64,000 nucleotides of DNA, from positions 434,001 through 498,000 of the forward strand of contig NZ_BNAG01000004.1 in NCBI RefSeq assembly GCF_014653175.1. Direction: 5' to 3'. Below are positions 1-64,000 of the stretch, piece by piece. The notes beneath the pieces were generated by a model. That model made no database searches. It was not told where the DNA came from and saw only the letters and a list, made by a program, of their open reading frames with translations. The translations under genes were made by a program, and so were the position numbers. Position 1 is the first letter of the stretch. Each line of letters opens with the position of its first letter. Source of the stretch: Roseivirga thermotolerans (GTDB lineage Bacteria > Bacteroidota > Bacteroidia > Cytophagales > Cyclobacteriaceae).

Positions 1-1
1 T

Positions 2-220
2 TACAGCGAGGGCGATGTGGTGAGGGTAGAAATGTTTAGCCTTACGCGTAAGGCATTTATTTTCTATTCAGATCTCTCTAACCTTCTCAATAATGATGGT
101 GGCATGTTTAGCCCTCCTCCGGCCAACCCACGCAATAATCTTAGCAATGGAGCCCTGGGCTATTTTCAGGTAAGTGCCATGGATTTTGAAGAAATGGTGG
201 TCACTCCTCCCGGTGATTAA
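2..220 (+). CDS. C-terminal end of a DUF4249-type outer-membrane-associated protein (5' truncated by window)
   Basis: An open frame enters from the left edge and ends at a TAA; the true start lies outside the window. The visible 72 or so residues contain an FYSDLSNLLNNDGGMF stretch followed by FSPPPANPRNNLSNGALGYF. The order 'lots of Asn/Gly, PPP, N-x-x-N, LGYF' is typical of the end of DUF4249 proteins, which in Bacteroidota are usually encoded beside TonB-dependent receptors and exported. The neighbour is outside the window, so this cannot be confirmed. It is convergent with tyrS. Confidence 0.6.
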   Translation, partial: YSEGDVVRVEMFSLTRKAFIFYSDLSNLLNNDGGMFSPPPANPRNNLSNGALGYFQVSAMDFEEMVVTPPGD

Positions 221-241
221 AATTTTGTGGGTTTAAACAAC

Positions 242-313
242 AAGAGGTTGTCTCGTTGGCTACTCTTTCTGTGTTTATAGCAGAGAAAGAAGCAGAGCCG
301 GAGACAACCTCTT
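242..313. terminator. Long perfect inverted repeat between convergent genes
   Basis: Bases 242-254 and 301-313 are exact 13-bp reverse complements, separated by about 46 bases that contain further imperfect complementarity (a CTCTTTCTG arm against a CAGAGAAAGA arm). It sits in the short gap between the converging DUF4249 and tyrS genes, so a bidirectional transcription stop is the simplest reading. There is no clear U-run, so the role is inferred. Confidence 0.5.
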
Positions 314-328
314 TGCGTTGGGGGGGTG

Positions 329-1615
329 CTAGGCTACTACCACCAAATAGTAATTTTTCTTACCCTTCTGAACCAGGAAGTATTTGTTCTGCAGTAAGTC
401 AAACTGAGGCCTGGCGTTCATATCTTCAATTTTATTCTTATTGATAGATACTCCTCCGCCTTGCAGCATTCTGCGGGCCTCTCCCTTCGAAGCAAATATT
501 TGGTCCCGGGTAACAGTGCTGAGCAGGTCTATATAGTTTTCAGTGGCTTCTATTTCTGCCTTGGATACTTCCACCTGAGGCACACCCTCAAAAACGGATA
601 GGAGAGTGCTCTCGTTCAAAGAAGCCAGGTCTTCGGTGGTAGACTTTCCAAAAAGGATATTGGAGGCCTTAATGGCCGTCTGAAGATCTTCTTCGGAATG
701 CACTCTACGGGTCACATCTTCGGCTAACGCCTTTTGGAGTGTTCTCCTATGAGGGGCTTCGGCATGTTCCTTCTCCAGGGCTTCAATTTCTTCCTTAGGT
801 AGTAGTGTAAAGACCTTTATAAAGTTGGCCGCATCTTCGTCAGAAGTATTGAGCCAATACTGGTAGAACTTATACGGTGAGGTTTTCTCCGGATCGAGCC
901 ATACATTTCCGCCCTCAGACTTTCCGAATTTAGTGCCATCGGCCTTTTTTACCAGGGGAACTGTAATGGCAAAAGCTTCTCCCTGCACCTTTCTGCGAAT
1001 GAGCTCAGTACCGGTAACAATATTGCCCCATTGGTCAGAGCCACCCATTTGTAGCTTGCAGTTCAGGTTTTGGTATAGGTGCAAGAAGTCATAGCCCTGC
1101 ACCAGTTGGTAGCTAAACTCTGTAAATGACATGCCACCTTCCAGGCGGTTTTTTACAGAGTCTTTGGCCATCATGTAGTTTACGGTAATGTGTTTTCCGA
1201 TGTCGCGGATAAACTCCAGAAAGCCAAAATTTTTAAACCAATCGTAATTATTGACTATTTCAGCCGAGTTTTCGCCACAGTCAAAGTTCAGGAACTTTTG
1301 AAGCTGTTTTTTCTGCGATTCCAGGTTATGGTTCAGTGCATCGGTATCGAGCAGTGGTCTTTCGGCCGATTTGCCAGAAGGGTCTCCCACAAGTCCGGTA
1401 GCCCCCCCCACAAGAGCTATGGGCTTGTGTCCCGCTCTTTGTAAATGAACGAGCAACATCACCGGAACCAAATTACCAATGTGCAATGAATCGGCTGTAG
1501 GATCGAAACCCACATATCCGGTAGTCATTTCTTTACTCAGTTGTTCCTCTGTGCCGGGCATAATGTCGTGAATCATGCCTCTCCATTGTAATTCTTCTAT
1601 CAGATTGTTGCTCAT
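329..1615 (-). CDS. tyrS: Tyrosyl-tRNA synthetase
   Basis: Charges tRNA-Tyr with tyrosine in the cytoplasm using ATP. The 428-residue class I enzyme has the HIGN signature at residues 45-48, GSDQWGN near 192-198 for tyrosine/tRNA binding, and a KFGKS form of the KMSKS loop at 229-233. The last 70 or so residues form an S4 RNA-binding domain ([13 protein letters not shown]). The ATG giving MSNNLIEEL was chosen because the extra upstream in-frame residues ([12 protein letters not shown]) are not family-like and would overlap the -7 box at 1637-1644. Length is normal for the bacterial TyrRS family. Confidence 0.97.
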
Positions 1616-1636
1616 GCTGTAGATTTTTTCGGAGCG

Positions 1637-1667
1637 CAAATATAGAATTTGAAGGGGGAGCTTGAAA
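1637..1667 (-). promoter_or_regulatory. Probable tyrS promoter (Bacteroidota TAnnTTTG type)
   Basis: On the minus strand TATATTTG occupies 1644-1637, an exact match to the Bacteroidota -7 consensus TAnnTTTG. About 19 bases further upstream is TTTC, one mismatch from the TTTG -33 element. The predicted transcript would start about 16 bases before the chosen tyrS ATG. Confidence 0.5.
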
Positions 1668-1829
1668 GCTAAAAACAAAGTATATATAAAATCACCGGCT
1701 GTAAACAGAGTATCTATTTTTGCCCTTTGCTGAGCCGGCTATGCGCAGATTGAGGTAAACGGTAATAGTATAGCAACCGTCTCTTGAAGAAGGGTGTGAG
1801 GGGAGTAGAGAGGCCAATGGGCCTGGCAG

Positions 1830-2306
1830 TTACCAGGCCACTGTGCCGTAGTTGTCTTTTTGCTCGTTGGGCATTGACGAGCTTCTGTTACGGTTGATGT
1901 TGATATCTTTAGACGATCGGGAAGGGGAGCTGGAGCTTAGCTCAGGCATTTCCACCTGTTCACCCACTGTCACTTTGCCGTTCATCTCGGCACCGTTTTC
2001 AACCGAAATCTTTTTGGCATATATCTTACCGTAGATTCTGGCGTTTTGAGCCAGGTGTAAGTGCCCATTGGAGAGCACATCGCCATTTACATAGCCTTCT
2101 ATGGTAATGTCCGAACCACTCAAATTGCCTCCAATCTCGCCATGCGATCCAACAATGATTTTTTCTCCCGAAATCAGATCGCCAGTAACAAATCCATCGA
2201 CCCTAATGCTGTGTTCGGATTTCATGTTGCCCGATATTACGGAGCCTTCACGAATCTGAGTAATTAAGGTAGATGGATTGTTTGTTGCTTCGGCTTTTCT
2301 ACTCAT
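1830..2306 (-). CDS. Bactofilin (polymer-forming cytoskeletal protein)
   Basis: Bactofilins polymerise without nucleotide into filaments through a right-handed beta-helix and scaffold cell-shape or envelope enzymes. This 158-residue protein has the expected build: a short polar N-tail ending in TLITQIREGSVISG, then a repeat region of about 90 residues with short beta turns (RVDGFVTGDLISGEKIIVG, IEGYVNGDVLSNG, ISVENGAEMNGKVTVG), then a Ser/Arg/Asn-rich disordered tail. Its ATG overlaps the stop codon of the upstream actin-like gene by one base (TAATG), so the two are almost certainly co-transcribed and translationally coupled. A GC-rich inverted repeat (1820-1826 / 1833-1839) overlaps its stop codon. 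Confidence 0.92.
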   Translation of the reverse strand: MSRKAEATNNPSTLITQIREGSVISGNMKSEHSIRVDGFVTGDLISGEKIIVGSHGEIGGNLSGSDITIEGYVNGDVLSNGHLHLAQNARIYGKIYAKKISVENGAEMNGKVTVGEQVEMPELSSSSPSRSSKDININRNRSSSMPNEQKDNYGTVAW

Positions 2307-3361
2307 TAGTATTCAGCGGGTATTGAAGATTCTGTACTCAAGTTATTTTCATCATACACAGAAATGATAGTGGTGGCATTTCCTATGTCCAGACCCACTG
2401 CATTTCCTTTCACCCCTCCGTTCAACTGAGCAGAATTTATGCAATAGCCACGGCTGGCAAGTGTTTGCGGTTCAAAAGCCACTTCCAGATCCAGAATATC
2501 TTGAAACTCTTCTTTGAAACATTCAACCAACTGAGGGTAGAGTGCTCCGCCCCCGGCAAGGAACATGCGGTGCGAAACGGTAAAGTCGTTGTCGTTAAAG
2601 GCCTTGCGCATGGCCGGAGACACAACGTCTTCGTAGTATTGTCTAATTACTTTGTCTCTGATAGACTTAATGTCGATACGCTTTCTATTCAGGAATATCA
2701 CACCTTTTTGAAAGGCTACATCAATTTGATGTTCTGTTTTCAACTCCAGGTAGTAGGTTTTAGCCAGCTCTTTTTCTAACAGGTTTACAGCATATCGCAA
2801 ACCGTAGGTAGAAAGCGATGTTCTCTGTACTATACCGCCTTCAGTGCTCAACAATCCTTCCAGAGTACCATATCCCAGAGACATCACAAAGAAATTGCCG
2901 TCTACTTTCTGATTTCCCTTTCTAAGAGCAATGGCGCAGCCAATAACTTCAGGAATTACCTGTACATGATCAATTTCTACCTGCACATTTTTCTTTGAGC
3001 CTCCACCGTAAGTAGCTGCATCGTATTCAATCACATGATTGGCGTTGATTTGCTGCGTTGCTTGCTCTTTGTATAGCTGAAAAGTAGAGAAAGGAAATCC
3101 TGTGGTTACTGTAAGCGGATTGCCCAACTTTTGATTGGCAATTAATAAACCTGACTTGAGTAGTAGGTTATAATCCAACTCATCGGGGGCACTATTAATG
3201 TTTCTGTGTGGAGACACACCCTCGGTGAGGGCAAGGTTACCAATTACGTAACCATCGTTGTTGTGAAATATTTTTAGCCCGTTAATCAGGTCAGGAGATA
3301 CATTTCTTAGGTCGGTGTTGTTTCCTTCTATAACACTAGGGAAAGTGTAAGTTTTGAACAT
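2306..3361 (-). CDS. Actin/ParM-like ATPase with circularly permuted motif order
   Basis: 351 residues. Reading in order: FPSV (7-10), GYVIGNLAL (37-45), a TGFPFSTF strand (87-94), VQVIPEVIG (133-141), a phosphate-2-like loop SLGYGT (161-166), an adenosine-binding AGGGA (269-273), and SRGY (303-306), which normally marks the end of ParM/Alp proteins. After that comes VGLDIGNATT (322-331), the phosphate-1 beta hairpin that normally opens the protein. The N-terminus starts exactly where the segment after phosphate-1 should start. This is the order expected for a circular permutation; there is no phosphate-1 motif upstream of the ATG. The usual Asp of phosphate-2 is Ser161. It is co-transcribed with the bactofilin, so a filament-forming or scaffold role is inferred; segregation of DNA is possible but no centromere-like repeats were seen. 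Confidence 0.85.
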   Translation of the reverse strand: MFKTYTFPSVIEGNNTDLRNVSPDLINGLKIFHNNDGYVIGNLALTEGVSPHRNINSAPDELDYNLLLKSGLLIANQKLGNPLTVTTGFPFSTFQLYKEQATQQINANHVIEYDAATYGGGSKKNVQVEIDHVQVIPEVIGCAIALRKGNQKVDGNFFVMSLGYGTLEGLLSTEGGIVQRTSLSTYGLRYAVNLLEKELAKTYYLELKTEHQIDVAFQKGVIFLNRKRIDIKSIRDKVIRQYYEDVVSPAMRKAFNDNDFTVSHRMFLAGGGALYPQLVECFKEEFQDILDLEVAFEPQTLASRGYCINSAQLNGGVKGNAVGLDIGNATTIISVYDENNLSTESSIPAEY

Positions 3362-3499
3362 AGCTACTTATTGAAGTGGTTAGATTGTCGAATTCAAATG
3401 AAAAACAATAATACGATTAAATCGTGTTTAACGCGTGATTTGATCCAAAAAACAGCCTGAATTTGTGAAATACTTTTGAGACAAAAAAGCGAAATAATG

Positions 3500-4375
3500 T
3501 TAGTTGTTAATGACAATGGCGAGCTTATCATTCTCCTGGCTAACAGCCATACGCGTAATTCCTTTAGAGGCCATTGCACCCAGGTCGGCTACTTCCTGCC
3601 AGTTGGAGTGGTGCTTTGGATTGAAAGCCAGAAGCTTAGTGCCCACACTGGTAATGTAGGTTCCCTGTCCGGTAATGGTCCAGTCAGAGGCATTGGCAGG
3701 CTTTTCAATTACCTTAAAAAACTCGTTTTTACTACGCTCTAAGCGGTAAATAATAGTAGACCCGTTTTCTTCTCTTCTTTCAAAGGTAAACTCATTAGTA
3801 CCCGGAATATGCCTTATGGTACGGCCAACGTTGCTGGTTATAATGTCATCGTCAACTACCGAAGTGTTGGCTAATACCAAGGTGACCGGCCGCCCTAACA
3901 CAAACATGAGTACATCGCCTTCGTGGTATGCAAAATAGCCGACCGGTTGAATTTTTTCGAACAAAAGCTGCGGTTCGGTTTTTCCATCCATTTGGTAGAG
4001 CCACAATCGTTGGCTATTGTCTTCTTCAACCCGTACTACAGCAAACGACTGGTAACCCGGAATAGGATAGGGCGAATATTCACTGTCGGCCGAGTGGGTA
4101 AGGTTGGTGCTTTTGTTTTCATAAAGGTCATAAATCATGATGTCGTTCTGACCATCTTCCTGATGGGCTGAATAGAGAATGTAATCGTTATTGAAGAAGG
4201 CCGGCTGGTTGTCATAACCGTTTCTGTTGGTAATGTTTCGGCCTTTGCCAAGAGTTATTTTGCCCTTTTTCTCTTTGATTTCATACACGTGAATGTCGGT
4301 GCTGGGAGGGGCTGTTTGGCTTCTGGCACCGGTAACCAAGAGCATTAGCACCAGTGTGCCCATTAGCTTTTTCAT
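3500..4375 (-). CDS. Exported TolB/WD40-like beta-propeller protein
   Basis: 291 residues from the MKKLMGTLV start, which gives a clean signal peptide cleaved near GARSQ; the longer upstream extension was rejected because it has no signal features. The mature part has repeated short beta-strand blocks such as NQPAFFNNDYILYSA, DIMIYDLYENKSTNLT, and SPYPIPGYQSFAVVR, like TolB/PD40 propeller blades. A periplasmic ligand-binding or envelope role is likely. It is in the same orientation as, and 138 bp upstream of, the actin-like gene, so co-transcription is uncertain. The specific function is unknown. Confidence 0.65.
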   Translation of the reverse strand: MKKLMGTLVLMLLVTGARSQTAPPSTDIHVYEIKEKKGKITLGKGRNITNRNGYDNQPAFFNNDYILYSAHQEDGQNDIMIYDLYENKSTNLTHSADSEYSPYPIPGYQSFAVVRVEEDNSQRLWLYQMDGKTEPQLLFEKIQPVGYFAYHEGDVLMFVLGRPVTLVLANTSVVDDDIITSNVGRTIRHIPGTNEFTFERREENGSTIIYRLERSKNEFFKVIEKPANASDWTITGQGTYITSVGTKLLAFNPKHHSNWQEVADLGAMASKGITRMAVSQENDKLAIVINN

Positions 4376-4476
4376 ATATATAGTGGTTAAAGTGGGATCG
4401 GAAATTAACGAAATATGGTTTGAATTGAAACGGGCAGAAAGCCAAACCTTTACCGCTACATCAAGTTTGTTCATTT

Positions 4477-5529
4477 ATGGGTAAGTATGAGCATATTTCA
4501 AAAGCCAGACTGGAGGAGTATCGTTTGGTGGCCGATGATCCTGCCGATGCGGTAATTGAAGCGTACTTCCCGGACCAAAAGCAAGCCCTTTGGTCTATAA
4601 TTAATGGTTTGGAAGATAACGGGAGTAACCTGGCTCCTGAAGCATTGCCTTCTTTACAGCATCTGTACGAACAAATGCAACAAGAGGCAAAAGGCTTTTC
4701 TGTCTCCCTATTACAACAGGGGCAGGCTTTTTTTAATGCTCATGCTTCAGATATTATGCTGTTGTTAGGCCTGCTGTCTTTGCCCTATTGCTATGCTGCG
4801 GCAAATGGAGCAGAGGTGCTGGTTAGGTCTAAACGAATTGTGGAAGAGCCGGAGAGACGTTTGTTCGAAACCGCAGAGTTTGTTTTTGATGTGTCGGCCA
4901 AAGGTGCTTTTGGCCCAAAAGGAAAAGCCCTGCCCCAACTATTAAAAGTTAGGTTAATGCATGCAACGGCCAGATGGTATGCAAAACGCTCAGGAAGTTG
5001 GTCTGTGAAAGAGTGGGGTGAGCCCATAAATCAGGAAGATATGGCTGGTACTAATCTGGCTTTTTCCCTTATAGTTATTCGAGGATTAAAGAAACTGGCT
5101 AAGAAGCCGAGTTCCAAAGCTGCACTGGAATATATTGTTTATTGGAATTGTATTGGCCGCTTGCTGGGGCTTCATGAAGAATTGCTGCCCAAGAGCAATA
5201 AAGAAGCCTATTTGCTGGAAAGGAACATTCGGGAGCGTCAGTTTAGGGCCAGTAGTGCCGGGCAGCAGCTAACCTCTTCTTTGTTGAAGTATTTTGAACA
5301 GGCTACTTATAATTCACCTATAAAGGGCAAGTCTCAAGCCTTTGTTGCCTTTTTACTGGGGCCGGAAGTTGCTCGTTTGGTTGGAGTAAGCACCAGTCGT
5401 TTAGATATAGCTACTTTTCAGCCATATCGTTGGTTTTTTCAACTTCAGGCCGCCTTGAACAGACGATCAGACTCTTATGCTTTAGCTTTAAAGCAATTTA
5501 GGAAAGCATCGGCCCTGCTAAAGCCCTAA
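4477..5529 (+). CDS. Oxygenase MpaB/DUF2236 family protein (latex-clearing-protein-like)
   Basis: 350 residues, no signal peptide, strongly helical. The central part carries KVRLMHATARWYA (about 151-163), then GEPINQEDMAGTNLAFS (about 182-198), and a later YWNCIGRLLGLHEELLP. This His-Ala-x-x-Arg, then Asn-x-x-Asp, then helical His pattern is that of the DUF2236 fold, whose members include heme-dependent MpaB and Lcp rubber oxygenases. The substrate is unknown. It starts 101 bases from the divergent propeller gene and converges with the YdeI-like gene, so it is probably monocistronic. Confidence 0.75.
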   Translation: MGKYEHISKARLEEYRLVADDPADAVIEAYFPDQKQALWSIINGLEDNGSNLAPEALPSLQHLYEQMQQEAKGFSVSLLQQGQAFFNAHASDIMLLLGLLSLPYCYAAANGAEVLVRSKRIVEEPERRLFETAEFVFDVSAKGAFGPKGKALPQLLKVRLMHATARWYAKRSGSWSVKEWGEPINQEDMAGTNLAFSLIVIRGLKKLAKKPSSKAALEYIVYWNCIGRLLGLHEELLPKSNKEAYLLERNIRERQFRASSAGQQLTSSLLKYFEQATYNSPIKGKSQAFVAFLLGPEVARLVGVSTSRLDIATFQPYRWFFQLQAALNRRSDSYALALKQFRKASALLKP

Positions 5530-5535
5530 TTGTTG

Positions 5536-6132
5536 CTATTTGTATTTGTCGTTCAATCCAATGCCCTGCCGAATCATAGGTATTATTTTCTCTAGTCTGG
5601 ACTGCTTGGTTTCTGCACGTTTGGCCAGAGTAATATATTCCGCAAAGTCGCGCTTTCGGGTAAGGTTCAAAGCCTCAAAGGCTTCCTTTAGTTCAGTATC
5701 CTTATGAAGCACCTCTTGCAGCTCTAAAGGAATCTCCAGCGGCTTACCTGCTTTCGGTTTAATTTCTTTTCCGGCTTTTTGATTGGCCACAGCTTCTTTT
5801 ACATAATCTGTAATTAGGCTGGAGTTGGCTTCAATTTCAGAAAGACTATTGAACCTCCATTGGCGCATGGCCTGAGTTTTACCTTCCTGGGCGTTCACCA
5901 GTTTTTGTTCTTTGTCTTTGAGCAAAGCCCCCTGAAAAAACCAGAGTCCTACATAAGACTTAAATGCTCCTAAGCCCACAATGTTTTTTCCTTTGAAAGT
6001 GTACACAGGAGCGCCCCACTTAATGGTCTCTTCTAGCGGTTGACTTAATACTAAATCTTTTAGAAGAATGAGTTCGTTCTGCCACTCCGAATGTTTAATA
6101 ATGTAGTCGCTAACCGTCTTTTGCATTTTCAT
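5536..6132 (-). CDS. DUF1801/YdeI-OmpD-associated family protein
   Basis: 198 residues. The N-terminal 115 residues match the DUF1801 style (WGAPVYTFKGKNIVGLGAFKSY, then LWFFQGALL), an iron-chaperone-like fold. The C-terminal part, LEIPLELQEVLHKD through AKRAETKQSRLEKII, is the YdeI/OmpD-associated helical module, named after enterobacterial proteins linked to resistance to bacteriocins. The combination is common in soil and marine bacteria. Start could be the first ATG or the one two codons later. Function in this organism is not evident. Confidence 0.8.
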   Translation of the reverse strand: MKMQKTVSDYIIKHSEWQNELILLKDLVLSQPLEETIKWGAPVYTFKGKNIVGLGAFKSYVGLWFFQGALLKDKEQKLVNAQEGKTQAMRQWRFNSLSEIEANSSLITDYVKEAVANQKAGKEIKPKAGKPLEIPLELQEVLHKDTELKEAFEALNLTRKRDFAEYITLAKRAETKQSRLEKIIPMIRQGIGLNDKYK

Positions 6133-6226
6133 TTTCCTGTCTTATCCTGTGAAATTGCGCAATACCCCGTCAAAATGCAAGCCTCAGATGTGTGTTAAAA
6201 ATTTTAGCATAAACTAATTTGTGTAG

Positions 6227-6256
6227 TTTGATAAGCTAAAATATTTAGTATATTTG
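6227..6256 (+). promoter_or_regulatory. Strong Bacteroidota-type promoter (-33 TTTG, -7 TATATTTG)
   Basis: TTTG at 6227-6230 is followed by 18 bases and then TATATTTG at 6249-6256, an exact consensus pair. The predicted transcription start lies around 6261-6263, just past the first candidate ATG at 6260. It therefore favours initiation at the next in-frame ATG (6281) or a leaderless transcript. Confidence 0.6.
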
Positions 6257-6259
6257 AAC

Positions 6260-6868
6260 ATGCAAAACGACAGAGATCCCATGCTTTTTAGTAACAGTGC
6301 ACTCAACGAGTACTTGATCATTGCCTTACCCTATGCTGAGATTAATGGTGAGGTTAAAGAGTTTAAGCGCGATTTCTTTAAACGATACGGTTCTTTCTGT
6401 GGGCAAAACTCCTGTGCACACATTCGGCTGATGTCGTTTTTTCAGACTGAGGAGCGAGAGCCCCGGGTCATTGAGTGTGTACAAAATGTGCTTAGAGAGA
6501 TCAAAGCTTTTGAGGTGTTTTTGAGTGGCTTTGAGTTTGACTCGGTCAGTCGGTCGGTTTACATCGATGTGGTCAATAAACAATCCGTAGCCGATGTCTA
6601 TCATCAATTGCGCTTGAGTTTGTTCAGGCAATTGGTGTCACTGGCGTTTCTCAATAAGCATTTTGTACCCAAAATGCATATAGGGCAAGATTTGAGCCCG
6701 CTTCAGTTTTTGCATGCTGTAGAAGATTATCAGTCCAAAGCTTACTCCAACAATTTTCGGTTAATGCGGCTACACCTACTCAAAAGGCAGGCTCCGTATA
6801 CGGTATGGGAAAATCTGGCGGCTCTGCCTTTTGCACGATCCGAAAATGAAATGATAGGCTTTTGTTAA
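6260..6868 (+). CDS. 2'-5' RNA ligase/2H-phosphoesterase-like protein with degenerate motifs
   Basis: About 202 residues. The fold signs of the 2H superfamily are present: an EYLIIALP beta strand, then AHIRLMSFF, an internal duplication, and PKMHIGQDL before a long tail. In active members the two motifs are H-x-T/S; here they read H-I-R and K-M-H, so both Thr/Ser residues and probably one His are lost. Members in Bacteroidota often act on 2',3'-cyclic phosphates or are uncharacterised. The promoter at 6227-6256 makes ATG 6281 (MLFSNSALNEYL) a credible alternative start, which still keeps the whole domain. Confidence 0.6.
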   Translation: MQNDRDPMLFSNSALNEYLIIALPYAEINGEVKEFKRDFFKRYGSFCGQNSCAHIRLMSFFQTEEREPRVIECVQNVLREIKAFEVFLSGFEFDSVSRSVYIDVVNKQSVADVYHQLRLSLFRQLVSLAFLNKHFVPKMHIGQDLSPLQFLHAVEDYQSKAYSNNFRLMRLHLLKRQAPYTVWENLAALPFARSENEMIGFC

Positions 6869-7009
6869 GAGATAGACAGGAAGGTTGGTGGTGTTTAGGT
6901 GAAAAAGTTAAGACGCAGACGGTGTCTACATCAACCTTCGAACCGCCTCTTTGGCGATGGCCAAAAACATACACAACATGAAAGATTAATGGATTAAAAA
7001 TGGAAAGCT

Positions 7010-7447
7010 ATGAAGAGCAACGTAAATCTAAAGCTATTGGAGCAAAGTATTAAGCTGGTTTCTAAAGCATCAGAATTAGAGAACAATACCGCCAACGGCA
7101 AACTAAGAGGACTTTTGCATGAGGTAAATAAGGTGGCTCTTGGCATTCCTAATATCACACAGCAGGCAGAGCCATGTGCCAATGATAGGCATGGAGTAGA
7201 AAAAGACAATCTTCTGGAGACTATTAGAACTATTCGCGAAAAAATTGAAATGTACCCTGAGCGGTCGGAGGCTATTTTTGAGTTCGCTCAACTGCTCGAT
7301 CAGGAAAACGAAATGGTGTTGAACTATAGGGGTGAAGAGAGGCCGGTAATGAGGCCTGTGAAGCGTACCAGACTAGACCTCAGAAATAGAGAGAGGGTAA
7401 GCAGTTCTCTTAAAGTAAATGCCGGTTGGCAAACCAGTTTGTTTTAA
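7010..7447 (+). CDS. Hypothetical 145-residue protein
   Basis: Not recognised. The protein is hydrophilic and mostly helical: an N-terminal helix-rich part (VNLKLLEQSIKLVSKASELEN), a short Asn/Gln/Cys linker, a second helical part (LLETIRTIREKIEMYPERSEA, then FEFAQLLDQENEMVLNY), and a basic tail with KRTRLDLRNRER. There is no signal peptide or membrane segment, and no catalytic motif. It lies in the same orientation as the 2H-like gene and ArfB, with gaps of 141 and 47 bases. Confidence 0.6.
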   Translation: MKSNVNLKLLEQSIKLVSKASELENNTANGKLRGLLHEVNKVALGIPNITQQAEPCANDRHGVEKDNLLETIRTIREKIEMYPERSEAIFEFAQLLDQENEMVLNYRGEERPVMRPVKRTRLDLRNRERVSSSLKVNAGWQTSLF

Positions 7448-7494
7448 ATGAATCAATCTCATGAATATTGGGTGAAATATTCAATATTTGAAGG

Positions 7495-7914
7495 GTGTAC
7501 AATGCAAAGGAAATAGCGTCCAGAACTTATGATCAGGAACTGGAATTTCAAACATCCAGAAGCAGTGGTCCCGGAGGTCAGAATGTAAACAAACTGGAAA
7601 CCCGTGTTACTCTTCGTTTTCATGTACAGAACTCAGAATGTCTCTCGGAAGAGGAGAAGGAGCATTTGATAAAGAAGTGGTCAGGTAAGCTAAGCAATGA
7701 AGGCTATTACCTTATCAGCTCAGAAAAATTTAGAAGTCAGCATAAGAATAAAGAATGGGTGATTGCCTCCTTTAGGTCTGCTTTGGAGAAGGCTTTTACA
7801 CTGCCCAAGCCACGAAAGAAATCGAAACCATCGAAAGCTGCTATCAAAGAGCGGCTAGACTCCAAAAAGAAACATGCACAAAAGAAATCGATGAGGAAAC
7901 CTCCCGAATTTTAA
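7495..7914 (+). CDS. arfB: Alternative ribosome-rescue factor B / class I release-factor-like hydrolase
   Basis: 139 residues. Carries SSGPGGQNVNK, with the GGQ at about residues 27-29 that hydrolyses peptidyl-tRNA, and a long basic, Lys-rich C-terminal tail (PRKKSKPSKAAIKE and KKKHAQKKSMRK) that in ArfB enters the empty mRNA channel. There is no codon-recognition domain, which separates it from PrfA/PrfB. It rescues ribosomes stalled on truncated mRNA. The start is GTG, preceded directly by GAAGG; an in-frame TGA six bases upstream rules out a longer form, and no ATG lies before the domain. Confidence 0.9.
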   Translation: MYNAKEIASRTYDQELEFQTSRSSGPGGQNVNKLETRVTLRFHVQNSECLSEEEKEHLIKKWSGKLSNEGYYLISSEKFRSQHKNKEWVIASFRSALEKAFTLPKPRKKSKPSKAAIKERLDSKKKHAQKKSMRKPPEF

Positions 7915-8016
7915 GCTCTAAATAACGCAAGAAAGTGCGAAGTTTTAAGCGTTCGGCAGCTGAGTTTGCTTGTTCTGTTTTGGGACCAACTCAGTTAGAA
8001 GAACAAAACTGCTCAA

Positions 8017-9075
8017 TTAGCCGACAAAACTAATGCTTCTGATGGTGCTTAGGTTTTGGTTTATGGTTAACCAGTCATTTCCCTGATTTACAGATAAATA
8101 TAAGTTTCCATTATTGGTTCCAAAGGCCATGTAATTGCCCTTCTTTGCAAAAGCAGCGCGTAGCACCAAATCGAACGAGGTGTGCTGAGGGAGTCCGTTT
8201 GAAGTGCTCTGCCAGGATTTGCCGGCATCTTGGGTATGATAAACCGCCAGTTTGCAGTCGTGTGGATAGCGAAGGTCATCGGATTGAGCGGGAATTACCC
8301 AGGCTTTGTTTATATCTGTTTCATCTATAGCTAAAGCAAAACCATAGCTGGCCATGCCATTAGGGTCTGAAACATCTTGCCAGTTATCTCCATTGTCGAT
8401 TGACCTGAATACGCCACAATGGTTTTGCTGCCAAAGCACTTCGTGATTTTGAGGGTGCCTTAATATGGCATGGGGGTCGTGGCCAATAGGTGCTGAATTA
8501 TCGGGAAGGTAAAAGGCTTTAAGACCTTTATTGGCGGGGTGCCAGGTGTGGCCTTCATCAGAGCATTTGAACACACCCGCACAACTAATGCCCACGAGTA
8601 GTTCTTCGGGTTTGTGGGGATGAAAAACAATAGAATGGAGAAAAGGGTTTTTGCTTCCTTTACCACCACCTTGCCATTCTGGTCTGCTTGGGTGCTGAGA
8701 AAGTCCGGTTATTTCTTGAAAGCTTTGGCCGTAGTTATCACTTACAAAAAGGGCAGCCGGTTCGGTGCCTATATAGAGTTTCAGAGCACTGTTAATGTAA
8801 GTGGATTGTATAGTCCAGATTGACCTGACTGTGTCATTTTGGTTCAGTTCATGGCGTGGAACAGCCACTTCTTCAAAGCTTTTCCCTTCATTTCCAGATA
8901 AATATAGTTTGCTTCCCCAGTGTTTGTGATTTATAGCGACCCACCAGTTACCTTCTTCATCGGTATGAAATGCACCGACCGGCAGACCTACAAAAGCTAA
9001 GTCAGTCAATGTCCATTTCCCATCGGTTGGAGCATAAATAATAAGTCCTTTGTCTGTTGCAGCCACTAACTTCAT
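8017..9075 (-). CDS. BNR/sialidase-type beta-propeller protein, cytoplasmic
   Basis: 352 residues without a signal peptide. Six BNR/Asp-box-like motifs are visible: SGNEGKSF, SDNYGQSF, CSDEGHTW, SIDNGDNW, TQDAGKSW and SVNQGNDW. They lie about 50-60 residues apart, as in six- to seven-bladed propellers of the exo-sialidase/VPS10 class. It begins 19 bases downstream of moaC and has the same orientation, so it probably belongs to the moaA-moeA-moaC transcript. Function is unknown; many such proteins are annotated only as WD40/YVTN-like. Confidence 0.75.
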   Translation of the reverse strand: MKLVAATDKGLIIYAPTDGKWTLTDLAFVGLPVGAFHTDEEGNWWVAINHKHWGSKLYLSGNEGKSFEEVAVPRHELNQNDTVRSIWTIQSTYINSALKLYIGTEPAALFVSDNYGQSFQEITGLSQHPSRPEWQGGGKGSKNPFLHSIVFHPHKPEELLVGISCAGVFKCSDEGHTWHPANKGLKAFYLPDNSAPIGHDPHAILRHPQNHEVLWQQNHCGVFRSIDNGDNWQDVSDPNGMASYGFALAIDETDINKAWVIPAQSDDLRYPHDCKLAVYHTQDAGKSWQSTSNGLPQHTSFDLVLRAAFAKKGNYMAFGTNNGNLYLSVNQGNDWLTINQNLSTIRSISFVG

Positions 9076-9094
9076 ATGCGTTTCTATTTACTGC

Positions 9095-9571
9095 TTATGG
9101 CTTGTTAAAATCGGACTTTCCGCCAGTTTTGTGAATGAGGCGTGTTTCCTTAATGACTATTTCATGAGAGAAGGCTTTGCACATGTCATATACGGTTAGG
9201 GCAGCTACTGAAGCTCCTGTCAAGGCTTCCATTTCCACTCCTGTTTTGCCGGTGCATCGTGCCTCACAAGTTATTTCAACTAACAGAGGTGTAGCCAATT
9301 GAATTTGAATGTCTACTTTATTGATATTCAATTGATGGCACAAGGGTATAAGCTCATAGGTTCGTTTTGCGGCCTGTATTCCGGCTATAATAGCGGTTTG
9401 AAACACAGGGCCCTTGAGGGTTTTAATTTCTCCGTCTTTAATGTGTTCCTTCATCTCTGAAGGTAACTGTATCAGGCTTTTGGCAATGGCTGTGCGCTGG
9501 GTATCGTTTTTAAGGCCCACATCAACCATGGCAGGTTGTTGATCTCGTACATGTGAAAAATCCTTTTTCAT
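9095..9571 (-). CDS. moaC: Cyclic pyranopterin monophosphate synthase MoaC
   Basis: 158 residues, normal length. Converts 3',8-cyclo-GTP, made by MoaA, into cPMP, the first pterin intermediate of molybdenum cofactor. Family hallmarks are MVDVG near the N-terminus, LIPLCHQL (about 75-82), and [20 protein letters not shown], followed by MCKAFS. It lies three bases after moeA and forms an operon with moaA and moeA. Confidence 0.96.
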
Positions 9572-9574
9572 AAG

Positions 9575-10771
9575 CTAGTTTCTAATAGGAAGGTAGGGAT
9601 ATGATTCCCCACTTTTAAATTGGTTTTTGTTTTCGGGCAATACCAGAAAACCATCGGCTTGGATCATATTTGCAAAATCGCCTGATCCGTTGCCTTTAAA
9701 GGTTGTAGCCCTGACGGTACCGTCTGATTTATGTTCGAGTGAACATTCGATGAAATAAGTTAGCTCAGGAGCGAACTCCAAATCATGCGTGAGTATGGCA
9801 TGGGGGAGGTTCGCCTGAATTTTAAGGCTGCAGTTTACCCAATGCCTAATGTATACCAGAGCGCAAACAAAGGATGACACCGGGTTGCCGGGAAGAGCAA
9901 ATACTGTATTGCCCTTGTTGTGAGTGCCAAACCAGAAGGGCTTTCCGGGCCTTTGTTTCACCTTGTGGAAGTGTTTTGTTACTCCTAACTCTTCGAGTAC
10001 TTCCGGCAGATAGTCGAACTTTCCTCTCGATACTCCACCGGTTAAAACAATTAATTTATAACTTTCTAATATGGATGATATTCGTTTGATCATCAGCTCT
10101 TTATCGTCTGCGATGTGAAATTGGTCTACTTCAATTCCTAGATCGTTAAGCAAAGACTGAACTCCATAATTGCTCGATCGTCTTACCTGGTGCTCTTTGG
10201 GAACATCTCCAATATCAACCAGTTCATCACCGGTAGTTATAATGGCTGCCTTGGGCATTTTCAATACCTCTAAGGCCCTAAGTCCAACAGCTGCTGCTAC
10301 AATTAACTCCGGATGACTTATTCTTTTGCCACTGTCCACTACAATTTCACCAGCTTGCTTGTCGCTACCTTTAAAATGAATGTTTTGCCTGGCCTGAACA
10401 TTATCGGCCTGAATGGTGGCTACTCCATTTTCGATGCTAAGGTCTTCATAGCGAATTACCGTATCCAATCCTTGAGGCATAATTGCCCCTGTCATTATCT
10501 GAACACATTTACCGGGAATATGGAGCGTTTGTTTGGGAGTGCCCGCACCAATGGTTTGATGTATGGTAAATGCTCTCTGGCCATTGGCAAAGTCAGTGAA
10601 GTTAATGGCAATACCATCCATGGTTACTCTGTCGTAAGGAGGCAAATCCCTATCGGCAAGTATTGGAGAGGCGAGTATTCTTCCTGTAGCCTCATGCAAG
10701 GCCACTTTTTCTTTGGCTGGCTCAAAAGGGTACTTAGCAATTGTATCGAGTGCCTGTTGATAGCTGATCAT
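9575..10771 (-). CDS. moeA: Molybdopterin molybdenumtransferase MoeA
   Basis: 398 residues, standard for the family. Inserts molybdate into adenylated molybdopterin. Sequence signs: DRDLPPYDRVTMDGIAI in domain I, TGAIMPQGLDTVIRYED, the MoCF-binding TTGDELVDIG near 178-187, and LTGGVSRGKFDYLPEV near 245-260, then PGNPVSSFV. It lies between moaA and moaC in a three-gene set. No MoaD, MoaE or Mo-enzyme gene is present in the window, so the pathway must be completed elsewhere. Confidence 0.96.
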   Translation of the reverse strand: MISYQQALDTIAKYPFEPAKEKVALHEATGRILASPILADRDLPPYDRVTMDGIAINFTDFANGQRAFTIHQTIGAGTPKQTLHIPGKCVQIMTGAIMPQGLDTVIRYEDLSIENGVATIQADNVQARQNIHFKGSDKQAGEIVVDSGKRISHPELIVAAAVGLRALEVLKMPKAAIITTGDELVDIGDVPKEHQVRRSSNYGVQSLLNDLGIEVDQFHIADDKELMIKRISSILESYKLIVLTGGVSRGKFDYLPEVLEELGVTKHFHKVKQRPGKPFWFGTHNKGNTVFALPGNPVSSFVCALVYIRHWVNCSLKIQANLPHAILTHDLEFAPELTYFIECSLEHKSDGTVRATTFKGNGSGDFANMIQADGFLVLPENKNQFKSGESYPYLPIRN

Positions 10772-10810
10772 ACCTGAGTATCGTATTAAAATCTGACATA
10801 GAAAATTAGA

Positions 10811-11797
10811 CTATCCGCCAATGGTAGCCATAGACTCAAAACTAGCAGATTGCTCCTTATTCTGTTCTGCCTCAAAACCATTCTTTGCTCTTCGTCCAAA
10901 ATGCTCTCTAAACTTGGCCTGTAGGTCTTTGTCTGTGGCTCCTGCTCTCATATAGTCTCTAAAACTAAAACCTCCATTCTGGTAGAGGCAGGTTTTTAGC
11001 TCGCCTTTTGGGGTGATTCTTATACGGTCGCAGGTAGCACAAATGGCTCTGGAATACGCTGGAATAACGCCAAAACTACCGGCATATCCGGGTACTTTAT
11101 AGTTGTATGAGGTAGAACTGCTGTGATCATCCAACCGTAAGGCCTGCGGGTGCTTGTTCAAAATATGGTGCAAAATCTTTTCGTAGTTCCATTTAATTTT
11201 TTGATAGCCTTTACTGCCACCATTGAACGGCATCTCTTCTATAAATCGTACACTCACAGAATGCTTTTCAGTTAGGGCAACCATCGGTAGTATATCTTCC
11301 AGATTATGCTCTTCCATAACTACCGCATTGATTTTAGTTCTTAGCCCCTGGTTCATTAACTCTTCAAAATAGCTCCATACTTTGTCGAATTCGTTTCTGC
11401 GCGTAATTCGCGCAAAGCGCTCAGGATTCAGACTATCAAGGCTAAGGTTAACCGCATGAATGCCTAGTGCCTTCATTTGAGCAATGGTTTCAACAGGAGC
11501 TGTTCCATTAGTAGTTATACTCAGTTGCTTTATACCTTTTATGGCCTTCAGCTCGCGCATAAAGTAAACGAGGTCTTTTCTAACAAAAGGCTCGCCCCCG
11601 GTGAGCCTTACCTTGTCGATGCCCAAGCCGGCCAAAATGGTAACCAGCCGAAGCATTTCTTCATAGCTTAATAACTGGTTTTTGGCGCTCCAGGCAAGAC
11701 CTTCTTCCGGCATACAGTAGAAACAGCGCAAATTGCATCGCTCGGTTACTCCCAATCGGAGGTATCTTAAAGGCCGCCCATGATTATCGACAAGCAA
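10811..11797 (-). CDS. moaA: GTP 3',8-cyclase MoaA (radical SAM)
   Basis: 328 residues. Performs the first step of molybdenum cofactor synthesis, rearranging GTP with a radical SAM centre. The N-terminal cluster is C21-x3-C25-x2-C28 in TERCNLRCFYCMP; TGGEP is at 66-70; the second [4Fe-4S] ligands are C253, C256 and C270 in CATCDRIRITPKGELKTC. The C-terminus ends in GG, as needed in MoaA. The start appears to be TTG (LLVDNHGRPLRYLRL); no ATG is available at the right distance. Its 5' end is only 43 bases from the divergent xdhC. Confidence 0.95.
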   Translation of the reverse strand: MLVDNHGRPLRYLRLGVTERCNLRCFYCMPEEGLAWSAKNQLLSYEEMLRLVTILAGLGIDKVRLTGGEPFVRKDLVYFMRELKAIKGIKQLSITTNGTAPVETIAQMKALGIHAVNLSLDSLNPERFARITRRNEFDKVWSYFEELMNQGLRTKINAVVMEEHNLEDILPMVALTEKHSVSVRFIEEMPFNGGSKGYQKIKWNYEKILHHILNKHPQALRLDDHSSSTSYNYKVPGYAGSFGVIPAYSRAICATCDRIRITPKGELKTCLYQNGGFSFRDYMRAGATDKDLQAKFREHFGRRAKNGFEAEQNKEQSASFESMATIGG

Positions 11798-11840
11798 ATT
11801 ATTTATATTGAGGTTTGTTTAGTCCTTTCAAACGTCAGTT

Positions 11841-12812
11841 ATGACCGACATTGTTTCAAGATTAAGAGAATTAGTTGAAAATAGAAAGCGCTTTGCCATT
11901 GCCCGGGTCATACAAACCTGGAGGAGTTCTCCACGGCCGGTCGGGTCGGCCATGCTGGTGACGGAAGATGGTACAATGACTGGATCGGTGAGTGGTGGTT
12001 GTGTAGAAAGTGCCGTGGTGGCAAAGGCCCTGGATGTTTTGAAACACAACAAGGCAGTAGTGGCCGACTTTGGAGTGGCCGATGACGAAGCCTGGCAGGT
12101 AGGCTTGAGTTGCGGGGGAGCCATAAAGGTGCTTATTCAGTCAGGAGATTCTATTGATTGGGAAGTTATTCTCAATGCTTTGGAGAGTAATGTGGCATTG
12201 GCTTGGGTCACTAACCTGAACAATGGTTATGCAAATGCGTTTTACTCGGCACAAGATGGGAGCGATGAGGTAAAGCAGGCCTTGGAAAGAAGACAACACT
12301 TCTTTGCTGATGAGCAATGGTTTATCCATGTTTTTCCTCCCCGGTTGCGGATGCTACTCATTGGGTCAGCGCACATAAGCACGGAACTTTTGGTATTGGC
12401 GCAACTACATGATTTTGAAACACTTTTAATTGATCCGCGCGATACTTTTGTGCGTAAGACGGAGCGTATCATTAAGCCTGACCGGTTGGAGGTAAAATGG
12501 CCTCAGGAGGTACTGCCAACACTGAAACTAGACCGTGATTGCTTTGCGGTAATACTATCTCACGATCCAAAGATTGACGATGAGGCATTGAAATTATTGC
12601 TGCCTTCTGAGGTGCGTTACATTGGTGCATTGGGAAGCAAAAAGACACATGCCAAAAGAGTAGAAAGGCTAAAAAGTATTGGCTTTACAGAAGCCGACTT
12701 GGCTAGAATAGATGCTCCCATTGGTATTGATATCGGTTCGCAGACTCCCAGAGAAATAGCCCTAAGCATAATGGCCGCTATTATTAAGGCCAAGAACAAC
12801 GGTGCAGGCTAG
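11841..12812 (+). CDS. XdhC/CoxI family molybdenum-enzyme maturation protein
   Basis: 323 residues. XdhC/CoxI proteins bind molybdopterin and help sulfurate and insert it into xanthine dehydrogenase or related enzymes. The N-terminal XdhC_CoxI domain has SSPRPVGSAMLV and GSVSGGCVESAVV, then LSCGGAIKVLI; the C-terminal half is a Rossmann-type XdhC_C domain (RMLLIGSAHISTELLV, RYIGALGSKKTHAKR, then PIGIDIGSQTPREIALSI). It is divergent from the moa operon, which supports a cofactor role. Its TAG and the TAG of the convergent M23 gene share the palindrome CTAG at 12809-12812. Confidence 0.9.
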   Translation: MTDIVSRLRELVENRKRFAIARVIQTWRSSPRPVGSAMLVTEDGTMTGSVSGGCVESAVVAKALDVLKHNKAVVADFGVADDEAWQVGLSCGGAIKVLIQSGDSIDWEVILNALESNVALAWVTNLNNGYANAFYSAQDGSDEVKQALERRQHFFADEQWFIHVFPPRLRMLLIGSAHISTELLVLAQLHDFETLLIDPRDTFVRKTERIIKPDRLEVKWPQEVLPTLKLDRDCFAVILSHDPKIDDEALKLLLPSEVRYIGALGSKKTHAKRVERLKSIGFTEADLARIDAPIGIDIGSQTPREIALSIMAAIIKAKNNGAG

Positions 12813-14164
12813 TTTTTATCGGCTACTATTTTTCCCGATTGTCCTTCTGGTCTGGAGCCTATCCATCCTATTTTACCAGTATTGGTTTCTACCAAAAGAA
12901 ACTGTTTGTTCTTGCCCAGCACTTTATATTGTTCATCAACCAGAAGCAAATCGGTTGTAGTAACAGGGTCAGGTTTCGCCATTAGGGCCATTTCTGACTT
13001 TATTACTCCTCTGGAGATTGGTGTATTCAATGTAAGCAATTGATTTCTGGGTATATATCCGGTTCTACCATCGGGGAGCTCAATCTTGCAGCGAGCAGCA
13101 TTGAGAGCCAAAACCCTGGCTACCTGATTGCGCTCAAGCGTTTCCTGAGCTCTTTGGCTTTTTACATCAGCATAAAAAGGCACTTGCGTTTTCATTCGCA
13201 TAGTTTCTCCCAGCCAGTCCAAATCGCGGTGCACCACTTTAATACTCCCGTCTATTGGCTTTAAATGATTAATTGGATTCATGGCCCCACGAGAATAAAC
13301 ACCAAAGTGCAAGTGAGGGGGGGTGGTGCGGGCATTACCGGTATTGCCAACGAAACCAATGGTGTCGCCTGCCTTTACCCGGTCGCCTCGCTTCACATTC
13401 CAATCGCTCAAATGGGCAAAGTAGAGGCTTTGAGGATTGTGATGGTCTTCCAACCAGATCACCTTGCCTCCAATTCCTCGTTCATCGGCCACTTTTATAT
13501 ACCCATCGGTGGGGGCTACTACGGGTGTGCCGATTGGTGCAAAAATGTCTACTCCTTCATGGCTTCTTGCTCCGCCATCTCGTGGATCTCCCCATACACT
13601 GCCAATGGATTTATAGTTGAGCCCGGCCACTGGAAAAGAAAGGGTTGGCACACTTTCGAAAGTAATTTTAAAACTTCCTCCCCTCAATAATTCGGTTTGA
13701 AAGCGAAGTACATATTCGGAGTCTTTACGGGGTTCGAAGCCTAACACATGATGGGTGCTATCGGCCGTAGCTACATGAACCATTGAAGATTTTTCTACCC
13801 TAAACAGATCGATAAACAAACTGAGGCTGTCTACTGCAAGATCTTGAAGCGAAATTTGAATTTTCTGACCACGCTTGGCCTCAAACCGATAGCCAATGGC
13901 CTTGGCTGCCTTATCGTCTACAAAAAAGGCCTCCTCATACGGAAGGTCTATATACAATGGCTTTTCAAGTGCTTCTTTGGCAGAGTTTTGCCAATCTTTG
14001 CCCAAAGCTGTATGAAGAAGGTTAGCTCTTTCTAGGGCTTTTTCGTATGCTTCATGGTCGTTTCTGGGAATAAAAGGTTCCGGAATTTTCTCTTCCTGGC
14101 ATGATGCAATGGCCGCTAAAATGGCAGCCACAAGCACATAATTACGCAATTGCTTAAATCGCAT
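12809..14164 (-). CDS. M23 family metallopeptidase lipoprotein
   Basis: 451 residues from the start MRFKQLRNYV, whose signal peptide ends in a lipobox (AIASC, Cys22); the longer upstream start adds residues without signal features. The peptidase M23 (LytM) domain has SHEGVDIFAPIGTPV, giving the zinc His/Asp pair, and HLHFGVY as the HxH motif. Two SH3-like segments follow (PFYADVKSQRAQ and GYIPRNQL; then LVETNTGKIGWIG). It is predicted to be an envelope-anchored peptidoglycan endopeptidase. It overlaps xdhC by four bases at their stop codons. Confidence 0.9.
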   Translation of the reverse strand: MRFKQLRNYVLVAAILAAIASCQEEKIPEPFIPRNDHEAYEKALERANLLHTALGKDWQNSAKEALEKPLYIDLPYEEAFFVDDKAAKAIGYRFEAKRGQKIQISLQDLAVDSLSLFIDLFRVEKSSMVHVATADSTHHVLGFEPRKDSEYVLRFQTELLRGGSFKITFESVPTLSFPVAGLNYKSIGSVWGDPRDGGARSHEGVDIFAPIGTPVVAPTDGYIKVADERGIGGKVIWLEDHHNPQSLYFAHLSDWNVKRGDRVKAGDTIGFVGNTGNARTTPPHLHFGVYSRGAMNPINHLKPIDGSIKVVHRDLDWLGETMRMKTQVPFYADVKSQRAQETLERNQVARVLALNAARCKIELPDGRTGYIPRNQLLTLNTPISRGVIKSEMALMAKPDPVTTTDLLLVDEQYKVLGKNKQFLLVETNTGKIGWIGSRPEGQSGKIVADKN

Positions 14165-14340
14165 ACTGTGATTTTGAGTTTCGACTGGTGTTGGTTTGTC
14201 ATACATTGACCAATAATCCACTGGGTTTTGGCCAAATGATCTTAATTACTGCCAAACGCAAGAATATGTTGCGTTGGTATGCCTATTCACTAAAAATATT
14301 TTCGGAGAGTAACGGAAAAATGGCAGAGGTAGCGGTGTGG

Positions 14341-14766
14341 TTATTGTTCTTGAGGCAGTTTGCAGGTATAGACCCAATAGTTCATGAATGTTTCAATGGC
14401 TCTTGAGTAATCACCCAGATCGCCAGGCTTCACCACATAGCCGTTGGCAGCCTGGCTAAAGGCATCTTTAATGTCGCGCTGGTTGTCACTGGAGCTAAAC
14501 ATTACGGTAGGTATGAACTTGAGCCGTTGTTCTTTCTTAATCAAGTTGAGTAACTCAAAACCTGATATTTCCGGCAGGTTGATGTCGAGAATAATAAGGT
14601 TGGGAAAATGAGACTTTGTTTGCTTTAATCGGTGAAGATAGCTTTTGGCCGACTGACCATCTGAAACTACCGTAAGCTCAACCTTATCATCGATAAACTC
14701 TTTAAAAAGGTTGATGTCGGCCAAGCTGTCTTCTACATACAATATTCTTGTTTTGTGATCATACAT
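14341..14766 (-). CDS. Single-domain response regulator (Rcp1-like)
   Basis: 141 residues, one receiver domain and no output domain. The phosphoacceptor is Asp61 in LIILDINLPEISG; the acidic pocket is VEDSLAD near 11-17 and the conserved Lys is in NGYVVKPGD. It overlaps the 3' end of the upstream histidine kinase by 8 bases, so the pair is translationally coupled. A stand-alone receiver like this usually acts by protein contact or as a phosphorelay intermediate. The target is unknown. Confidence 0.93.
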   Translation of the reverse strand: MYDHKTRILYVEDSLADINLFKEFIDDKVELTVVSDGQSAKSYLHRLKQTKSHFPNLIILDINLPEISGFELLNLIKKEQRLKFIPTVMFSSSDNQRDIKDAFSQAANGYVVKPGDLGDYSRAIETFMNYWVYTCKLPQEQ

Positions 14767-16243
14767 TTGTGCTTTCCTTTAAGTGTTTACTGATTGTGAA
14801 TTTGAATGTAGAACCTTTGGGTTCGTTGGCTTCAATCCAGATTTCTCCCTGATGTTTTTCTACAATTCGCTTGCAAATGGTGAGCCCCATGCCCGAACCT
14901 TTTTCGTCATCGGTGGTGCGCAGGCGTCTAAAAATTTCGAATACCTCTTTTCTGCTTTTCTTCGGTATACCCACTCCGTTATCACTCACCGAAAACTGCC
15001 AGGCATTGATAGTTTCTTTAACGGCGATTCGAATAAGGGGCTTTTCTTCTGATTTGAATTTTATGGAGTTGGCAATGAGGTTGATGAAAAGGCGCGATAA
15101 TAAGATATGTGAACCAACCAAACTAGGCATGTTTTTGTCATAGACTAACTTGGCTTGGCTTTTGGCTATTCTCGACTGTAATTGCGAGCACACGTTTTCT
15201 AAAACCTCATTCATGTCTACCTCTTTATAGGGAAACTCACTGGAATTGAGACGGCTATAGTTCAGCAAGTCTTCGGTGAGTTGAATGGAATGTTTTGCGC
15301 TCGATTTGATGAACTCGAAGTATTGACGGGCTTTATCGTCCAGCACATGGCTGTACCTCATTTCAAAGAGTTGCACATAATTATCGATAGTGCGTAAGGG
15401 CTCCTTGAGGTCGTGTGAGGCTATGTAAGCAAAGTTTTCCAGTTCCATGTTAGACCGTTTGAGCTCCCGGTTGTTTTCTTCCAGTTTCGTCTGCAGCGAC
15501 TTGAGCTCAGTAATTTCTCTACTTATTGTAACTAGTTCAGTAGGCTTCTGGTTTTCATCCAGCAAAGTTTTAGTAATGGTATCCAGCCAAATTATCGTTC
15601 CGTCTTTCCTTTTGGCCTCATATTGTGTGCGAATAAGATCGTTGCCTGCTAGTGCCTGTTCATGAAGGTTTTGCCTCACTTGCTCTAAATGATCTTCCTT
15701 AATAAACTCGTAAGGGTCGCGGCCTATCAGTTCGTCTGGACGATAACCCGTTATGCGTATCGAAGATGGCGAAACCGACTTATAGCGGCCGTCCAGTTCG
15801 TGCCGGCATATGAGTTCGCTGGTATTATCGTGAAGTACCCGATAATTATAGGCAAGGTCGTCTAGCTCGTGTTGAACTCGCCTTACTTCGGTGAGATCTT
15901 TTACGGTGGCCACAAAATATTGGACTTCACCTTCATCGTTCTCAATGGGCGAGGGGTTGACTAACACGGGAAACCTGACACCGGATTTTCTTACAAATAT
16001 GAGCTCGAAGTTTCTGAACTTGCCTTCCATGGTTTCTCCAAGGGCTTTCATAATGGTGTCCAGCTCTTCTTCGGGCCAATAAATGTGTGGTGGAGAACTT
16101 TTTAGTAGTTCTTCTTTAGTAAACCCGGTAATGGTGGCCATAGCCTTGTTTATCCAAACGTGCTTTCCTTCTTTATCGATGATTGATATGCCATCGCTTA
16201 AGTTTTCCAGTACGGTTTTGAAGGTAGATACCTTTGAGAGCAT
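14759..16243 (-). CDS. PAS-domain sensor histidine kinase
   Basis: 494 residues, no membrane segment. Two PAS domains, about 10-120 (DGISIIDKEGKHVWINKAM) and 135-250 (RHELDGRYKSVSPSSIRITGY), each followed by a PAC-like segment. A coiled coil of LKSLQTKLEENNRELKRS leads into the HisKA domain with H277 in ASHDLKEPLRTI. The ATPase domain has NLIANSIKF, DNGVGIP and GSGMGLTICKRIV. A cytoplasmic signal or redox cue is implied by the lack of TM helices. It is paired with the response regulator just downstream. Confidence 0.94.
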   Translation of the reverse strand: MLSKVSTFKTVLENLSDGISIIDKEGKHVWINKAMATITGFTKEELLKSSPPHIYWPEEELDTIMKALGETMEGKFRNFELIFVRKSGVRFPVLVNPSPIENDEGEVQYFVATVKDLTEVRRVQHELDDLAYNYRVLHDNTSELICRHELDGRYKSVSPSSIRITGYRPDELIGRDPYEFIKEDHLEQVRQNLHEQALAGNDLIRTQYEAKRKDGTIIWLDTITKTLLDENQKPTELVTISREITELKSLQTKLEENNRELKRSNMELENFAYIASHDLKEPLRTIDNYVQLFEMRYSHVLDDKARQYFEFIKSSAKHSIQLTEDLLNYSRLNSSEFPYKEVDMNEVLENVCSQLQSRIAKSQAKLVYDKNMPSLVGSHILLSRLFINLIANSIKFKSEEKPLIRIAVKETINAWQFSVSDNGVGIPKKSRKEVFEIFRRLRTTDDEKGSGMGLTICKRIVEKHQGEIWIEANEPKGSTFKFTISKHLKESTNV

Positions 16244-16593
16244 GCAGTCGAAAAGTTTATGCTGATTGAAATGGATTGAAATAGTGAAAGTCTGTGTGTT
16301 TGGTTATTGTTTTCGATATTCCGGTAATAGCCTCAAGAATAAACGCACGAAGTGATTCATCCTCCCAGGCGCTGGTTTTACGTATTCAGAAGAATTATAA
16401 GCCTTCTGAAATATCAACTAACAATTTAAAAATAAAGAGAATTTTTTTGAAATAACCTATTGTGGGTAGGCTGTTTTTAAGGACAATATAAAAACAGATG
16501 CTATCTGAGGCATAAAATTCTTGATAATACAACCTGTGTACAAAACCCAAAACATGGGGAGATATTGGGCTTTTAAGGAACTAGGTAAGATGC
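16244..16593. other. 350-bp noncoding gap upstream of the histidine kinase
   Basis: No convincing gene. An 8-bp inverted repeat lies at 16385-16392 / 16403-16410 (TTCAGAAG and CTTCTGAA), and AT-rich stretches follow. This region must carry the kinase promoter and the end of the transcript of the IF-2-like gene, but no consensus element was clear enough to call. Confidence 0.5.
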
Positions 16594-17430
16594 CTATTCA
16601 AAACGGTCGTAGTGACCATTGAGCCATTTCCAAAAGCGAACGATTGGGTTTTTAGTCCTTTTTGCTTCAACAGGTTTTTGCGGTTGGGCTTGAGACGGCA
16701 CAGACTTAACATTTTTCTTTTTCTTCTTTTTGGGAGCTTTTTCTGAAGACTTATTTTTCAGCTTTTCCTCGTAGTGCTTTTTACGCAGTTCTTTCAGTCG
16801 CTTTTCTTCCTCCTCTTTCTTTTTGCGTTCCAGATACTCGGCTTTCTTTTTCCGAGCCTCCACCGGATTTCTGTTGTTTCTGGATTTTGGTCTTCTCTTT
16901 TTATCCGTATACCGCTGACGGGCTCCTTTTTCGTCAATGGTGTTTGTCTTGCCTGTGGCTTGGCTTGATTCTTTCGTTGTCTCTTGCTCAGGCTTTGTTT
17001 TTGGTTTGGGTTCCGGCAGGTCAATTTTACCCACTACTTTCAAACCTTCCAGCTCGGGCTTTTCTACCTTAAAGCTTTCGAGAGACCGGGTTTTTTCACT
17101 GAACTCGTTTTCGAGAGTAATCACCTTGGGCCGGAGAGACTCCACATATTCCGGTTTTTTAGCTTCGGTAACTTTCTCCTTATCTTCTTTTTGAGTACTT
17201 TCCTGTTCTGTAGTTTCTGGTTTCTCAGTCTTTTGAGGAGTTTCCGTAGCCATCTCCGTACCGGTAGGCGTGGCAGGCTTAGGAGCAAAATGCGAAGTAA
17301 GAAAGGCCAACTCTTCTTCCTGAATCTTTATGTTCGGATGGTTATTTACCTCCCTAAAATGTTCCTTCAGTACTTTAACTATGACTGATGAATCTACCTC
17401 AAGTTTTCTGGAGAGTTGTCCGAGTCGCAT
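16594..17430 (-). CDS. Orphan protein with an IF-2-like N-terminal domain and a charged disordered tail
   Basis: 278 residues. The first 50 residues (MRLGQLSRKLEVDSS, then NHPNIKIQEEELAFLTSHF) closely follow the pattern of the N-terminal subdomain of Bacteroidota translation initiation factor IF-2 (RLGQ-ARKLNV ... NPNAKI ... FAMLAKEF). There is no GTPase domain. Residues about 55-250 are low-complexity, Glu/Lys/Pro/Thr-rich, with a strongly basic helix-like block (RKKKAEYLERKKKEEEEKRL). A short ordered tail (NPIVRFWKWLNGHYDRFE) ends it. A ribosome- or nucleic-acid-associated role is plausible but inferred. Confidence 0.7.
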   Translation of the reverse strand: MRLGQLSRKLEVDSSVIVKVLKEHFREVNNHPNIKIQEEELAFLTSHFAPKPATPTGTEMATETPQKTEKPETTEQESTQKEDKEKVTEAKKPEYVESLRPKVITLENEFSEKTRSLESFKVEKPELEGLKVVGKIDLPEPKPKTKPEQETTKESSQATGKTNTIDEKGARQRYTDKKRRPKSRNNRNPVEARKKKAEYLERKKKEEEEKRLKELRKKHYEEKLKNKSSEKAPKKKKKKNVKSVPSQAQPQKPVEAKRTKNPIVRFWKWLNGHYDRFE

Positions 17431-17678
17431 GCCGTTGGAATTTATGGCTGCGAATATAAAGAACTCGTTTTCAAGATGCTAGTGACCAATTGTAATTCGA
17501 TGTAGGACCCGTGCCGTCCTAAGTTTTCTTTTGTTTTCAGTCTCCTTCAATTCATGGATAACACTTCTTTGCCTTTTCGTATAGCCAAATGGGCAGCACG
17601 CTATGAACTATGATGCAGTTAACTGTTTTTTCAAAATTCTCTTTGATCTAAAAAATAAACCCTTCACTTTTGGGCGAG

Positions 17679-17735
17679 ATGAAACGAGTAAGCACTATCC
17701 AAACCATTATTACCATTGTGGTGACACCGCAATAA
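17679..17735 (+). CDS. ilv leader peptide 1 (attenuation)
   Basis: An 18-codon ORF reading MKRVSTIQTIITIVVTPQ. It contains four Ile, three Val and four Thr codons, the amino acids made by the downstream clusters, and resembles leader peptides such as IlvL in build. It ends immediately before an antiterminator arm and a strong terminator. A 17715-17722 / 17726-17733 hairpin within the last codons could act as the pause structure. Function by ribosome stalling is inferred. Confidence 0.75.
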   Translation: MKRVSTIQTIITIVVTPQ

Positions 17736-17796
17736 GGGGAGGATATTGTTCAAAATATATGATACGAAGCCTTCCCGAAACGGAAGGCTTTTTTGT
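17736..17796 (+). terminator. ilv attenuator 1: antiterminator arm plus intrinsic terminator
   Basis: The terminator stem is 17767-17775 paired with 17782-17790 (AAGCCTTCC / GGAAGGCTT), a six-base loop, then TTTTGTTTT. The G-rich segment 17736-17742, directly after the leader stop codon, can instead pair with 17770-17776 (one G-U), which destroys the terminator. A ribosome stalled on Ile/Val codons would leave this arm free, while one reaching the stop would cover it. Confidence 0.75.
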
Positions 17797-17968
17797 TTTA
17801 GTGCCATTATTCAGCAGGTGCCCAATTTCCAGAGACTTCTGGCCGGGATCACCAAAGAATCTCCAAATGCCTTGCACTTAGCAGGAGATTCTTCGGTAAC
17901 ACATTCCTGATGAACATGAGAATGTTCTCCCTCTGAATGACTCGGTACAGGAACATTGAACATAAAAT

Positions 17969-18025
17969 ATGAAACAGTTAAACTCAATTATTACAGTAGT
18001 CATTATTACCGGCCCATCGGGGTGA
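17969..18025 (+). CDS. ilv leader peptide 2 (attenuation)
   Basis: A second 18-codon ORF, MKQLNSIITVVIITGPSG, with four Ile, two Val, two Thr and one Leu codon. The codon order differs from leader 1 but the length and the position relative to the antiterminator arm are the same. Its stop TGA lies inside the antiterminator arm 18018-18026. Two consecutive leaders before one operon suggest additive or graded control. Confidence 0.75.
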   Translation: MKQLNSIITVVIITGPSG

Positions 18026-18086
18026 GGGAGCGACTTCTGTATGCAGTATTGAAGGCCTTTCTCACCCCGTGAGAGAGGCCTTTTTA
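18018..18086 (+). terminator. ilv attenuator 2: antiterminator arm plus intrinsic terminator
   Basis: The terminator is 18053-18065 (AGGCCTTTCTCAC) with 18069-18081 (one G-U), a three-base loop and a TTTTTA run. The segment 18018-18026 (CGGGGTGAG), which overlaps the leader 2 stop codon, is an exact reverse complement of 18061-18069 (CTCACCCCG), part of the terminator 5' arm. The two pairings exclude each other. This is the textbook geometry of transcription attenuation. Confidence 0.8.
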
Positions 18087-18357
18087 TTTGGCGTTCTCCT
18101 GAATCTATCTGCCAACTGGCAAGCTTATTTCAGGAATTGCCGAATAAATGCCTTATCGATCAGCCTGGTCTTGGCAGGTAGGCTTTAGGATTAGGAATAA
18201 ATGAGGTTAGTGAGAGACTTAAAACTGTAAAAGTATTAGTGTAAGTACTTGAAAAACAATCAAATAAGATAGCGATTGTTTGAATTGAAAACTGTAGTAA
18301 AAAGGAATTTAGGGCTGTAACAGGTAGCTCAAACCAATAATTTCAAAATGTAGAAAC

Positions 18358-19248
18358 ATGTATTACAACGACCAGACAACGATTTTTTTAGATGGCCAGT
18401 GGTTAAAGGCTGGAGAAGCCAGGGCCAGTTTATACAGCCAGTCCATGCACTATGGGAGTGGGGTGTTTGAAGGCATCCGATCATATGCTACGGCCGAAGG
18501 AACCTCAATATTTAAAGCCGAAGCTCACTATGAGCGTTTGATCGATTCCGCGTATAAAATGCACATGCCTTGCGACTATACGGTCAGCCAACTGGTCGAT
18601 TGGACATACGAGTTACTGGAGCGCAATGGGTTAAAGGATGCCTATATCCGCCCGTTACTTTATCTGGGTGAGAATATGTCTTTACAAAAGGTAAGCACCA
18701 GCCACCTTTTTATCTGCGCCTGGGAATGGGGCAGGTATTTAGGAGATAATCTGCTCAATGTAATGGTATCATCCTACGAACGGCCCAACCCCAGAGCTGT
18801 GCCGGTTTCGGCCAAAGTTACCGGACACTACACCAACTCTATTTTGGCTACTACAGAGGCCAAAGGCAAAGGGTTCGATGAGGCTCTGTTGCTCGATGAA
18901 AACGGCAGTGTGGCCGAAGGTAGTGGTGCCAATTTTTTCTTCGAAAAAGACGGAGAGCTCTTTACGCCACCGCTGGGCAACATTCTACCCGGTATAACCA
19001 GAGCCACTGTGTTTGAACTGGCCGCACAAATGGGAATAAAGGTAAATGAAGCCTACTTCTCTCCGCATATGGTTAAAGGAGCAGACGGGGCCTTTTTTAC
19101 CGGTACGGCTGCAGAAATTGCCGGTATAGAATTTTTAGATGGCAGTCCTTTCCGATTGCCCTGGAAGAAAACCATTGGTTATCGCATAGCACAGCATTAC
19201 CAACAACTGGTTCGAAAGACATTGCCTAAAACATTGATAAACGCTTAA
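18358..19248 (+). CDS. ilvE: Branched-chain amino acid aminotransferase
   Basis: 296 residues, fold-type IV PLP enzyme. Transfers the amino group between glutamate and the 2-oxo acids of valine, isoleucine and leucine. Visible signs are SMHYGSGVFEGIRSYA near the N-terminus, the PLP-lysine region SAKVTGHYTNS (about Lys158), DENGSVAEGSGANFFFE, and GITRATVFELA. It is the first gene of the ilv operon, about 270 bp after the second attenuator, and abuts ilvD without a gap. Confidence 0.96.
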   Translation: MYYNDQTTIFLDGQWLKAGEARASLYSQSMHYGSGVFEGIRSYATAEGTSIFKAEAHYERLIDSAYKMHMPCDYTVSQLVDWTYELLERNGLKDAYIRPLLYLGENMSLQKVSTSHLFICAWEWGRYLGDNLLNVMVSSYERPNPRAVPVSAKVTGHYTNSILATTEAKGKGFDEALLLDENGSVAEGSGANFFFEKDGELFTPPLGNILPGITRATVFELAAQMGIKVNEAYFSPHMVKGADGAFFTGTAAEIAGIEFLDGSPFRLPWKKTIGYRIAQHYQQLVRKTLPKTLINA

Positions 19249-20922
19249 ATGGAACTCAATAAATATAGTAAAAGACTCACGCAAGACCCCTCACAGCCCG
19301 CTTCGCAGGCTATGCTCTATGGCATTGGCCTCACGGAAGAAGACATGGGCAAAGCCCAGGTAGGTATTGTGAGCACCGGCTATGATGGAAACACCTGCAA
19401 TATGCACCTGAATAAGCTGGCAGAGCAGGTAAAAGCCAGTGTTTGGAAAGAAAACCTGGTGGGACTCATGTATCATACCATTGGCGTGAGTGATGGTATT
19501 GCCAATGGTACCGAAGGTATGCGGTACTCGCTGGCTTCAAGAGAGATTATTGCAGACTCCATAGAAGCTGTGGCAGGAGCGCATTATTACGATGCTCTTG
19601 TAACCGTAGTAGGCTGCGACAAGAACATGCCCGGGGCACTAATTGCTATGGGGAGGCTCAATCGACCATCCATTATGCTATATGGTGGCACTATAGCCTC
19701 AGGCTGCTACAAAAATCAGAAACTCAACATAGTTTCTTCATTCGAAGCCCTGGGGCAACGATTTGCAGGTACTTTATCAGACGAAGATTATAAAGGGATT
19801 ATTAAAAACTCCTGTCCGGGAGCTGGTGCTTGTGGGGGCATGTATACGGCCAACACCATGTCTTCGGCAATAGAAGCCTTGGGTATGTCACTGCCTTACA
19901 GCGCTTCTAACCCGGCCATAAGTGCTGATAAAACGGAAGAATGCAATAAAATAGGTAAGGCCATCAGAAATGTGCTGGAGCTCGATTTAAAGCCCCGGGA
20001 TATTATGACCAGGAAATCGTTCGAAAATGCCATTCGGTTGATCACCGTTCTTGGAGGCTCTACCAATGCTGTAATGCACCTTATAGCCATAGCCCATAGC
20101 ATAGACATTGAGTTGACCCTTAATGATTTTCAGCGCCTTACAGACATTACTCCCTTTTTGGCCGACCTAAAGCCCAGTGGGAAGTATCTGATGGAAGATT
20201 TACATGAAGCAGGGGGGATTCCTGCGGTAATGAAGTGGATGCTGAAAGAGGGAATGCTCCATGGCGATTGCCTGACGGTTACCGGTAAGACCATTGCAGA
20301 GAATCTGGCTACAGTACCCGATCTGGATAACTCAAAAGCCATTCTTAAGCCAAAAGAGACACCCATTAAACCCACAGGGCATTTACAAATGCTCTTTGGT
20401 AACCTGGCAGAAGAAGGTGCTGTAGCTAAAATAACCGGAAAAGAAGGTGAAAGATTTGAAGGAAAGGCCATTGTGTTTGACGATGAGTTTTCTGCGATAA
20501 GAGGTATACAAAGTGGAAGAGTAAAGAATGGCCACGTGGTAGTAATTCGCTATGAGGGCCCTAAGGGTGGACCGGGTATGCCCGAAATGCTCAAGCCTAC
20601 CTCAGCCATAATGGGAGCAGGTTTGGGCAAAACAGTAGCTATGATTACTGACGGCCGATTCTCAGGAGGAAGCCACGGATTTGTAGTTGGCCATGTGAGT
20701 CCTGAAGCTCAGGTAGGGGGTACCATTGCCTTGGTTCAGGACGGTGATCCCATAGTAATAGATGCCACCAGCAATCAAATCAATTTACTGGTATCTGAAG
20801 CCGAGTTGGCTGAAAGAAGAAAAAACTGGAAAGCACCGGCTCTTAAAGTGAGTAAAGGTGCCCTTTATAAATATGCCAAAACAGTAAGCTCTGCGGCACA
20901 GGGCTGTGTAACCGATAATTAA
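19249..20922 (+). CDS. ilvD: Dihydroxy-acid dehydratase
   Basis: 557 residues, normal length. Dehydrates 2,3-dihydroxy-isovalerate and 2,3-dihydroxy-3-methylvalerate, the third common step of valine and isoleucine synthesis. Iron-sulfur ligands are visible as CNM near 50, GCDKNMPG (about 124-131) and [16 protein letters not shown] (about 189-204). The C-terminal domain has [21 protein letters not shown]. Start immediately follows ilvE's stop and its stop abuts ilvB. Confidence 0.97.
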
Positions 20923-22650
20923 ATGCAAATGGAAGCAACTATAGCTCAGTCAGTTAGCGAAAAAGTAAAGACTTCGGGTGCCGAAGCTGTAATTCGTTCA
21001 CTCTTGGCCGAAAAAGTCGACCTGCTGTTCGGTTACCCCGGTGGAGCCATTATGCCGGTATACGATGCACTTTTTCACTATCAACAGGCACTTAAACATG
21101 TACTTACCCGGCACGAGCAGGGGGCCATACATGCAGCTCAGGGATATGCCCGGGCTACCGGAAAGGTAGGTGTTGTTATGGCTACATCAGGTCCGGGAGC
21201 CACTAACTTAATCACCGGAATTGCCGATGCCATGATCGATTCTACGCCATTGGTGTGTATTACTGGTCAGGTGGGATCACACCTTTTAGGTACAGATGCT
21301 TTTCAGGAGACAGACATCATAAGCATTTCTATGCCCTGTACCAAGTGGAACTTTCAGGTAACTAAAGCAGAAGAGATTCCTGCCGCATTGGCCAAAGCCT
21401 TTTACATTGCTCAAAGTGGCCGACCCGGCCCTGTACTTATAGACATTACAAAAGATGCTCAGTTTGGAGAGGTAGAGTTTGAATACAGCCCCTGTCAGAA
21501 TGTGAGGAGTTACAAGCCAGAGCCACCAATAAACCCGGAGGCTATTGAACAGGCTGCCGAACTTATCAATTCAGCAAAAAGGCCATTTGTTCTTTTTGGT
21601 CAGGGTGTAATTCTTGGGCAGGCCGAAGAAGAATTCAAGAGTTTTATTGAGAAAACGGGTATACCGGCTGCCAGCACCCTTTTAGGACTTTCTGCCTTGC
21701 CTACCGATCATCCTCTTAATGTCGGTATGTTAGGAATGCATGGCAACTATGGCCCTAATAAGCTCACCAATGAATGCGATGTGCTAATAGCCATAGGTAT
21801 GCGTTTCGATGACCGCGTAACCGGAGATCTTTCTCGCTATGCCGTTCAGGCTAAAGTCATTCATCTGGATATAGACCCTTCTGAGATCAATAAAAACGTG
21901 AAAGTTCAAGTGCCTGTATTGGGCAACTGTAAGGAGACATTAAAGCATCTAACCCAAGCAGTAAAACGAAAAAGCCATCAGGCTTGGCTAGAACAATTCA
22001 GAGCCTATGACCAGATAGAGCATGAGCAGGTAATTGAGCCCGAATTGAAGCCATTAGGCCCTGAACTAACCATGGGTGAAGTAATTCGGCAGGTGAATGA
22101 ACTGGCTCGGGGAGAAGCGATCTTGGTTACTGATGTAGGGCAACATCAGATGGTGGCTTGCCGCTATACTCACTTCAAACAAACCAAAAGTAATATTACT
22201 TCCGGTGGATTGGGCACCATGGGATTTTGTCTTCCGGCTGCTCTGGGAGCCAAATTAGGCACGCCCGATAGAGAAGTGGTGGCCGTGATAGGTGATGGAG
22301 GCTTTCAGATGACTTTACAAGAGTTGGGAACCATTTTCCAGACAAAAGCTGCCGTAAAAATCATTATTCTCAACAATAGTTTTTTGGGCATGGTGAGGCA
22401 ATGGCAACAGCTCTTTTTCGATAAGCGCTATAGCAGTACCGAAATGGTGAACCCTGACTTTGTGAAAATAGCTGAAGGCTACGGTATTAAAGGCCGATCA
22501 ATCAAGCAGCGAAGTCAGCTCAAAGAAGCAGTGGCGGAGATGTTGGACCATAAAGAAAGCTATCTGCTCGAAGTACACGTGGGTAAAGAAGATAATGTAT
22601 TTCCCATGGTGCCCACAGGAGCCAGTGTTTCAGATGTAAGATTGTCATAG
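20923..22650 (+). CDS. ilvB: Acetolactate synthase large subunit
   Basis: 575 residues, catalytic subunit. Condenses pyruvate with pyruvate or 2-oxobutyrate using thiamine diphosphate and FAD. The N-terminal domain has LFGYPGGAIMPVYDAL and the catalytic Glu region RHEQGAIHAAQGYARATG; the ThDP/Mg motif is GDGGFQMT to IIILNN. Starting at the second ATG, two codons later (MEATIAQ), is also possible. ilvN follows after two bases. Confidence 0.97.
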   Translation: MQMEATIAQSVSEKVKTSGAEAVIRSLLAEKVDLLFGYPGGAIMPVYDALFHYQQALKHVLTRHEQGAIHAAQGYARATGKVGVVMATSGPGATNLITGIADAMIDSTPLVCITGQVGSHLLGTDAFQETDIISISMPCTKWNFQVTKAEEIPAALAKAFYIAQSGRPGPVLIDITKDAQFGEVEFEYSPCQNVRSYKPEPPINPEAIEQAAELINSAKRPFVLFGQGVILGQAEEEFKSFIEKTGIPAASTLLGLSALPTDHPLNVGMLGMHGNYGPNKLTNECDVLIAIGMRFDDRVTGDLSRYAVQAKVIHLDIDPSEINKNVKVQVPVLGNCKETLKHLTQAVKRKSHQAWLEQFRAYDQIEHEQVIEPELKPLGPELTMGEVIRQVNELARGEAILVTDVGQHQMVACRYTHFKQTKSNITSGGLGTMGFCLPAALGAKLGTPDREVVAVIGDGGFQMTLQELGTIFQTKAAVKIIILNNSFLGMVRQWQQLFFDKRYSSTEMVNPDFVKIAEGYGIKGRSIKQRSQLKEAVAEMLDHKESYLLEVHVGKEDNVFPMVPTGASVSDVRLS

Positions 22651-22652
22651 CT

Positions 22653-23207
22653 ATGTGTAAAGACTTTACCATAACCGTATTTACAGAAGACCATATTGGT
22701 TTGCTAAACCGAATAACTTCTGTATTCACCAGAAGGCATCTCAACATAGAAAGCCTCAATACCTCAGAGTCTCAGATACCGGGTATTCACCGGTTTACTA
22801 TCGTGCTCAACACTACCGAGGAGATTGTACAGAAAATTGTGCTTCAGTTGGAAAAACAGGTAGAAGTAATTAAAGCAGTTTATCACCTCGATGAAGAGAC
22901 TGTTTTTCAGGAGATTACCCTGTTTAAAGTGTCGGTAGAACAAGCAGCTCAGCACAATCTTGTGGAGCGACTTATCCGCGATAAGAACGCACGCATACTC
23001 TCCGTAGAGCAAGACTTCATGATTATTGAAAAAACCGGTCATAAGGCCGAAAACGATGACTTGCTGGAGTTTCTTAGACCTTTTGGGCTCATAGACTATG
23101 TGAAGTCCGGCAGGGTGTCGCTTATCAAACCAGACGAAGAACTTAAAAACCTGCATGAGCTAGTCAATGAAGCCAAGCAGGCCAATAATAATCAATCATT
23201 TAACTGA
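22653..23207 (+). CDS. ilvN: Acetolactate synthase small (regulatory) subunit
   Basis: 184 residues. The ACT domain (FTITVFTEDHIGLLNRI, RRHLNIESLNTSES, IHRFTIVLNTTEE) in the first 75 residues binds the feedback inhibitor; the C-terminal half (LIRDKNARILSVEQDF, LLEFLRPFGLIDYVKSGR) stimulates the catalytic subunit. It starts two bases after ilvB and ends 22 bases before ilvC. Confidence 0.95.
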   Translation: MCKDFTITVFTEDHIGLLNRITSVFTRRHLNIESLNTSESQIPGIHRFTIVLNTTEEIVQKIVLQLEKQVEVIKAVYHLDEETVFQEITLFKVSVEQAAQHNLVERLIRDKNARILSVEQDFMIIEKTGHKAENDDLLEFLRPFGLIDYVKSGRVSLIKPDEELKNLHELVNEAKQANNNQSFN

Positions 23208-23229
23208 AAATCATTTAAATCTTAATACA

Positions 23230-24303
23230 ATGGCATTAATCAATTTTGGAGGCGTTGAAGAAAACGTAGTAACCAGAGACGAATTTCCACTAAACAAAGC
23301 ACAAGAAGTGTTGAATGGAGAAACTGTAGCCATCATAGGCTATGGTGTGCAAGGCCCCGGACAATCGTTGAACCTCAGAGATAACGGAATCAACGTAATT
23401 GTAGGGCAAAGACAACCTTCCAGGTCTTGGGATAGAGCCGTAGAAGATGGTTGGGAGCCAGGAGTGAATCTTTTCTCAATTGAAGAGGCTTTGGAAAGAG
23501 GCACTATTATTTGCTACCTGCTCTCTGATGCGGCACAAATTCAGTTGTGGCCAACCGTTAAAAAACACCTTACAGCCGGCAAAATGCTCTATTTTTCGCA
23601 TGGCTTTGGGGTTGCTTATTCCGATAAAACCGGCATTGTTCCTCCTGCCGATGTCGATGTGGCTCTTGTAGCTCCTAAAGGCTCAGGAACCAGCTTGAGA
23701 AGGCTTTTTGTCGAAGGCAAGGGATTAAACTCTTCATTTGCTGTGCATCAAGATGCAACCGGAAAAGCACGTGATCGAATTCTTGCATTGGGTATAGGGG
23801 TAGGTTCAGGCTACCTGTTCGAAACCACCTTTATCAAAGAAGTAACCTCTGACTTAACAGGAGAAAGAGGAACCTTGATGGGAGCAATACAAGGGCTGTT
23901 TCAGGCGCAATATGAAGTATTGAGAGCCAATGGTCATTCTCCTTCCGAAGCCTTTAATGAAACGGTTGAAGAAGCAACCCAGTCACTCTATCCGCTTATT
24001 GCTGAAAACGGTATGGATTGGATGTATGCCAACTGCTCTACCACTGCTCAGCGTGGGGCTTTAGACTGGAAGGATCCTTTCTATGAAGCCACAAAACCGG
24101 TGTTTGAAAAACTCTACGCATCCGTAAAAGCAGGTATTGAGGCACAAAAATCCATAGATTCCAACTCTCAGTCTGACTACAGAGAGAAGCTACAGAAGGA
24201 ACTGGACGAACTTCATAATTCGGAAATGTGGCAGGCCGGCCGTGCAGTGCGCGCACTAAGACCCGAAAATGCTCCATCTGTAAAGAAAGAGGAATTGGTT
24301 TAA
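23230..24303 (+). CDS. ilvC: Ketol-acid reductoisomerase
   Basis: 357 residues from MALINFGGVEENV; an upstream ATG in the same frame would overlap ilvN and adds residues that do not belong to the family. The enzyme isomerises and reduces acetolactate or acetohydroxybutyrate. The Rossmann motif GYGVQGPGQSLNLRD with VGQRQPSRSW fits NADPH use; the C-terminal knotted domain has GERGTLMGAIQG and NCSTTAQRGALDW. It is the last gene of the ilvEDBNC operon. Confidence 0.96.
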   Translation: MALINFGGVEENVVTRDEFPLNKAQEVLNGETVAIIGYGVQGPGQSLNLRDNGINVIVGQRQPSRSWDRAVEDGWEPGVNLFSIEEALERGTIICYLLSDAAQIQLWPTVKKHLTAGKMLYFSHGFGVAYSDKTGIVPPADVDVALVAPKGSGTSLRRLFVEGKGLNSSFAVHQDATGKARDRILALGIGVGSGYLFETTFIKEVTSDLTGERGTLMGAIQGLFQAQYEVLRANGHSPSEAFNETVEEATQSLYPLIAENGMDWMYANCSTTAQRGALDWKDPFYEATKPVFEKLYASVKAGIEAQKSIDSNSQSDYREKLQKELDELHNSEMWQAGRAVRALRPENAPSVKKEELV

Positions 24304-24348
24304 CCCGCTCCATCTTTCCCTAGAATAGGAGGAGAGTATTACTGCTAG

Positions 24349-24369
24349 AGTAGGCTGTAAAGGCCTACT
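24349..24369 (+). terminator. Hairpin after ilvC
   Basis: AGTAGGC at 24349-24355 pairs perfectly with GCCTACT at 24363-24369 across a seven-base loop. It lies 46 bases after the ilvC stop. No U-run follows, so efficient termination is uncertain. Confidence 0.4.
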
Positions 24370-24387
24370 TCAAATGATTCTAGAACC

Positions 24388-24467
24388 CGTCATTCCCAAC
24401 TTGATTGGGAATCCCTCTCGGCCTAAGGTGCGATTGTTTGGAGATTCCCGCCTACGCGGGAATGACG
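24388..24467. repeat. REP-like palindromic intergenic element
   Basis: Outer arms 24388-24397 (CGTCATTCCC) and 24458-24467 (GGGAATGACG) are exact complements. Inside are two further hairpins, ATTCCCA-acttga-TTGGGAAT and ATTCCCGC-ctac-GCGGGAAT. This GTCATTCCC type is a common dispersed palindrome in many bacterial genomes. It separates ilvC from ilvA and may stop transcription between them. Confidence 0.7.
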
Positions 24468-24489
24468 TGTTAAATGATACGAATATGCG

Positions 24490-25752
24490 ATGAATACAAC
24501 TACTTTTTACATACCGCAATTAGATGATATTGAAAAGGCAGCAGAAAGGCTTCAAGGGGTCATTCAACGAACCCCTTTGTTGCCAAATCTGTCATTTTCA
24601 GAAAAGCATGGAGCTAATATTCAATTTAAGCGAGAAGATTTGCAGGTAGTAAGGTCCTACAAGATTCGTGGAGCATACAACCGTATCAGCCAGCTAACCG
24701 GGGCAGAAAAGGAGAATGGCGTGGTGTGTGCCAGTGCAGGAAATCATGCGCAAGGCGTGGCATATTCCTGCAGAATGTTGGAGGTAAATGCCACCATTTT
24801 TATGCCTGCTCCAACACCAAAGCAAAAGGTAGATCAGGTCAAGTTCTTCGGTAAGCATTGGGTAGATGTGGTGCTGATTGGCGATACTTTTGATGATGCC
24901 TACCGCTTGGCTCAGGAATATTGCAAGAAGCAAAGGGCCGCTTTCATCCATCCGTTTGACGATGAGCAAGTGATTGAAGGCCAGGGAACGGTGGGGCTTG
25001 AAATTCTGGAGGATGCCCATGAGCCCATCGACTATCTCTTTTTACCGGTAGGAGGTGGCGGGCTCGCTGCAGGAGTCTCCACCATTTTTAAGGCACTAAG
25101 TCCTAAAACCAAAATCATAGGAATAGAGCCTCAGGGAGCACCGGCTATGCTTCAATCGGTAAATTCCGGTAAGAGAGTAGTCCTTCAATCCATTGATAAG
25201 TTTGTCGATGGGGCTGCTGTCCAATCGGTTGGAGAGAAAACTTTTGAGATTTGCAGAAATCAGCTCGATGAGCTTGTTACGGTTCCTGAAGGGCTGGTTT
25301 GCACCACCATTCTGGAGCTCTATAATCGCGAGGCCATTGTGGTAGAACCTGCAGGAGCACTGAGTGCGGCCGCCTTAAGCCTTTTTAGTCGGCAGATAAA
25401 AGGTAAAAATGTGGTTTGTGTATTGTCAGGAAGTAATAACGACATTTCGAGAACCGAGGAAATTCGTGAACGGTCGTTGCTATATGAAGGACTCAAGCAT
25501 TATTTCATAGTTCGTTTTCCACAGCGAGCTGGAGCGCTCAAAGAGTTTTTGGTTGAAGTATTAGGGCCGAATGACGATATCGTACATTTTGAATACACCA
25601 AAAAAACAGCCAGAGAAAAAGGCCCTGCTTTAATTGGCATTGAGCACATGCGAAAAGAAGACTTTGAGCCGCTTTTGGAACGAATGAATTCGAGAAACTA
25701 TCAGGTAGAATACCTCAACGAGCAACCGAATTTGTTCGGGTTTATTCTTTAA
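24490..25752 (+). CDS. ilvA: Threonine dehydratase (biosynthetic)
   Basis: 420 residues. Deaminates threonine to 2-oxobutyrate, the entry to isoleucine. The PLP lysine is in VVRSYKIRGAYN (about Lys58), with ASAGNHAQGVAYSC, the phosphate-binding PVGGGGLAAGVS, and one C-terminal ACT-like regulatory domain (HYFIVRFPQRAGALKEFL to YQVEYL). The single ACT and 420-residue length match the short form found outside enterobacteria. It sits between the ilv and thr clusters and is separated from both by repeats. Confidence 0.95.
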   Translation: MNTTTFYIPQLDDIEKAAERLQGVIQRTPLLPNLSFSEKHGANIQFKREDLQVVRSYKIRGAYNRISQLTGAEKENGVVCASAGNHAQGVAYSCRMLEVNATIFMPAPTPKQKVDQVKFFGKHWVDVVLIGDTFDDAYRLAQEYCKKQRAAFIHPFDDEQVIEGQGTVGLEILEDAHEPIDYLFLPVGGGGLAAGVSTIFKALSPKTKIIGIEPQGAPAMLQSVNSGKRVVLQSIDKFVDGAAVQSVGEKTFEICRNQLDELVTVPEGLVCTTILELYNREAIVVEPAGALSAAALSLFSRQIKGKNVVCVLSGSNNDISRTEEIRERSLLYEGLKHYFIVRFPQRAGALKEFLVEVLGPNDDIVHFEYTKKTAREKGPALIGIEHMRKEDFEPLLERMNSRNYQVEYLNEQPNLFGFIL

Positions 25753-26416
25753 AACTTAACCGTCACCCTGAACTTGTTTCAGGGTCTTTTTGAAAAGGAT
25801 TCTGCTCCTGAAAAGTCGGGACAGAATGGCGAGCATAATTTTGGTCATCATTGGTGTCCTCATCAATGTGAGAAAAGCGGTGAAGACACCGCTTGTGGCT
25901 AAGAATAATTAAGCGGTGAAAAACCTTACCGTCATCCTGAACTTGTTTCAGGGTCTTTCTGAAAAAGGTTCTGCTCCCGAAAAGTCGGGACAGAATGGGG
26001 AGCATAACTTTGTCATCATTGGTGTCCTCATCAATGATGTGAGAAAAGCGGTGAAGACACCGCTTGTGGCGAAGAATAATTAAGCGGTGAAAAACTTAAC
26101 CGTCACCCTGAACTTGTTTCAGGGTCTCTTTGAAGATGGTCCTGCTCCCGAAAAGTCGGGACAGAATGGGAGCATAACTTTGTCATCATTGGTGTCATCA
26201 TCAATGTGAGAAAAGCGGTGAAGACACCGCTTGTGGCTAAGAATAATTAAGCGGTGAAAAACCTAACCGTCACCCTGAACTTGTTTCAGGGTCTTTTTTA
26301 AGAGGATCCTGCTCCCGAAAAGTCGGGACCGAATGGCGAACATAATTTTGGTCACCATTGGTGTCATCATCAATGTGAGAAAAGCGGTGAAGACACCGCT
26401 TGTGGTAATTAAATAA
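25753..26416. repeat. Tandem array of four ~169-bp hairpin-rich repeats upstream of thrA
   Basis: Four copies begin at about 25762, 25931, 26102 and 26269 (periods 169, 171 and 167); the fourth is cut off near 26405. Each unit holds three hairpins: CCCTGAA-cttgt-TTCAGGG followed by TCTTT, CCCGA-aaag-TCGGG, and AAGCGGTG-aaga-CACCGCTT. The first resembles widely dispersed CCCTGAAC palindromes. Copies differ by small indels, so they are not recent identical duplications. It fills almost the entire ilvA-thrA gap. Confidence 0.85.
26333..26416 (+). CDS. Possible thr-operon leader peptide in the last repeat copy
   Basis: A 27-codon ORF beginning MANIILVTIGVIINVRK and ending at TAA 27 bases before thrA. 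It has six Ile, six Val and two Thr codons and overlaps the hairpin 26382-26389 / 26394-26401. A competing pairing is possible between GGTGTC at 26360-26365 and GACACC at 26392-26397. Against this, no U-run follows, and in copies 2 and 3 the frame is broken by indels (copy 1 keeps it). Confidence 0.3.
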   Translation: MANIILVTIGVIINVRKAVKTPLVVIK

Positions 26417-26443
26417 CTCATAAATCAATAAATCAGCGAAACC

Positions 26444-28876
26444 ATGAAGGTTTTGAAGTTTGGCGGTACGTCCGTAGGAAGTGTAGAGGCAATCAGAAAG
26501 GTTGCTGAGATTCTGAAAAAGGAATCCGGTCAGGAACAGTTGGTGGTAGTAGTTTCTGCCATGAGCGGGGTCACGAATACTCTGATTTCCATTTCGCAAA
26601 AAGCTGCGGTTCGGGATGCCAGTTATGAATCCAACCTACAAGACTTAGAGGAAAAGCACTGCACTGCGTTTAAGGAACTCACAGGAAATTCCAACTGCTT
26701 CGAGATTTCTAAGCTCTTCGTTCGACTTACCGAAATTTGCAGAGGCGTATATCTTTTGCGCGAATTGACTCCAAGAACCAGCGACTATATTCAGTCCTGT
26801 GGTGAAAGGCTATCGAGCTATATTATTAGTGAATATCTCAAAAAAGAAGGGCTTCAGGTAGAACTCTACGACAGCCGAAAATACCTGATTACCGATAAGA
26901 AATTCGGTAGTGCCAATGTACTTTGGCAGTCCACCAAAGCAGCTTTACAAGAGCTTAAGCCACAATTAGCTTCAATTAGCGTTTTCCCGGGCTTTATTGC
27001 TTCAACCAGCGATAACGAAACCTCTACGCTGGGGCGTGGTGGTTCTGACTACACGGCAGCGGTTTTGGCTAATTTGCTTCAGGCTAGAGAATTACAAATC
27101 TGGACAGATGTTAACGGTCTAATGACCTCCGATCCGCGATTGGTTCCTTCGGCTCATTTGCTGGAGCATGTTTCATACGAAGAAGCGCTTGAACTATCTC
27201 ATTTTGGGGCTAAGGTGCTTTATCCGCCAAGTATTCAACCCGCCCTTGATGCAGAAATTCCAATTTGGGTGAAGAATACTTTCGACCCTGAGGGCCCAAG
27301 CACTTTGGTTACTAAAGAGTGGGATGACGAAAAGCAGACCATTTGCGGAATTTCCAGTATTCAGGATGTAGCACTGGTTAACCTTTCAGGTGCCAGCATG
27401 GTGGGTATACCAAGTTTCTCTTATCGCCTTTTTAAAGCCCTAAGTCAGGCCAACATAAACGTGATTATGATTACCCAGGCCTCATCTGAACATTCCATAT
27501 GTGTGGGTATTTCCAAGACCGATGCTCATGCAGCTCTTGAGGCCATAATTGAGGAATTTGAGCAGGAAATATCATTACATAAAATAGATGAACCGGTAGT
27601 AGACGAAGATCAAAGTATTATAGCATTGGTAGGCTCTCATATGAAAAACCAGGTGGGGATTTCCGGCAAAATGTTCAATACTCTAGGTAGAAATGGAATA
27701 AGTGTGAAGGCCATAGCACAAGGTTCCTCTGAGCGAAATATTACGGCTGTTGTAGCCAAAGCAGACCTTAAAAAGGCCTTGAATACACTTCACGAAAGTT
27801 TCTTTCTTTCAGAGTTAAAGAAAATGAATCTGTTTGTGGTAGGGGTGGGCAATGTAGGCAGGGCTTTTCTAAGGCAGGTGCAAAAACAACAAGAATTACT
27901 GGCCCGAGAGTTTAACCTGGATATTCAGGTGGTGGCCGTGGCCAATTCCAGAAAAAGCTATTTCAATGAAGAAGGTGTCGATTTAACAAAATGGGAGCAG
28001 TTATTAGAGCATGGGAATGACTCAACTATTGAGGCATTTATTGCTCAAATAAAGGCACTGAACCTAAGGAACAGTATTTTCATAGATATCACCGCTTCAC
28101 ATACCATAGCCGCCACTTATCGGGAGTTGTTGGAGTCGAGCATATCGGTGGTTACTCCCAATAAGATTGCCGCCACGCGAGATATGTCTTCTTATTTGGA
28201 CTTGAAATATGCCACGAAAAAGTACGGTAGCCAGTTTTTATTTGAGACCAATGTGGCTGCAGGCCTTCCAGTAATTTCTACCATGAATGAGTTGTTTAAA
28301 TCGGGCGATAGAATACATGCTATACAAGCTGTTTTAAGCGGCACACTCAACTTTCTTTTCAATAATTATGATGGTAAGCGTCCATTTTCAAGCATTGTAA
28401 AAGAAGCCAGGGCGCTTGGCCTGACCGAACCGGATCCAAGGTTAGATCTTTCTGGCGAAGATGTGATGAGAAAGCTACTTATACTGATTAGAGAAAGCGG
28501 TAGAAAATGGGAGATGGAGCAGATTGAACAGGTGTCTTTTTTACCTGAAGCTTGCAAAAATACCCCTGACTTGAACACATTCTATGAACTATTGGATGCT
28601 CATGAAGACCACTTTTTGGAGCTTTACTCAAAGGCCAAGGAGAAAGGCGCTCAGTTAAGGGTAGTAGCCAGCTTCCAAGATGGGGTAGCCAAAGTGGCTC
28701 TGGAACAGGTAGCCTTGCATCACCCATTCTACTTCCTGGAAGGTAAGGATAACATTGTGCTTTTTCACACCGAAAGGTATAAGGAACAACCCTTAGTAGT
28801 AAAAGGAGCAGGTGCTGGTGCAGAAGTTACCGCAAGTGGTATTTTTGCCGATGTATTACGAATAGCTAATCAGTAG
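26444..28876 (+). CDS. thrA: Bifunctional aspartate kinase / homoserine dehydrogenase I
   Basis: 810 residues. Phosphorylates aspartate and later reduces aspartate semialdehyde to homoserine, feeding threonine, isoleucine and methionine. The kinase domain opens with KFGGTSVGSVEAIRKVA and has TLGRGGSDYTAAVLA; two ACT regulatory segments lie at about 315-455 (VNLSGASMVGIPSFSY; ALVGSHMKNQVGISGKMF); the dehydrogenase starts near residue 461 (NLFVVGVGNVGRAFLRQ) with TPNKIA and GTLNFLFNNY. First gene of thrABC. Confidence 0.97.
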   Translation: MKVLKFGGTSVGSVEAIRKVAEILKKESGQEQLVVVVSAMSGVTNTLISISQKAAVRDASYESNLQDLEEKHCTAFKELTGNSNCFEISKLFVRLTEICRGVYLLRELTPRTSDYIQSCGERLSSYIISEYLKKEGLQVELYDSRKYLITDKKFGSANVLWQSTKAALQELKPQLASISVFPGFIASTSDNETSTLGRGGSDYTAAVLANLLQARELQIWTDVNGLMTSDPRLVPSAHLLEHVSYEEALELSHFGAKVLYPPSIQPALDAEIPIWVKNTFDPEGPSTLVTKEWDDEKQTICGISSIQDVALVNLSGASMVGIPSFSYRLFKALSQANINVIMITQASSEHSICVGISKTDAHAALEAIIEEFEQEISLHKIDEPVVDEDQSIIALVGSHMKNQVGISGKMFNTLGRNGISVKAIAQGSSERNITAVVAKADLKKALNTLHESFFLSELKKMNLFVVGVGNVGRAFLRQVQKQQELLAREFNLDIQVVAVANSRKSYFNEEGVDLTKWEQLLEHGNDSTIEAFIAQIKALNLRNSIFIDITASHTIAATYRELLESSISVVTPNKIAATRDMSSYLDLKYATKKYGSQFLFETNVAAGLPVISTMNELFKSGDRIHAIQAVLSGTLNFLFNNYDGKRPFSSIVKEARALGLTEPDPRLDLSGEDVMRKLLILIRESGRKWEMEQIEQVSFLPEACKNTPDLNTFYELLDAHEDHFLELYSKAKEKGAQLRVVASFQDGVAKVALEQVALHHPFYFLEGKDNIVLFHTERYKEQPLVVKGAGAGAEVTASGIFADVLRIANQ

Positions 28877-28924
28877 GTAGGAATTAGAAATAGGTGATTG
28901 AAAAACAGTAGATACTCTCGGAAC

Positions 28925-29063
28925 CGTCATTGCGAGGAGTAAGTTTGGCTATAAGTCAAACTTGTGATGTGGCAATCTGTCTGTTACCTGCAGCGTGTCC
29001 TATACAATCAGATTGCTTCGTTATGAAACCTTGTTATCACAGGTTTCATTTCTCGCAATGACG
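28925..29063. repeat. Large imperfect palindromic repeat between thrA and thrB
   Basis: Outer arms 28925-28936 (CGTCATTGCGAG) and 29052-29063 (CTCGCAATGACG) are exact complements. Inner hairpins include AAGTTT/AAACTT, GCAATCTG/CAGATTGC and GAAACCT/AGGTTTC. The CGTCATTGCGAG ... GGCAATCT form is a known widespread intergenic repeat type. It lies inside what would otherwise be a contiguous thrABC operon. Confidence 0.75.
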
Positions 29064-29083
29064 TATAACTTGGAAATAGAAGA

Positions 29084-30010
29084 ATGAATAAAGATTCGGT
29101 AAAAATTTTTGCACCCGCCTCCGTATCGAATGTCGGACCTGGCTTTGATATTCTAGGCTTTGCGCTAGAAGGTATAGGCGATACAATTACGCTTAGCAAA
29201 AGAAATGGCCAGGCCTATTTGATTGATGCAGTAGGAGCCGATATTCCACAAGACCCTGAGAAGAATGTGGCCACTGTGGCCTTGAGTTCGTTTTGCAAAG
29301 AAGTGGGCTACCATGGTGGTTTTCTTATAAGAATAGAAAAGAGTTTTACACCGGGTAGTGGTTTGGGATCTTCGGCCTCCAGTGCTGTGGGCGCTGTTTT
29401 TGCGGCCAATGAACTGCTGAACACAGGAATGACCAAAGAAGAGTTAGTCCCTTTTGCCCTCGATGGCGAAATGCTTGCTTCAGGTCACAGGCATGGCGAC
29501 AATGTAGCACCTTGTATGCTGGGAGGTTTTGTAGCTGTAAAAAGCTGCGATCCGTTCGATGGCTTTCAAATAAGCTACCCAAAAGCCTTAAAAGTACTTA
29601 TTCTGTTTCCTGATGTGCTGGTAAAAACAGTAGAAGCGAGAGGCCTATTGCCCAGAGAGGTGCCTATGGCTCAGGCCATTGAGCAAGCCGCCAATATGGC
29701 CGGTTTAATAAATGGACTCACTACGGCCAATTACCAGATGATTAGAAAATATATGAAAGACCAATTGGCACAGCCTTATCGGAAAAAACTCATCCCGGGC
29801 TATGACGATGTAGAAACCGTATGCTTGGAAAACGAGGCCATTGGTTTTAATATTTCCGGCTCAGGACCCGCAATGTTCGCCTTCTTTAAAGCAGATCAAA
29901 ACCTTGAGCCGCTAAAAAAGTGGGTAAAAGATTTCTATGAAGCCAAAGGTATTGCTTGCCGGTTCTACGAATCGGCCATAAACGGCAGGGGAGTCGAACG
30001 AATTCAGTAA
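29084..30010 (+). CDS. thrB: Homoserine kinase
   Basis: 308 residues, GHMP kinase family. Phosphorylates homoserine to O-phosphohomoserine. Signs: PASVSNVGPGFDILGFAL near the N-terminus, the ATP-binding PGSGLGSSASSAVGA (about 87-101), and the C-terminal ISGSGPAMFAF. It lies 207 bases after thrA, the gap being the palindromic element, and 30 bases before thrC. Confidence 0.96.
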   Translation: MNKDSVKIFAPASVSNVGPGFDILGFALEGIGDTITLSKRNGQAYLIDAVGADIPQDPEKNVATVALSSFCKEVGYHGGFLIRIEKSFTPGSGLGSSASSAVGAVFAANELLNTGMTKEELVPFALDGEMLASGHRHGDNVAPCMLGGFVAVKSCDPFDGFQISYPKALKVLILFPDVLVKTVEARGLLPREVPMAQAIEQAANMAGLINGLTTANYQMIRKYMKDQLAQPYRKKLIPGYDDVETVCLENEAIGFNISGSGPAMFAFFKADQNLEPLKKWVKDFYEAKGIACRFYESAINGRGVERIQ

Positions 30011-30040
30011 AGTCAAAAGAAACATCCAGAATTGTCGAGC

Positions 30041-31333
30041 ATGCAGTTTTTTTCTACCCAAAGATCATCTCCCCAAGTCGGCTTTAGAGAAGCTGTAATT
30101 AACAGTCTGCCTGCCGATAAAGGGTTGTACTTTCCTATGGCTATTCCGCGTTTCAGTTACGATAAAATCAGTGCTCTGGAAAGTGCCGGTTTACCAGAGT
30201 TGGGTTTCGAAATAATGAGGCCTTATACCCAGGACGTTTTCTCCGACACCACCCTCGAGACTATTGTACAAGAGGCTTTTAATTTTGAGATTCCACTCGT
30301 TCAGGTTGAAGCAGGAATCTTTAGTCTGGAACTGTTTCATGGGCCTACTTATGCCTTCAAAGATGTAGGAGCGCGATTTTTGGCCCGTTGCCTCGGAGAA
30401 TTTGCCAAGAGCGAAAGCCGGGAAACCACAATTCTTGTAGCCACCTCTGGAGATACAGGGGGTGCAGTGGCCAATGGTTTTTTTAATGTAGAAGGAGTGC
30501 GGGTAGTTATTTTGTATCCTTCGGGAAAAGTGAGCGACTTGCAGGAAAAGCAGCTTACCACCCTGGGAGGAAACATTACGGCCTTGGAAGTAGAAGGCGA
30601 TTTTGATGATTGTCAGGGTTTGGTGAAGCAAGCTTTTCTGGATGCTGAACTAAGTAAAAAACTGAACCTCACCTCTGCCAATTCAATCAATATTGCGCGT
30701 TGGATGCCCCAGTCCATTTACTATGCGAGTTTGGCGCTACAGGAGAAAAATGCTGCAGAAGCTTTAATAGCCGTGCCTTCCGGAAATTATGGCAATGTAA
30801 CCGCAGGCATGCTAGCCAAGCGAATGGGCTTTCCGTTGGGCAAATTTCTGGTCTGCTCAAATGCCAATGATGTAGTACCACGCTATCTGGAAAGTTGCGA
30901 ATATGAGGTGTTACCAACAGTAGCTACCTATGCCAACGCCATGGATGTAAGCAACCCGAGTAACTTTCCAAGAATGCTAGAGCTTTATGATCACTCTTTT
31001 GATGATTTGATTCAGGAAGTTTCGGGCTTCACTTTACACGATGAGCAGATTCTTGAAACGATTGAGCAATGCCATAAAGAAACAGGTTACTTGCTAGACC
31101 CGCATGGAGCGATTGGATATGCAGGGTTAAAGAAAAAGCTCAAAATAGATCAGAAGGGAGTGTTTTTGGAAACAGCGCATCCCATTAAGTTTAGGCCTGT
31201 AATGGAAAAAGCTCTCAGAGATAAAATGCCTATGCCCGGGTTTGCTAAAGACCTTATGCTGAAGCAAAAGAGCTCTATAAAAATGAGCAACGAGTATGCA
31301 GACTTTAAGAACCTCCTTAAACAAACTTCTTAG
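30041..31333 (+). CDS. thrC: Threonine synthase
   Basis: 430 residues from the ATG (MQFFSTQRSSPQVGFREAV); a TTG nine bases upstream is less likely. Converts O-phosphohomoserine to threonine with PLP. The lysine is in FHGPTYAFKDVGARFLA (about 112), with ATSGDTGGAVANGF, VPSGNYGNVTAGMLAKRMG, and TAHPIKF near the end. It completes the thr pathway; ilvA, just upstream of thrA, uses its product. Confidence 0.96.
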   Translation: MQFFSTQRSSPQVGFREAVINSLPADKGLYFPMAIPRFSYDKISALESAGLPELGFEIMRPYTQDVFSDTTLETIVQEAFNFEIPLVQVEAGIFSLELFHGPTYAFKDVGARFLARCLGEFAKSESRETTILVATSGDTGGAVANGFFNVEGVRVVILYPSGKVSDLQEKQLTTLGGNITALEVEGDFDDCQGLVKQAFLDAELSKKLNLTSANSINIARWMPQSIYYASLALQEKNAAEALIAVPSGNYGNVTAGMLAKRMGFPLGKFLVCSNANDVVPRYLESCEYEVLPTVATYANAMDVSNPSNFPRMLELYDHSFDDLIQEVSGFTLHDEQILETIEQCHKETGYLLDPHGAIGYAGLKKKLKIDQKGVFLETAHPIKFRPVMEKALRDKMPMPGFAKDLMLKQKSSIKMSNEYADFKNLLKQTS

Positions 31334-31700
31334 GTAGAGTGCTCTCTAAAAGTAAATAAAACACTTAGTAGAAGTGGCTCAAATTTGTTGCTTTTCAATC
31401 TAGCAGAGCCCATTGCCCCTTTTCGAAAAGGGCGCTAGCCTGCCTGCCGGTAGGCATGGGGGATTAGAGCATGTATCTGTGACTTCAAAAGCCAATCCTC
31501 CCAACCTCCTTCGCCAAGGAGGAGTGTCCATGCAAACATCGTTGGTTAGAATTCCATAGAGGTGTCTCTTGTTAGGAAATTACTTTTTGAAATGGGGGCT
31601 AGGGGGATTAGAACAACGCTTTCGCTTCAAAACCCAATTCTCCAAACCGATTGGGTTGAGCAGAGTCTCAGAGATGTGCCCTGCACGGAAAGCACCTTTC
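31334..31700. other. Noncoding gap with several hairpin repeats after thrC
   Basis: No gene. It holds a perfect 16-bp palindrome CCCTTTTCGAAAAGGG (31417-31432), a CTGCC-based hairpin (TGCCTGCCGGTAGGCA, about 31441-31456), and CCTCCTT-cgcc-AAGGAGG (31505-31522). They look like dispersed intergenic repeats. No canonical terminator directly follows thrC. Confidence 0.55.
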
Positions 31701-32768
31701 TCAAGTGCTGATCAACCCAATAGACTGGGCATGCTCAAAAGCCTGTTGGCTATGCCTGAACTGGCAACAAGCCGTACCGATTGACTCAATTTCTTGCAGG
31801 ATACTCTGGGTTTCATCCCAACGTCTGGACTTGACTCCCCTTATATAAACCGCTTTTATTCTGTCTGGATTTTTCTCAGCTATCTCCTTGTAAATCAGAG
31901 GGTCATGCTGTCCATTGTCACCAAGTAGTACAAATTGCTTTGTCGGATAAAGTTGTAGAACTCGTTCTATTTTGTCGAGCTTATGTGAATGGCTACCATA
32001 ACCTGATTTAAAGAAATCGAGAAAGCCCGTTTTTAGCTGTTTGAGTTGCAATACACCCTTGGGCAATTCATTGACCTTGATAAACTGTACTAGAAATTCG
32101 TACAAATTCCATTCGCTGCTCGAAACATAGAAGAATGGATTTTCTTTCTGGATACCTCCTGTTTTAAGGGCTTTGTAAAACTCCACAGCACCCTTTACCG
32201 GCTGGCGTGTTTCAGCATTGTTGGTGAGCAGTGTGTAGAGTTTCTTCGGCTTTTGAGTGACGTGAGATACCAGAAATGTATCATCAATATCAGAAATGAA
32301 AATGAGTTCGCTTTGTGTGGAAATTTGAATTTCTGTGGAAACTTTCACCTCTTCCTGACCATCTACCAATTCATCTGCCAGTCTGAGTTCTGCGCCATGC
32401 CATCCCTCACCTAAACCATGATTTTCAATCTCAAACTCAAAAAGGCCCTGTTCATTACTTCGGCAACAGTACGTTTTATCATTAAGCGTAAGTTCTACTT
32501 TGGCGTCTGCAATAGTAGAAACCAAAAACATTTTAAGTAGCGCGATAATGTTTTTCCAAACAGATGTGTGCTTCCCGGGATTCCGCAGTGTCATTCCTTT
32601 AAATACATGCCCTTGTACATAGCACTTTTCAGCATTGCCAAAACCTCGATACGCCAGAACAAACGGATAATCAACATATCGAAAACGGCTTTTCCACCAT
32701 CTTTGAAAAGAATTTCCCCGTATAGGTGCTTGTTTATAGGAGCTCCATTTCGGATGTTCGGAAATCAT
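31701..32768 (-). CDS. Phosphatidate phosphatase APP1-like (DUF2183) protein
   Basis: 355 residues, cytoplasmic. The C-terminal half is an APP1/DUF2183 HAD-type phosphatase with DIDDTFLVSHV, the DxDxT catalytic signature, then FFYVSSSEWNLYEFL and LLGDNGQHDPLIYKEIA for the remaining motifs. The N-terminal half (VQGHVFKGMTL ... RSNEQGLFEFEI) is a beta-rich domain seen in bacterial APP1 homologues. It faces a lipid kinase across 27 bases, so opposite reactions on phosphatidate are possible. The substrate is inferred. Confidence 0.85.
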   Translation of the reverse strand: MISEHPKWSSYKQAPIRGNSFQRWWKSRFRYVDYPFVLAYRGFGNAEKCYVQGHVFKGMTLRNPGKHTSVWKNIIALLKMFLVSTIADAKVELTLNDKTYCCRSNEQGLFEFEIENHGLGEGWHGAELRLADELVDGQEEVKVSTEIQISTQSELIFISDIDDTFLVSHVTQKPKKLYTLLTNNAETRQPVKGAVEFYKALKTGGIQKENPFFYVSSSEWNLYEFLVQFIKVNELPKGVLQLKQLKTGFLDFFKSGYGSHSHKLDKIERVLQLYPTKQFVLLGDNGQHDPLIYKEIAEKNPDRIKAVYIRGVKSRRWDETQSILQEIESIGTACCQFRHSQQAFEHAQSIGLIST

Positions 32769-32795
32769 TTAATTTTATTCGTTTAAGCGTTAGCA

Positions 32796-33671
32796 ATGAA
32801 CAAGATACTGTTTGTAATTAACCCCATTTCTGGCGACAAAGACAAAACGGAGTATATAAAACAAATCGATGAGTGGGCAGAAGGTTTGGAGCTTTCCATA
32901 GAAAAGTGGGAGACTACGGGCGAAGCTGATGAAGAAAAGTTGAACCAATGCATTGAGGCTTTTGTGCCCGATACCGTAGTTGCGGTGGGAGGCGATGGAA
33001 CGGTGATGTTATGTGCAAAAGTGCTTATTGACAAAGGTATTTCTCTGGGTATACTGCCAGCCGGATCGGCCAATGGCATGGCCACAGACATTGGTTTTCC
33101 CGAAGCACTTCCTGATGCTCTTGATCTCATTTTGAATGGGCGAACTATAGCAGCTGATATGCTGCTGTTCAATGGTAAAGATTATGGTTTGCACATTAGC
33201 GATGTGGGACTTAATGCAGGCCTTGTAAAGGAGTTTGAAGAAGGGGAGAGGCGCGGGTTTTTAGGTTATGCCAAAGGAGTGACGAGTCAACTTCTGAATC
33301 TGGAAAAATTTGAGGCCACATTAAAGATTGGCGATAAAACCGTTGTTGAAGAAGGCCACATGGTGGCCTTTGCCAACGCAAGAAGGTACGGAACCGGAGC
33401 TGTTCTGAATACCATTGGCAAATTAGATGATGGCATCTTTGAGGTTTATGTTTTGCGAAGCCTTAGCATACCGGGGCTTGCCGGACAGTTTTTTGAACAT
33501 ATTGACGATGCCGCATCCTATTGCGAGGTGTACCAGGCGAGTAAAGTAAAAGTAACCCTCAATGAACCAAGATTCTTTCAAATTGATGGTGAGCTAATGG
33601 GAGAAACCAAAGAGGTAAGCGTAGAAGTGGTTCCCGGTTGTTTAAAATTAATTGTGGGTGATGATTACTGA
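32796..33671 (+). CDS. Diacylglycerol/lipid kinase, DagK-catalytic type
   Basis: 291 residues. The catalytic domain has FVINPISGDKDK at 6-17 and the GGDGT nucleotide-binding motif at 65-69, then LPAGSANGMA and the Glu/Asp region FFQIDGELMGE. This is the YegS/BmrU/DgkB class that phosphorylates diacylglycerol or related lipids. The GSANGMA form replaces the usual GTANDFA. It is divergent from the APP1-like phosphatase and precedes an unrelated minus-strand gene. Confidence 0.9.
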   Translation: MNKILFVINPISGDKDKTEYIKQIDEWAEGLELSIEKWETTGEADEEKLNQCIEAFVPDTVVAVGGDGTVMLCAKVLIDKGISLGILPAGSANGMATDIGFPEALPDALDLILNGRTIAADMLLFNGKDYGLHISDVGLNAGLVKEFEEGERRGFLGYAKGVTSQLLNLEKFEATLKIGDKTVVEEGHMVAFANARRYGTGAVLNTIGKLDDGIFEVYVLRSLSIPGLAGQFFEHIDDAASYCEVYQASKVKVTLNEPRFFQIDGELMGETKEVSVEVVPGCLKLIVGDDY

Positions 33672-33715
33672 TTCCATCCTATGGAAGTCATATAATCGCA
33701 ACCAAACATGGTACA

Positions 33716-35260
33716 TCACTTCAGTCCTTCAAATTTCTCCTGAATAACCAAGTGTACCGGTCTGTTCTCAATTTTAGATTCCAGGTAAGAAAGAATGTCT
33801 AAATAGAAGAACGGCCGTCTTTCATAAATGTCCTCGTTGAGTGGTAGTAGCCTGTTATACAACTTTACAAATTCATCTCTTAACTGGTCCGGGGTTATTT
33901 TTCCGGTAATTCTCAAAAAGCTAATAATCTCTTTTTGTACTGCCTGTTGCTGATTCATCTTACCAATGAACTGAAAAGTAGATTTAATTTGATATTCCAG
34001 ATGGAAATCCTGACCGTCTTCGAAATGGGCAATCAGATTGAGTATACGTGCAAAGCAATGTATGTCTTCTCTTATTTTAACATCTTGAAAATGAATGATT
34101 TGGTTTAGGTAATATATAGCCTTTCTGTAATTGCCATTTCCAAAGTAAAGCGAAGCTATTTTATAGTAGATGATAAGAACTCGCTCGGGGTCAAGCATAG
34201 ACTTATACAGCTCCAGTTTCTCTAACAATTCGGGAATAATCTTTACACCTTCCGCAAAGTTGCCCTCCATAAAATACTTGTTGATTTTGGAGACATAGAG
34301 AAATTGAAACACCAGAACTTCAGTATTTAGATTCTGCACTATGTTTTTATCCTTGCTCAGTGCTTCTACTTCAGCTAAAACCTGGCAAAACTTTGAATAG
34401 TACTTTAGCTGAAAAAGTGCTCCCAGAAGATTTCTGTAACCTTTTATATAATGTACCGGTTGTTTCACAATCATTTCCGGAGTTTCCTGAAATAGTTTTA
34501 CCCAAGCCAAGGAGTGTTTGTAGACATTCGGAAAGTTCTGTACAATCTTGTTGAACCAGACATGCGCCTGGTAGAAATAGAGTTGTTCATAAAAGGTGAG
34601 GTGTTCGAAGTTTACTTTGGGCAAGTGACTAAAGAAATATTGGCTCACCTGATCGAACTCCTCTTGGTTTTTGGCGTAGCCCTTTTGCAGAAAGAGACTG
34701 TAAAGATTGAGCGTAAGGTTAGACAGTTGGTGGCTCGAACGAACAATCTCAGTGGTTTCAACCACTTCTGAAGTCAGTTCTTCGGCACGGTTGTCTATAC
34801 TGCGCGTAATGAACTGAGATTCTATTTGCTTCTCAAACTCCATTACCTCTAAGGCTATGGTAAAGTGCCTACTCTCTTTGGCCATTTGCTTGGTCTTGTC
34901 GAGCATTTTAAGAGCCTGCTTATAAAACCCCTTATTGTAAAGCACCTTGGCATGGTCTAGTAATTCCCTCAACTGAATGTCGAGATTTTGACCGATATGG
35001 TATAGTCTCAAACTTCCAAGAATTTGGCGGTAGAGATGAGCCTTCTGATTAGATAGCTGAGCTTTTTTAATGCTGGGTACCCTCTCAAGAATTTCAGTAT
35101 CGTCATAACTTTTCATGCCGTCCATAGCATCGAACAGTTTTATGAACTTAACATCGCTAGTGTTTCCGCTGCGTTTTACATACAATCGAAAGTGTCTCTT
35201 TTCAGTTTGAGTAAGAGATTTTATCAATTCGAAGAGGGCATCATTCTTTGCTTTAGCCAT
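33716..35260 (-). CDS. Large helical (TPR-like) conserved hypothetical protein
   Basis: 514 residues, no signal peptide, almost wholly alpha-helical with regular helical-hairpin spacing such as FYKQALKMLDKTKQMAKES and GNYRKAIYYLNQIIHF. It starts MAKAKNDALFELIKSLTQTEKRHFRLY. This build resembles a Bacteroidota family of cytoplasmic TPR-like scaffold proteins, but no specific function is known to me. Its 5' end is 172 bases from the divergent leuA, so both promoters must lie in this gap. Confidence 0.75.
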   Translation of the reverse strand: MAKAKNDALFELIKSLTQTEKRHFRLYVKRSGNTSDVKFIKLFDAMDGMKSYDDTEILERVPSIKKAQLSNQKAHLYRQILGSLRLYHIGQNLDIQLRELLDHAKVLYNKGFYKQALKMLDKTKQMAKESRHFTIALEVMEFEKQIESQFITRSIDNRAEELTSEVVETTEIVRSSHQLSNLTLNLYSLFLQKGYAKNQEEFDQVSQYFFSHLPKVNFEHLTFYEQLYFYQAHVWFNKIVQNFPNVYKHSLAWVKLFQETPEMIVKQPVHYIKGYRNLLGALFQLKYYSKFCQVLAEVEALSKDKNIVQNLNTEVLVFQFLYVSKINKYFMEGNFAEGVKIIPELLEKLELYKSMLDPERVLIIYYKIASLYFGNGNYRKAIYYLNQIIHFQDVKIREDIHCFARILNLIAHFEDGQDFHLEYQIKSTFQFIGKMNQQQAVQKEIISFLRITGKITPDQLRDEFVKLYNRLLPLNEDIYERRPFFYLDILSYLESKIENRPVHLVIQEKFEGLK

Positions 35261-35432
35261 TGTAATTCAAAAGGGTGTAACTAATTGATTTACAGTATAA
35301 AAACAAGCTATTACCCGAATTAGAAATAGTAGAACATCTACCATCTCTTATGGTGCGGTTTCATCGGTTATCTAACTTCAATTTTAGAGAGAATAATATG
35401 AATTGAAGCAAAGAACTGAGACCAAATAAACG

Positions 35433-36596
35433 ATGGATCAACAAAAAATACAAATCTTTGATACAACCCTTAGAGATGGCGAACAAGTGCCTGGCTGTAA
35501 ACTCAATACTGCGGAAAAAATTGAGGTAGCTAAGCGACTGGAAGCTCTGGGGGTAGATGTTATCGAAGCCGGCTTTCCTATTTCTAGTCCGGGTGACTTT
35601 CATTCGGTACAGGCTATAGCCGATGTGGTTAAGAATGCAACCGTTTGCGGGTTGAGCCGGGCGGTAGAAAAAGACATTGTAACCGCTGCCGATGCACTTA
35701 GGAAAGCTAAAAGGCCAAGGATTCATACCGGTATTGGTACCTCAGACTCCCATGTGATACATAAACTGCGCACCAGCCGCGAAAAGGTTGTTGAAAGAGC
35801 TGTGGCTGCAGTTTCACTGGCCAAGAAGTATGTAGAAGATGTGGAGTTCTATGCTGAAGATGCCGGCAGAACAGACAATGAATTCCTTGCGTTTGTTTGC
35901 GAGCAGGTAGTTAAGGCTGGAGCCACGGTACTCAACATTCCCGATACCACCGGATATTGCTTACCAGAAGAATACGGGGCCAAAATAAAATACCTGCGAG
36001 AAAATGTGAAAGGAGTACACAAGGTCACCTTGTCTACCCACTGCCATAACGATTTGGGTATGGCCACTGCCAATTCTATTGCAGGAGTATTGAACGGTGC
36101 CACGCAGATTGAGTGCACGATAAATGGTATTGGCGAACGAGCCGGAAATACGGCTTTGGAAGAGGTGGTTATGGTGCTTCGTCAGCATCCGGACCTGAAC
36201 AAGTTCACCGATATTGATACTCGCCAGCTCAACGCCATTTCGCGCTATGTATCAGAAACCATGCGTGTGCCCGTACAGCCCAATAAGGCCATTGTGGGTG
36301 CCAATGCTTTTGCGCATTCCTCGGGAATTCATCAGGACGGAGTGATCAAGAATCGCGAGACCTATGAAATCATCAATCCGCTTGACGTAGGCGTAGACCA
36401 TTCTTCTATTGTGCTTACCGCCCGAAGTGGCCGAGCGGCTCTGGCCTACAGAATGAAAAATCTGGGCTATGAGCTCACCCGAGATGAGTTAGATGTGGTT
36501 TATGCAGAATTTCTACGGGTGGCAGATGATAAAAAAGAAGTAGAAGACGAAGATTTACACCAAATTGTAGAGTATAGACAAAAGGTAGCGGTTTAA
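35433..36596 (+). CDS. leuA: 2-isopropylmalate synthase, short form without C-terminal regulatory domain
   Basis: 387 residues. Condenses 2-oxoisovalerate with acetyl-CoA, the first leucine-specific step. The catalytic TIM barrel has [12 protein letters not shown] at 10-21, [15 protein letters not shown] for metal-binding His residues, [15 protein letters not shown], and [11 protein letters not shown]. The usual 110-residue LeuA allosteric dimer domain, which binds leucine, is absent; the frame ends four bases before leuC. The neighbouring leuCDB genes support IPMS over homocitrate or citramalate synthase, though the latter is not excluded. Confidence 0.9.
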
Positions 36597-36600
36597 TACT

Positions 36601-37995
36601 ATGGCAAAAACATTGTTTGACAAGGTTTGGGACGCCCATGTGGTGAAAAGCCTTGAAGGAGGAATAGATGTACTGTATATAGACAGGCACCTGATTCATG
36701 AAGTAACCAGTCCGCAGGCTTTTTCAGAGATCGAAAAGCGAGGACTCACCTTATTTAGAAAAGATCAGATGGTGGCAACTCCCGACCACAACGTGCCCAC
36801 CAAAGATCAGCATTTACCCATTCAAGAGGCCCTTTCCAGGCATCAGGTAGATACCTTGATTAATAATTGTGAAAAACACAACGTAACGCTCTACGGTCTG
36901 GGGCACCCTTTTCAGGGAATAGTTCATGTAATTGGTCCGGAGTTGGGAATTACGCTTCCTGGTAGAACGATGGTTTGTGGCGATTCCCACACCTCTACCC
37001 ATGGTGCTTTCGGGGCTATAGCTTTTGGTATTGGCACAAGCCAGGTGGCTCAGGTAATGGCCAGCCAGTGTTTATTACAGTCCAGGCCCAAAACCATGCG
37101 TATTACTATAGATGGAAAGCTTAATAAAGGCGTGTATGCCAAAGACATTATTCTGTACGTCATTTCTAAACTTACAGCGGCCGGAGGAACAGGTTACTTT
37201 GTAGAGTATGCCGGATCTGCCATCCGTTCACTCTCCATGGAAGCTCGAATGACCATCTGCAACATGAGTATAGAAATGGGTGCCAGAGGGGGAATGATAG
37301 CCCCAGACGAAACGACATTCGACTACATTCATGGACGAGAGTTTGCCCCTAAAGGAGAGGCGTGGGAGAGAGCTCTGGATTATTGGAGCACACTCTATTC
37401 TGATGAAGGAGCTACTTTCGACAAGGAATATAATTTTCCGGCAGAAGACATAGAACCCATGATTACCTATGGCACCAACCCGGGTATGGGCATTAAAATC
37501 ACATCAGCTATACCAGATAGGCTGGCCGAAGCCGGAGAGGAAAGCTTCAATAAATCACTCAAATATATGGGCTTTCAGGCCGGAGAGAGTCTACTCGGAA
37601 AACCTATAGATTATGTATTTATAGGCAGTTGTACCAACTCCAGAATAGAAGACCTTAGAATAGTGGCAAACTATGTGAAAGGAAAGCGCAAGGCCTCCAA
37701 TGTCAATGCCATGATTGTGCCAGGGTCTAAGCAGGTAGAAAAACAGGCAAAGGCTGAGGGACTGGATAAAATATTAGAAGAAGCCGGTTTCGAGTTAAGA
37801 GAGCCGGGCTGCAGTGCATGCCTCGGAATGAATGAAGATAAGGTGCCGGCCGGGGCCTATTGTGTATCTACTTCAAACCGAAATTTTGAAGGCAGGCAGG
37901 GCCCGGGAGCCAGAACACTTTTGGCCAGTCCTTTGGTAGCCGCTGTTACGGCTATTGAGGGAAAAATTGTAGACATCACTAAACACCTCAACTAA
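36601..37995 (+). CDS. leuC: 3-isopropylmalate dehydratase large subunit
   Basis: 464 residues, aconitase family. Together with LeuD it isomerises 2-isopropylmalate to 3-isopropylmalate. The [4Fe-4S] cysteines are in [14 protein letters not shown] and CSACLGM, with the conserved [15 protein letters not shown] and [19 protein letters not shown]. Second gene of leuACDB. Confidence 0.96.
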
Positions 37996-37996
37996 C

Positions 37997-38584
37997 ATGG
38001 AAAAGTTTGTAAAAGTTACTTCAACGGCAGTACCAATGCCTATAGAAGACATAGATACCGATCAGATTATTCCGGCCAGATTTTTAAAAGCCACCAATAG
38101 AGAGGGTTTTGGAGAAAACCTGTTTAGAGATTGGCGCTATGAGAAAGGTAATGAACCCAAAGCCGATTTTGTGCTGAACGATTCTACCTACTCTGGTGAA
38201 ATATTAGTAGCGGGCAAAAACTTTGGCTGTGGTTCCTCACGAGAACATGCGGCCTGGGCTCTATACGATTATGGCTTCAGAGTGGTAGTGTCTAGTTTTT
38301 TTGCAGATATTTTTAAAGGAAATGCCCTCAACAACGGGCTACTGCCTGTTCAGGTTTCAGATGCCTTTCTAAGTGATTTATTACAGGCCATTAAGAAAAA
38401 TCCTGCCCTTCAAGTAACCGTAAATCTGCCAGAACAGGTCATTAGTTTTGATGATAAAGCAGAGACATTTGAGGTGAACGCATATAAAAAGGAATGCCTC
38501 TTGAATGGTTATGACGACATAGATTTTTTAGTAAGTATTAAAGAGGAAATTGAGGCCTATGAGGCCTCTTCAAAGGTAATATAA
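37997..38584 (+). CDS. leuD: 3-isopropylmalate dehydratase small subunit
   Basis: 195 residues. It provides the swivel domain of isopropylmalate isomerase. Signs: [13 protein letters not shown] near 20-32 and [15 protein letters not shown], the substrate-contact loop, then [19 protein letters not shown]. It starts one base after the leuC stop and ends one base before leuB. Confidence 0.96.
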
Positions 38585-38585
38585 G

Positions 38586-39698
38586 ATGGGAGTGAAGAAG
38601 AATATTGGAGTTTTACCTGGCGATGGTATTGGCCCCGAAGTAATAGCTGAGGCTATAAAAGTGTTGGATGCTGTTTGTTCAAAATATGGTCATAAGTTTA
38701 CCTATGCCTATGGGCATGTAGGAGCTGTGGCTATCGACCATACAGGCAACCCTCTGCCCGATGAGACACTGGCCATTTGCGAGCGAAGTGATGCTTTTCT
38801 TTTTGGAGCCATTGGAGATCCCAAATATGACAATGACCCCAAGGCCAAAGTGCGTCCCGAACAAGGACTTCTGAAACTGAGAAAGAGTCTTGGGCTTTAT
38901 GCCAATATTAGACCTGTAACAGCCTATGATAGCCTGTTGCATATGTCTCCACTAAAGACAGAAAAAATTAAAGGTGTTGATATAGTTGTTTATAGAGAGT
39001 TGACGGGAGGTATATATTTTGGAGAAAAAGGAAGAACAGAAGATGGTGCTTTCGATCACTGTACTTACTCCAATTATGAAATAGATCGCATTGCGCATCT
39101 GGCCTTCCAGTCGGCTCAAAACCGAAAAAAGCACGTCACCCTTGTAGACAAAGCCAATGTATTGGAAACCTCACGGCTTTGGAGAGAACGTGTCAATGAA
39201 GTGGCTAAAGATTATCCCGATATTTCCCTTGAATGCATGTTTGTTGACAATGCAGCCATGCAAATGATTCAAAATCCTAAGCAGTTCGATGTGATTCTAA
39301 CTGAGAATATGTTTGGTGATATTATTTCTGATGAGGCCAGTGTTATTGGCGGGTCGCTGGGGCTCTTACCTTCTGCTTCAGTTGGAGACAAAACAGCCAT
39401 GTTCGAACCCATTCATGGCTCTTACCCTCAAGCTGCTGGGAAAAACATTGCCAACCCATTAGCCACTATTCTTTCAGCGGCTATGATGCTCGATCATCTA
39501 AACCTTATCGATGAGGCCATAGAGGTAAGACAAGCTGTAAGTGCCTCACTTCGGCACGGAATGGTAACGGCTGATTTGGCCCGAAATGATGGTTATTCTA
39601 CCGATAGAGTTGGCGATTTTGTGGCCAATTATATTGCAGATGGAGAAGACTCATGCTCTCAACAAAACATTCAAGCAGGGATTAGCACAATTATTTAA
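38586..39698 (+). CDS. leuB: 3-isopropylmalate dehydrogenase
   Basis: 370 residues. NAD-dependent oxidative decarboxylation of 3-isopropylmalate. Motifs: LPGDGIGPEVIAEAIKVL near 10-27, FGAIGDPKYD, the substrate-binding LRKSLGLYANIRPV, RELTGGIYFGEKGR, DNAAMQMIQNPKQFDVI, and EPIHGSYPQAAGKNIANPLATI. It is the last gene of the leu operon. Confidence 0.96.
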   Translation: MGVKKNIGVLPGDGIGPEVIAEAIKVLDAVCSKYGHKFTYAYGHVGAVAIDHTGNPLPDETLAICERSDAFLFGAIGDPKYDNDPKAKVRPEQGLLKLRKSLGLYANIRPVTAYDSLLHMSPLKTEKIKGVDIVVYRELTGGIYFGEKGRTEDGAFDHCTYSNYEIDRIAHLAFQSAQNRKKHVTLVDKANVLETSRLWRERVNEVAKDYPDISLECMFVDNAAMQMIQNPKQFDVILTENMFGDIISDEASVIGGSLGLLPSASVGDKTAMFEPIHGSYPQAAGKNIANPLATILSAAMMLDHLNLIDEAIEVRQAVSASLRHGMVTADLARNDGYSTDRVGDFVANYIADGEDSCSQQNIQAGISTII

Positions 39699-39788
39699 GT
39701 TGCTTTTCAGAACAATAGAATATCAAAACCCACAATTCTTTGAAGTTTAACATAAGCTTTTGGTATCTTCGGATTTAACCAAAAGCTT

Positions 39789-40463
39789 ATGAAACTTAAT
39801 CTACTGGAAGAGTATCTGCTATTGGCACTAGACGATGAGAAGGGGAAGTTTGTCATAGACTCAACCCGACTCAATTATGGATTTGCCGGGGCAAGTCTTT
39901 TAGAGCTGGCAGTGCGCGGAAAGGTAGAGATTGACGGTGAGCGCATTATTCTTACAGACAATGCCTATGAGCCAGAGATTGCGTTGAATAAAGTTATCGA
40001 TGTGGTCAGCCAGCTCAAAAGTCCGATTCTCAAAGATTGCCTGAAAGAGTTGGCCGAAAAGACGGGCGAAATTAAAGACGATACCCTCCAGCACCTGATT
40101 AATAAAGGAATACTCAGAAGAGAAGAGCATAAGATTCTTTGGATCATTCCTACAGAACAATACCCAACGGCCGACTTGTCGCCTGAAAGCAAGGTAAGAA
40201 AACGGCTAGACGATGTAATAAATGATGAGGCCAATGTAGAACCACATGACCTTATGCTCCTTAGTCTAATAGATGCCACAGATCTAACCCAGGAAGCATT
40301 TCGCGATCAGGACGACTATAAATCCATACGTGCTAAAATTAGAGAAGTAACAAAAGACGTGGGCATAAGCCGGGTAATCAACAAGAGCATACGCGAAATT
40401 CAGGCTGCCATCATGATGGCCATTAGCAGCACCCTGGTTATAGGTAGTATAAGTTCTCATTAA
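39789..40463 (+). CDS. GPP34 (GOLPH3-like) family protein
   Basis: 224 residues. The eukaryotic GOLPH3 binds phosphatidylinositol-4-phosphate; bacterial GPP34 proteins share its all-helical fold but have unknown ligands. Opening LLEEYLLLALDDEKGKF matches the family start, and GFAGASLLELAVRGKVEI, PHDLMLLSLIDAT and QAAIMMAIS fit its helices. It may attach to membrane lipids peripherally; there is no TM segment or signal. It stands between leuB and yebC in the same orientation. Confidence 0.85.
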   Translation: MKLNLLEEYLLLALDDEKGKFVIDSTRLNYGFAGASLLELAVRGKVEIDGERIILTDNAYEPEIALNKVIDVVSQLKSPILKDCLKELAEKTGEIKDDTLQHLINKGILRREEHKILWIIPTEQYPTADLSPESKVRKRLDDVINDEANVEPHDLMLLSLIDATDLTQEAFRDQDDYKSIRAKIREVTKDVGISRVINKSIREIQAAIMMAISSTLVIGSISSH

Positions 40464-40528
40464 GTAGAAGATAATACCAATCCAAAGAAATTTCAACTAG
40501 TGGTGGATGCGCTATTCATCAGACTTTT

Positions 40529-40536
40529 TATTTTTG
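40529..40536 (+). promoter_or_regulatory. -7 box upstream of yebC
   Basis: TATTTTTG at 40529-40536 is an exact TAnnTTTG -7 element 22 bases before the yebC ATG. No TTTG -33 element is at the ideal spacing, so strength is uncertain. Confidence 0.4.
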
Positions 40537-40558
40537 CAGCGGTTTTAAAAACGTATCC

Positions 40559-41284
40559 ATGGGAAGAGCATTTGAATATAGAAAAGCCGCTAAAATGAAA
40601 CGGTGGGACAAGATGTCCCGAATTTTTCCTAAACTGGCCAAAGCCATAACCATGGCAGCAAAAGAGGGAGGCTCAGACCCGGACATGAACGCCTCTTTGC
40701 GTACGGCTATTCAAAATGCCAAGGCTCAGAATATGCCTAAGGACAACATCGATGCGGCCATAAAACGGGCTACAAGCAAAGATGTAGCAGACTACATGGA
40801 GATTAACTATGAAGGCAAAGGCCCCCATGGTGTGCTGGTATTTGTAGAATGCGCTACGGACAACCAAAACAGAACCGTTGCCAATGTAAAATCTTATTTC
40901 AATAAGGCCGGAGGAGGTCTGGTACCCAATGGTTCACTCGAGTTTATGTTTGCCCGAAAGGCTGTTTTCGAATTCCTCAAAAAAGACGATATGGATTTAG
41001 AGGAACTTGAGCTGGAACTCATCGATGCTGGTCTTGAAGAAATTGAATCGCATACTGACGATGACGATGTAACCACCGTATACGCCTATGCTGATTATAC
41101 CAACTTTGGTTCTCTGCAGGAAGCACTGGAAGAACTTGGTATAGACGTTAAGAATGCTGCCCTCAAGCGTTTCCCAACGAGTCCGGTAGAATTCAGTGAT
41201 GAGCAACTTGAAGAAATTGAAAAAATGCTCGATAAACTGGAAGAAGATGATGATGTACAGGCCGTGTACACAAATATAGCCTAG
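40559..41284 (+). CDS. YebC/PmpR (TACO1) family translation or transcription regulator
   Basis: 241 residues. Starts [20 protein letters not shown], the family N-terminus, then [37 protein letters not shown] and [17 protein letters not shown]. YebC proteins are now thought to ease translation of difficult stretches such as prolines and were earlier described as DNA-binding regulators. The C-terminus is acidic ([17 protein letters not shown]). It is followed by a good intrinsic terminator. Confidence 0.95.
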
Positions 41285-41312
41285 TCTAAATAATTAATTA
41301 TCAATATGTTAA

Positions 41313-41337
41313 AGCTTCCCGGTGGGAGGCTTTTTTT
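41313..41337 (+). terminator. Intrinsic terminator of yebC
   Basis: AGCTTCCC (41313-41320) pairs with GGGAGGCT (41324-41331), one G-U, a three-base loop, then a TTTTTTT run. It lies 28 bases after the yebC stop. Confidence 0.85.
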
Positions 41338-41391
41338 ATGCCTTGGCATTTTTGGCATCATTTTGGAAAATCCACTTATAACATCAACCAA

Positions 41392-41399
41392 AAGGAGGT
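41392..41399 (+). promoter_or_regulatory. Full-length Shine-Dalgarno site
   Basis: AAGGAGGT, a perfect complement to the 16S 3' end, lies four bases before the ATG at 41404. This fixes the start of the small lipoprotein. Such complete sites are rare among Bacteroidota genes. Confidence 0.7.
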
Positions 41400-41403
41400 C
41401 AAA

Positions 41404-41814
41404 ATGAAAAAAGGTTTACTCATTCTATCGGTTTTAATCTTGTTTGCCAGTTGCGATGTAGTGGTGATTGAGGCACCCTACGATCCGCGCGATAATTTTA
41501 CAGGAAGGTACACTGTAGAGGAATACAGTGAAACCTATGATGTACTCACCAAATACAATGTGAGAATAATAAAAGATGCCGATCCATACAGCAATGTGGT
41601 GTATATAAGAAATTTCTATGCTGCCGATATTGAAGTGTTTGCCGATGTTCATGGCGACCGCCTGACCATTCCACGACAAATAATTGACGGATATGTCATT
41701 CAAGGGACGGGTAGATTGGACTACGGAGACCTTGTGTTGAGTTATTCAGTAGAAGATAGATTAGACGATTCCAGCTTAGTAGACTTTTGTAATACGGTCT
41801 ATTTCAGAAGATAA
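41404..41814 (+). CDS. Small exported lipoprotein, unknown function
   Basis: 136 residues. The signal peptide MKKGLLILSVLILFAS is followed by the lipobox Cys (FASC). The mature protein (about 118 residues) is beta-rich, with YTVEEYSETYDVL, VRIIKDADPYSNVVYI and a VHGDRLTIP segment. The start is set by the unusually strong ribosome-binding site at 41392-41399. It is likely an inner-leaflet outer-membrane lipoprotein. I do not recognise the family. Confidence 0.7.
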   Translation: MKKGLLILSVLILFASCDVVVIEAPYDPRDNFTGRYTVEEYSETYDVLTKYNVRIIKDADPYSNVVYIRNFYAADIEVFADVHGDRLTIPRQIIDGYVIQGTGRLDYGDLVLSYSVEDRLDDSSLVDFCNTVYFRR

Positions 41815-41837
41815 AGTGTTGTTTTGAGTTTTGATCG

Positions 41838-41872
41838 GAGGTCTACTTGCAAGGGTAGGCCTCTATTCTTTT
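41838..41872 (+). terminator. Probable intrinsic terminator after the lipoprotein gene
   Basis: GAGGTCTAC (41838-41846) pairs with GTAGGCCTC (41855-41863) with one G-U; the sequence then runs TATTCTTTT. It is 24 bases after the stop codon. Confidence 0.65.
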
Positions 41873-41944
41873 CAGGGCTATTTCTTTTAAACATATTTTT
41901 AATTTGCCATGTTGGATTGGCGTAACTTTAAACAAAAACTGAAC

Positions 41945-42442
41945 ATGGCAAAAATTACACTTGGTGGTAAAGAAACTCACACCAACGGAGAGCTGCCCGC
42001 AATTGGCACACCGATAAAAAACTACACCTTTGTTAAAAACGATATGTCGGCTGTTCAACTTGCCGATTTTAAGGGTAAGAAGGTTATACTCAATATCTTC
42101 CCTAGCATAGATACCGGAGTTTGCATGGCTTCGGTGAGAAAATTCAATGAAGAAGCAGCTAAGCTGAGTAATGCAGCTGTGCTTTGTGTTTCTAAAGATT
42201 TACCTTTTGCGCTTAATCGTTTTTGCGGTGCCGAAGGAATTGAAAATGTAACCGTAGCTTCAGACTTCAGAACCCCTGAGTTTGCCGAAGATATGGGACT
42301 TAAAATTGCCGAAGGAGCCTTCTCAGGGCTCAACTCCAGGGTAATCATTGTGTTAGACGAAGAGGGTAAAGTAAAGTATACAGAGCAGGTGCCAGAAATA
42401 GGGCAGGAGCCCAACTACAGTGCAGCCCTGGCGGCCGTATAA
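41945..42442 (+). CDS. tpx: Thiol peroxidase (atypical 2-Cys peroxiredoxin)
   Basis: 165 residues from MAKITLGGKE; the earlier in-frame start adds non-family residues. Reduces hydrogen and lipid peroxides with thioredoxin. The peroxidatic Cys60 is in PSIDTGVCMASVRKF and the resolving Cys94 in LPFALNRFCGAEG; together these are the Tpx-specific spacing rather than AhpC. Other family motifs are ELPAIGTPIKNYTF and FSGLNSRVIIVLD. A good terminator follows. Confidence 0.95.
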   Translation: MAKITLGGKETHTNGELPAIGTPIKNYTFVKNDMSAVQLADFKGKKVILNIFPSIDTGVCMASVRKFNEEAAKLSNAAVLCVSKDLPFALNRFCGAEGIENVTVASDFRTPEFAEDMGLKIAEGAFSGLNSRVIIVLDEEGKVKYTEQVPEIGQEPNYSAALAAV

Positions 42443-42455
42443 AACTTCATTAAAA

Positions 42456-42490
42456 TCCACCGCTTAAGAAACTCCCAGCGGTGGATTTTT
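42456..42490 (+). terminator. Intrinsic terminator of tpx
   Basis: TCCACCGCT (42456-42464) is an exact complement of AGCGGTGGA (42477-42485), followed by TTTTTC. It lies 13 bases after the tpx stop codon. Confidence 0.85.
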
Positions 42491-42540
42491 CACAACTTCA
42501 TATATTCGGGTTCGTACATCAATCCATTAAAGAAAAACCA

Positions 42541-45072
42541 ATGGGATTTAACATACGCTGCCTGATAGGGTTTTTATTCTTCCTGAGCACAGCCCATGTA
42601 CATGCTCAGGCACCTAAAAAGCCCAATGCCGCAGAGCTTAAACAAGCCTTAAACAAATTAGAAGTACTAGGGTCAGTTATGTACCTGGCCGCTCATCCAG
42701 ACGATGAAAATACACGCCTTATTGCGTATATGGCCAACGAAAAGAAGCTGCGCACCGCCTATCTGGCCATGACCCGTGGCGATGGAGGCCAAAACCTGAT
42801 TGGTACTGAAATTCGTGAATATCTGGGCATAATACGGACTCAAGAACTTTTGGCTGCTCGCAGAACCGATGGTGGTGAGCAGTACTTTACCAGAGCAAAT
42901 GATTTTGGTTTCTCTAAAGATCCGGACGAAACATTTACCATTTGGGACAAAGAAGATGTGCTTGCCGATGTAATCTGGAACATCAGAAAATTTAGGCCGG
43001 ATGTGATCATTACTCGTTTCGATACGGCCAGAGATAATAGTGGGAGAATGCATGGCCACCATACTGCATCGGCTTTGCTGGCGCAAGAGGCATTCGATAA
43101 GGCAGCAGACCCTACCGTATATCCTGAGCAACTGAAGTATGTAGAACCATGGCAACCAAAGGGACTCTACTGGAACACCTATAATTTTGGTGGTGGCTTT
43201 AGTTCAGATCATGCCGATGAGCAAGGTTATTTTGAGCTGGATCTGGGCGCATATAATGAATTGTTAGGCCTGTCGTACGATGAGATTTCTGCCTTAAGTA
43301 GGAGTCAGCATAAATCTCAAGGCTTTGGAAGCACCGGAAGAAGAGGAGAACTGAAAGAGTACTTAATGCACTGGAAAGGTGCACTGCCCAAAGCAGATAT
43401 ATTTGCTAACATCGATCAAACATGGTCTAGAGTAGAAGGAGGAGAAATCATTGGTAAAATGGTAGCCGAAGCCAATGCAGGGTTTGATATGGAAAACCCA
43501 TCTTCCATAATTCCCCAACTCGTTCAAATCAGAAAACAAATAGAAACTCTCAAAGATGATTATTGGAGAGAGCAGAAACTCAAGGAGGTTGATTTCCTAA
43601 TTAAAGGGGCCCTGGGACTATTTCTTGAAGCTCGGGTCGCAGACTACTCAGCCACTCCGGGAGAGTCTTTGGAACTAACCATTGAAGCCATTAATCGTTC
43701 GGCTGCCAATGTGTTATTAAACCAGGTTAGTTTTAAAGGAAATAGTCATGTGATTAGTGTTGAGAAGCCTTTGAACAATAATCAATTGCTTACCACAGAA
43801 ACTCAACTCACTATAAATCAACCGATATCTCAACCATATTGGCTGAAGAAAGAAGCCAAGCTGGGTATGTATGTGGTAGATGAGCAACTCCTGAGAGGCC
43901 TGCCGGAAAACCCTGCTACTATTACCGCTGTTTTCCATCTCACTATTGACGAAACCCGGCTTCGCATGGAAATGCCGGTGGTTTATAAAGAAAATGATCG
44001 GGTAGATGGAGAAGTATATCGACCATTTGTAGTAACTCCTCCGGTGTTTGTTTCTATGGATGCAAGCGTATTGATGTTTCCTGACGAAGAAGCGAAAAGT
44101 GTAGAGGTGCTTGTGAAGGCCGGCAAAGCCAATATTGCCGGTGAAGTAAATATTAAACTGCCCCAAGGCTGGAAGGCCAGTGCCACCAGTTTTTCTTATT
44201 CACTTAAAAATAAAGGTGATGAGCAACGGTTTGAGATAGAGATTCTTCCGCCAAAAGAAGCTTCAGAGGCTTATTTGACTGTCGAAGCTTCCTATAACGG
44301 AAAGGTCTATAACCGATCGATTAAAGTAATTGACTATCCGCATATTCCGGTACAAACAATTTTTCCTGAGAGCCGGGTGAAAATTGTGAAACTCAACCTA
44401 CAGAAGAAGGGGCAATACATTGGCTATATTATGGGTTCGGGAGACGACATCCCCGCCAGTCTGGAACAAGTGGGTTATAAAGTAGACATACTAGATCCGG
44501 AAAAAATTACAGCTTCAACGCTTCTAAATTATGATGCGGTGATTGTAGGTATAAGAGCATATAATACCATAGACAGAATGAATTTCATTCAGCCTGAACT
44601 AATGAAATTTGTTGAAGCCGGGGGTACTGTAATTACCCAATACAATACCCAGATGAGAGATCAACCGGCCATTGGACCTTATCCTTTCAGTATTTCCCGC
44701 GATAGAGTGACGGTAGAAGGAGCAGAAGTACGGATTTTAGCTGAAGACCATCCCATTATCAATGGTCCGAATAAGATCACTTCCAAAGACTTTGAAGGCT
44801 GGGTGCAAGAAAGAGGTTTATATTTCCCTAATCAATGGGACGAACGTTACACAGCCATTCTCTCTTCCAACGACCCGGGAGAGACACCCAAGAACGGAGG
44901 TCTTCTGGTAACTCAATATGGTGAGGGCTATTTTGTATATACAGGCTATTCCTGGTTTAGAGAACTTCCTGCAGGAGTGCCGGGAGCATTTAGAATTTTT
45001 ACGAACATGATTTCTTTGGGACAGGATAAGCCCCGTCCGACATCTTTGAAATCGGTTGAAAACAAACAATAA
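42541..45072 (+). CDS. Exported PIG-L-type N-acetyl-sugar deacetylase, multidomain
   Basis: 843 residues. The signal peptide is MGFNIRCLIGFLFFLSTAHVHA. The PIG-L (LmbE-like) zinc deacetylase domain holds AHPDDEN at 51-57 and the later GRMHGHHTASALLA, then about 300 residues of beta-rich domains and a C-terminal segment resembling the ThuA/glutamine-amidotransferase-like fold (YKVDILDPEKI, NYDAVIVGIRAYN). This large form recurs in Bacteroidota beside SSS symporters. Deacetylation of a host- or environment-derived amino sugar is inferred; the substrate is unknown. Its stop overlaps the next gene (TAATG). Confidence 0.88.
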   Translation: MGFNIRCLIGFLFFLSTAHVHAQAPKKPNAAELKQALNKLEVLGSVMYLAAHPDDENTRLIAYMANEKKLRTAYLAMTRGDGGQNLIGTEIREYLGIIRTQELLAARRTDGGEQYFTRANDFGFSKDPDETFTIWDKEDVLADVIWNIRKFRPDVIITRFDTARDNSGRMHGHHTASALLAQEAFDKAADPTVYPEQLKYVEPWQPKGLYWNTYNFGGGFSSDHADEQGYFELDLGAYNELLGLSYDEISALSRSQHKSQGFGSTGRRGELKEYLMHWKGALPKADIFANIDQTWSRVEGGEIIGKMVAEANAGFDMENPSSIIPQLVQIRKQIETLKDDYWREQKLKEVDFLIKGALGLFLEARVADYSATPGESLELTIEAINRSAANVLLNQVSFKGNSHVISVEKPLNNNQLLTTETQLTINQPISQPYWLKKEAKLGMYVVDEQLLRGLPENPATITAVFHLTIDETRLRMEMPVVYKENDRVDGEVYRPFVVTPPVFVSMDASVLMFPDEEAKSVEVLVKAGKANIAGEVNIKLPQGWKASATSFSYSLKNKGDEQRFEIEILPPKEASEAYLTVEASYNGKVYNRSIKVIDYPHIPVQTIFPESRVKIVKLNLQKKGQYIGYIMGSGDDIPASLEQVGYKVDILDPEKITASTLLNYDAVIVGIRAYNTIDRMNFIQPELMKFVEAGGTVITQYNTQMRDQPAIGPYPFSISRDRVTVEGAEVRILAEDHPIINGPNKITSKDFEGWVQERGLYFPNQWDERYTAILSSNDPGETPKNGGLLVTQYGEGYFVYTGYSWFRELPAGVPGAFRIFTNMISLGQDKPRPTSLKSVENKQ

Positions 45073-45209
45073 TGAGCGAAAATCTTCCAGAAGGGGAAAA
45101 AGTACGTTTCCTGTTTTTTAGAAGTTGGCCAGGCGTTTATGCCTTTGTATTGACCGTACTGGCCATACTTATTGCCTTGTTTTATTTTTTGACGATTAGC
45201 TACTCATGA
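45072..45209 (+). CDS. 45-residue single-pass membrane peptide
   Basis: Starts in the stop codon of the deacetylase gene (TAATG) and ends overlapping the start of the symporter gene (ATGA). It has a short charged N-tail (MSENLPEGEKVRFLFFRSW) followed by one hydrophobic helix (VYAFVLTVLAILIALFYFL) and a short end. The double overlap implies translational coupling across three genes. It may be a small partner of the symporter, as small DUF485/DUF4212 proteins accompany other SSS transporters, but it shows no clear similarity to those by eye. Confidence 0.75.
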   Translation: MSENLPEGEKVRFLFFRSWPGVYAFVLTVLAILIALFYFLTISYS

Positions 45210-46915
45210 AGGAAATTGACTGGATAGTTCTGTTTGGAACACTGTTTTTTATTGTGGCTTATGGGATTTGGAAGACACGTGGTGAAAAGAGCGTAGAGGG
45301 TTACCTGAGAGGCGGCAATGACACCAAGTGGTGGGTTATTGGCCTCTCCATAATGGCTACGCAGGCCAGTGCCATTACTTTTTTAAGTACTCCGGGGCAG
45401 GCATATACCGATGGTATGCGCTTTGTTCAGTTTTACTTTGGCTTGCCGGTGGCCATGATCATCATCTCCATTTTCTTTCTTCCTATCTACTATAAGGCTA
45501 AAGTGTATACGGCTTATGAATATCTGGAAGGGCGATTCGACCTGAAGACCCGTTTGCTTGCAGCTTCTATTTTCTTAATTCAACGAGGGCTTGCGGCCGG
45601 AATTACCATTTATGCACCTTCAATAATCCTCAGTGCTTTGCTGGGGTGGCCTTTGCAAGTAACTACTATTGTGATCGGCCTGTTAGTAATCTTGTATACA
45701 GTGTCTGGAGGTACCAAGGCCGTAACACAGACCCAGAAGCAGCAAATGGCTGTAATGATGGGGGGAATGGTAATTGCGGGTATAATGGTCATTACCTCCT
45801 TGCCCGGCAATGTGGGCTTCTCAGATGCGCTGCATGTAGCCGGTAAAATGGGGAAACTGAACGTGGTAAACTTTGAATTCGATCCGGCCGATCGTTACAA
45901 TTTTTGGTCGGGTATGACAGGAGCTGTGTTTCTGTTTTTGTCCTACTTTGGTACAGACCAATCGCAGGTGCAACGCTACCTTTCCGGCAAAACCCTTAAA
46001 GAAAGCCGCATGGGTTTAATGATGAACGGGCTACTAAAAGTGCCTATGCAGTTTGTCATACTCTTTATAGGAGTAATGGTTTTTGTGTATTACCAATACA
46101 ATCAGCCACCGATTTTTTTCAATGAAGCCATAAGGGCAGAGGTGGTGGAAAGTGAGGAGTTTGGAGGAGCGTTTACTTCAGTAGAACAAGAATACACTCA
46201 GTTATTCGAGGAGAAAAAGCAATTGGTAAATGATCTAACCGAAGCAGTGGCTACCAAAAACGAGGTGCTGATTGAAACCGCACAGCACGAGTTAAACAGA
46301 TTACAAGGAGCCAGCGATACACTGAGAAACGAGGCGAAGAAACTTATTGCTCAGGCACTTCCCGGCCGGGAAACGAATGATAAGGACTACATCTTCATGA
46401 ATTTTGTGATGAACACCATGCCTGTAGGCTTGGTAGGGCTGCTGTTTGCCGTTATTTTCTCTGCAGCCATGTCTTCTACTTCTTCTGAACTGAATGCCCT
46501 TGGCTCTACCACTACCATAGACTTGTATAAGCGTGTAGTCAACAAAGAGGCGACAGACGAGAAGTATCTGAAGAACTCTAAGCTGTTTACATTGGCGTGG
46601 GGTGTGCTGGCCATTATTTTTGCCTCAACCCTCAATTTGTTCGAAAACCTTATACAGGCCGTAAACCTCATTGGCTCTCTGTTTTACCCTATTGTATTAG
46701 GTATTTTTGTGGTAGCCTTCTTCTTTAAATCTGTAAAAAGCAATGCGGTTTTTTATGCCGCCATAATTGCCCAGGTAGTGGTCATATTGGTGCACTATCT
46801 AAATATTGAGGGAAAGGCAGGGCTATTAACCATGGGCTTCTTATGGTACAATGCTTTCGGTTGCATTTTGGTGGTGGTTCTCGGCTTCATTATTAAAGCG
46901 TTCCATAATAGATAG
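45206..46915 (+). CDS. Sodium:solute symporter (SSS family)
   Basis: 569 residues with about 13 hydrophobic helices. SSS signatures include GLSIMATQASAITFLSTPGQAY near residues 45-66 and YKAKVYTAYEYLEGRF, then SGGTKAVTQTQ, YFGTDQSQVQRYLSGKTLKESR, and FSAAMSSTSSELNALGSTTTIDLY. An insert of about 75 residues between later helices is hydrophilic and coiled-coil-like (EEKKQLVNDLTEAVATKNEV), which is not present in the core family. Operon context with the PIG-L deacetylase suggests uptake of a sugar or its cleavage product. The substrate is not deducible. Confidence 0.93.
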   Translation: MKEIDWIVLFGTLFFIVAYGIWKTRGEKSVEGYLRGGNDTKWWVIGLSIMATQASAITFLSTPGQAYTDGMRFVQFYFGLPVAMIIISIFFLPIYYKAKVYTAYEYLEGRFDLKTRLLAASIFLIQRGLAAGITIYAPSIILSALLGWPLQVTTIVIGLLVILYTVSGGTKAVTQTQKQQMAVMMGGMVIAGIMVITSLPGNVGFSDALHVAGKMGKLNVVNFEFDPADRYNFWSGMTGAVFLFLSYFGTDQSQVQRYLSGKTLKESRMGLMMNGLLKVPMQFVILFIGVMVFVYYQYNQPPIFFNEAIRAEVVESEEFGGAFTSVEQEYTQLFEEKKQLVNDLTEAVATKNEVLIETAQHELNRLQGASDTLRNEAKKLIAQALPGRETNDKDYIFMNFVMNTMPVGLVGLLFAVIFSAAMSSTSSELNALGSTTTIDLYKRVVNKEATDEKYLKNSKLFTLAWGVLAIIFASTLNLFENLIQAVNLIGSLFYPIVLGIFVVAFFFKSVKSNAVFYAAIIAQVVVILVHYLNIEGKAGLLTMGFLWYNAFGCILVVVLGFIIKAFHNR

Positions 46916-47740
46916 TTAGTCGCTGCAGAGATTTCCTGATTCATTGAGGATCTTGGCATGTTTTCTCTTGTCGATGGGCGCCAGCAGTTCCGGGTTTTCT
47001 ATGAGCTCCCGGCACAGCACAATGTTATCGGCCAACAAGGTCTCTTTTTCTTTTCTTGTAAGGCTATAGAGGCAGGTAATTGGATAGAGCCCAGAGAGCT
47101 CTATGCGTTCTCTAAGGTTCCCTTTGCCGGGATAGTCCCAGGACAAAAGTTTTAGACCATAACAACCGGCATATTGCTCTGCATCGCTGGTAAACCGGGT
47201 GTTGGTCATAATCCAGCACTCGAATTTTTGACGCTTATTATCAGGTTTTAAACCATTTACTATGTCGTTGAAGCGAGAGTGTACATAGAGCGGTGTTTTA
47301 ACATCAGATTTGTAGCCCGGATTGCTATGGTGTTTGCACTCTCCAATAATCCACAGGCCATCTTTCTTTGCCGATATATCTACCTCATGGCTAAGACAAC
47401 GTCCGTTCATTTCAATGCCCACAGCTACATCAAACCCCTGATATTCAAACAACTTGCCCATAAAGCGCTCAAAGGGATAGCCCGAAGGGCCCAACTCTAG
47501 AATGGCTGTTTTTAATTTGTATTTGCCTGCTAATTTAGAACTGGACGCTCTCAGCAGTTGGTAGGCTCTTTTGTAAATCTCCCGCGTAGTAGTTGTCTCT
47601 GTGAGTTCCTGGTCAATCTTCTGCTGAATACGTACTATTAACTCTTCCGATGCACCAGAATTAAAAAGGGATTGCCTGAGCTTTTCTTCCCTGAATTCTA
47701 CCACCTCTCCGGAGGCTTTCTTAACCCAACGTTGTGCCAT
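46916..47740 (-). CDS. ATP-cone domain fused to an Mrr-like restriction-endonuclease domain
   Basis: 274 residues, no signal peptide. The first 85 or so (WVKKASGEVVEFREEKLRQSL, TTREIYKRAYQLL) form an ATP-cone, an allosteric nucleotide-binding module better known from ribonucleotide reductase. The rest is a PD-(D/E)xK nuclease with the core HEVDISAKKDGLWIIGECKHH. The Asp, Glu-x-Lys residues needed for metal catalysis look intact. The pair of domains suggests nucleotide-controlled DNA cleavage. It converges with the SSS gene. Confidence 0.85.
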   Translation of the reverse strand: MAQRWVKKASGEVVEFREEKLRQSLFNSGASEELIVRIQQKIDQELTETTTTREIYKRAYQLLRASSSKLAGKYKLKTAILELGPSGYPFERFMGKLFEYQGFDVAVGIEMNGRCLSHEVDISAKKDGLWIIGECKHHSNPGYKSDVKTPLYVHSRFNDIVNGLKPDNKRQKFECWIMTNTRFTSDAEQYAGCYGLKLLSWDYPGKGNLRERIELSGLYPITCLYSLTRKEKETLLADNIVLCRELIENPELLAPIDKRKHAKILNESGNLCSD

Positions 47741-47884
47741 AGAAATTCAATATAGTTACCACAAGGTCTCTAACCTAACGAATATTTCAGCTCTAAAGCC
47801 CGCTTTAATATAAAGTACACCGCTCCATAAATCTTTTATTTCAATCTGCTGGAATACTTGTACAACTCGTTTTAATTTGAAAGC

Positions 47885-49216
47885 ATGTATGCTATTGTGG
47901 ATATTGAAACAACGGGAAGTTCGGCTGCTCATGGAAAAATAACTGAGATAGCTATTATTATTCACGATGGCAAGCGTGTGGTAGATGAATACCAAACTTT
48001 ACTTAACCCTGAACAGCATATTCCATCCAACATAACCGCGCTCACCGGCATAGATAATGAAATGGTGGCTGATGCTCCCAGGTTCTACGAGGTAGCCAAA
48101 GACATACACCTGCTATTAGAGGGACACATTTTTGTAGCACACAATGTCAATTTCGACTACTCTTTTATTAAAAAGGAATTTCAGGAGTTAGGAGCCAACT
48201 TTTCAATGCCTAAACTCTGCACCGTTCGGCTATCGCGAAAAGTATTTCCAGGGCTTAAGTCGTACAGCCTGGGGAGGTTATGCGATCACTTTGGTATAAA
48301 AAATGAAGCGCGTCACCGGGCCATGGGCGATGCCAGGGCAACGGCTATATTGATGGATAAAATATTGGCCAATGAAAAGGGTGAAATCGACTTCTTTTTA
48401 AAGAAAACCAGCAAAGAGGCCGATTTGCCACCTAACCTCGACCGTGAATCTTTTGAGGTATTGCCCGAAACTACGGGAGTTTATTATTTCCACGATCATC
48501 ATGGCAAAGTGCTTTATGTAGGTAAGGCCAACAATATTAAAAAGAGGGTACGAACGCACTTTAGCAGCACCGATGTCATTTACAAACAGCAGCTTAAGGA
48601 CAAAATCAGACAAGTGAGTTATGAGGTTTGTGGCGATGAATTGATCGCCTTCTTAAAAGAGTCTTATGAGATCAAGCGCCTTTTTCCTCCCTTTAACAAA
48701 GCCCAAAAGTTTCCTACGCCTAAGTTTGGAATGTATCATTACACCGATGGTGCGGGCATCAACCGACTCGCCATTGGCAAGGTTCAGAAAGGGCTACAGC
48801 CTGTGCAAACTTTTCCATCGTTCGATAAAGCCCGGAGTTTTTTAATTCAGTTTGTAAAAACACACGGGTTGCAACCCGAACATTGTGGTTTGCCGGAGTC
48901 ATTGCTCAACTACTATGGCTACAGCTTCGATGAAGCCTCGGAAAACGAGCTGAAGGAGAGGTTTCAACGAGCGCTATCTTCATTGATGGTAAGCCGGGAA
49001 AGCTATTGCATTTTGGGCAAAGGCCGGGATAGGGAAGAGGTGGCTGTTGTATTGGTAGAAGAAGGAAGGTATTTGGGCTTCGGATTTGCTGAAACCCAAT
49101 TTTCGTTTGAGACAATAAGCGATGTTAAGAGTGTGATCCAGCGTTATCCGGACACACCCGATGTGCAAAGTATTATCCGCCAATTCAGAGAAAAAAGGAA
49201 AGTTATTAGCCTTTGA
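47885..49216 (+). CDS. DEDD exonuclease fused to GIY-YIG nuclease domain
   Basis: 443 residues. An N-terminal DnaQ-like 3'-5' exonuclease domain (IVDIETTG at 4-11, AHNVNFDYSF, HRAMGDARATA) covers about 1-170, and a UvrC/Cho-type GIY-YIG domain (TTGVYYFHDHHGKVLYVGKA) about 195-290. The C-terminal 150 residues lack a recognised domain. This fusion also occurs in other bacteria, where it is annotated as polymerase III epsilon-like or Cho-like. It would nick or trim DNA during repair. It is divergent from the ATP-cone nuclease gene. Confidence 0.88.
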   Translation: MYAIVDIETTGSSAAHGKITEIAIIIHDGKRVVDEYQTLLNPEQHIPSNITALTGIDNEMVADAPRFYEVAKDIHLLLEGHIFVAHNVNFDYSFIKKEFQELGANFSMPKLCTVRLSRKVFPGLKSYSLGRLCDHFGIKNEARHRAMGDARATAILMDKILANEKGEIDFFLKKTSKEADLPPNLDRESFEVLPETTGVYYFHDHHGKVLYVGKANNIKKRVRTHFSSTDVIYKQQLKDKIRQVSYEVCGDELIAFLKESYEIKRLFPPFNKAQKFPTPKFGMYHYTDGAGINRLAIGKVQKGLQPVQTFPSFDKARSFLIQFVKTHGLQPEHCGLPESLLNYYGYSFDEASENELKERFQRALSSLMVSRESYCILGKGRDREEVAVVLVEEGRYLGFGFAETQFSFETISDVKSVIQRYPDTPDVQSIIRQFREKRKVISL

Positions 49217-49368
49217 TACAACAGTTACTAGGGCATAGCCATTGAAAGTTGTATATTTAATAGACAGGCAACTAAACAGATTTTGGTTTAGTACGTTACT
49301 ATAGTAGCCTCAACTAATTCGACACGTTGGACACTTTACCTAAATATTAGTTGAACATATTACTCACA

Positions 49369-49560
49369 ATGGAAATGAAGAAGTCAAAAGAAATCGGGGG
49401 AATCATTCTTAAATATGCTGAAGAGAAGATTCAGAAGAGGTCGCTAGAAACCACCGCTCAAATACGAAAGTATTTGAACGACCTTTCAGAGGTTAGCAAG
49501 GAGTTGATGTACTCAAGTGCCGTTCGAGCAGGGAAAACATCACTTATAATGAAAAAATAG
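49369..49560 (+). CDS. Small helical basic protein, unknown
   Basis: 63 residues from ATG 49369; the more upstream TTG start is unlikely. It is highly charged and predicted to be mainly one or two helices (KSKEIGGIILKYAEEKIQKR, LNDLSEVSKELMYSS). A strong intrinsic terminator starts two bases after the stop, which supports it being expressed. No family was recognised. Confidence 0.5.
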   Translation: MEMKKSKEIGGIILKYAEEKIQKRSLETTAQIRKYLNDLSEVSKELMYSSAVRAGKTSLIMKK

Positions 49561-49561
49561 T

Positions 49562-49586
49562 AACCGGCACTTGCCGGTTTTTTTAT
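49562..49586 (+). terminator. Intrinsic terminator
   Basis: AACCGGCA (49562-49569) pairs exactly with TGCCGGTT (49572-49579) with a minimal loop, and the run TTTTTTT follows. It lies right after the small helical gene. Confidence 0.85.
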
Positions 49587-49709
49587 GCCACTAAATTCCC
49601 AGTTTGGGAAGTTAGTTCTTGGTCAAATCTTAGTTTTTCCTCATTTTTGGGTGTTTTATTCGCGTGGTAGGGTTATTGTAATCCAGTAGGTACAATAACT
49701 ACGTAATTA

Positions 49710-50639
49710 ATGGCGGTGTTAGAGAGTTTGGAGAGTAACTTCTTTTTATGTCCACATACCCGAAAGCCTTTGCGCTTTATGTCTCGGGATGAATTGAGCG
49801 TGTTAAATCAAAGAATTAAACGCAACGAGCTTTATTTTCACCTGGGAATTCAGGCACAGTGTTCGGTAGATAGTGCACTGATTACGGAGAACCAAACTTA
49901 TGTTTACCCCATTGTTGAAGGCATTATCTTTCTTAAAAAGGATGTAGCTATAACTGCCAAGAACAGAACTAAAAACCCTTTTATGAGGGTTCCCGAGCAT
50001 ATCACTGAAGAGTTTTTCAATACCTACAAAGTTCTAAGTAAAGAGAAGGCAGCTGAGCCGGTGCTAAAAGATTTGAATAGTCAAAAGCTTGACAACGATC
50101 AATTACTACAGTTGAAGTCGCGCTTACCCAAAAGTGGGCAGTGTTTCATGAGTGTAGTAACACATGATGTTGATGCCATTCACAATCTTGTATTCAACAC
50201 CAGGTTTAATGCGTACGTTCATATCGACTTTTCGCTAGACCGCCTTTTGGCTATTAAAAAGGATGTAAAGCAGGGAACAGAACTTGTGTTGTGCGATGTG
50301 GCTTGTTTGCCTTTTGAAGCCAACACTGTAAATGCCCTGTTTTCGTTCGATTATATCAATGAGTACGATAAGGCCGATCAGGCAGTAGCTTACGAAGAGC
50401 TCAAGCGTGTGTTAAAAGAAGATGGTGCCTCTGTGGTATTGTACGATAAGAGCAAACCGCTGCATGCACAGAGCCAATTAAAGTCTGATCAACTGTCCAA
50501 GAAAGCACTTTCTGTTTTAGCCCCCTGGAAGAAGAAAAAAGTGCCAACCATTTATTTTCACCCTGTAACGGTAGATGCTGACGAAAACCACCGCGAGGAA
50601 CTAATGACTAAAACATCATTTGGCAGACAGTTCTCTTGA
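49710..50639 (+). CDS. Trm112-like N-domain plus degenerate SAM-methyltransferase-like domain
   Basis: 309 residues. The N-terminus (NFFLCPHTRKPLRFMSRDE and the YVYPIVEGIIFLKKD strand) resembles a Trm112/zinc-ribbon module often found before class I methyltransferases, although only one Cys of the usual set is visible. The second half has the post-I strand (YVHIDFSLDRL) and the motif II-like DVACLPFEANTVNALFSFDYI, but the glycine-rich SAM loop is replaced by FMSVVTHDVDAIHN. It may therefore be inactive as a methyltransferase. Function is unknown. Confidence 0.6.
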   Translation: MAVLESLESNFFLCPHTRKPLRFMSRDELSVLNQRIKRNELYFHLGIQAQCSVDSALITENQTYVYPIVEGIIFLKKDVAITAKNRTKNPFMRVPEHITEEFFNTYKVLSKEKAAEPVLKDLNSQKLDNDQLLQLKSRLPKSGQCFMSVVTHDVDAIHNLVFNTRFNAYVHIDFSLDRLLAIKKDVKQGTELVLCDVACLPFEANTVNALFSFDYINEYDKADQAVAYEELKRVLKEDGASVVLYDKSKPLHAQSQLKSDQLSKKALSVLAPWKKKKVPTIYFHPVTVDADENHREELMTKTSFGRQFS

Positions 50640-50699
50640 TTCGTAAAACCAGTTCAAACCTTTTATACGTATGTGTGGTTAGTGAAACAAAAAATTACC

Positions 50700-51242
50700 A
50701 TGAAAGGAAAAGTCATATTGTTGTCAGGTTTGGTGGTGATTCTTATTACTAGTTTTTTCGCGGCAAAAAGTAGCACGGTTCAAGAAAAACAAGATAAAGG
50801 CAAGCAGAAGGAAGGCTATGAAATACAGCTTTCTGAAGAAGAGTGGAAAAAAAGACTTACTCCCGAGCAATACTACATTTTAAGAGAAAAAGGTACCGAA
50901 CTGGCAGGTTCAGGCAAGTACAATAAGTTTTATGAAGAAGGAACATATTATTCTGCAGCTTCCTTGCAGCCTGTTTTTTCTTCCGAAACCAAGTATAATT
51001 CCTATTCCGGTTGGCCTAGTTTCTGGAAACCTGTAAATGATAGTGCCATTAAACTGGTAAAAGATACCACGCTCGGCATGGTGCGTTGGGAGGTGGTAGA
51101 TAGCAAAAGCGGATCGCATTTAGGACATGTATTTAATGATGGTCCGGCTCCAACGGGATTGAGGTATTGTATAAATAGTGATGCCCTCATCTTTGTACCT
51201 AAAGGAGAAGAGCCTCCCGTATTCAAAAAAGACATGAAGTAA
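50700..51242 (+). CDS. msrB: Peptide-methionine (R)-S-oxide reductase, membrane-anchored or exported, zinc-less
   Basis: 180 residues from [13 protein letters not shown], whose hydrophobic N-terminus is a signal peptide or anchor. MsrB motifs: [46 protein letters not shown] with catalytic Cys in RYCIN. The zinc-binding CxxC pair seen in most MsrB proteins is replaced by Ser/Ala residues ([14 protein letters not shown]). It reduces R-methionine sulfoxide in exported proteins. An exported MsrA is encoded downstream. Confidence 0.9.
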
Positions 51243-51272
51243 TTCAGACGAAAAGAATAAATCATTAACATT

Positions 51273-51302
51273 GGCCTGAAACTAAAAATCAGGCCTTTTT
51301 TA
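51273..51302 (+). terminator. Intrinsic terminator after msrB
   Basis: GGCCTGA (51273-51279) pairs exactly with TCAGGCC (51289-51295), followed by TTTTTTATT. It ends eight bases before the next ATG. Confidence 0.85.
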
Positions 51303-51309
51303 TTGAATT

Positions 51310-51786
51310 ATGGAAGAACCAAAACCACTCAACAGCGTAGCCGAATTTCACAAAACATTCAAACATCCGATATTACCAAGTCCGCAAATTCCAGACGCGA
51401 GCCGTTGTCAATTGCGTGTTTCTCTCCTGGCAGAGGAATTAAAAGAATTAGAAGAGGCCATTGCCAATAAAGATTTGGTTGAAGTAGCCGATGCCCTCTG
51501 CGATTTGCAATATGTATTGAGCGGAGCCATTTTGGAGTTCGGGCTTGGAGAGAAGTTTAAAGAATTGTTCGATGAAGTTCAGCGTTCCAACATGAGCAAG
51601 ACCTGCAAGTCTATGGAAGAGGCTAGAGCCACCCAGCAACACTATCTGGAAAAGGATGGTACAGAAAGCTATATAGAAGAGTCTGACGGGCATTTTCTGG
51701 TTTACAGAAAAGGAGATAATAAAACCCTCAAGTCTGTAAATTACTCTCCGGCCGACCTGAAAAGTAGGTTAGCCGACTTCATTTAA
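51310..51786 (+). CDS. MazG-like nucleoside triphosphate pyrophosphohydrolase
   Basis: 158 residues. The all-alpha NTP-PPase fold is indicated by LLAEELKELEEAIANKDLVE, the EExxE metal-binding helix, and EVADALCDLQYVLSGAILEFG with the ExxD helix. Related proteins hydrolyse non-canonical or phosphoribosyl nucleotides. The C-terminal 55 residues (YIEESDGHFLVYRKGDNK) are extra and may form a small beta domain. It lies between msrB and msrA, with a terminator preceding it. Confidence 0.85.
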   Translation: MEEPKPLNSVAEFHKTFKHPILPSPQIPDASRCQLRVSLLAEELKELEEAIANKDLVEVADALCDLQYVLSGAILEFGLGEKFKELFDEVQRSNMSKTCKSMEEARATQQHYLEKDGTESYIEESDGHFLVYRKGDNKTLKSVNYSPADLKSRLADFI

Positions 51787-51837
51787 AAACCTTTGCCATG
51801 AGCAAGGCGTTAGTGAAGCGAATCTAATTAAGAAGTT

Positions 51838-52500
51838 ATGCAAGCATTTTATACGGTCATACTTTCGGTACTATTTAACCTGTCAATCAGTTCGTGTCAC
51901 TCGTCTACAGAAGGTTCAACAGCCGTTAATTTACAATCGGTACAAGATGGCCTTGAAGTAGCCACATTTGCCGGAGGCTGTTTCTGGTGTACTGAAGCAG
52001 TGTTTGAGAGGGTAGAAGGTGTGAAAGATGTGGTGTCCGGATATACCGGAGGGAAAGAAGAGAACCCTACCTACTATCAGGTAAGTTATGGTGAAACCAC
52101 ACATGCTGAAGCCGTACAAATTTACTTCGACCCCGAAACCATAAGCTACCAACAATTGCTGGATATTTTCTTTGCCACCCATGACCCTACCCAGCTAAAT
52201 AGGCAGGGGCCCGATATTGGTGCACAATACAGAACGGCAGTTTTCTATCATAGTGAAGAGCAGAAAAAAGCGGTAGAAAGCACCATTAAACAATTGGATG
52301 AATCGGGTTTGTATGCAAAAAAGATTGTAACTGAAGTGAAGCCTTACGGCAAGTTTTGGCTGGCAGAAGATTATCATCAAAACTACTATGAGTTGAATCC
52401 CGGCAATCCTTACATTATTAACATAGCCGTGCCAAAGGTCAAGAAGTTTAAGAAGCAATTTCCACAGTGGGTAAAGGCAAGCTATGCCAATGAAAAGTAA
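51838..52500 (+). CDS. msrA: Peptide-methionine (S)-S-oxide reductase, exported lipoprotein
   Basis: 220 residues. The N-terminal signal ends in a lipobox-like ISSCHS. MsrA signatures: ATFAGGCFWCTEAVFERVEGV with catalytic Cys in GCFWC (about residues 48-52), YTGGKEENPTY, VSYGETTHAEAVQI, and IGAQYRTAVFY. It reduces S-methionine sulfoxide. Together with the exported MsrB it would repair periplasmic or outer-membrane proteins. Confidence 0.95.
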   Translation: MQAFYTVILSVLFNLSISSCHSSTEGSTAVNLQSVQDGLEVATFAGGCFWCTEAVFERVEGVKDVVSGYTGGKEENPTYYQVSYGETTHAEAVQIYFDPETISYQQLLDIFFATHDPTQLNRQGPDIGAQYRTAVFYHSEEQKKAVESTIKQLDESGLYAKKIVTEVKPYGKFWLAEDYHQNYYELNPGNPYIINIAVPKVKKFKKQFPQWVKASYANEK

Positions 52501-52506
52501 ACCGTA

Positions 52507-53025
52507 TTAGAGTTTGGAGAGGGCAGCCAGTACTTTCTGTCCTCTACTCACTTCTCCTTTACTACCGTTTTCTACCACATCTTCTACAGCTATTTTCAAT
52601 TCATTTTTTAGTTCGGGTAGTTCCTTTACAATATTTAATGCGGTACTCATAGCGAAAACCTTTACTGCGATTGGTTCGGTTTTATTCATGAGAATGTCTA
52701 TGCACAGATCGTATACGTCTCCCCAAAGGGCTTCGTCAATGCGTTGAAATTGCATAACCCGAAAGACATTTCTTCTAAAAGCTACTTTGGCCTCTTTTCG
52801 TTTTATCCGGTCGATCATAGCAGGAAAGAAGGGAGTGATTAGCGATGGAGCTTGTTCTCCCAAGGTACCAACCACCCAAGCCGCGTGCTGTACTAACCGA
52901 GTATCTTCTCCAAAAAACAGCTTCATGAGCCCATCAACACCGTCAGGGTGTTTAATTAAATAGGCCGCAATACGGTCTTTATTTGCTTTACTGTGCTCCT
53001 GTAAAAGCTCTTTTCTAATGTCCAT
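52507..53025 (-). CDS. HEAT-repeat-like protein
   Basis: 172 residues, all alpha. Two to three HEAT-like helical pairs are visible (GVDGLMKLFFGEDTRLVQHA, AWVVGTLGEQAPSLITPFF, KVFAMSTALNIVKELPELKN). No signal or membrane segment. Such small HEAT proteins often bind other proteins or tRNA modification machinery. It is convergent with msrA and divergent from the DUF456 gene. Function unknown. Confidence 0.7.
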   Translation of the reverse strand: MDIRKELLQEHSKANKDRIAAYLIKHPDGVDGLMKLFFGEDTRLVQHAAWVVGTLGEQAPSLITPFFPAMIDRIKRKEAKVAFRRNVFRVMQFQRIDEALWGDVYDLCIDILMNKTEPIAVKVFAMSTALNIVKELPELKNELKIAVEDVVENGSKGEVSRGQKVLAALSKL

Positions 53026-53163
53026 AAATGTAGTGCCGTGGTCTCAGCTATCAACTTCCATGTTTTCGTCCTTAAGGTAGTTCAAATTGTTAGGAGCAAC
53101 CAATTGGCTGTGCAATTCCGCAAAGAAATTAGCATATTTAGCACTTGGTCAAAAACGTATTTT

Positions 53164-53646
53164 ATGGATATTCTTCTAGTTATTCTGGGCTTTGTTTGCA
53201 TGATAGTGGGCATTTTAGGTTGCTTTCTTCCCATTATTCCAGGGCCTCCCATTAGTTTTCTTTCACTACTCTTATTACAGTGGACCGAAAAATCGCCTTT
53301 CGATTCGGATACACTCTGGTTGTGGGCATTTATTACAGCGGCCGTCACCGCTTTGGATTATGTTGTCCCTATTTATGGCACCAAAAAGTTTGGAGGTACC
53401 AAGCGTGGTGTTTGGGGTAGCACCATTGGTTTGGTAGTTGGTTTGTTCTTTTTTCCTCCCTTCGGAATTATTGTGGGTCCCTTTGTAGGAGCCTTTTTAG
53501 GCGAGATGAGCACGGGCAAAGCAACTAATCAGGAAGCCTTGAAATCTGCCTTTGGTTCATTTATCGGTTTTTTAGTAGGCACCCTAATCAAGCTTATCGC
53601 TTCAGGGTATATGGCGTGGATGTTCGTAAAGTATGTGTTTGCGTAG
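53164..53646 (+). CDS. DUF456 family membrane protein
   Basis: 160 residues from MDILLVILGFV; the longer upstream extension is not membrane-like. The order GFVCMIVGILGCFLPIIPGPPISF, then two pairs of helices with YVVPIYGTKKFGGTKRGVWGS and GIIVGPFVGAFLGEMS, is the DUF456 pattern with glycine-rich helices. Function is not known for the family. The 3' end overlaps the TPR-HTH gene by 14 bases, so both are probably co-expressed. Confidence 0.88.
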   Translation: MDILLVILGFVCMIVGILGCFLPIIPGPPISFLSLLLLQWTEKSPFDSDTLWLWAFITAAVTALDYVVPIYGTKKFGGTKRGVWGSTIGLVVGLFFFPPFGIIVGPFVGAFLGEMSTGKATNQEALKSAFGSFIGFLVGTLIKLIASGYMAWMFVKYVFA

Positions 53647-55330
53647 CCTTGTTTTATCCATTTTTGCTTTATGCATATTGCTGAAACCACTTTCAGCTCA
53701 ACACGATGTAGATAGTCTTAAAAATATTCTAAATCATTACCCCAATCAAGACACTATTCGGGTACAGTTGCTCAATCAGTTGGGTTTGGAATATTGGATT
53801 ATAGACCCCGTTGTAGCCGATGAATATGGCAATGAAGCCTTGCGGCTTGCCGAAAAGCTCAACTATATGCAGGGGACGGCATTTGCACTAAGAGTATTGG
53901 GTGTTGCTAATTGGACCCGTGGTAACTACGAACTGGGACTAATTGATTTGCTCAAATCCAGATCGGCCTATCAGAAGCTGAATGACGAATTGGGTGTAGC
54001 CAACTGTCATTTAAATATTGGAATGATCTACGCTGATCAGGGCATTGTCAATCGAGCTCTGGAAAACTACAGGCAAGCCCTGGATGGATTTGAGAAAGCC
54101 GGCCGGTCTGACCGCATTGCTACGGCTTATAATAAAATGGGAGAGGTTTATATACGCTCCCAGAGCTATAGTCAGGCATTGGAGTATTTACTTAAGGCCT
54201 TGGCCATACACGAGAAAAATGGGTTTATCTATGGAGTTGGAGAGTCGAACAACCGATTGGGAGAGCTCTTTTTGGCTAAAAAGGAATATGATGAAGCACT
54301 AAGCTACTTCTTGAAGGCAGTCTCAATTAGTGAAAAACTTAATGATGCCGATGGTATGGCGCGTGGCTTTCTCGATTTGGGTCGGGCCTACCTGGCTCAA
54401 GCCAATTATTCCAAGGCCAACGAATACCTTAGAAAAGGTGAGAAAATAGCTCGTGAAGTAGGAGCTAAGAAGTGGCTGAGAGACACTTACCAAACGCTCA
54501 GAGTCCTGGCAGAGGAAACCGGGCGCTGGAAAGAAGCGAATGCCTATGCCACCATGTACATTACCATGAAGGATAGCCTTTTTAATGAGCAAATGGCCAA
54601 CAGAATAGCAGAGATTGAAAAAAGAAATGAACTGGCCGCTCAGGAGAAGGAACTGGAGGCGTTGAAGAATGAGGCCATATTTTTGAGTACACAAAATGAG
54701 CTGAACAGGAACCTGAAATTTGCACTGGCAGCGGCTATGCTATTGTTACTTGTATCGGCCTATCTTTTTATAAACAGGCAGCGACTTCGCATTAAAAAAG
54801 ACCGTATCATATACGAGTCGCAACAAGAAATGGCCAATCTTGCCCTACAAAAAGCGCGACTAGAGCAGTCTAAGCTGGAGCAAGAACTTGCTACCAGAGA
54901 TAAAGAGTTGACCTCTTACACGGTGAACTTCATACGTAAAAATGAGGTAATTAATAGCCTTAAAGAACGTGTTCAAGACCTCAAAAAAAGCCTTGCCAAG
55001 TCGCATTCAAAAGAAGTTCAGCAATTAATGCAGTTGGCGAATTCCATTCAGGATGTAGACAAAGATTGGGAAGAATTCAGGCTCTACTTTGAAAACGTAC
55101 ATACGGATTTCTTTAAAAATCTAAACCAGAAATTCCCCCAGTTGAGTGCAGGCGAATTGCGGCTTGCAGCTCTTATACGACTCAACCTAAACCTCAAAGA
55201 AATTTCCTCAGTTCTGGGTATATCCCCAAACAGTGTCAAGACAGCCAGGCATCGTTTAAAGAAACGGCTGAATCTGGATAAAGAAGAGTCACTGCTCGCA
55301 TATCTCATTCAAATGGACCAAACAGCTTAA
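53633..55330 (+). CDS. Exported TPR sensor with a C-terminal LuxR-like HTH
   Basis: 565 residues. After a signal/anchor (LSIFALCILLKPLSAQ) come about six TPR repeats (AFALRVLGVANWTRGNYELG to YLAQANYSKANEYLRKGEKI), then one TM helix near 365-382 (FALAAAMLLLLVSAYLFI), a long coiled coil (LALQKARLEQSKLEQELATR) and an HTH end (LRLAALIRLNLNLKEISSVL ... SVKTARHRLKKRL). This one-component membrane-anchored design is common in Bacteroidota for linking periplasmic sensing to transcription. The targets are unknown. Confidence 0.88.
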   Translation: MCLRSLVLSIFALCILLKPLSAQHDVDSLKNILNHYPNQDTIRVQLLNQLGLEYWIIDPVVADEYGNEALRLAEKLNYMQGTAFALRVLGVANWTRGNYELGLIDLLKSRSAYQKLNDELGVANCHLNIGMIYADQGIVNRALENYRQALDGFEKAGRSDRIATAYNKMGEVYIRSQSYSQALEYLLKALAIHEKNGFIYGVGESNNRLGELFLAKKEYDEALSYFLKAVSISEKLNDADGMARGFLDLGRAYLAQANYSKANEYLRKGEKIAREVGAKKWLRDTYQTLRVLAEETGRWKEANAYATMYITMKDSLFNEQMANRIAEIEKRNELAAQEKELEALKNEAIFLSTQNELNRNLKFALAAAMLLLLVSAYLFINRQRLRIKKDRIIYESQQEMANLALQKARLEQSKLEQELATRDKELTSYTVNFIRKNEVINSLKERVQDLKKSLAKSHSKEVQQLMQLANSIQDVDKDWEEFRLYFENVHTDFFKNLNQKFPQLSAGELRLAALIRLNLNLKEISSVLGISPNSVKTARHRLKKRLNLDKEESLLAYLIQMDQTA

Positions 55331-55484
55331 AACCGTGCTTCGTCATAAGGTATTGGTTTTCAGTGCGATAGTTCGATCTGTATACCTTTTGTTTACGTAC
55401 ATAATGTCGGCTGCTTACCAAAAGAACCCTTAAATTGAACCTAAGTCACTGGTGGTCAGCCTACATTTGAGTTGTTATAACCAC

Positions 55485-56306
55485 ATGAACATGAAACACG
55501 TCTTTAACTCCAATCCTTTAAGGTATACAGCTGTGCTAGGGCTATTCGCAATACTTCTGGCCATTAGTTGTACTTCAGAAAAAGAACCCTTGCCCGATGA
55601 ATGTGAGGGTAGCATAAGTTTACAAACCACTATTGGCAGCGAAGCTAATTGCGGACAGAGTACCGGAAGCTTTACCGTAGTGGCTACGGGTGGTAGTGCC
55701 CCTTATACATACGCGCTTAACGGAGGTACTGCTCAAAGCTCTGCTTCCTTTGATAACCTGGCGGCCGGCAGTTATACCCTTACTGTGACGGATAACTCGG
55801 GATGTACCGCAGAAATCTCTGTAAACATTGCCAACCAAGACGGTGTAAATGCTTCGATATCCGGCACCACAGCCAGCGATTGCGATACACCAAACGGTAG
55901 TATAAGCGTAAGCGCCACCGATGGAGCAGGGCCTTACCAATACAAGCTTAACGACAATGCTTTTCAATCGGGTAATACCTTTGACGGTTTGGCTCCGGGC
56001 AATTATACCGTAACCGTAAGAGATGCCAATAACTGCGAGGTTTCGCTTCAGGCCACCATTAAGTCCGATGTGGTATTTGCACAAGTAAAGAACATTATTC
56101 AAACCAACTGCGCTGTGTCGGGTTGTCACAACGGAACCACTTTCCCCGATCTCAGAGTAGATAATAACATAGTTGCCCAAGCCAGCCGTATCAAGGCAAG
56201 AACCGGGGCCAAAACCATGCCTCCATCGTCTAGCGGCAGATCGCTTTCTGACGATGAAATTGCAGAGATTGCCTGTTGGGTAAATGATGGTGCCAGTCTC
56301 AACTAA
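55485..56306 (+). CDS. Lipoprotein with SprB repeats and a cytochrome-c-like heme motif
   Basis: 273 residues with a lipoprotein signal ending in LAISC. Two SprB repeats (SFTVVATGGSAPYTYALNGG and SISVSATDGAGPYQYKLND), a beta-sandwich type found in Bacteroidota adhesins, are followed by a short domain with TNCAVSGCHNG, a CxxxxCH heme-attachment-like motif as in some bacterial c-type cytochromes, and KTMPPSSSGRSLSDDEIAEI. The MPP and C-terminal helix fit the cytochrome fold. It heads an exported four-gene operon with OB-fold, YceI and DUF5777 genes. Confidence 0.8.
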   Translation: MNMKHVFNSNPLRYTAVLGLFAILLAISCTSEKEPLPDECEGSISLQTTIGSEANCGQSTGSFTVVATGGSAPYTYALNGGTAQSSASFDNLAAGSYTLTVTDNSGCTAEISVNIANQDGVNASISGTTASDCDTPNGSISVSATDGAGPYQYKLNDNAFQSGNTFDGLAPGNYTVTVRDANNCEVSLQATIKSDVVFAQVKNIIQTNCAVSGCHNGTTFPDLRVDNNIVAQASRIKARTGAKTMPPSSSGRSLSDDEIAEIACWVNDGASLN

Positions 56307-56317
56307 AAACAGCACCA

Positions 56318-56743
56318 ATGAAAAAGAAACGTCTCATAATTATTGCAGTAGTCATGGCATTTGTTGCGGCTTACATAGTCTATGATAAAATGCTTTCGAC
56401 CGGGCCAAAGATGAAATCTCGTACCGTGGAAGCGTCCCTGACAGCCGAGGCACTATACAATGCGTTTGAAACCGATGAAAACAAGGCCAATACGCTATAT
56501 CTAAACAAGGTGGTTCAGGTTGAAGGAATAGTTACAGCCATTCATCAATCGGCCGAAGCCAAGCCGGTAGTTGAGCTGGAAACCAACGGTTTTGGCTTGC
56601 TCAAGTGCACATTGGAAGACTCAAATGAGTTGACCAACCATTCCTTAACAGATGGTGATCGGGTAGTGCTCAAGGGAGAGTGCATTGGTTATTTGCTCGA
56701 TGTGCTGCTGGAAGACGTGATTATCATTGAAATTAAAAACTAA
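56318..56743 (+). CDS. OB-fold (tRNA_anti-like) membrane-anchored protein
   Basis: 141 residues. An N-terminal anchor (KRLIIIAVVMAFVAAYIVYD) is followed by a beta-barrel core resembling the OB_aCAM/tRNA_anti-like family (LTAEALYNAFETDENKANTL, VVQVEGIVTAIHQ, LLKCTLEDSN, DRVVLKGECIGYLLDVLLED). Ligand unknown. It lies 11 bases after the SprB/cytochrome gene and three bases before YceI. Confidence 0.85.
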   Translation: MKKKRLIIIAVVMAFVAAYIVYDKMLSTGPKMKSRTVEASLTAEALYNAFETDENKANTLYLNKVVQVEGIVTAIHQSAEAKPVVELETNGFGLLKCTLEDSNELTNHSLTDGDRVVLKGECIGYLLDVLLEDVIIIEIKN

Positions 56744-56746
56744 CAC

Positions 56747-57307
56747 ATGAAACCATTAAAACTATTAAACCTGAGTATGGCCATGCTTTTGGCTACTTCA
56801 GGTATGGCACAGGATCGTTTTCTGACCCGAAATGGAGAGGTTAAATTCTACTCTCACGCACCTCTCGAAGATATTGAGGCTTTTAATGATAAAGTACTGA
56901 GTGTGATTGATTTAAACAAAGGTGAAGTAGCCGTAGATATATTGATAAAAGCTTTTCAGTTTGAAAAGGCCCTTATGCAGGAACACTTCAACGAAAATTA
57001 CATGGAGTCTGCCAAATACCCGAAGTCTACTTTTAAAGGAAAATTTGAGGTGCCCGATGGACTTAAGTCTATGAGTAATGGCACATATCCTGTAACGGTT
57101 AGTGGCGATATTACTATCCATGGTGTTACTAAACCCCTGACCACACGGGTAGAACTTGTGGTTATCAACGGTACTATAAATACAGAATTTAGCTTTAAAG
57201 TAAAGGTAAAAGACCACGATATTAAAATACCCAGCGTAGTGGTCAGGAACATTGCAGAAGAAGTGGAAGTAACCGCTAATTTTAAGTATGAGCCATATCA
57301 ACGCTAG
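56747..57307 (+). CDS. YceI family periplasmic protein
   Basis: 186 residues with a signal peptide ending in SGMAQ. YceI proteins are lipocalin-like beta barrels that bind isoprenoid-type lipids or quinones. Signs: GEVKFYSHAPLEDIEAFN, LIKAFQFEKALMQEHFNENY, SAKYPKSTFKGKFEV and GDITIHGVTKPLTTRVELVV. Part of the exported operon, consistent with electron or lipid carrier function next to a cytochrome-like protein. Confidence 0.93.
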   Translation: MKPLKLLNLSMAMLLATSGMAQDRFLTRNGEVKFYSHAPLEDIEAFNDKVLSVIDLNKGEVAVDILIKAFQFEKALMQEHFNENYMESAKYPKSTFKGKFEVPDGLKSMSNGTYPVTVSGDITIHGVTKPLTTRVELVVINGTINTEFSFKVKVKDHDIKIPSVVVRNIAEEVEVTANFKYEPYQR

Positions 57308-57308
57308 T

Positions 57309-58166
57309 ATGAAAAAGACTATACTATTTATTGCAGCGATTGTTCTGGGCCACTCGCTTAGCGCCCAAGACGATCTGCTCGGTATGCTTTCTGACGAAAG
57401 AGAGGAAACCATAGACTACGTAGAAGCGACCTTTAAAGGGCAGCGGATGATTAACGGACACACCGTGGTTACTCGCAAAGCCAAAGAGCTCGAGTTTATT
57501 ATCTCTCACCGATTTGGTCGTATTAACACCGGAATCAATGAGCTTTTTGGCCTCGATGGTGCCAACATCAGGTTTTCTTTTGAATATGGGATAAGCGACT
57601 TTTTAACCGTAGGTGTAGGGCGCAGTTCCTTTGAGAAAATCTATGATGGATTTGCCAAGTATCAAATCCTAAGACAGTCTTCCGGCAAAAAAGTGATGCC
57701 TGTGTCCATTACAGGGTTTAGTAGTATGGCCATTAGAACATTAGATAATCCGGCTTTTCAAAATGAGGAGTTTAGCGACAGGGTAGCATATACTCACCAG
57801 TTGCTTATTGCCCGTAAAATGAACGAAACCGTTTCGCTTCAATTTATGCCTACTTATGTGCACCGCAATAGGGTAATGGGCAACCAGGAAAACGACCTGT
57901 TGGCTTTTGGTGTGGCTGGTCGAGTAAAAGTGGGCAAAAGAGTAGCCATCAACAGCGAGTACTATTACCGACTTACCAGTGAACTGACCGATTTATATAA
58001 AGACTCCATTGGAATTGGCGTTGAAATAGAAACCGGAGGCCATGTCTTTCATCTCACCTTTACTAATTCCAGGTCAATGGTAGAGAAAGGCTTTATTACT
58101 GAGACCGATGGCGATTTTTTCAATGGCGACATTCATTTTGGCTTTAACCTTTCTCGCGTGTTTTAG
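57309..58166 (+). CDS. DUF5777 family beta-barrel protein
   Basis: 285 residues. The start MKKTILFIAAIVLG gives a clean signal peptide ending in LSAQ; the upstream in-frame codons were rejected. Strand-turn repetition ending in F (SFEYGISDFLTVGVGRSSFE, INSEYYYRL, FHLTFTNSRSM) and a C-terminal FGFNLSRVF suggest an outer-membrane barrel of the DUF5777 kind. Function is unknown. It is the last gene of the operon, followed by a nested hairpin terminator. Confidence 0.85.
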   Translation: MKKTILFIAAIVLGHSLSAQDDLLGMLSDEREETIDYVEATFKGQRMINGHTVVTRKAKELEFIISHRFGRINTGINELFGLDGANIRFSFEYGISDFLTVGVGRSSFEKIYDGFAKYQILRQSSGKKVMPVSITGFSSMAIRTLDNPAFQNEEFSDRVAYTHQLLIARKMNETVSLQFMPTYVHRNRVMGNQENDLLAFGVAGRVKVGKRVAINSEYYYRLTSELTDLYKDSIGIGVEIETGGHVFHLTFTNSRSMVEKGFITETDGDFFNGDIHFGFNLSRVF

Positions 58167-58200
58167 CCATTCGGTAAGCCTTTAAGTGCTTCAATTAAAG

Positions 58201-58246
58201 AAGTCTTCATTGGTTGGTCAACCAATCATTCTGAAGACTTTTTTAT
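58201..58246 (+). terminator. Nested hairpin terminator
   Basis: AAGTCTTCA (58201-58209) pairs with TGAAGACTT (58232-58240), with an inner ATTGGTT-ggtc-AACCAAT stem, then TTTTTA. It follows the DUF5777 gene by 34 bases. Confidence 0.85.
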
Positions 58247-58341
58247 GTTTAAAACCCCAATTGTTTTAGTGGTGTTTAGAATGCTTACACACTTTCTTAT
58301 TGCCGCTATGTTGAGTATACTTGAGCCTGAAAAGTAAAATT

Positions 58342-59658
58342 ATGAAAGCACTTAGCCTTACCCTTAGTTTGTTCTTAGTCTGTAGCCTCAGCATGGCACA
58401 ACTCGATCGTACAGAGAAGAAGATAGTTCAATGGATCGATCAGAACAACCACGAGGCTTTAGAACTTCTCAAACAAACCATCAACATCAATTCAGGCACT
58501 ATGAATTTTGAGGGTGTAAGGCAGGTGGCTGATGTATTGATGCCAAAGTTCGAAGCTCTGGGTATGGAAACACGGTTTTTAGATGGCAGTGCCTTTAACC
58601 GGGCCGGACATTTAGTGGCCAAAATTGAAGGAGGCAAAGGGCCTAAGATCATGATGATTGGCCACCTGGACACTGTTTTTGAACCCGACAGTCCTTTCCA
58701 GCAATGGGAACAAGTGGATGAAGAAACTATAAAAGGACCTGGAATAGCGGATATGAAAGGAGGCAACATAATCATTCTGCAGGCTCTGACGGCTCTACAC
58801 CATGCCGGGCTGTTGAAAGATATGAATGTTTGGGTTGTTATGACTGGCGATGAAGAGCTTAGCGGAAGACCCCTGAGTCTTTCAAAAGCGGCCCTAATTG
58901 AAGCTGCAGAGTGGGCCGACATTGCTCTTGGATTTGAAAACGGAGATGGCAACCCGGCTACCGTGAATGTAGCGCGCAGAAGCTCGTCTGGCTGGACACT
59001 GGAAGTAAAGGGTAATGCCGCTCACTCATCGCAAATTTTTAAACCTGAAGTGGGAGCTGGGGCTATTTATGAAGCTTCAAGAATCCTGAATCAGTTTTAC
59101 GAAGCCTTGTCTGCCGAAGAATATTTGACCTTTAACCCCGGAATGATTTTAGGCGGAACTGATGTGACTTACAATGAACAAAGCAAATCGGGAACAGCCT
59201 TTGGGAAAAGCAACGTAGTAGCTCAAACGGCTATTGTAACAGGCGATATTCGCTGTCTGAGTATGGAGCAATTAAAACGAACTCAGGAAACCATGAAAAA
59301 GATTGTGAGTGAACATTTACCACAAACTCAAGCCACTATAACCTTTGAAGAAGGTTATCCACCATTTGCTCCTACAGAGGGTAATTATGCGCTCATGAAG
59401 GCCTTCAGTCAGGTGAGTCAAGACTTAGGCTTTGGAGAAGTGAGTTCTGTAAATCCGGCCGATGCCGGTGCCGCTGATATATCGTTTACTGCAGGCTTGG
59501 TGAAAATGGGTATTGATGCCATGGGAATGAGTGGTGCTAATGATCATACGGTCAATGAAACAGGAAAGGTTAACGCATTGCCTATGCAGACTAAGCGAGC
59601 TGCAGTATTGTTGTACAGACTCTTTAAGGATAAAGCTCTTTCACCTGAAAAGAAATAG
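58342..59658 (+). CDS. Exported M20 family metallopeptidase (carboxypeptidase G2-like)
   Basis: 438 residues from MKALSLTLSLFLVCSLSMAQ, a signal peptide. Dinuclear zinc motifs: IGHLDTVFEPDSPFQQW, GPGIADMKGGNII, MTGDEELSGR (the catalytic Glu), and ENGDGNPATVNVARRSSSG, with the final His in MSGANDHTVNETG. The dimerisation domain lies in the middle. The arrangement matches glutamate carboxypeptidase type M20 enzymes that cleave C-terminal residues. The substrate is not predictable from sequence. Confidence 0.94.
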   Translation: MKALSLTLSLFLVCSLSMAQLDRTEKKIVQWIDQNNHEALELLKQTININSGTMNFEGVRQVADVLMPKFEALGMETRFLDGSAFNRAGHLVAKIEGGKGPKIMMIGHLDTVFEPDSPFQQWEQVDEETIKGPGIADMKGGNIIILQALTALHHAGLLKDMNVWVVMTGDEELSGRPLSLSKAALIEAAEWADIALGFENGDGNPATVNVARRSSSGWTLEVKGNAAHSSQIFKPEVGAGAIYEASRILNQFYEALSAEEYLTFNPGMILGGTDVTYNEQSKSGTAFGKSNVVAQTAIVTGDIRCLSMEQLKRTQETMKKIVSEHLPQTQATITFEEGYPPFAPTEGNYALMKAFSQVSQDLGFGEVSSVNPADAGAADISFTAGLVKMGIDAMGMSGANDHTVNETGKVNALPMQTKRAAVLLYRLFKDKALSPEKK

Positions 59659-59694
59659 CCAAACCGCCTGAACCGGATTACTTCTCTGACAAGT

Positions 59695-60580
59695 TGTCTT
59701 TTCCATCCCGAGTTGCCAAGTGATCAAGCGGGATAGATCTTTCGGCAAGCTCAAGATGAAAAGCTCTTACCGATTAGGGTCTCCAATTGCCCATCAGCGT
59801 TTCACATCATAAATCTGATGAATGACGCGAACAAGGTTAGACTCCTTCGGGAGATATTGAGGCAATCGTGAGCAGGTCTTTCCATCCCGAAGTATCGAGG
59901 GATCAGTCAATTGATCAAGCCGGGTAGATCTTTCGGCAAGCTCAAGATGAAAAGCTCTTACCGATTAGTTTCTCCAATAGCCCATCAGGGTTTTAGATCA
60001 TAAATCTGATGAATGAGGCGAACAAGGTTAGACGCCTTCGGGAGATAATGAGGCAATCGTGAAGACTTTTTCCATCCCGAGGTACCGAGGGATCAGCCAA
60101 GTGATCAAGCTGGATAGATCTTTCGGCAAGCTCAAGATGAAAAGCTCTTACCGATTAGTTTCTCCAATAGCCCATCAGGGTTTTAGATCATAAATCTGAT
60201 GAATGAGGCGAACAAGGTTAGACGCCTTCGGGAGATAATGAGGCAATCGTGAAGACTTTTTCCATCCCGAGGTACCGAGGGATCAGCCAAGTGATCAAGC
60301 TGGATAGATCTTTCGGCAAGCTCAAGATGAAAAGCTCTAACCGATTAGGGTCTCCAATTGCCCATCAGGGTTTTAGATCATAAATCTGATGAATGAGGCG
60401 AACAAGGTTAGACGCCTTCCGGAGATATTGAGGCAATTGTGAGCAGGTCTTGTCCATCCCGAGGTACCGAGGGATCAGCCAAGTGGTCAAGCCGGGTAGA
60501 TCTTTCGGCAAGCTCAAGATGAAAAGTTTTTAAGGATTAGGGTCTCCAATTGCCCATCAGTGTTTCATGCCATGGACTTT
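59695..60580. repeat. Five-copy tandem array of ~190-bp noncoding repeats
   Basis: Copies are marked by TAGATCTTTCGGCAAGCTCA at 59734, 59925, 60115, 60305 and 60497 (periods 191, 190, 190 and 192). Bases 59925-60148 are identical by eye to 60115-60338, so the middle copies were amplified recently. Each unit holds hairpins such as CTCC-ttcg-GGAG and ATCATAAATCTGAT, and pieces resembling dispersed intergenic repeats (CCATCCCGAGGTACCGAGGG). No ORF of note. It fills nearly all the gap between the M20 and S1/P1 genes. Confidence 0.9.
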
Positions 60581-60616
60581 GAGGAATTCGGTAAACGAAA
60601 GATTTAACCCCCTGAG

Positions 60617-61393
60617 TTACTCATAAATTTCGTTGATCACACCAGCTAAGCGTACGCCAGCTTGAAGCACCCTAAGCTTAATAATGTCGAAGTACTTATA
60701 GCCATATTCATAGCTTATTCGCCCGTCTTCAGGAATATCATAAACCTGTTTACGGTAAGACATAGATTCATATGCCCATTCTCGAACCGTAGCCGATTGC
60801 CATTCTTTAATTTGAGTTTTAGAAGCATGATTTACCCAATCGGCAAATTCGGTATAGCTCAATTGTTTGCCATCAATCATGCGGCTGTCCCATACGCTAT
60901 GCAGATTAGTGTTACTTCCAAAGTACTGAACTCGAACATCATTTCCGCCTCTATCTTCACCATTCCCCACATGCAAAGGCTGATGAATATCGCCAACCAG
61001 ATGTACTAAAAACTTGAGTTTAGTGGCTTCTTCTTGGGCCGAAAGTTGCCCGGCCTTTAACTCTTCGATAATGGTTTCAATGGCCCAAATTACATCACCT
61101 CCTTCTTGCTCGGGTGCTTCCTCATATGTCATGCCATCGGGTATTGTGCAATAATGCCAGGTATTGGCATAATCGTAGGAGCGATCCGACCTTATTTCAT
61201 CCATCCATGTGCTCACTTCGGCCAATGTTTCTGAGCCCAGAACACGTTGCACCTGCTTTCTGGCTTTTTTACTCAGCATACCATCGGCAATATGTCCTAT
61301 AGTTCGATGTCCGGTTTGACCCCAGAAATAACTACTTGAAGTCATGGAAACGGTAGCCGCCAGGATTAAGGAAAGAGCAAGGAGTTTTCTCAT
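60617..61393 (-). CDS. S1/P1-type zinc nuclease, exported
   Basis: 258 residues. The signal peptide MRKLLALSLILAATVSMTSS is followed by YFWGQTGHRTIGHIAD, so a Trp close to the mature N-terminus provides the first zinc ligand, as in P1 nuclease. Further ligands are in YDYANTWHY, LVHLVGDIHQPLHVGN and NLHSVWDSRMI. It would degrade single-stranded DNA or RNA outside the cytoplasm, for nutrient scavenging. Length is close to the family norm. Confidence 0.94.
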   Translation of the reverse strand: MRKLLALSLILAATVSMTSSSYFWGQTGHRTIGHIADGMLSKKARKQVQRVLGSETLAEVSTWMDEIRSDRSYDYANTWHYCTIPDGMTYEEAPEQEGGDVIWAIETIIEELKAGQLSAQEEATKLKFLVHLVGDIHQPLHVGNGEDRGGNDVRVQYFGSNTNLHSVWDSRMIDGKQLSYTEFADWVNHASKTQIKEWQSATVREWAYESMSYRKQVYDIPEDGRISYEYGYKYFDIIKLRVLQAGVRLAGVINEIYE

Positions 61394-61676
61394 GTTGTAA
61401 ATTTTGTGCTAAGATAAGGATGTATTGATTTAGAAACAGCGTTTAGGATGTAGCTTATGTGAATTATACTTTACGGTTTGATGAACCAGGTTTTAACAGG
61501 CTCTCTATCTCCGGCAGAGTCTCTCAAAGAGAACTTAGATGTCGTTTAGTTCTATGCTCGGTGTGCCCTGCAGGAGAAAAGCTGGTCGAGTAAAAATTTC
61601 TGTGGACATCCTTCAGACTCATAACTTCTAAACTTCCAAAAACCTTACTACTTTCATTATTCATTAGTCTATTGAT

Positions 61677-62366
61677 ATGAAACTCAAAATAACCTGGCTG
61701 ACACTATTCTTAATGGTTGCCACGCAATCTTACGGGCAATATGGAGATGGTAGGTATACCTTCGTTTTCCTGAACACGAATCCAGACAGGGCTGAGCTAC
61801 CCAAGGAGCAAGTAGATAGCCTTCAAGCGGGACATTTAGCCAACATTAACCGATTGGTGAAGGAAAAGAAGATGATCGCTGCGGGGCCCTTCTACACAGG
61901 CGGTGGAATTTTTCTATTCGATACCAATATGGCTGATACGGAAGCAGTTTTGAGTTCTGATCCGGCCATTTCTGCCGGACGTTTTAAGCTGGAAGTCTAC
62001 CCGTTTGATCTGATGGAAGGGGAATTATGTACACTTTGGCACAAGGATGAAGCCGATGTAGAAATGACTACTTACTATTTTGTGCGTTTTGAGCCAAATA
62101 AGGATAATGAGAATATTGATGGGGTAAAAACTAATCGTTTTACTGAAAATTTGCTGAAAGAGCTAAAGGGAAAGTACAAAGACAAAGCTGAGTTAGTCGG
62201 AGCCATTAATCTCAATACCAACGAGGGTCAGATTATTATATATAAATCAGGTCAGGAGGGAGGAATTGAAGAGCTTTTCGCCAACCATGAATTGGTGAAA
62301 AAGGGCTTAATGACCTATTATCACAGACAGATTTATTTCCCGAAGGGTATTTTCTGTGAAGATTAA
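61677..62366 (+). CDS. Secreted YCII-like protein
   Basis: 229 residues with a signal peptide ending in SYGQ. The first half resembles the YCII fold: a beta strand YTFVFLNTNPD, then LQAGHLANINRLVKEKKMIA, AGPFYTGGGIFLFDT and VLSSDPAISAGRFKLEVYPF. The second half repeats a similar length with weaker matches, suggesting a tandem domain. YCII proteins include putative enzymes with a conserved His-Asp. The function here is unknown. Confidence 0.75.
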   Translation: MKLKITWLTLFLMVATQSYGQYGDGRYTFVFLNTNPDRAELPKEQVDSLQAGHLANINRLVKEKKMIAAGPFYTGGGIFLFDTNMADTEAVLSSDPAISAGRFKLEVYPFDLMEGELCTLWHKDEADVEMTTYYFVRFEPNKDNENIDGVKTNRFTENLLKELKGKYKDKAELVGAINLNTNEGQIIIYKSGQEGGIEELFANHELVKKGLMTYYHRQIYFPKGIFCED

Positions 62367-62438
62367 GCCCGGTTATTGTCGAGCTGGATTCGGCATAGAT
62401 ATGGCTCAGTTGGGGGGGGAGCACGGTATACCTAAACT

Positions 62439-63416
62439 CTAATCAATAATCACCACATTTTTACCGATTACTTTTCTGTCCATAAGGTCTCGAATAGCTT
62501 GAGCGCCTCGCTCTAAGGGATATTCTTTATGGATATGCTGTTTCACTTTTCCTTCTTGAATCCATTGAAGAATCTGCTCGAAGTTCCTCTTGCTTTCTTT
62601 GGGTTGCTTTTGAGCAAAAGCCCCCCAGAAAACACCTACAATGGAAGCTCCTTTGAGTAGAGGCAGGTTCATTCTGATGGCAGAAGGAGCACCAGCGGCA
62701 AAACCTACCACTAAATACCTTCCACCCCAAGCCAAAGAGCGAACTGCGGGTTCAGCATATTGATCTCCAACAGGGTCGTATATCACGTCAAAGCCATCTC
62801 CATTCGTCATGGCTTTGGCTTTTTCCTTGAGATTTTGTTCCGAGTAGTTGAGGGTTTCATCGGCTCCGGCTTGCAGGCAGATTTCTAGCTTTTCTTCAGA
62901 ACTTGCAGCGGCCACCACATGCGCGCCCATTTGCTTGCCAATCTGAACTGCGGCTAGTCCAACTCCACCAGAAGCCCCCAAAACCAGCAGCTTTTCGCCC
63001 TTTTTTAATTGTGCTCGCTGTTTTAGAGCGTAAAGCGATGTGCCAAAATTATACATGGTTGTTGCAGCAGTAATCATGTCCATGCCCTCAGGAACAGGCA
63101 TACATTTGTGCGATTCAGCCACCACGTACTCAGCCATGCCTCCCCAGCCGGTGAGAGCAAAAACCAAGTCGCCCTGGCTTAGGTGTTTCACTTCACTACC
63201 CACTTCCACCACCCGACCGGCCACTTCGCCACCGGGAGCAAAAGGGAGCTGAGGTTTGAATTGGTACTTGTTCTGAATAATCAGCGCATCAGGGAAGTTC
63301 ACTCCACAGGCATGCACTTCGATAAGCACCTGTTGCCCATTGGGCACGGGGAGTGGAAGCGTTTTCATAGAAAGGTTTTCCGGTAACCCGAATTGTTCGC
63401 ACACTAATGCTTTCAT
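62439..63416 (-). CDS. NADPH:quinone oxidoreductase (zinc-independent MDR) family protein
   Basis: 325 residues from MKALVCEQFGLPENL; the upstream codons to 63473 lack family similarity. Motifs: ACGVNFPDALIIQ, PFAPGGEVAGRVVEVGSEV, the Rossmann loop LVLGASGGVGLAAVQIGKQ, and DVIYDPVGDQYAEPAVRSL. No zinc-binding cysteines, as expected of quinone reductases. It probably reduces quinones or activated alkenes with NADPH. Confidence 0.92.
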   Translation of the reverse strand: MKALVCEQFGLPENLSMKTLPLPVPNGQQVLIEVHACGVNFPDALIIQNKYQFKPQLPFAPGGEVAGRVVEVGSEVKHLSQGDLVFALTGWGGMAEYVVAESHKCMPVPEGMDMITAATTMYNFGTSLYALKQRAQLKKGEKLLVLGASGGVGLAAVQIGKQMGAHVVAAASSEEKLEICLQAGADETLNYSEQNLKEKAKAMTNGDGFDVIYDPVGDQYAEPAVRSLAWGGRYLVVGFAAGAPSAIRMNLPLLKGASIVGVFWGAFAQKQPKESKRNFEQILQWIQEGKVKQHIHKEYPLERGAQAIRDLMDRKVIGKNVVIID

Positions 63417-63517
63417 GCTTACAAACTCATATCTATCCATTAGAAAAGCAACTCTCTCTGCACTAAATTCCAACCTTTTTTGGTCGAGTATGGTCTAATC
63501 ACACAAACACTAGAATC

Positions 63518-63892
63518 ATGAAGAAATTGAGTATTGCTTTGGCGTTCATTGCTCTGGTAAGTCTTTCATCTTGCGAAAATGAAGGTGAAACCTGTTTGGA
63601 GGTGAAAATAGTAGCCGAACTTTGCGGAAATGCGGTTGTTCAGGTTGTTTCGGGCAATGCGGGCATTCCAGTAACTGAAAGTTGGACAGACCATAACAAC
63701 GTTACGTACGATAATGTCTTCAGTACCTTTCTCGATCCATGCGATAGTTATTTACCGGCCCGGGGAGAAACTGTTTTAATGAAGATTACGAAGGAACGAA
63801 AAGAGACTGATTGTGCAGTTTGCCTGGCCTTACCGGCCAATAGTCCCAAGCAGTTCTACTATACCGAAATAGTTACTGACTGTGGTATGTAG
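63518..63892 (+). CDS. Small Cys-containing lipoprotein, unknown function
   Basis: 124 residues. Signal MKKLSIALAFIALVSLSS with lipobox Cys (LSSC). The mature part has six further cysteines (ETCLEV, ELCGNA, DPCDSY, TDCAVCLAL, DCGM), suggesting disulfides. A similar start appears at 63981, so a tandem pair of related lipoproteins is likely. Confidence 0.7.
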   Translation: MKKLSIALAFIALVSLSSCENEGETCLEVKIVAELCGNAVVQVVSGNAGIPVTESWTDHNNVTYDNVFSTFLDPCDSYLPARGETVLMKITKERKETDCAVCLALPANSPKQFYYTEIVTDCGM

Positions 63893-63980
63893 AATCGTTA
63901 CTAAACAATATAAGAGGTGGAATACTAAAAGCTACCATAGCCAATGGAGTTCTTTGGTTCTGTAAACACAAATAATTAAG

Positions 63981-64000
63981 ATGAAAAGACTTAGCATTAT
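63981..64000 (+). CDS. Start of a further lipoprotein-like gene, cut by the window end
   Basis: Only the first six to seven codons are present (MKRLSI). They resemble the MKKLSIAL start of the gene just upstream, with an 88-base gap between them, so a paralogue in the same orientation is possible. Nothing further can be said. Confidence 0.45.

Follow-up and report, generated by a model that had tools for sequence, protein, structure and literature searches.

The window that we analyzed (the whole 64-kb stretch of Roseivirga thermotolerans DNA) carries on its minus strand a gene for an actin-like protein, here called P0001, and, immediately downstream, a gene for a bactofilin. The stop codon of the former and the start codon of the latter overlap in the sequence TAATG. 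The features on which we draw are the following:

2306..3361, minus strand: gene for the predicted permuted actin-like ATPase P0001 (351 aa), an open reading frame with matches to Pfam ALP_N (E 3.5e-10) and PHROG 691 (E 2.4e-20)
2369..2398, minus strand: phosphate-1 motif VGLDIGNATT, residues 322-331, C-terminal (conserved in 41 of 41 homologues; supported by tail-only matches)
2402..2440, minus strand: new linker, about residues 308-320, between the former C-terminal end and the phosphate-1 strand (variable in sequence and length)
2543..2557, minus strand: adenosine-loop motif AGGGA, residues 269-273 (GGG invariant, 41 of 41)
2864..2881, minus strand: phosphate-2 loop SLGYGT, residues 161-166, with Ser replacing the canonical Asp (41-member alignment)
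2948..2950, minus strand: Glu138, the catalytic Glu position (invariant, 41 of 41; HMMER alignment with Hsp70 E175)
1830..2306, minus strand: bactofilin gene, 158 aa (Pfam Bactofilin, E 2e-22)

P0001 also has FPSV at residues 7-10 and SRGY at residues 303-306, and a further 20 residues follow VGLDIGNATT. The preliminary description of this DNA, which was made from its letters alone, had proposed a rotated order of these motifs, and the positions it gave for FPSV, the phosphate-2-like loop, AGGGA, SRGY, and VGLDIGNATT are all exact in the 351-aa reading frame. Its assignment of the phosphate-1 hairpin to the C-terminus is likewise upheld, in that VGLDIGNATT occupies residues 322-331 and the invariant positions of the motif recur in all 41 homologues. 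It had further claimed that no phosphate-1 motif lies ahead of the ATG. Indeed, none was present in the three minus-strand frames over 1.1 kb upstream of the gene, the frame of P0001 stays open for only two codons beyond the ATG, and the strict pattern G[LIMV]D[ILMV]GN[AS]xT occurs just once in the six frames of the 64-kb window, within P0001. The strand of the gene, the bactofilin that follows it, and the loss of the phosphate-2 Asp are additions to that description.

Matches of conserved-domain profiles to P0001 begin part of the way into the profile. ALP_N aligned with residues 3-141 from profile position 17 of 148, and PHROG 691 (a phage partition protein) with residues 31-306 from profile position 49. 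In addition, there was a weak Pfam MreB match to residues 264-306, the C-terminal GGG region, and a weak Pfam FtsA match (profile positions 1-27) to residues 322-348. We then rotated the proteins by cutting the tail three residues before the motif and placing it at the front, with shuffled tails serving as the control. After rotation, ALP_N started at position 1 instead of 17 and was collinear from 1 to 148 in one piece, and PHROG 691 started at position 6 instead of 25-49 and was collinear from 6 to 318, also in one piece. With ALP_N, rotation raised the score of the relative L010 from 34.5 to 47.3 bits (+12.8; shuffled tails, 35.9-37.2), that of the relative L006 from 54.3 to 64.8 (+10.5; shuffled tails, 54.6-57.0), and that of P0001 from 40.7 to 44.4 (+3.7; shuffled tails, 41.6-41.9). 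The corresponding values with PHROG 691 were 77.9 to 92.6 for L010 (+14.7; shuffled tail, 81.5), 82.2 to 96.0 for L006 (+13.8; shuffled tail, 82.7), and 74.0 to 75.6 for P0001 (+1.6; shuffled tail, 73.3). Shuffled tails changed the score by -0.7 to +3.6 bits overall. The gain was thus clear in the two relatives but small, indeed marginal, for P0001 itself; P0001 carries extra residues after the hairpin. The preliminary description had suggested looking for a profile match that spans the join, and the rotated proteins provided one with both ALP_N and PHROG 691, albeit with little gain in the case of P0001.

The tail by itself found as its best matches the N-terminal phosphate-1 positions of the glycerol/diol dehydratase reactivases, FtsA, and HSP70, each of them weak (best E 0.017-0.024). 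We also sought a canonical-order relative within the Bacteroidota. With ALP_N, in 297 genomes, all matches were permuted, every one starting at profile positions 16-21, and a scan of the phylum with PHROG 691 returned a single strong match in canonical order. This ParM-like gene (L071, 1267-2157, minus strand) encodes fewer than 297 aa and may lie on a plasmid or a contaminant contig. A profile-profile comparison with canonical Alp7A relatives gave no signal for any rotation and so speaks neither for nor against permutation.

A genome scan identified relatives of P0001 in Roseivirga spongicola (91%), another Cytophagia bacterium, Odoribacter, Azobacteroides, and Culturomica. The distribution across the Bacteroidota is patchy: permuted actins were found in 23 of 396 genomes sampled across the phylum, in 13 of 119 genomes of the window's own family, and in 13 of 92 genomes of another family. 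These counts are lower bounds, because the Pfam family search of the source genome missed P0001, which direct hmmscan found. In all 41 full-length homologues from across the phylum that we aligned, GxDxGNxxT is C-terminal and no N-terminal copy exists, and G323, D325, G327, N328, and T331 are invariant; further permuted members exist beyond these 41. A homologue with an intact N-terminal phosphate-1 motif would, according to the preliminary description, have refuted its reading, yet all of the homologues have the same permuted order and none of the 41 has such a motif. The mean column entropy is 0.73 bits for the motif, 2.26 bits for the linker that precedes it, and 1.51 bits for the core, and the linker is about 18 residues longer in Odoribacter. 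The low entropy and invariance of the motif next to so variable a linker indicate that the motif is under strong selection. Because the break point is common to all members, the sequences suggest, by inference, that a single permutation event lies behind the family.

Two artefacts could be set aside. A misannotated start is ruled out in that extending the reading frames of the members upstream gains no more than a few dozen codons and the N-terminal motif is missing from every member, and an assembly or frameshift error is ruled out because the order recurs unchanged in at least 41 genes belonging to many genera. Nor is the gene evidently that of a plasmid or phage, as no match was found in phages, plasmids, or viral contigs. 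In one metagenome-assembled genome of Azobacteroides (L007, 4992-6061) the permuted-actin gene is split across three frames, so that either this copy is decaying or the assembly is wrong there. Within one group (f36; loci L016, L020, L021, L032, and L033) each permuted-actin gene has its own bactofilin, and two of the genomes of this group (G147 and G195) harbor two copies of the permuted actin.

Does P0001 adopt an actin fold? Two AlphaFold models built from shallow alignments, which drew on only part of the loci, had a mean pLDDT of only 49.7 and 55.2. The core (about residues 140-296) was modeled, but the termini scored mostly 20-35, and residues 322-331 had no placement in three dimensions. 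A Foldseek search with the better model returned the archaeal actin Ta0583 as the top match (E 9e-12), and also pCBH ParM (TM 0.58), Dh-cParM1, and MreB. Since the nearest folds are actins and the termini are poorly modeled, the fold class is supported, within the limits of low-confidence models, whereas the location of the hairpin is not shown. It follows that an exchange of hairpins between protomers is not excluded: the C-terminal strand-loop-strand could insert into the next protomer in trans, so that the fold would be complete only in the polymer. The variation of the preceding linker in length and sequence would be compatible with such an arrangement, as would the lack of any structure that places the hairpin. 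The linker of P0001 is short, however, at about 13 residues, and in known actin folds the old C-terminus lies near strand 1. Closing in cis is therefore the simpler solution, and we regard exchange between protomers as unlikely. A hairpin that completes the fold of its own chain remains our preferred reading.

Of the motifs expected in the nucleotide site, the phosphate-1 motif, the GGG of the adenosine loop, and Glu138 are invariant among the 41 homologues, and the phosphate-2 loop is present but without its Asp: position 161, the equivalent of that residue, is Ser in 38 members, Gly in two, Asn in one, and Asp in none. We take this position to be that of D170 in ParM R1 and D199 in Hsc70. 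Mutating this Asp in ParM R1 or Hsc70 lowers hydrolysis. Its absence, considered together with these mutants, leads us to predict slow turnover or long-lived polymers. By analogy, then, the substitution suggests slow ATP hydrolysis by the permuted actin.

The best sequence matches to the body of P0001 are chromosomal and plasmid-borne ParM proteins of the ALP type (pCBH ParM, 6ixw/6izr, and Dh-cParM1, 8x1i) and PHROG 691. The match to the PDB profile of pCBH ParM had an E of 3.1e-7, and pCBH ParM and Dh-cParM1 are also among its nearest folds. Whereas ParM and PHROG 691 proteins start with phosphate-1, P0001 ends with it, and whereas pCBH ParM keeps the phosphate-2 Asp, P0001 has Ser. ParM partition systems lie on a plasmid or prophage, with a centromere and a neighboring gene for a DNA-binding adaptor; the P0001 locus is chromosomal and has a bactofilin instead of an adaptor. 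Ta0583 (Pfam MreB-like_C), the top fold match, has the canonical order, and relatives of P0001 reach or come close to the cut-off of MreB-like_C. MreB shares the actin fold, but P0001 falls far below the MreB family cut-off, and the source genome encodes a full MreB besides P0001 (420 bits).

Given that its nearest sequence relatives (PHROG 691, pCBH ParM, and Dh-cParM1) are partition proteins, P0001 could be a chromosomal, ParM-like motor for DNA segregation, its motif order being incidental and the bactofilin serving merely to scaffold DNA or the proteins of partition. Bactofilins have been linked to chromosome segregation systems, which would fit such a role. But the neighbor is a bactofilin, in some loci with a tetratricopeptide-repeat (TPR) protein in between, rather than a recognized adaptor of the ParR type; the plasmid and phage collections yielded no copy; and the missing phosphate-2 Asp speaks against fast dynamic instability. 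We consider a segregation motor improbable and favor instead a permuted actin that works with the bactofilin. Finally, the view that the C-terminal GxDxGN is not phosphate-1 at all but a short, unrelated element in a protein that has lost its nucleotide site could appeal to the weakness of the tail-only matches and to the failure of the models to place the motif, but it can hardly be correct when the motif is invariant in 41 of 41 homologues, when the tail, in its best matches, aligns with phosphate-1 at the N-terminus of profiles and chains of the actin superfamily, and when the matches to two independent profiles reach back to the profile start after rotation.

FcmB, from a cyanobacterial actin-like family described only recently, is an actin-like morphology protein that, like P0001, is chromosomally encoded. 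The NCBIfam model for FcmB matched P0001 only weakly (E 5.5e-4, 18.9 bits against a cut-off of 300). To our knowledge, chain order is considered constant across the actin fold, in actin, MreB, ParM, FtsA, and Hsp70 alike, and we know of no natural circular permutation of this fold described before. Our search of the literature, from which subscription papers were excluded, found no earlier report of a permuted actin. Neither permutation nor a bactofilin is mentioned in the closest of the recent papers, that on FcmB (PMC12645912) and that on chromosomal ParMs (PMC12270681).

The bactofilin gene next to P0001 encodes a bona fide member of its family (PF04519) that is divergent from the conserved stand-alone copies. 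Of the 41 homologous loci, 30 have a bactofilin gene downstream in the orientation of the actin gene, as judged within the available stretch; among these 30 are all 14 loci that belong to the Roseivirga family or to its closest relatives. A gene intervenes at three loci (L012, L018, and L019) and encodes a TPR protein where it could be typed. The adjacent bactofilin is absent from the remaining 11 loci, those without it being from Odoribacter (where acetate genes come next), Azobacteroides, and two further genera (g97 and g62). Among ten genomes surveyed for bactofilins, the two without a permuted actin (G146 and G049) have exactly one each, whereas the six with the linked pair carry, besides others, an additional divergent bactofilin at the locus. 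In a bactofilin tree with weak deep branching, 10 of 14 unlinked copies form a cluster in which most branches are shorter; outside this cluster fall the linked copies, many of them on long branches. From gene order, we infer a partnership between the actin and the bactofilin.

Other neighbors vary. Upstream of the actin gene in the window (3500-4474, minus strand) is a gene for a secreted-looking protein of 324 aa with a weak beta-propeller (PD40) match; among the loci examined, it accompanies the actin gene only in the window's genus and nearest relatives (L001, L002, and L053). In genus g62 the permuted actin has no bactofilin next to it; a pentapeptide-repeat protein is encoded upstream and a sortilin-like protein downstream, as typed at locus L011 (1-1440 and 2570-4009), and open reading frames of similar size flank the permuted actin at two other loci of the genus (L013 and L014). 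Pentapeptide repeats, too, are beta-solenoids.

What is new here is an actin-superfamily protein with permuted order, and there is good support for that order in P0001 and its family. The phosphate-1 loop and the first two strands of domain I would have left the N-terminus for the C-terminus, placing the new termini in the former turn between strands 2 and 3 of subdomain IA, with the linker bridging strand 1 and what used to be the C-terminal end. The permuted chain would fold back into an actin-like ATP site that is completed by the C-terminal hairpin. We think it probable, with some reservation, that P0001 is a natural, circularly permuted ATPase of the actin superfamily that acts as a filament or a switch and has the downstream bactofilin as its likely partner; ATP binding, polymerization, and contact with the bactofilin are inferred, there being no ATP or filament data. 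Such a protein would bind ATP, would hydrolyze it slowly, the phosphate-2 Asp being Ser, and may act as a nucleotide-controlled filament or switch. Presumably co-translated with its dedicated bactofilin, which would form a static polymer, the ATPase could position, nucleate, or cap that polymer and in so doing control the assembly or membrane location of the bactofilin. More tentatively, and with the odds in our estimation somewhat against it, the permuted actins found across the Bacteroidota, with an ATP site completed by the hairpin that is synthesized last, damped hydrolysis, and a dedicated bactofilin, might constitute a two-component cytoskeleton in which a nucleotide-dependent polymer is joined to a nucleotide-free one.

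The regulators of bactofilins are poorly known. A permuted actin paired with a bactofilin would offer a natural system for studying how a nucleotide-driven relative of actin works with bactofilins, and a conserved permuted actin would reveal where the fold and the filament accept new termini. The permuted actin thereby makes a new kind of bacterial cytoskeleton testable.
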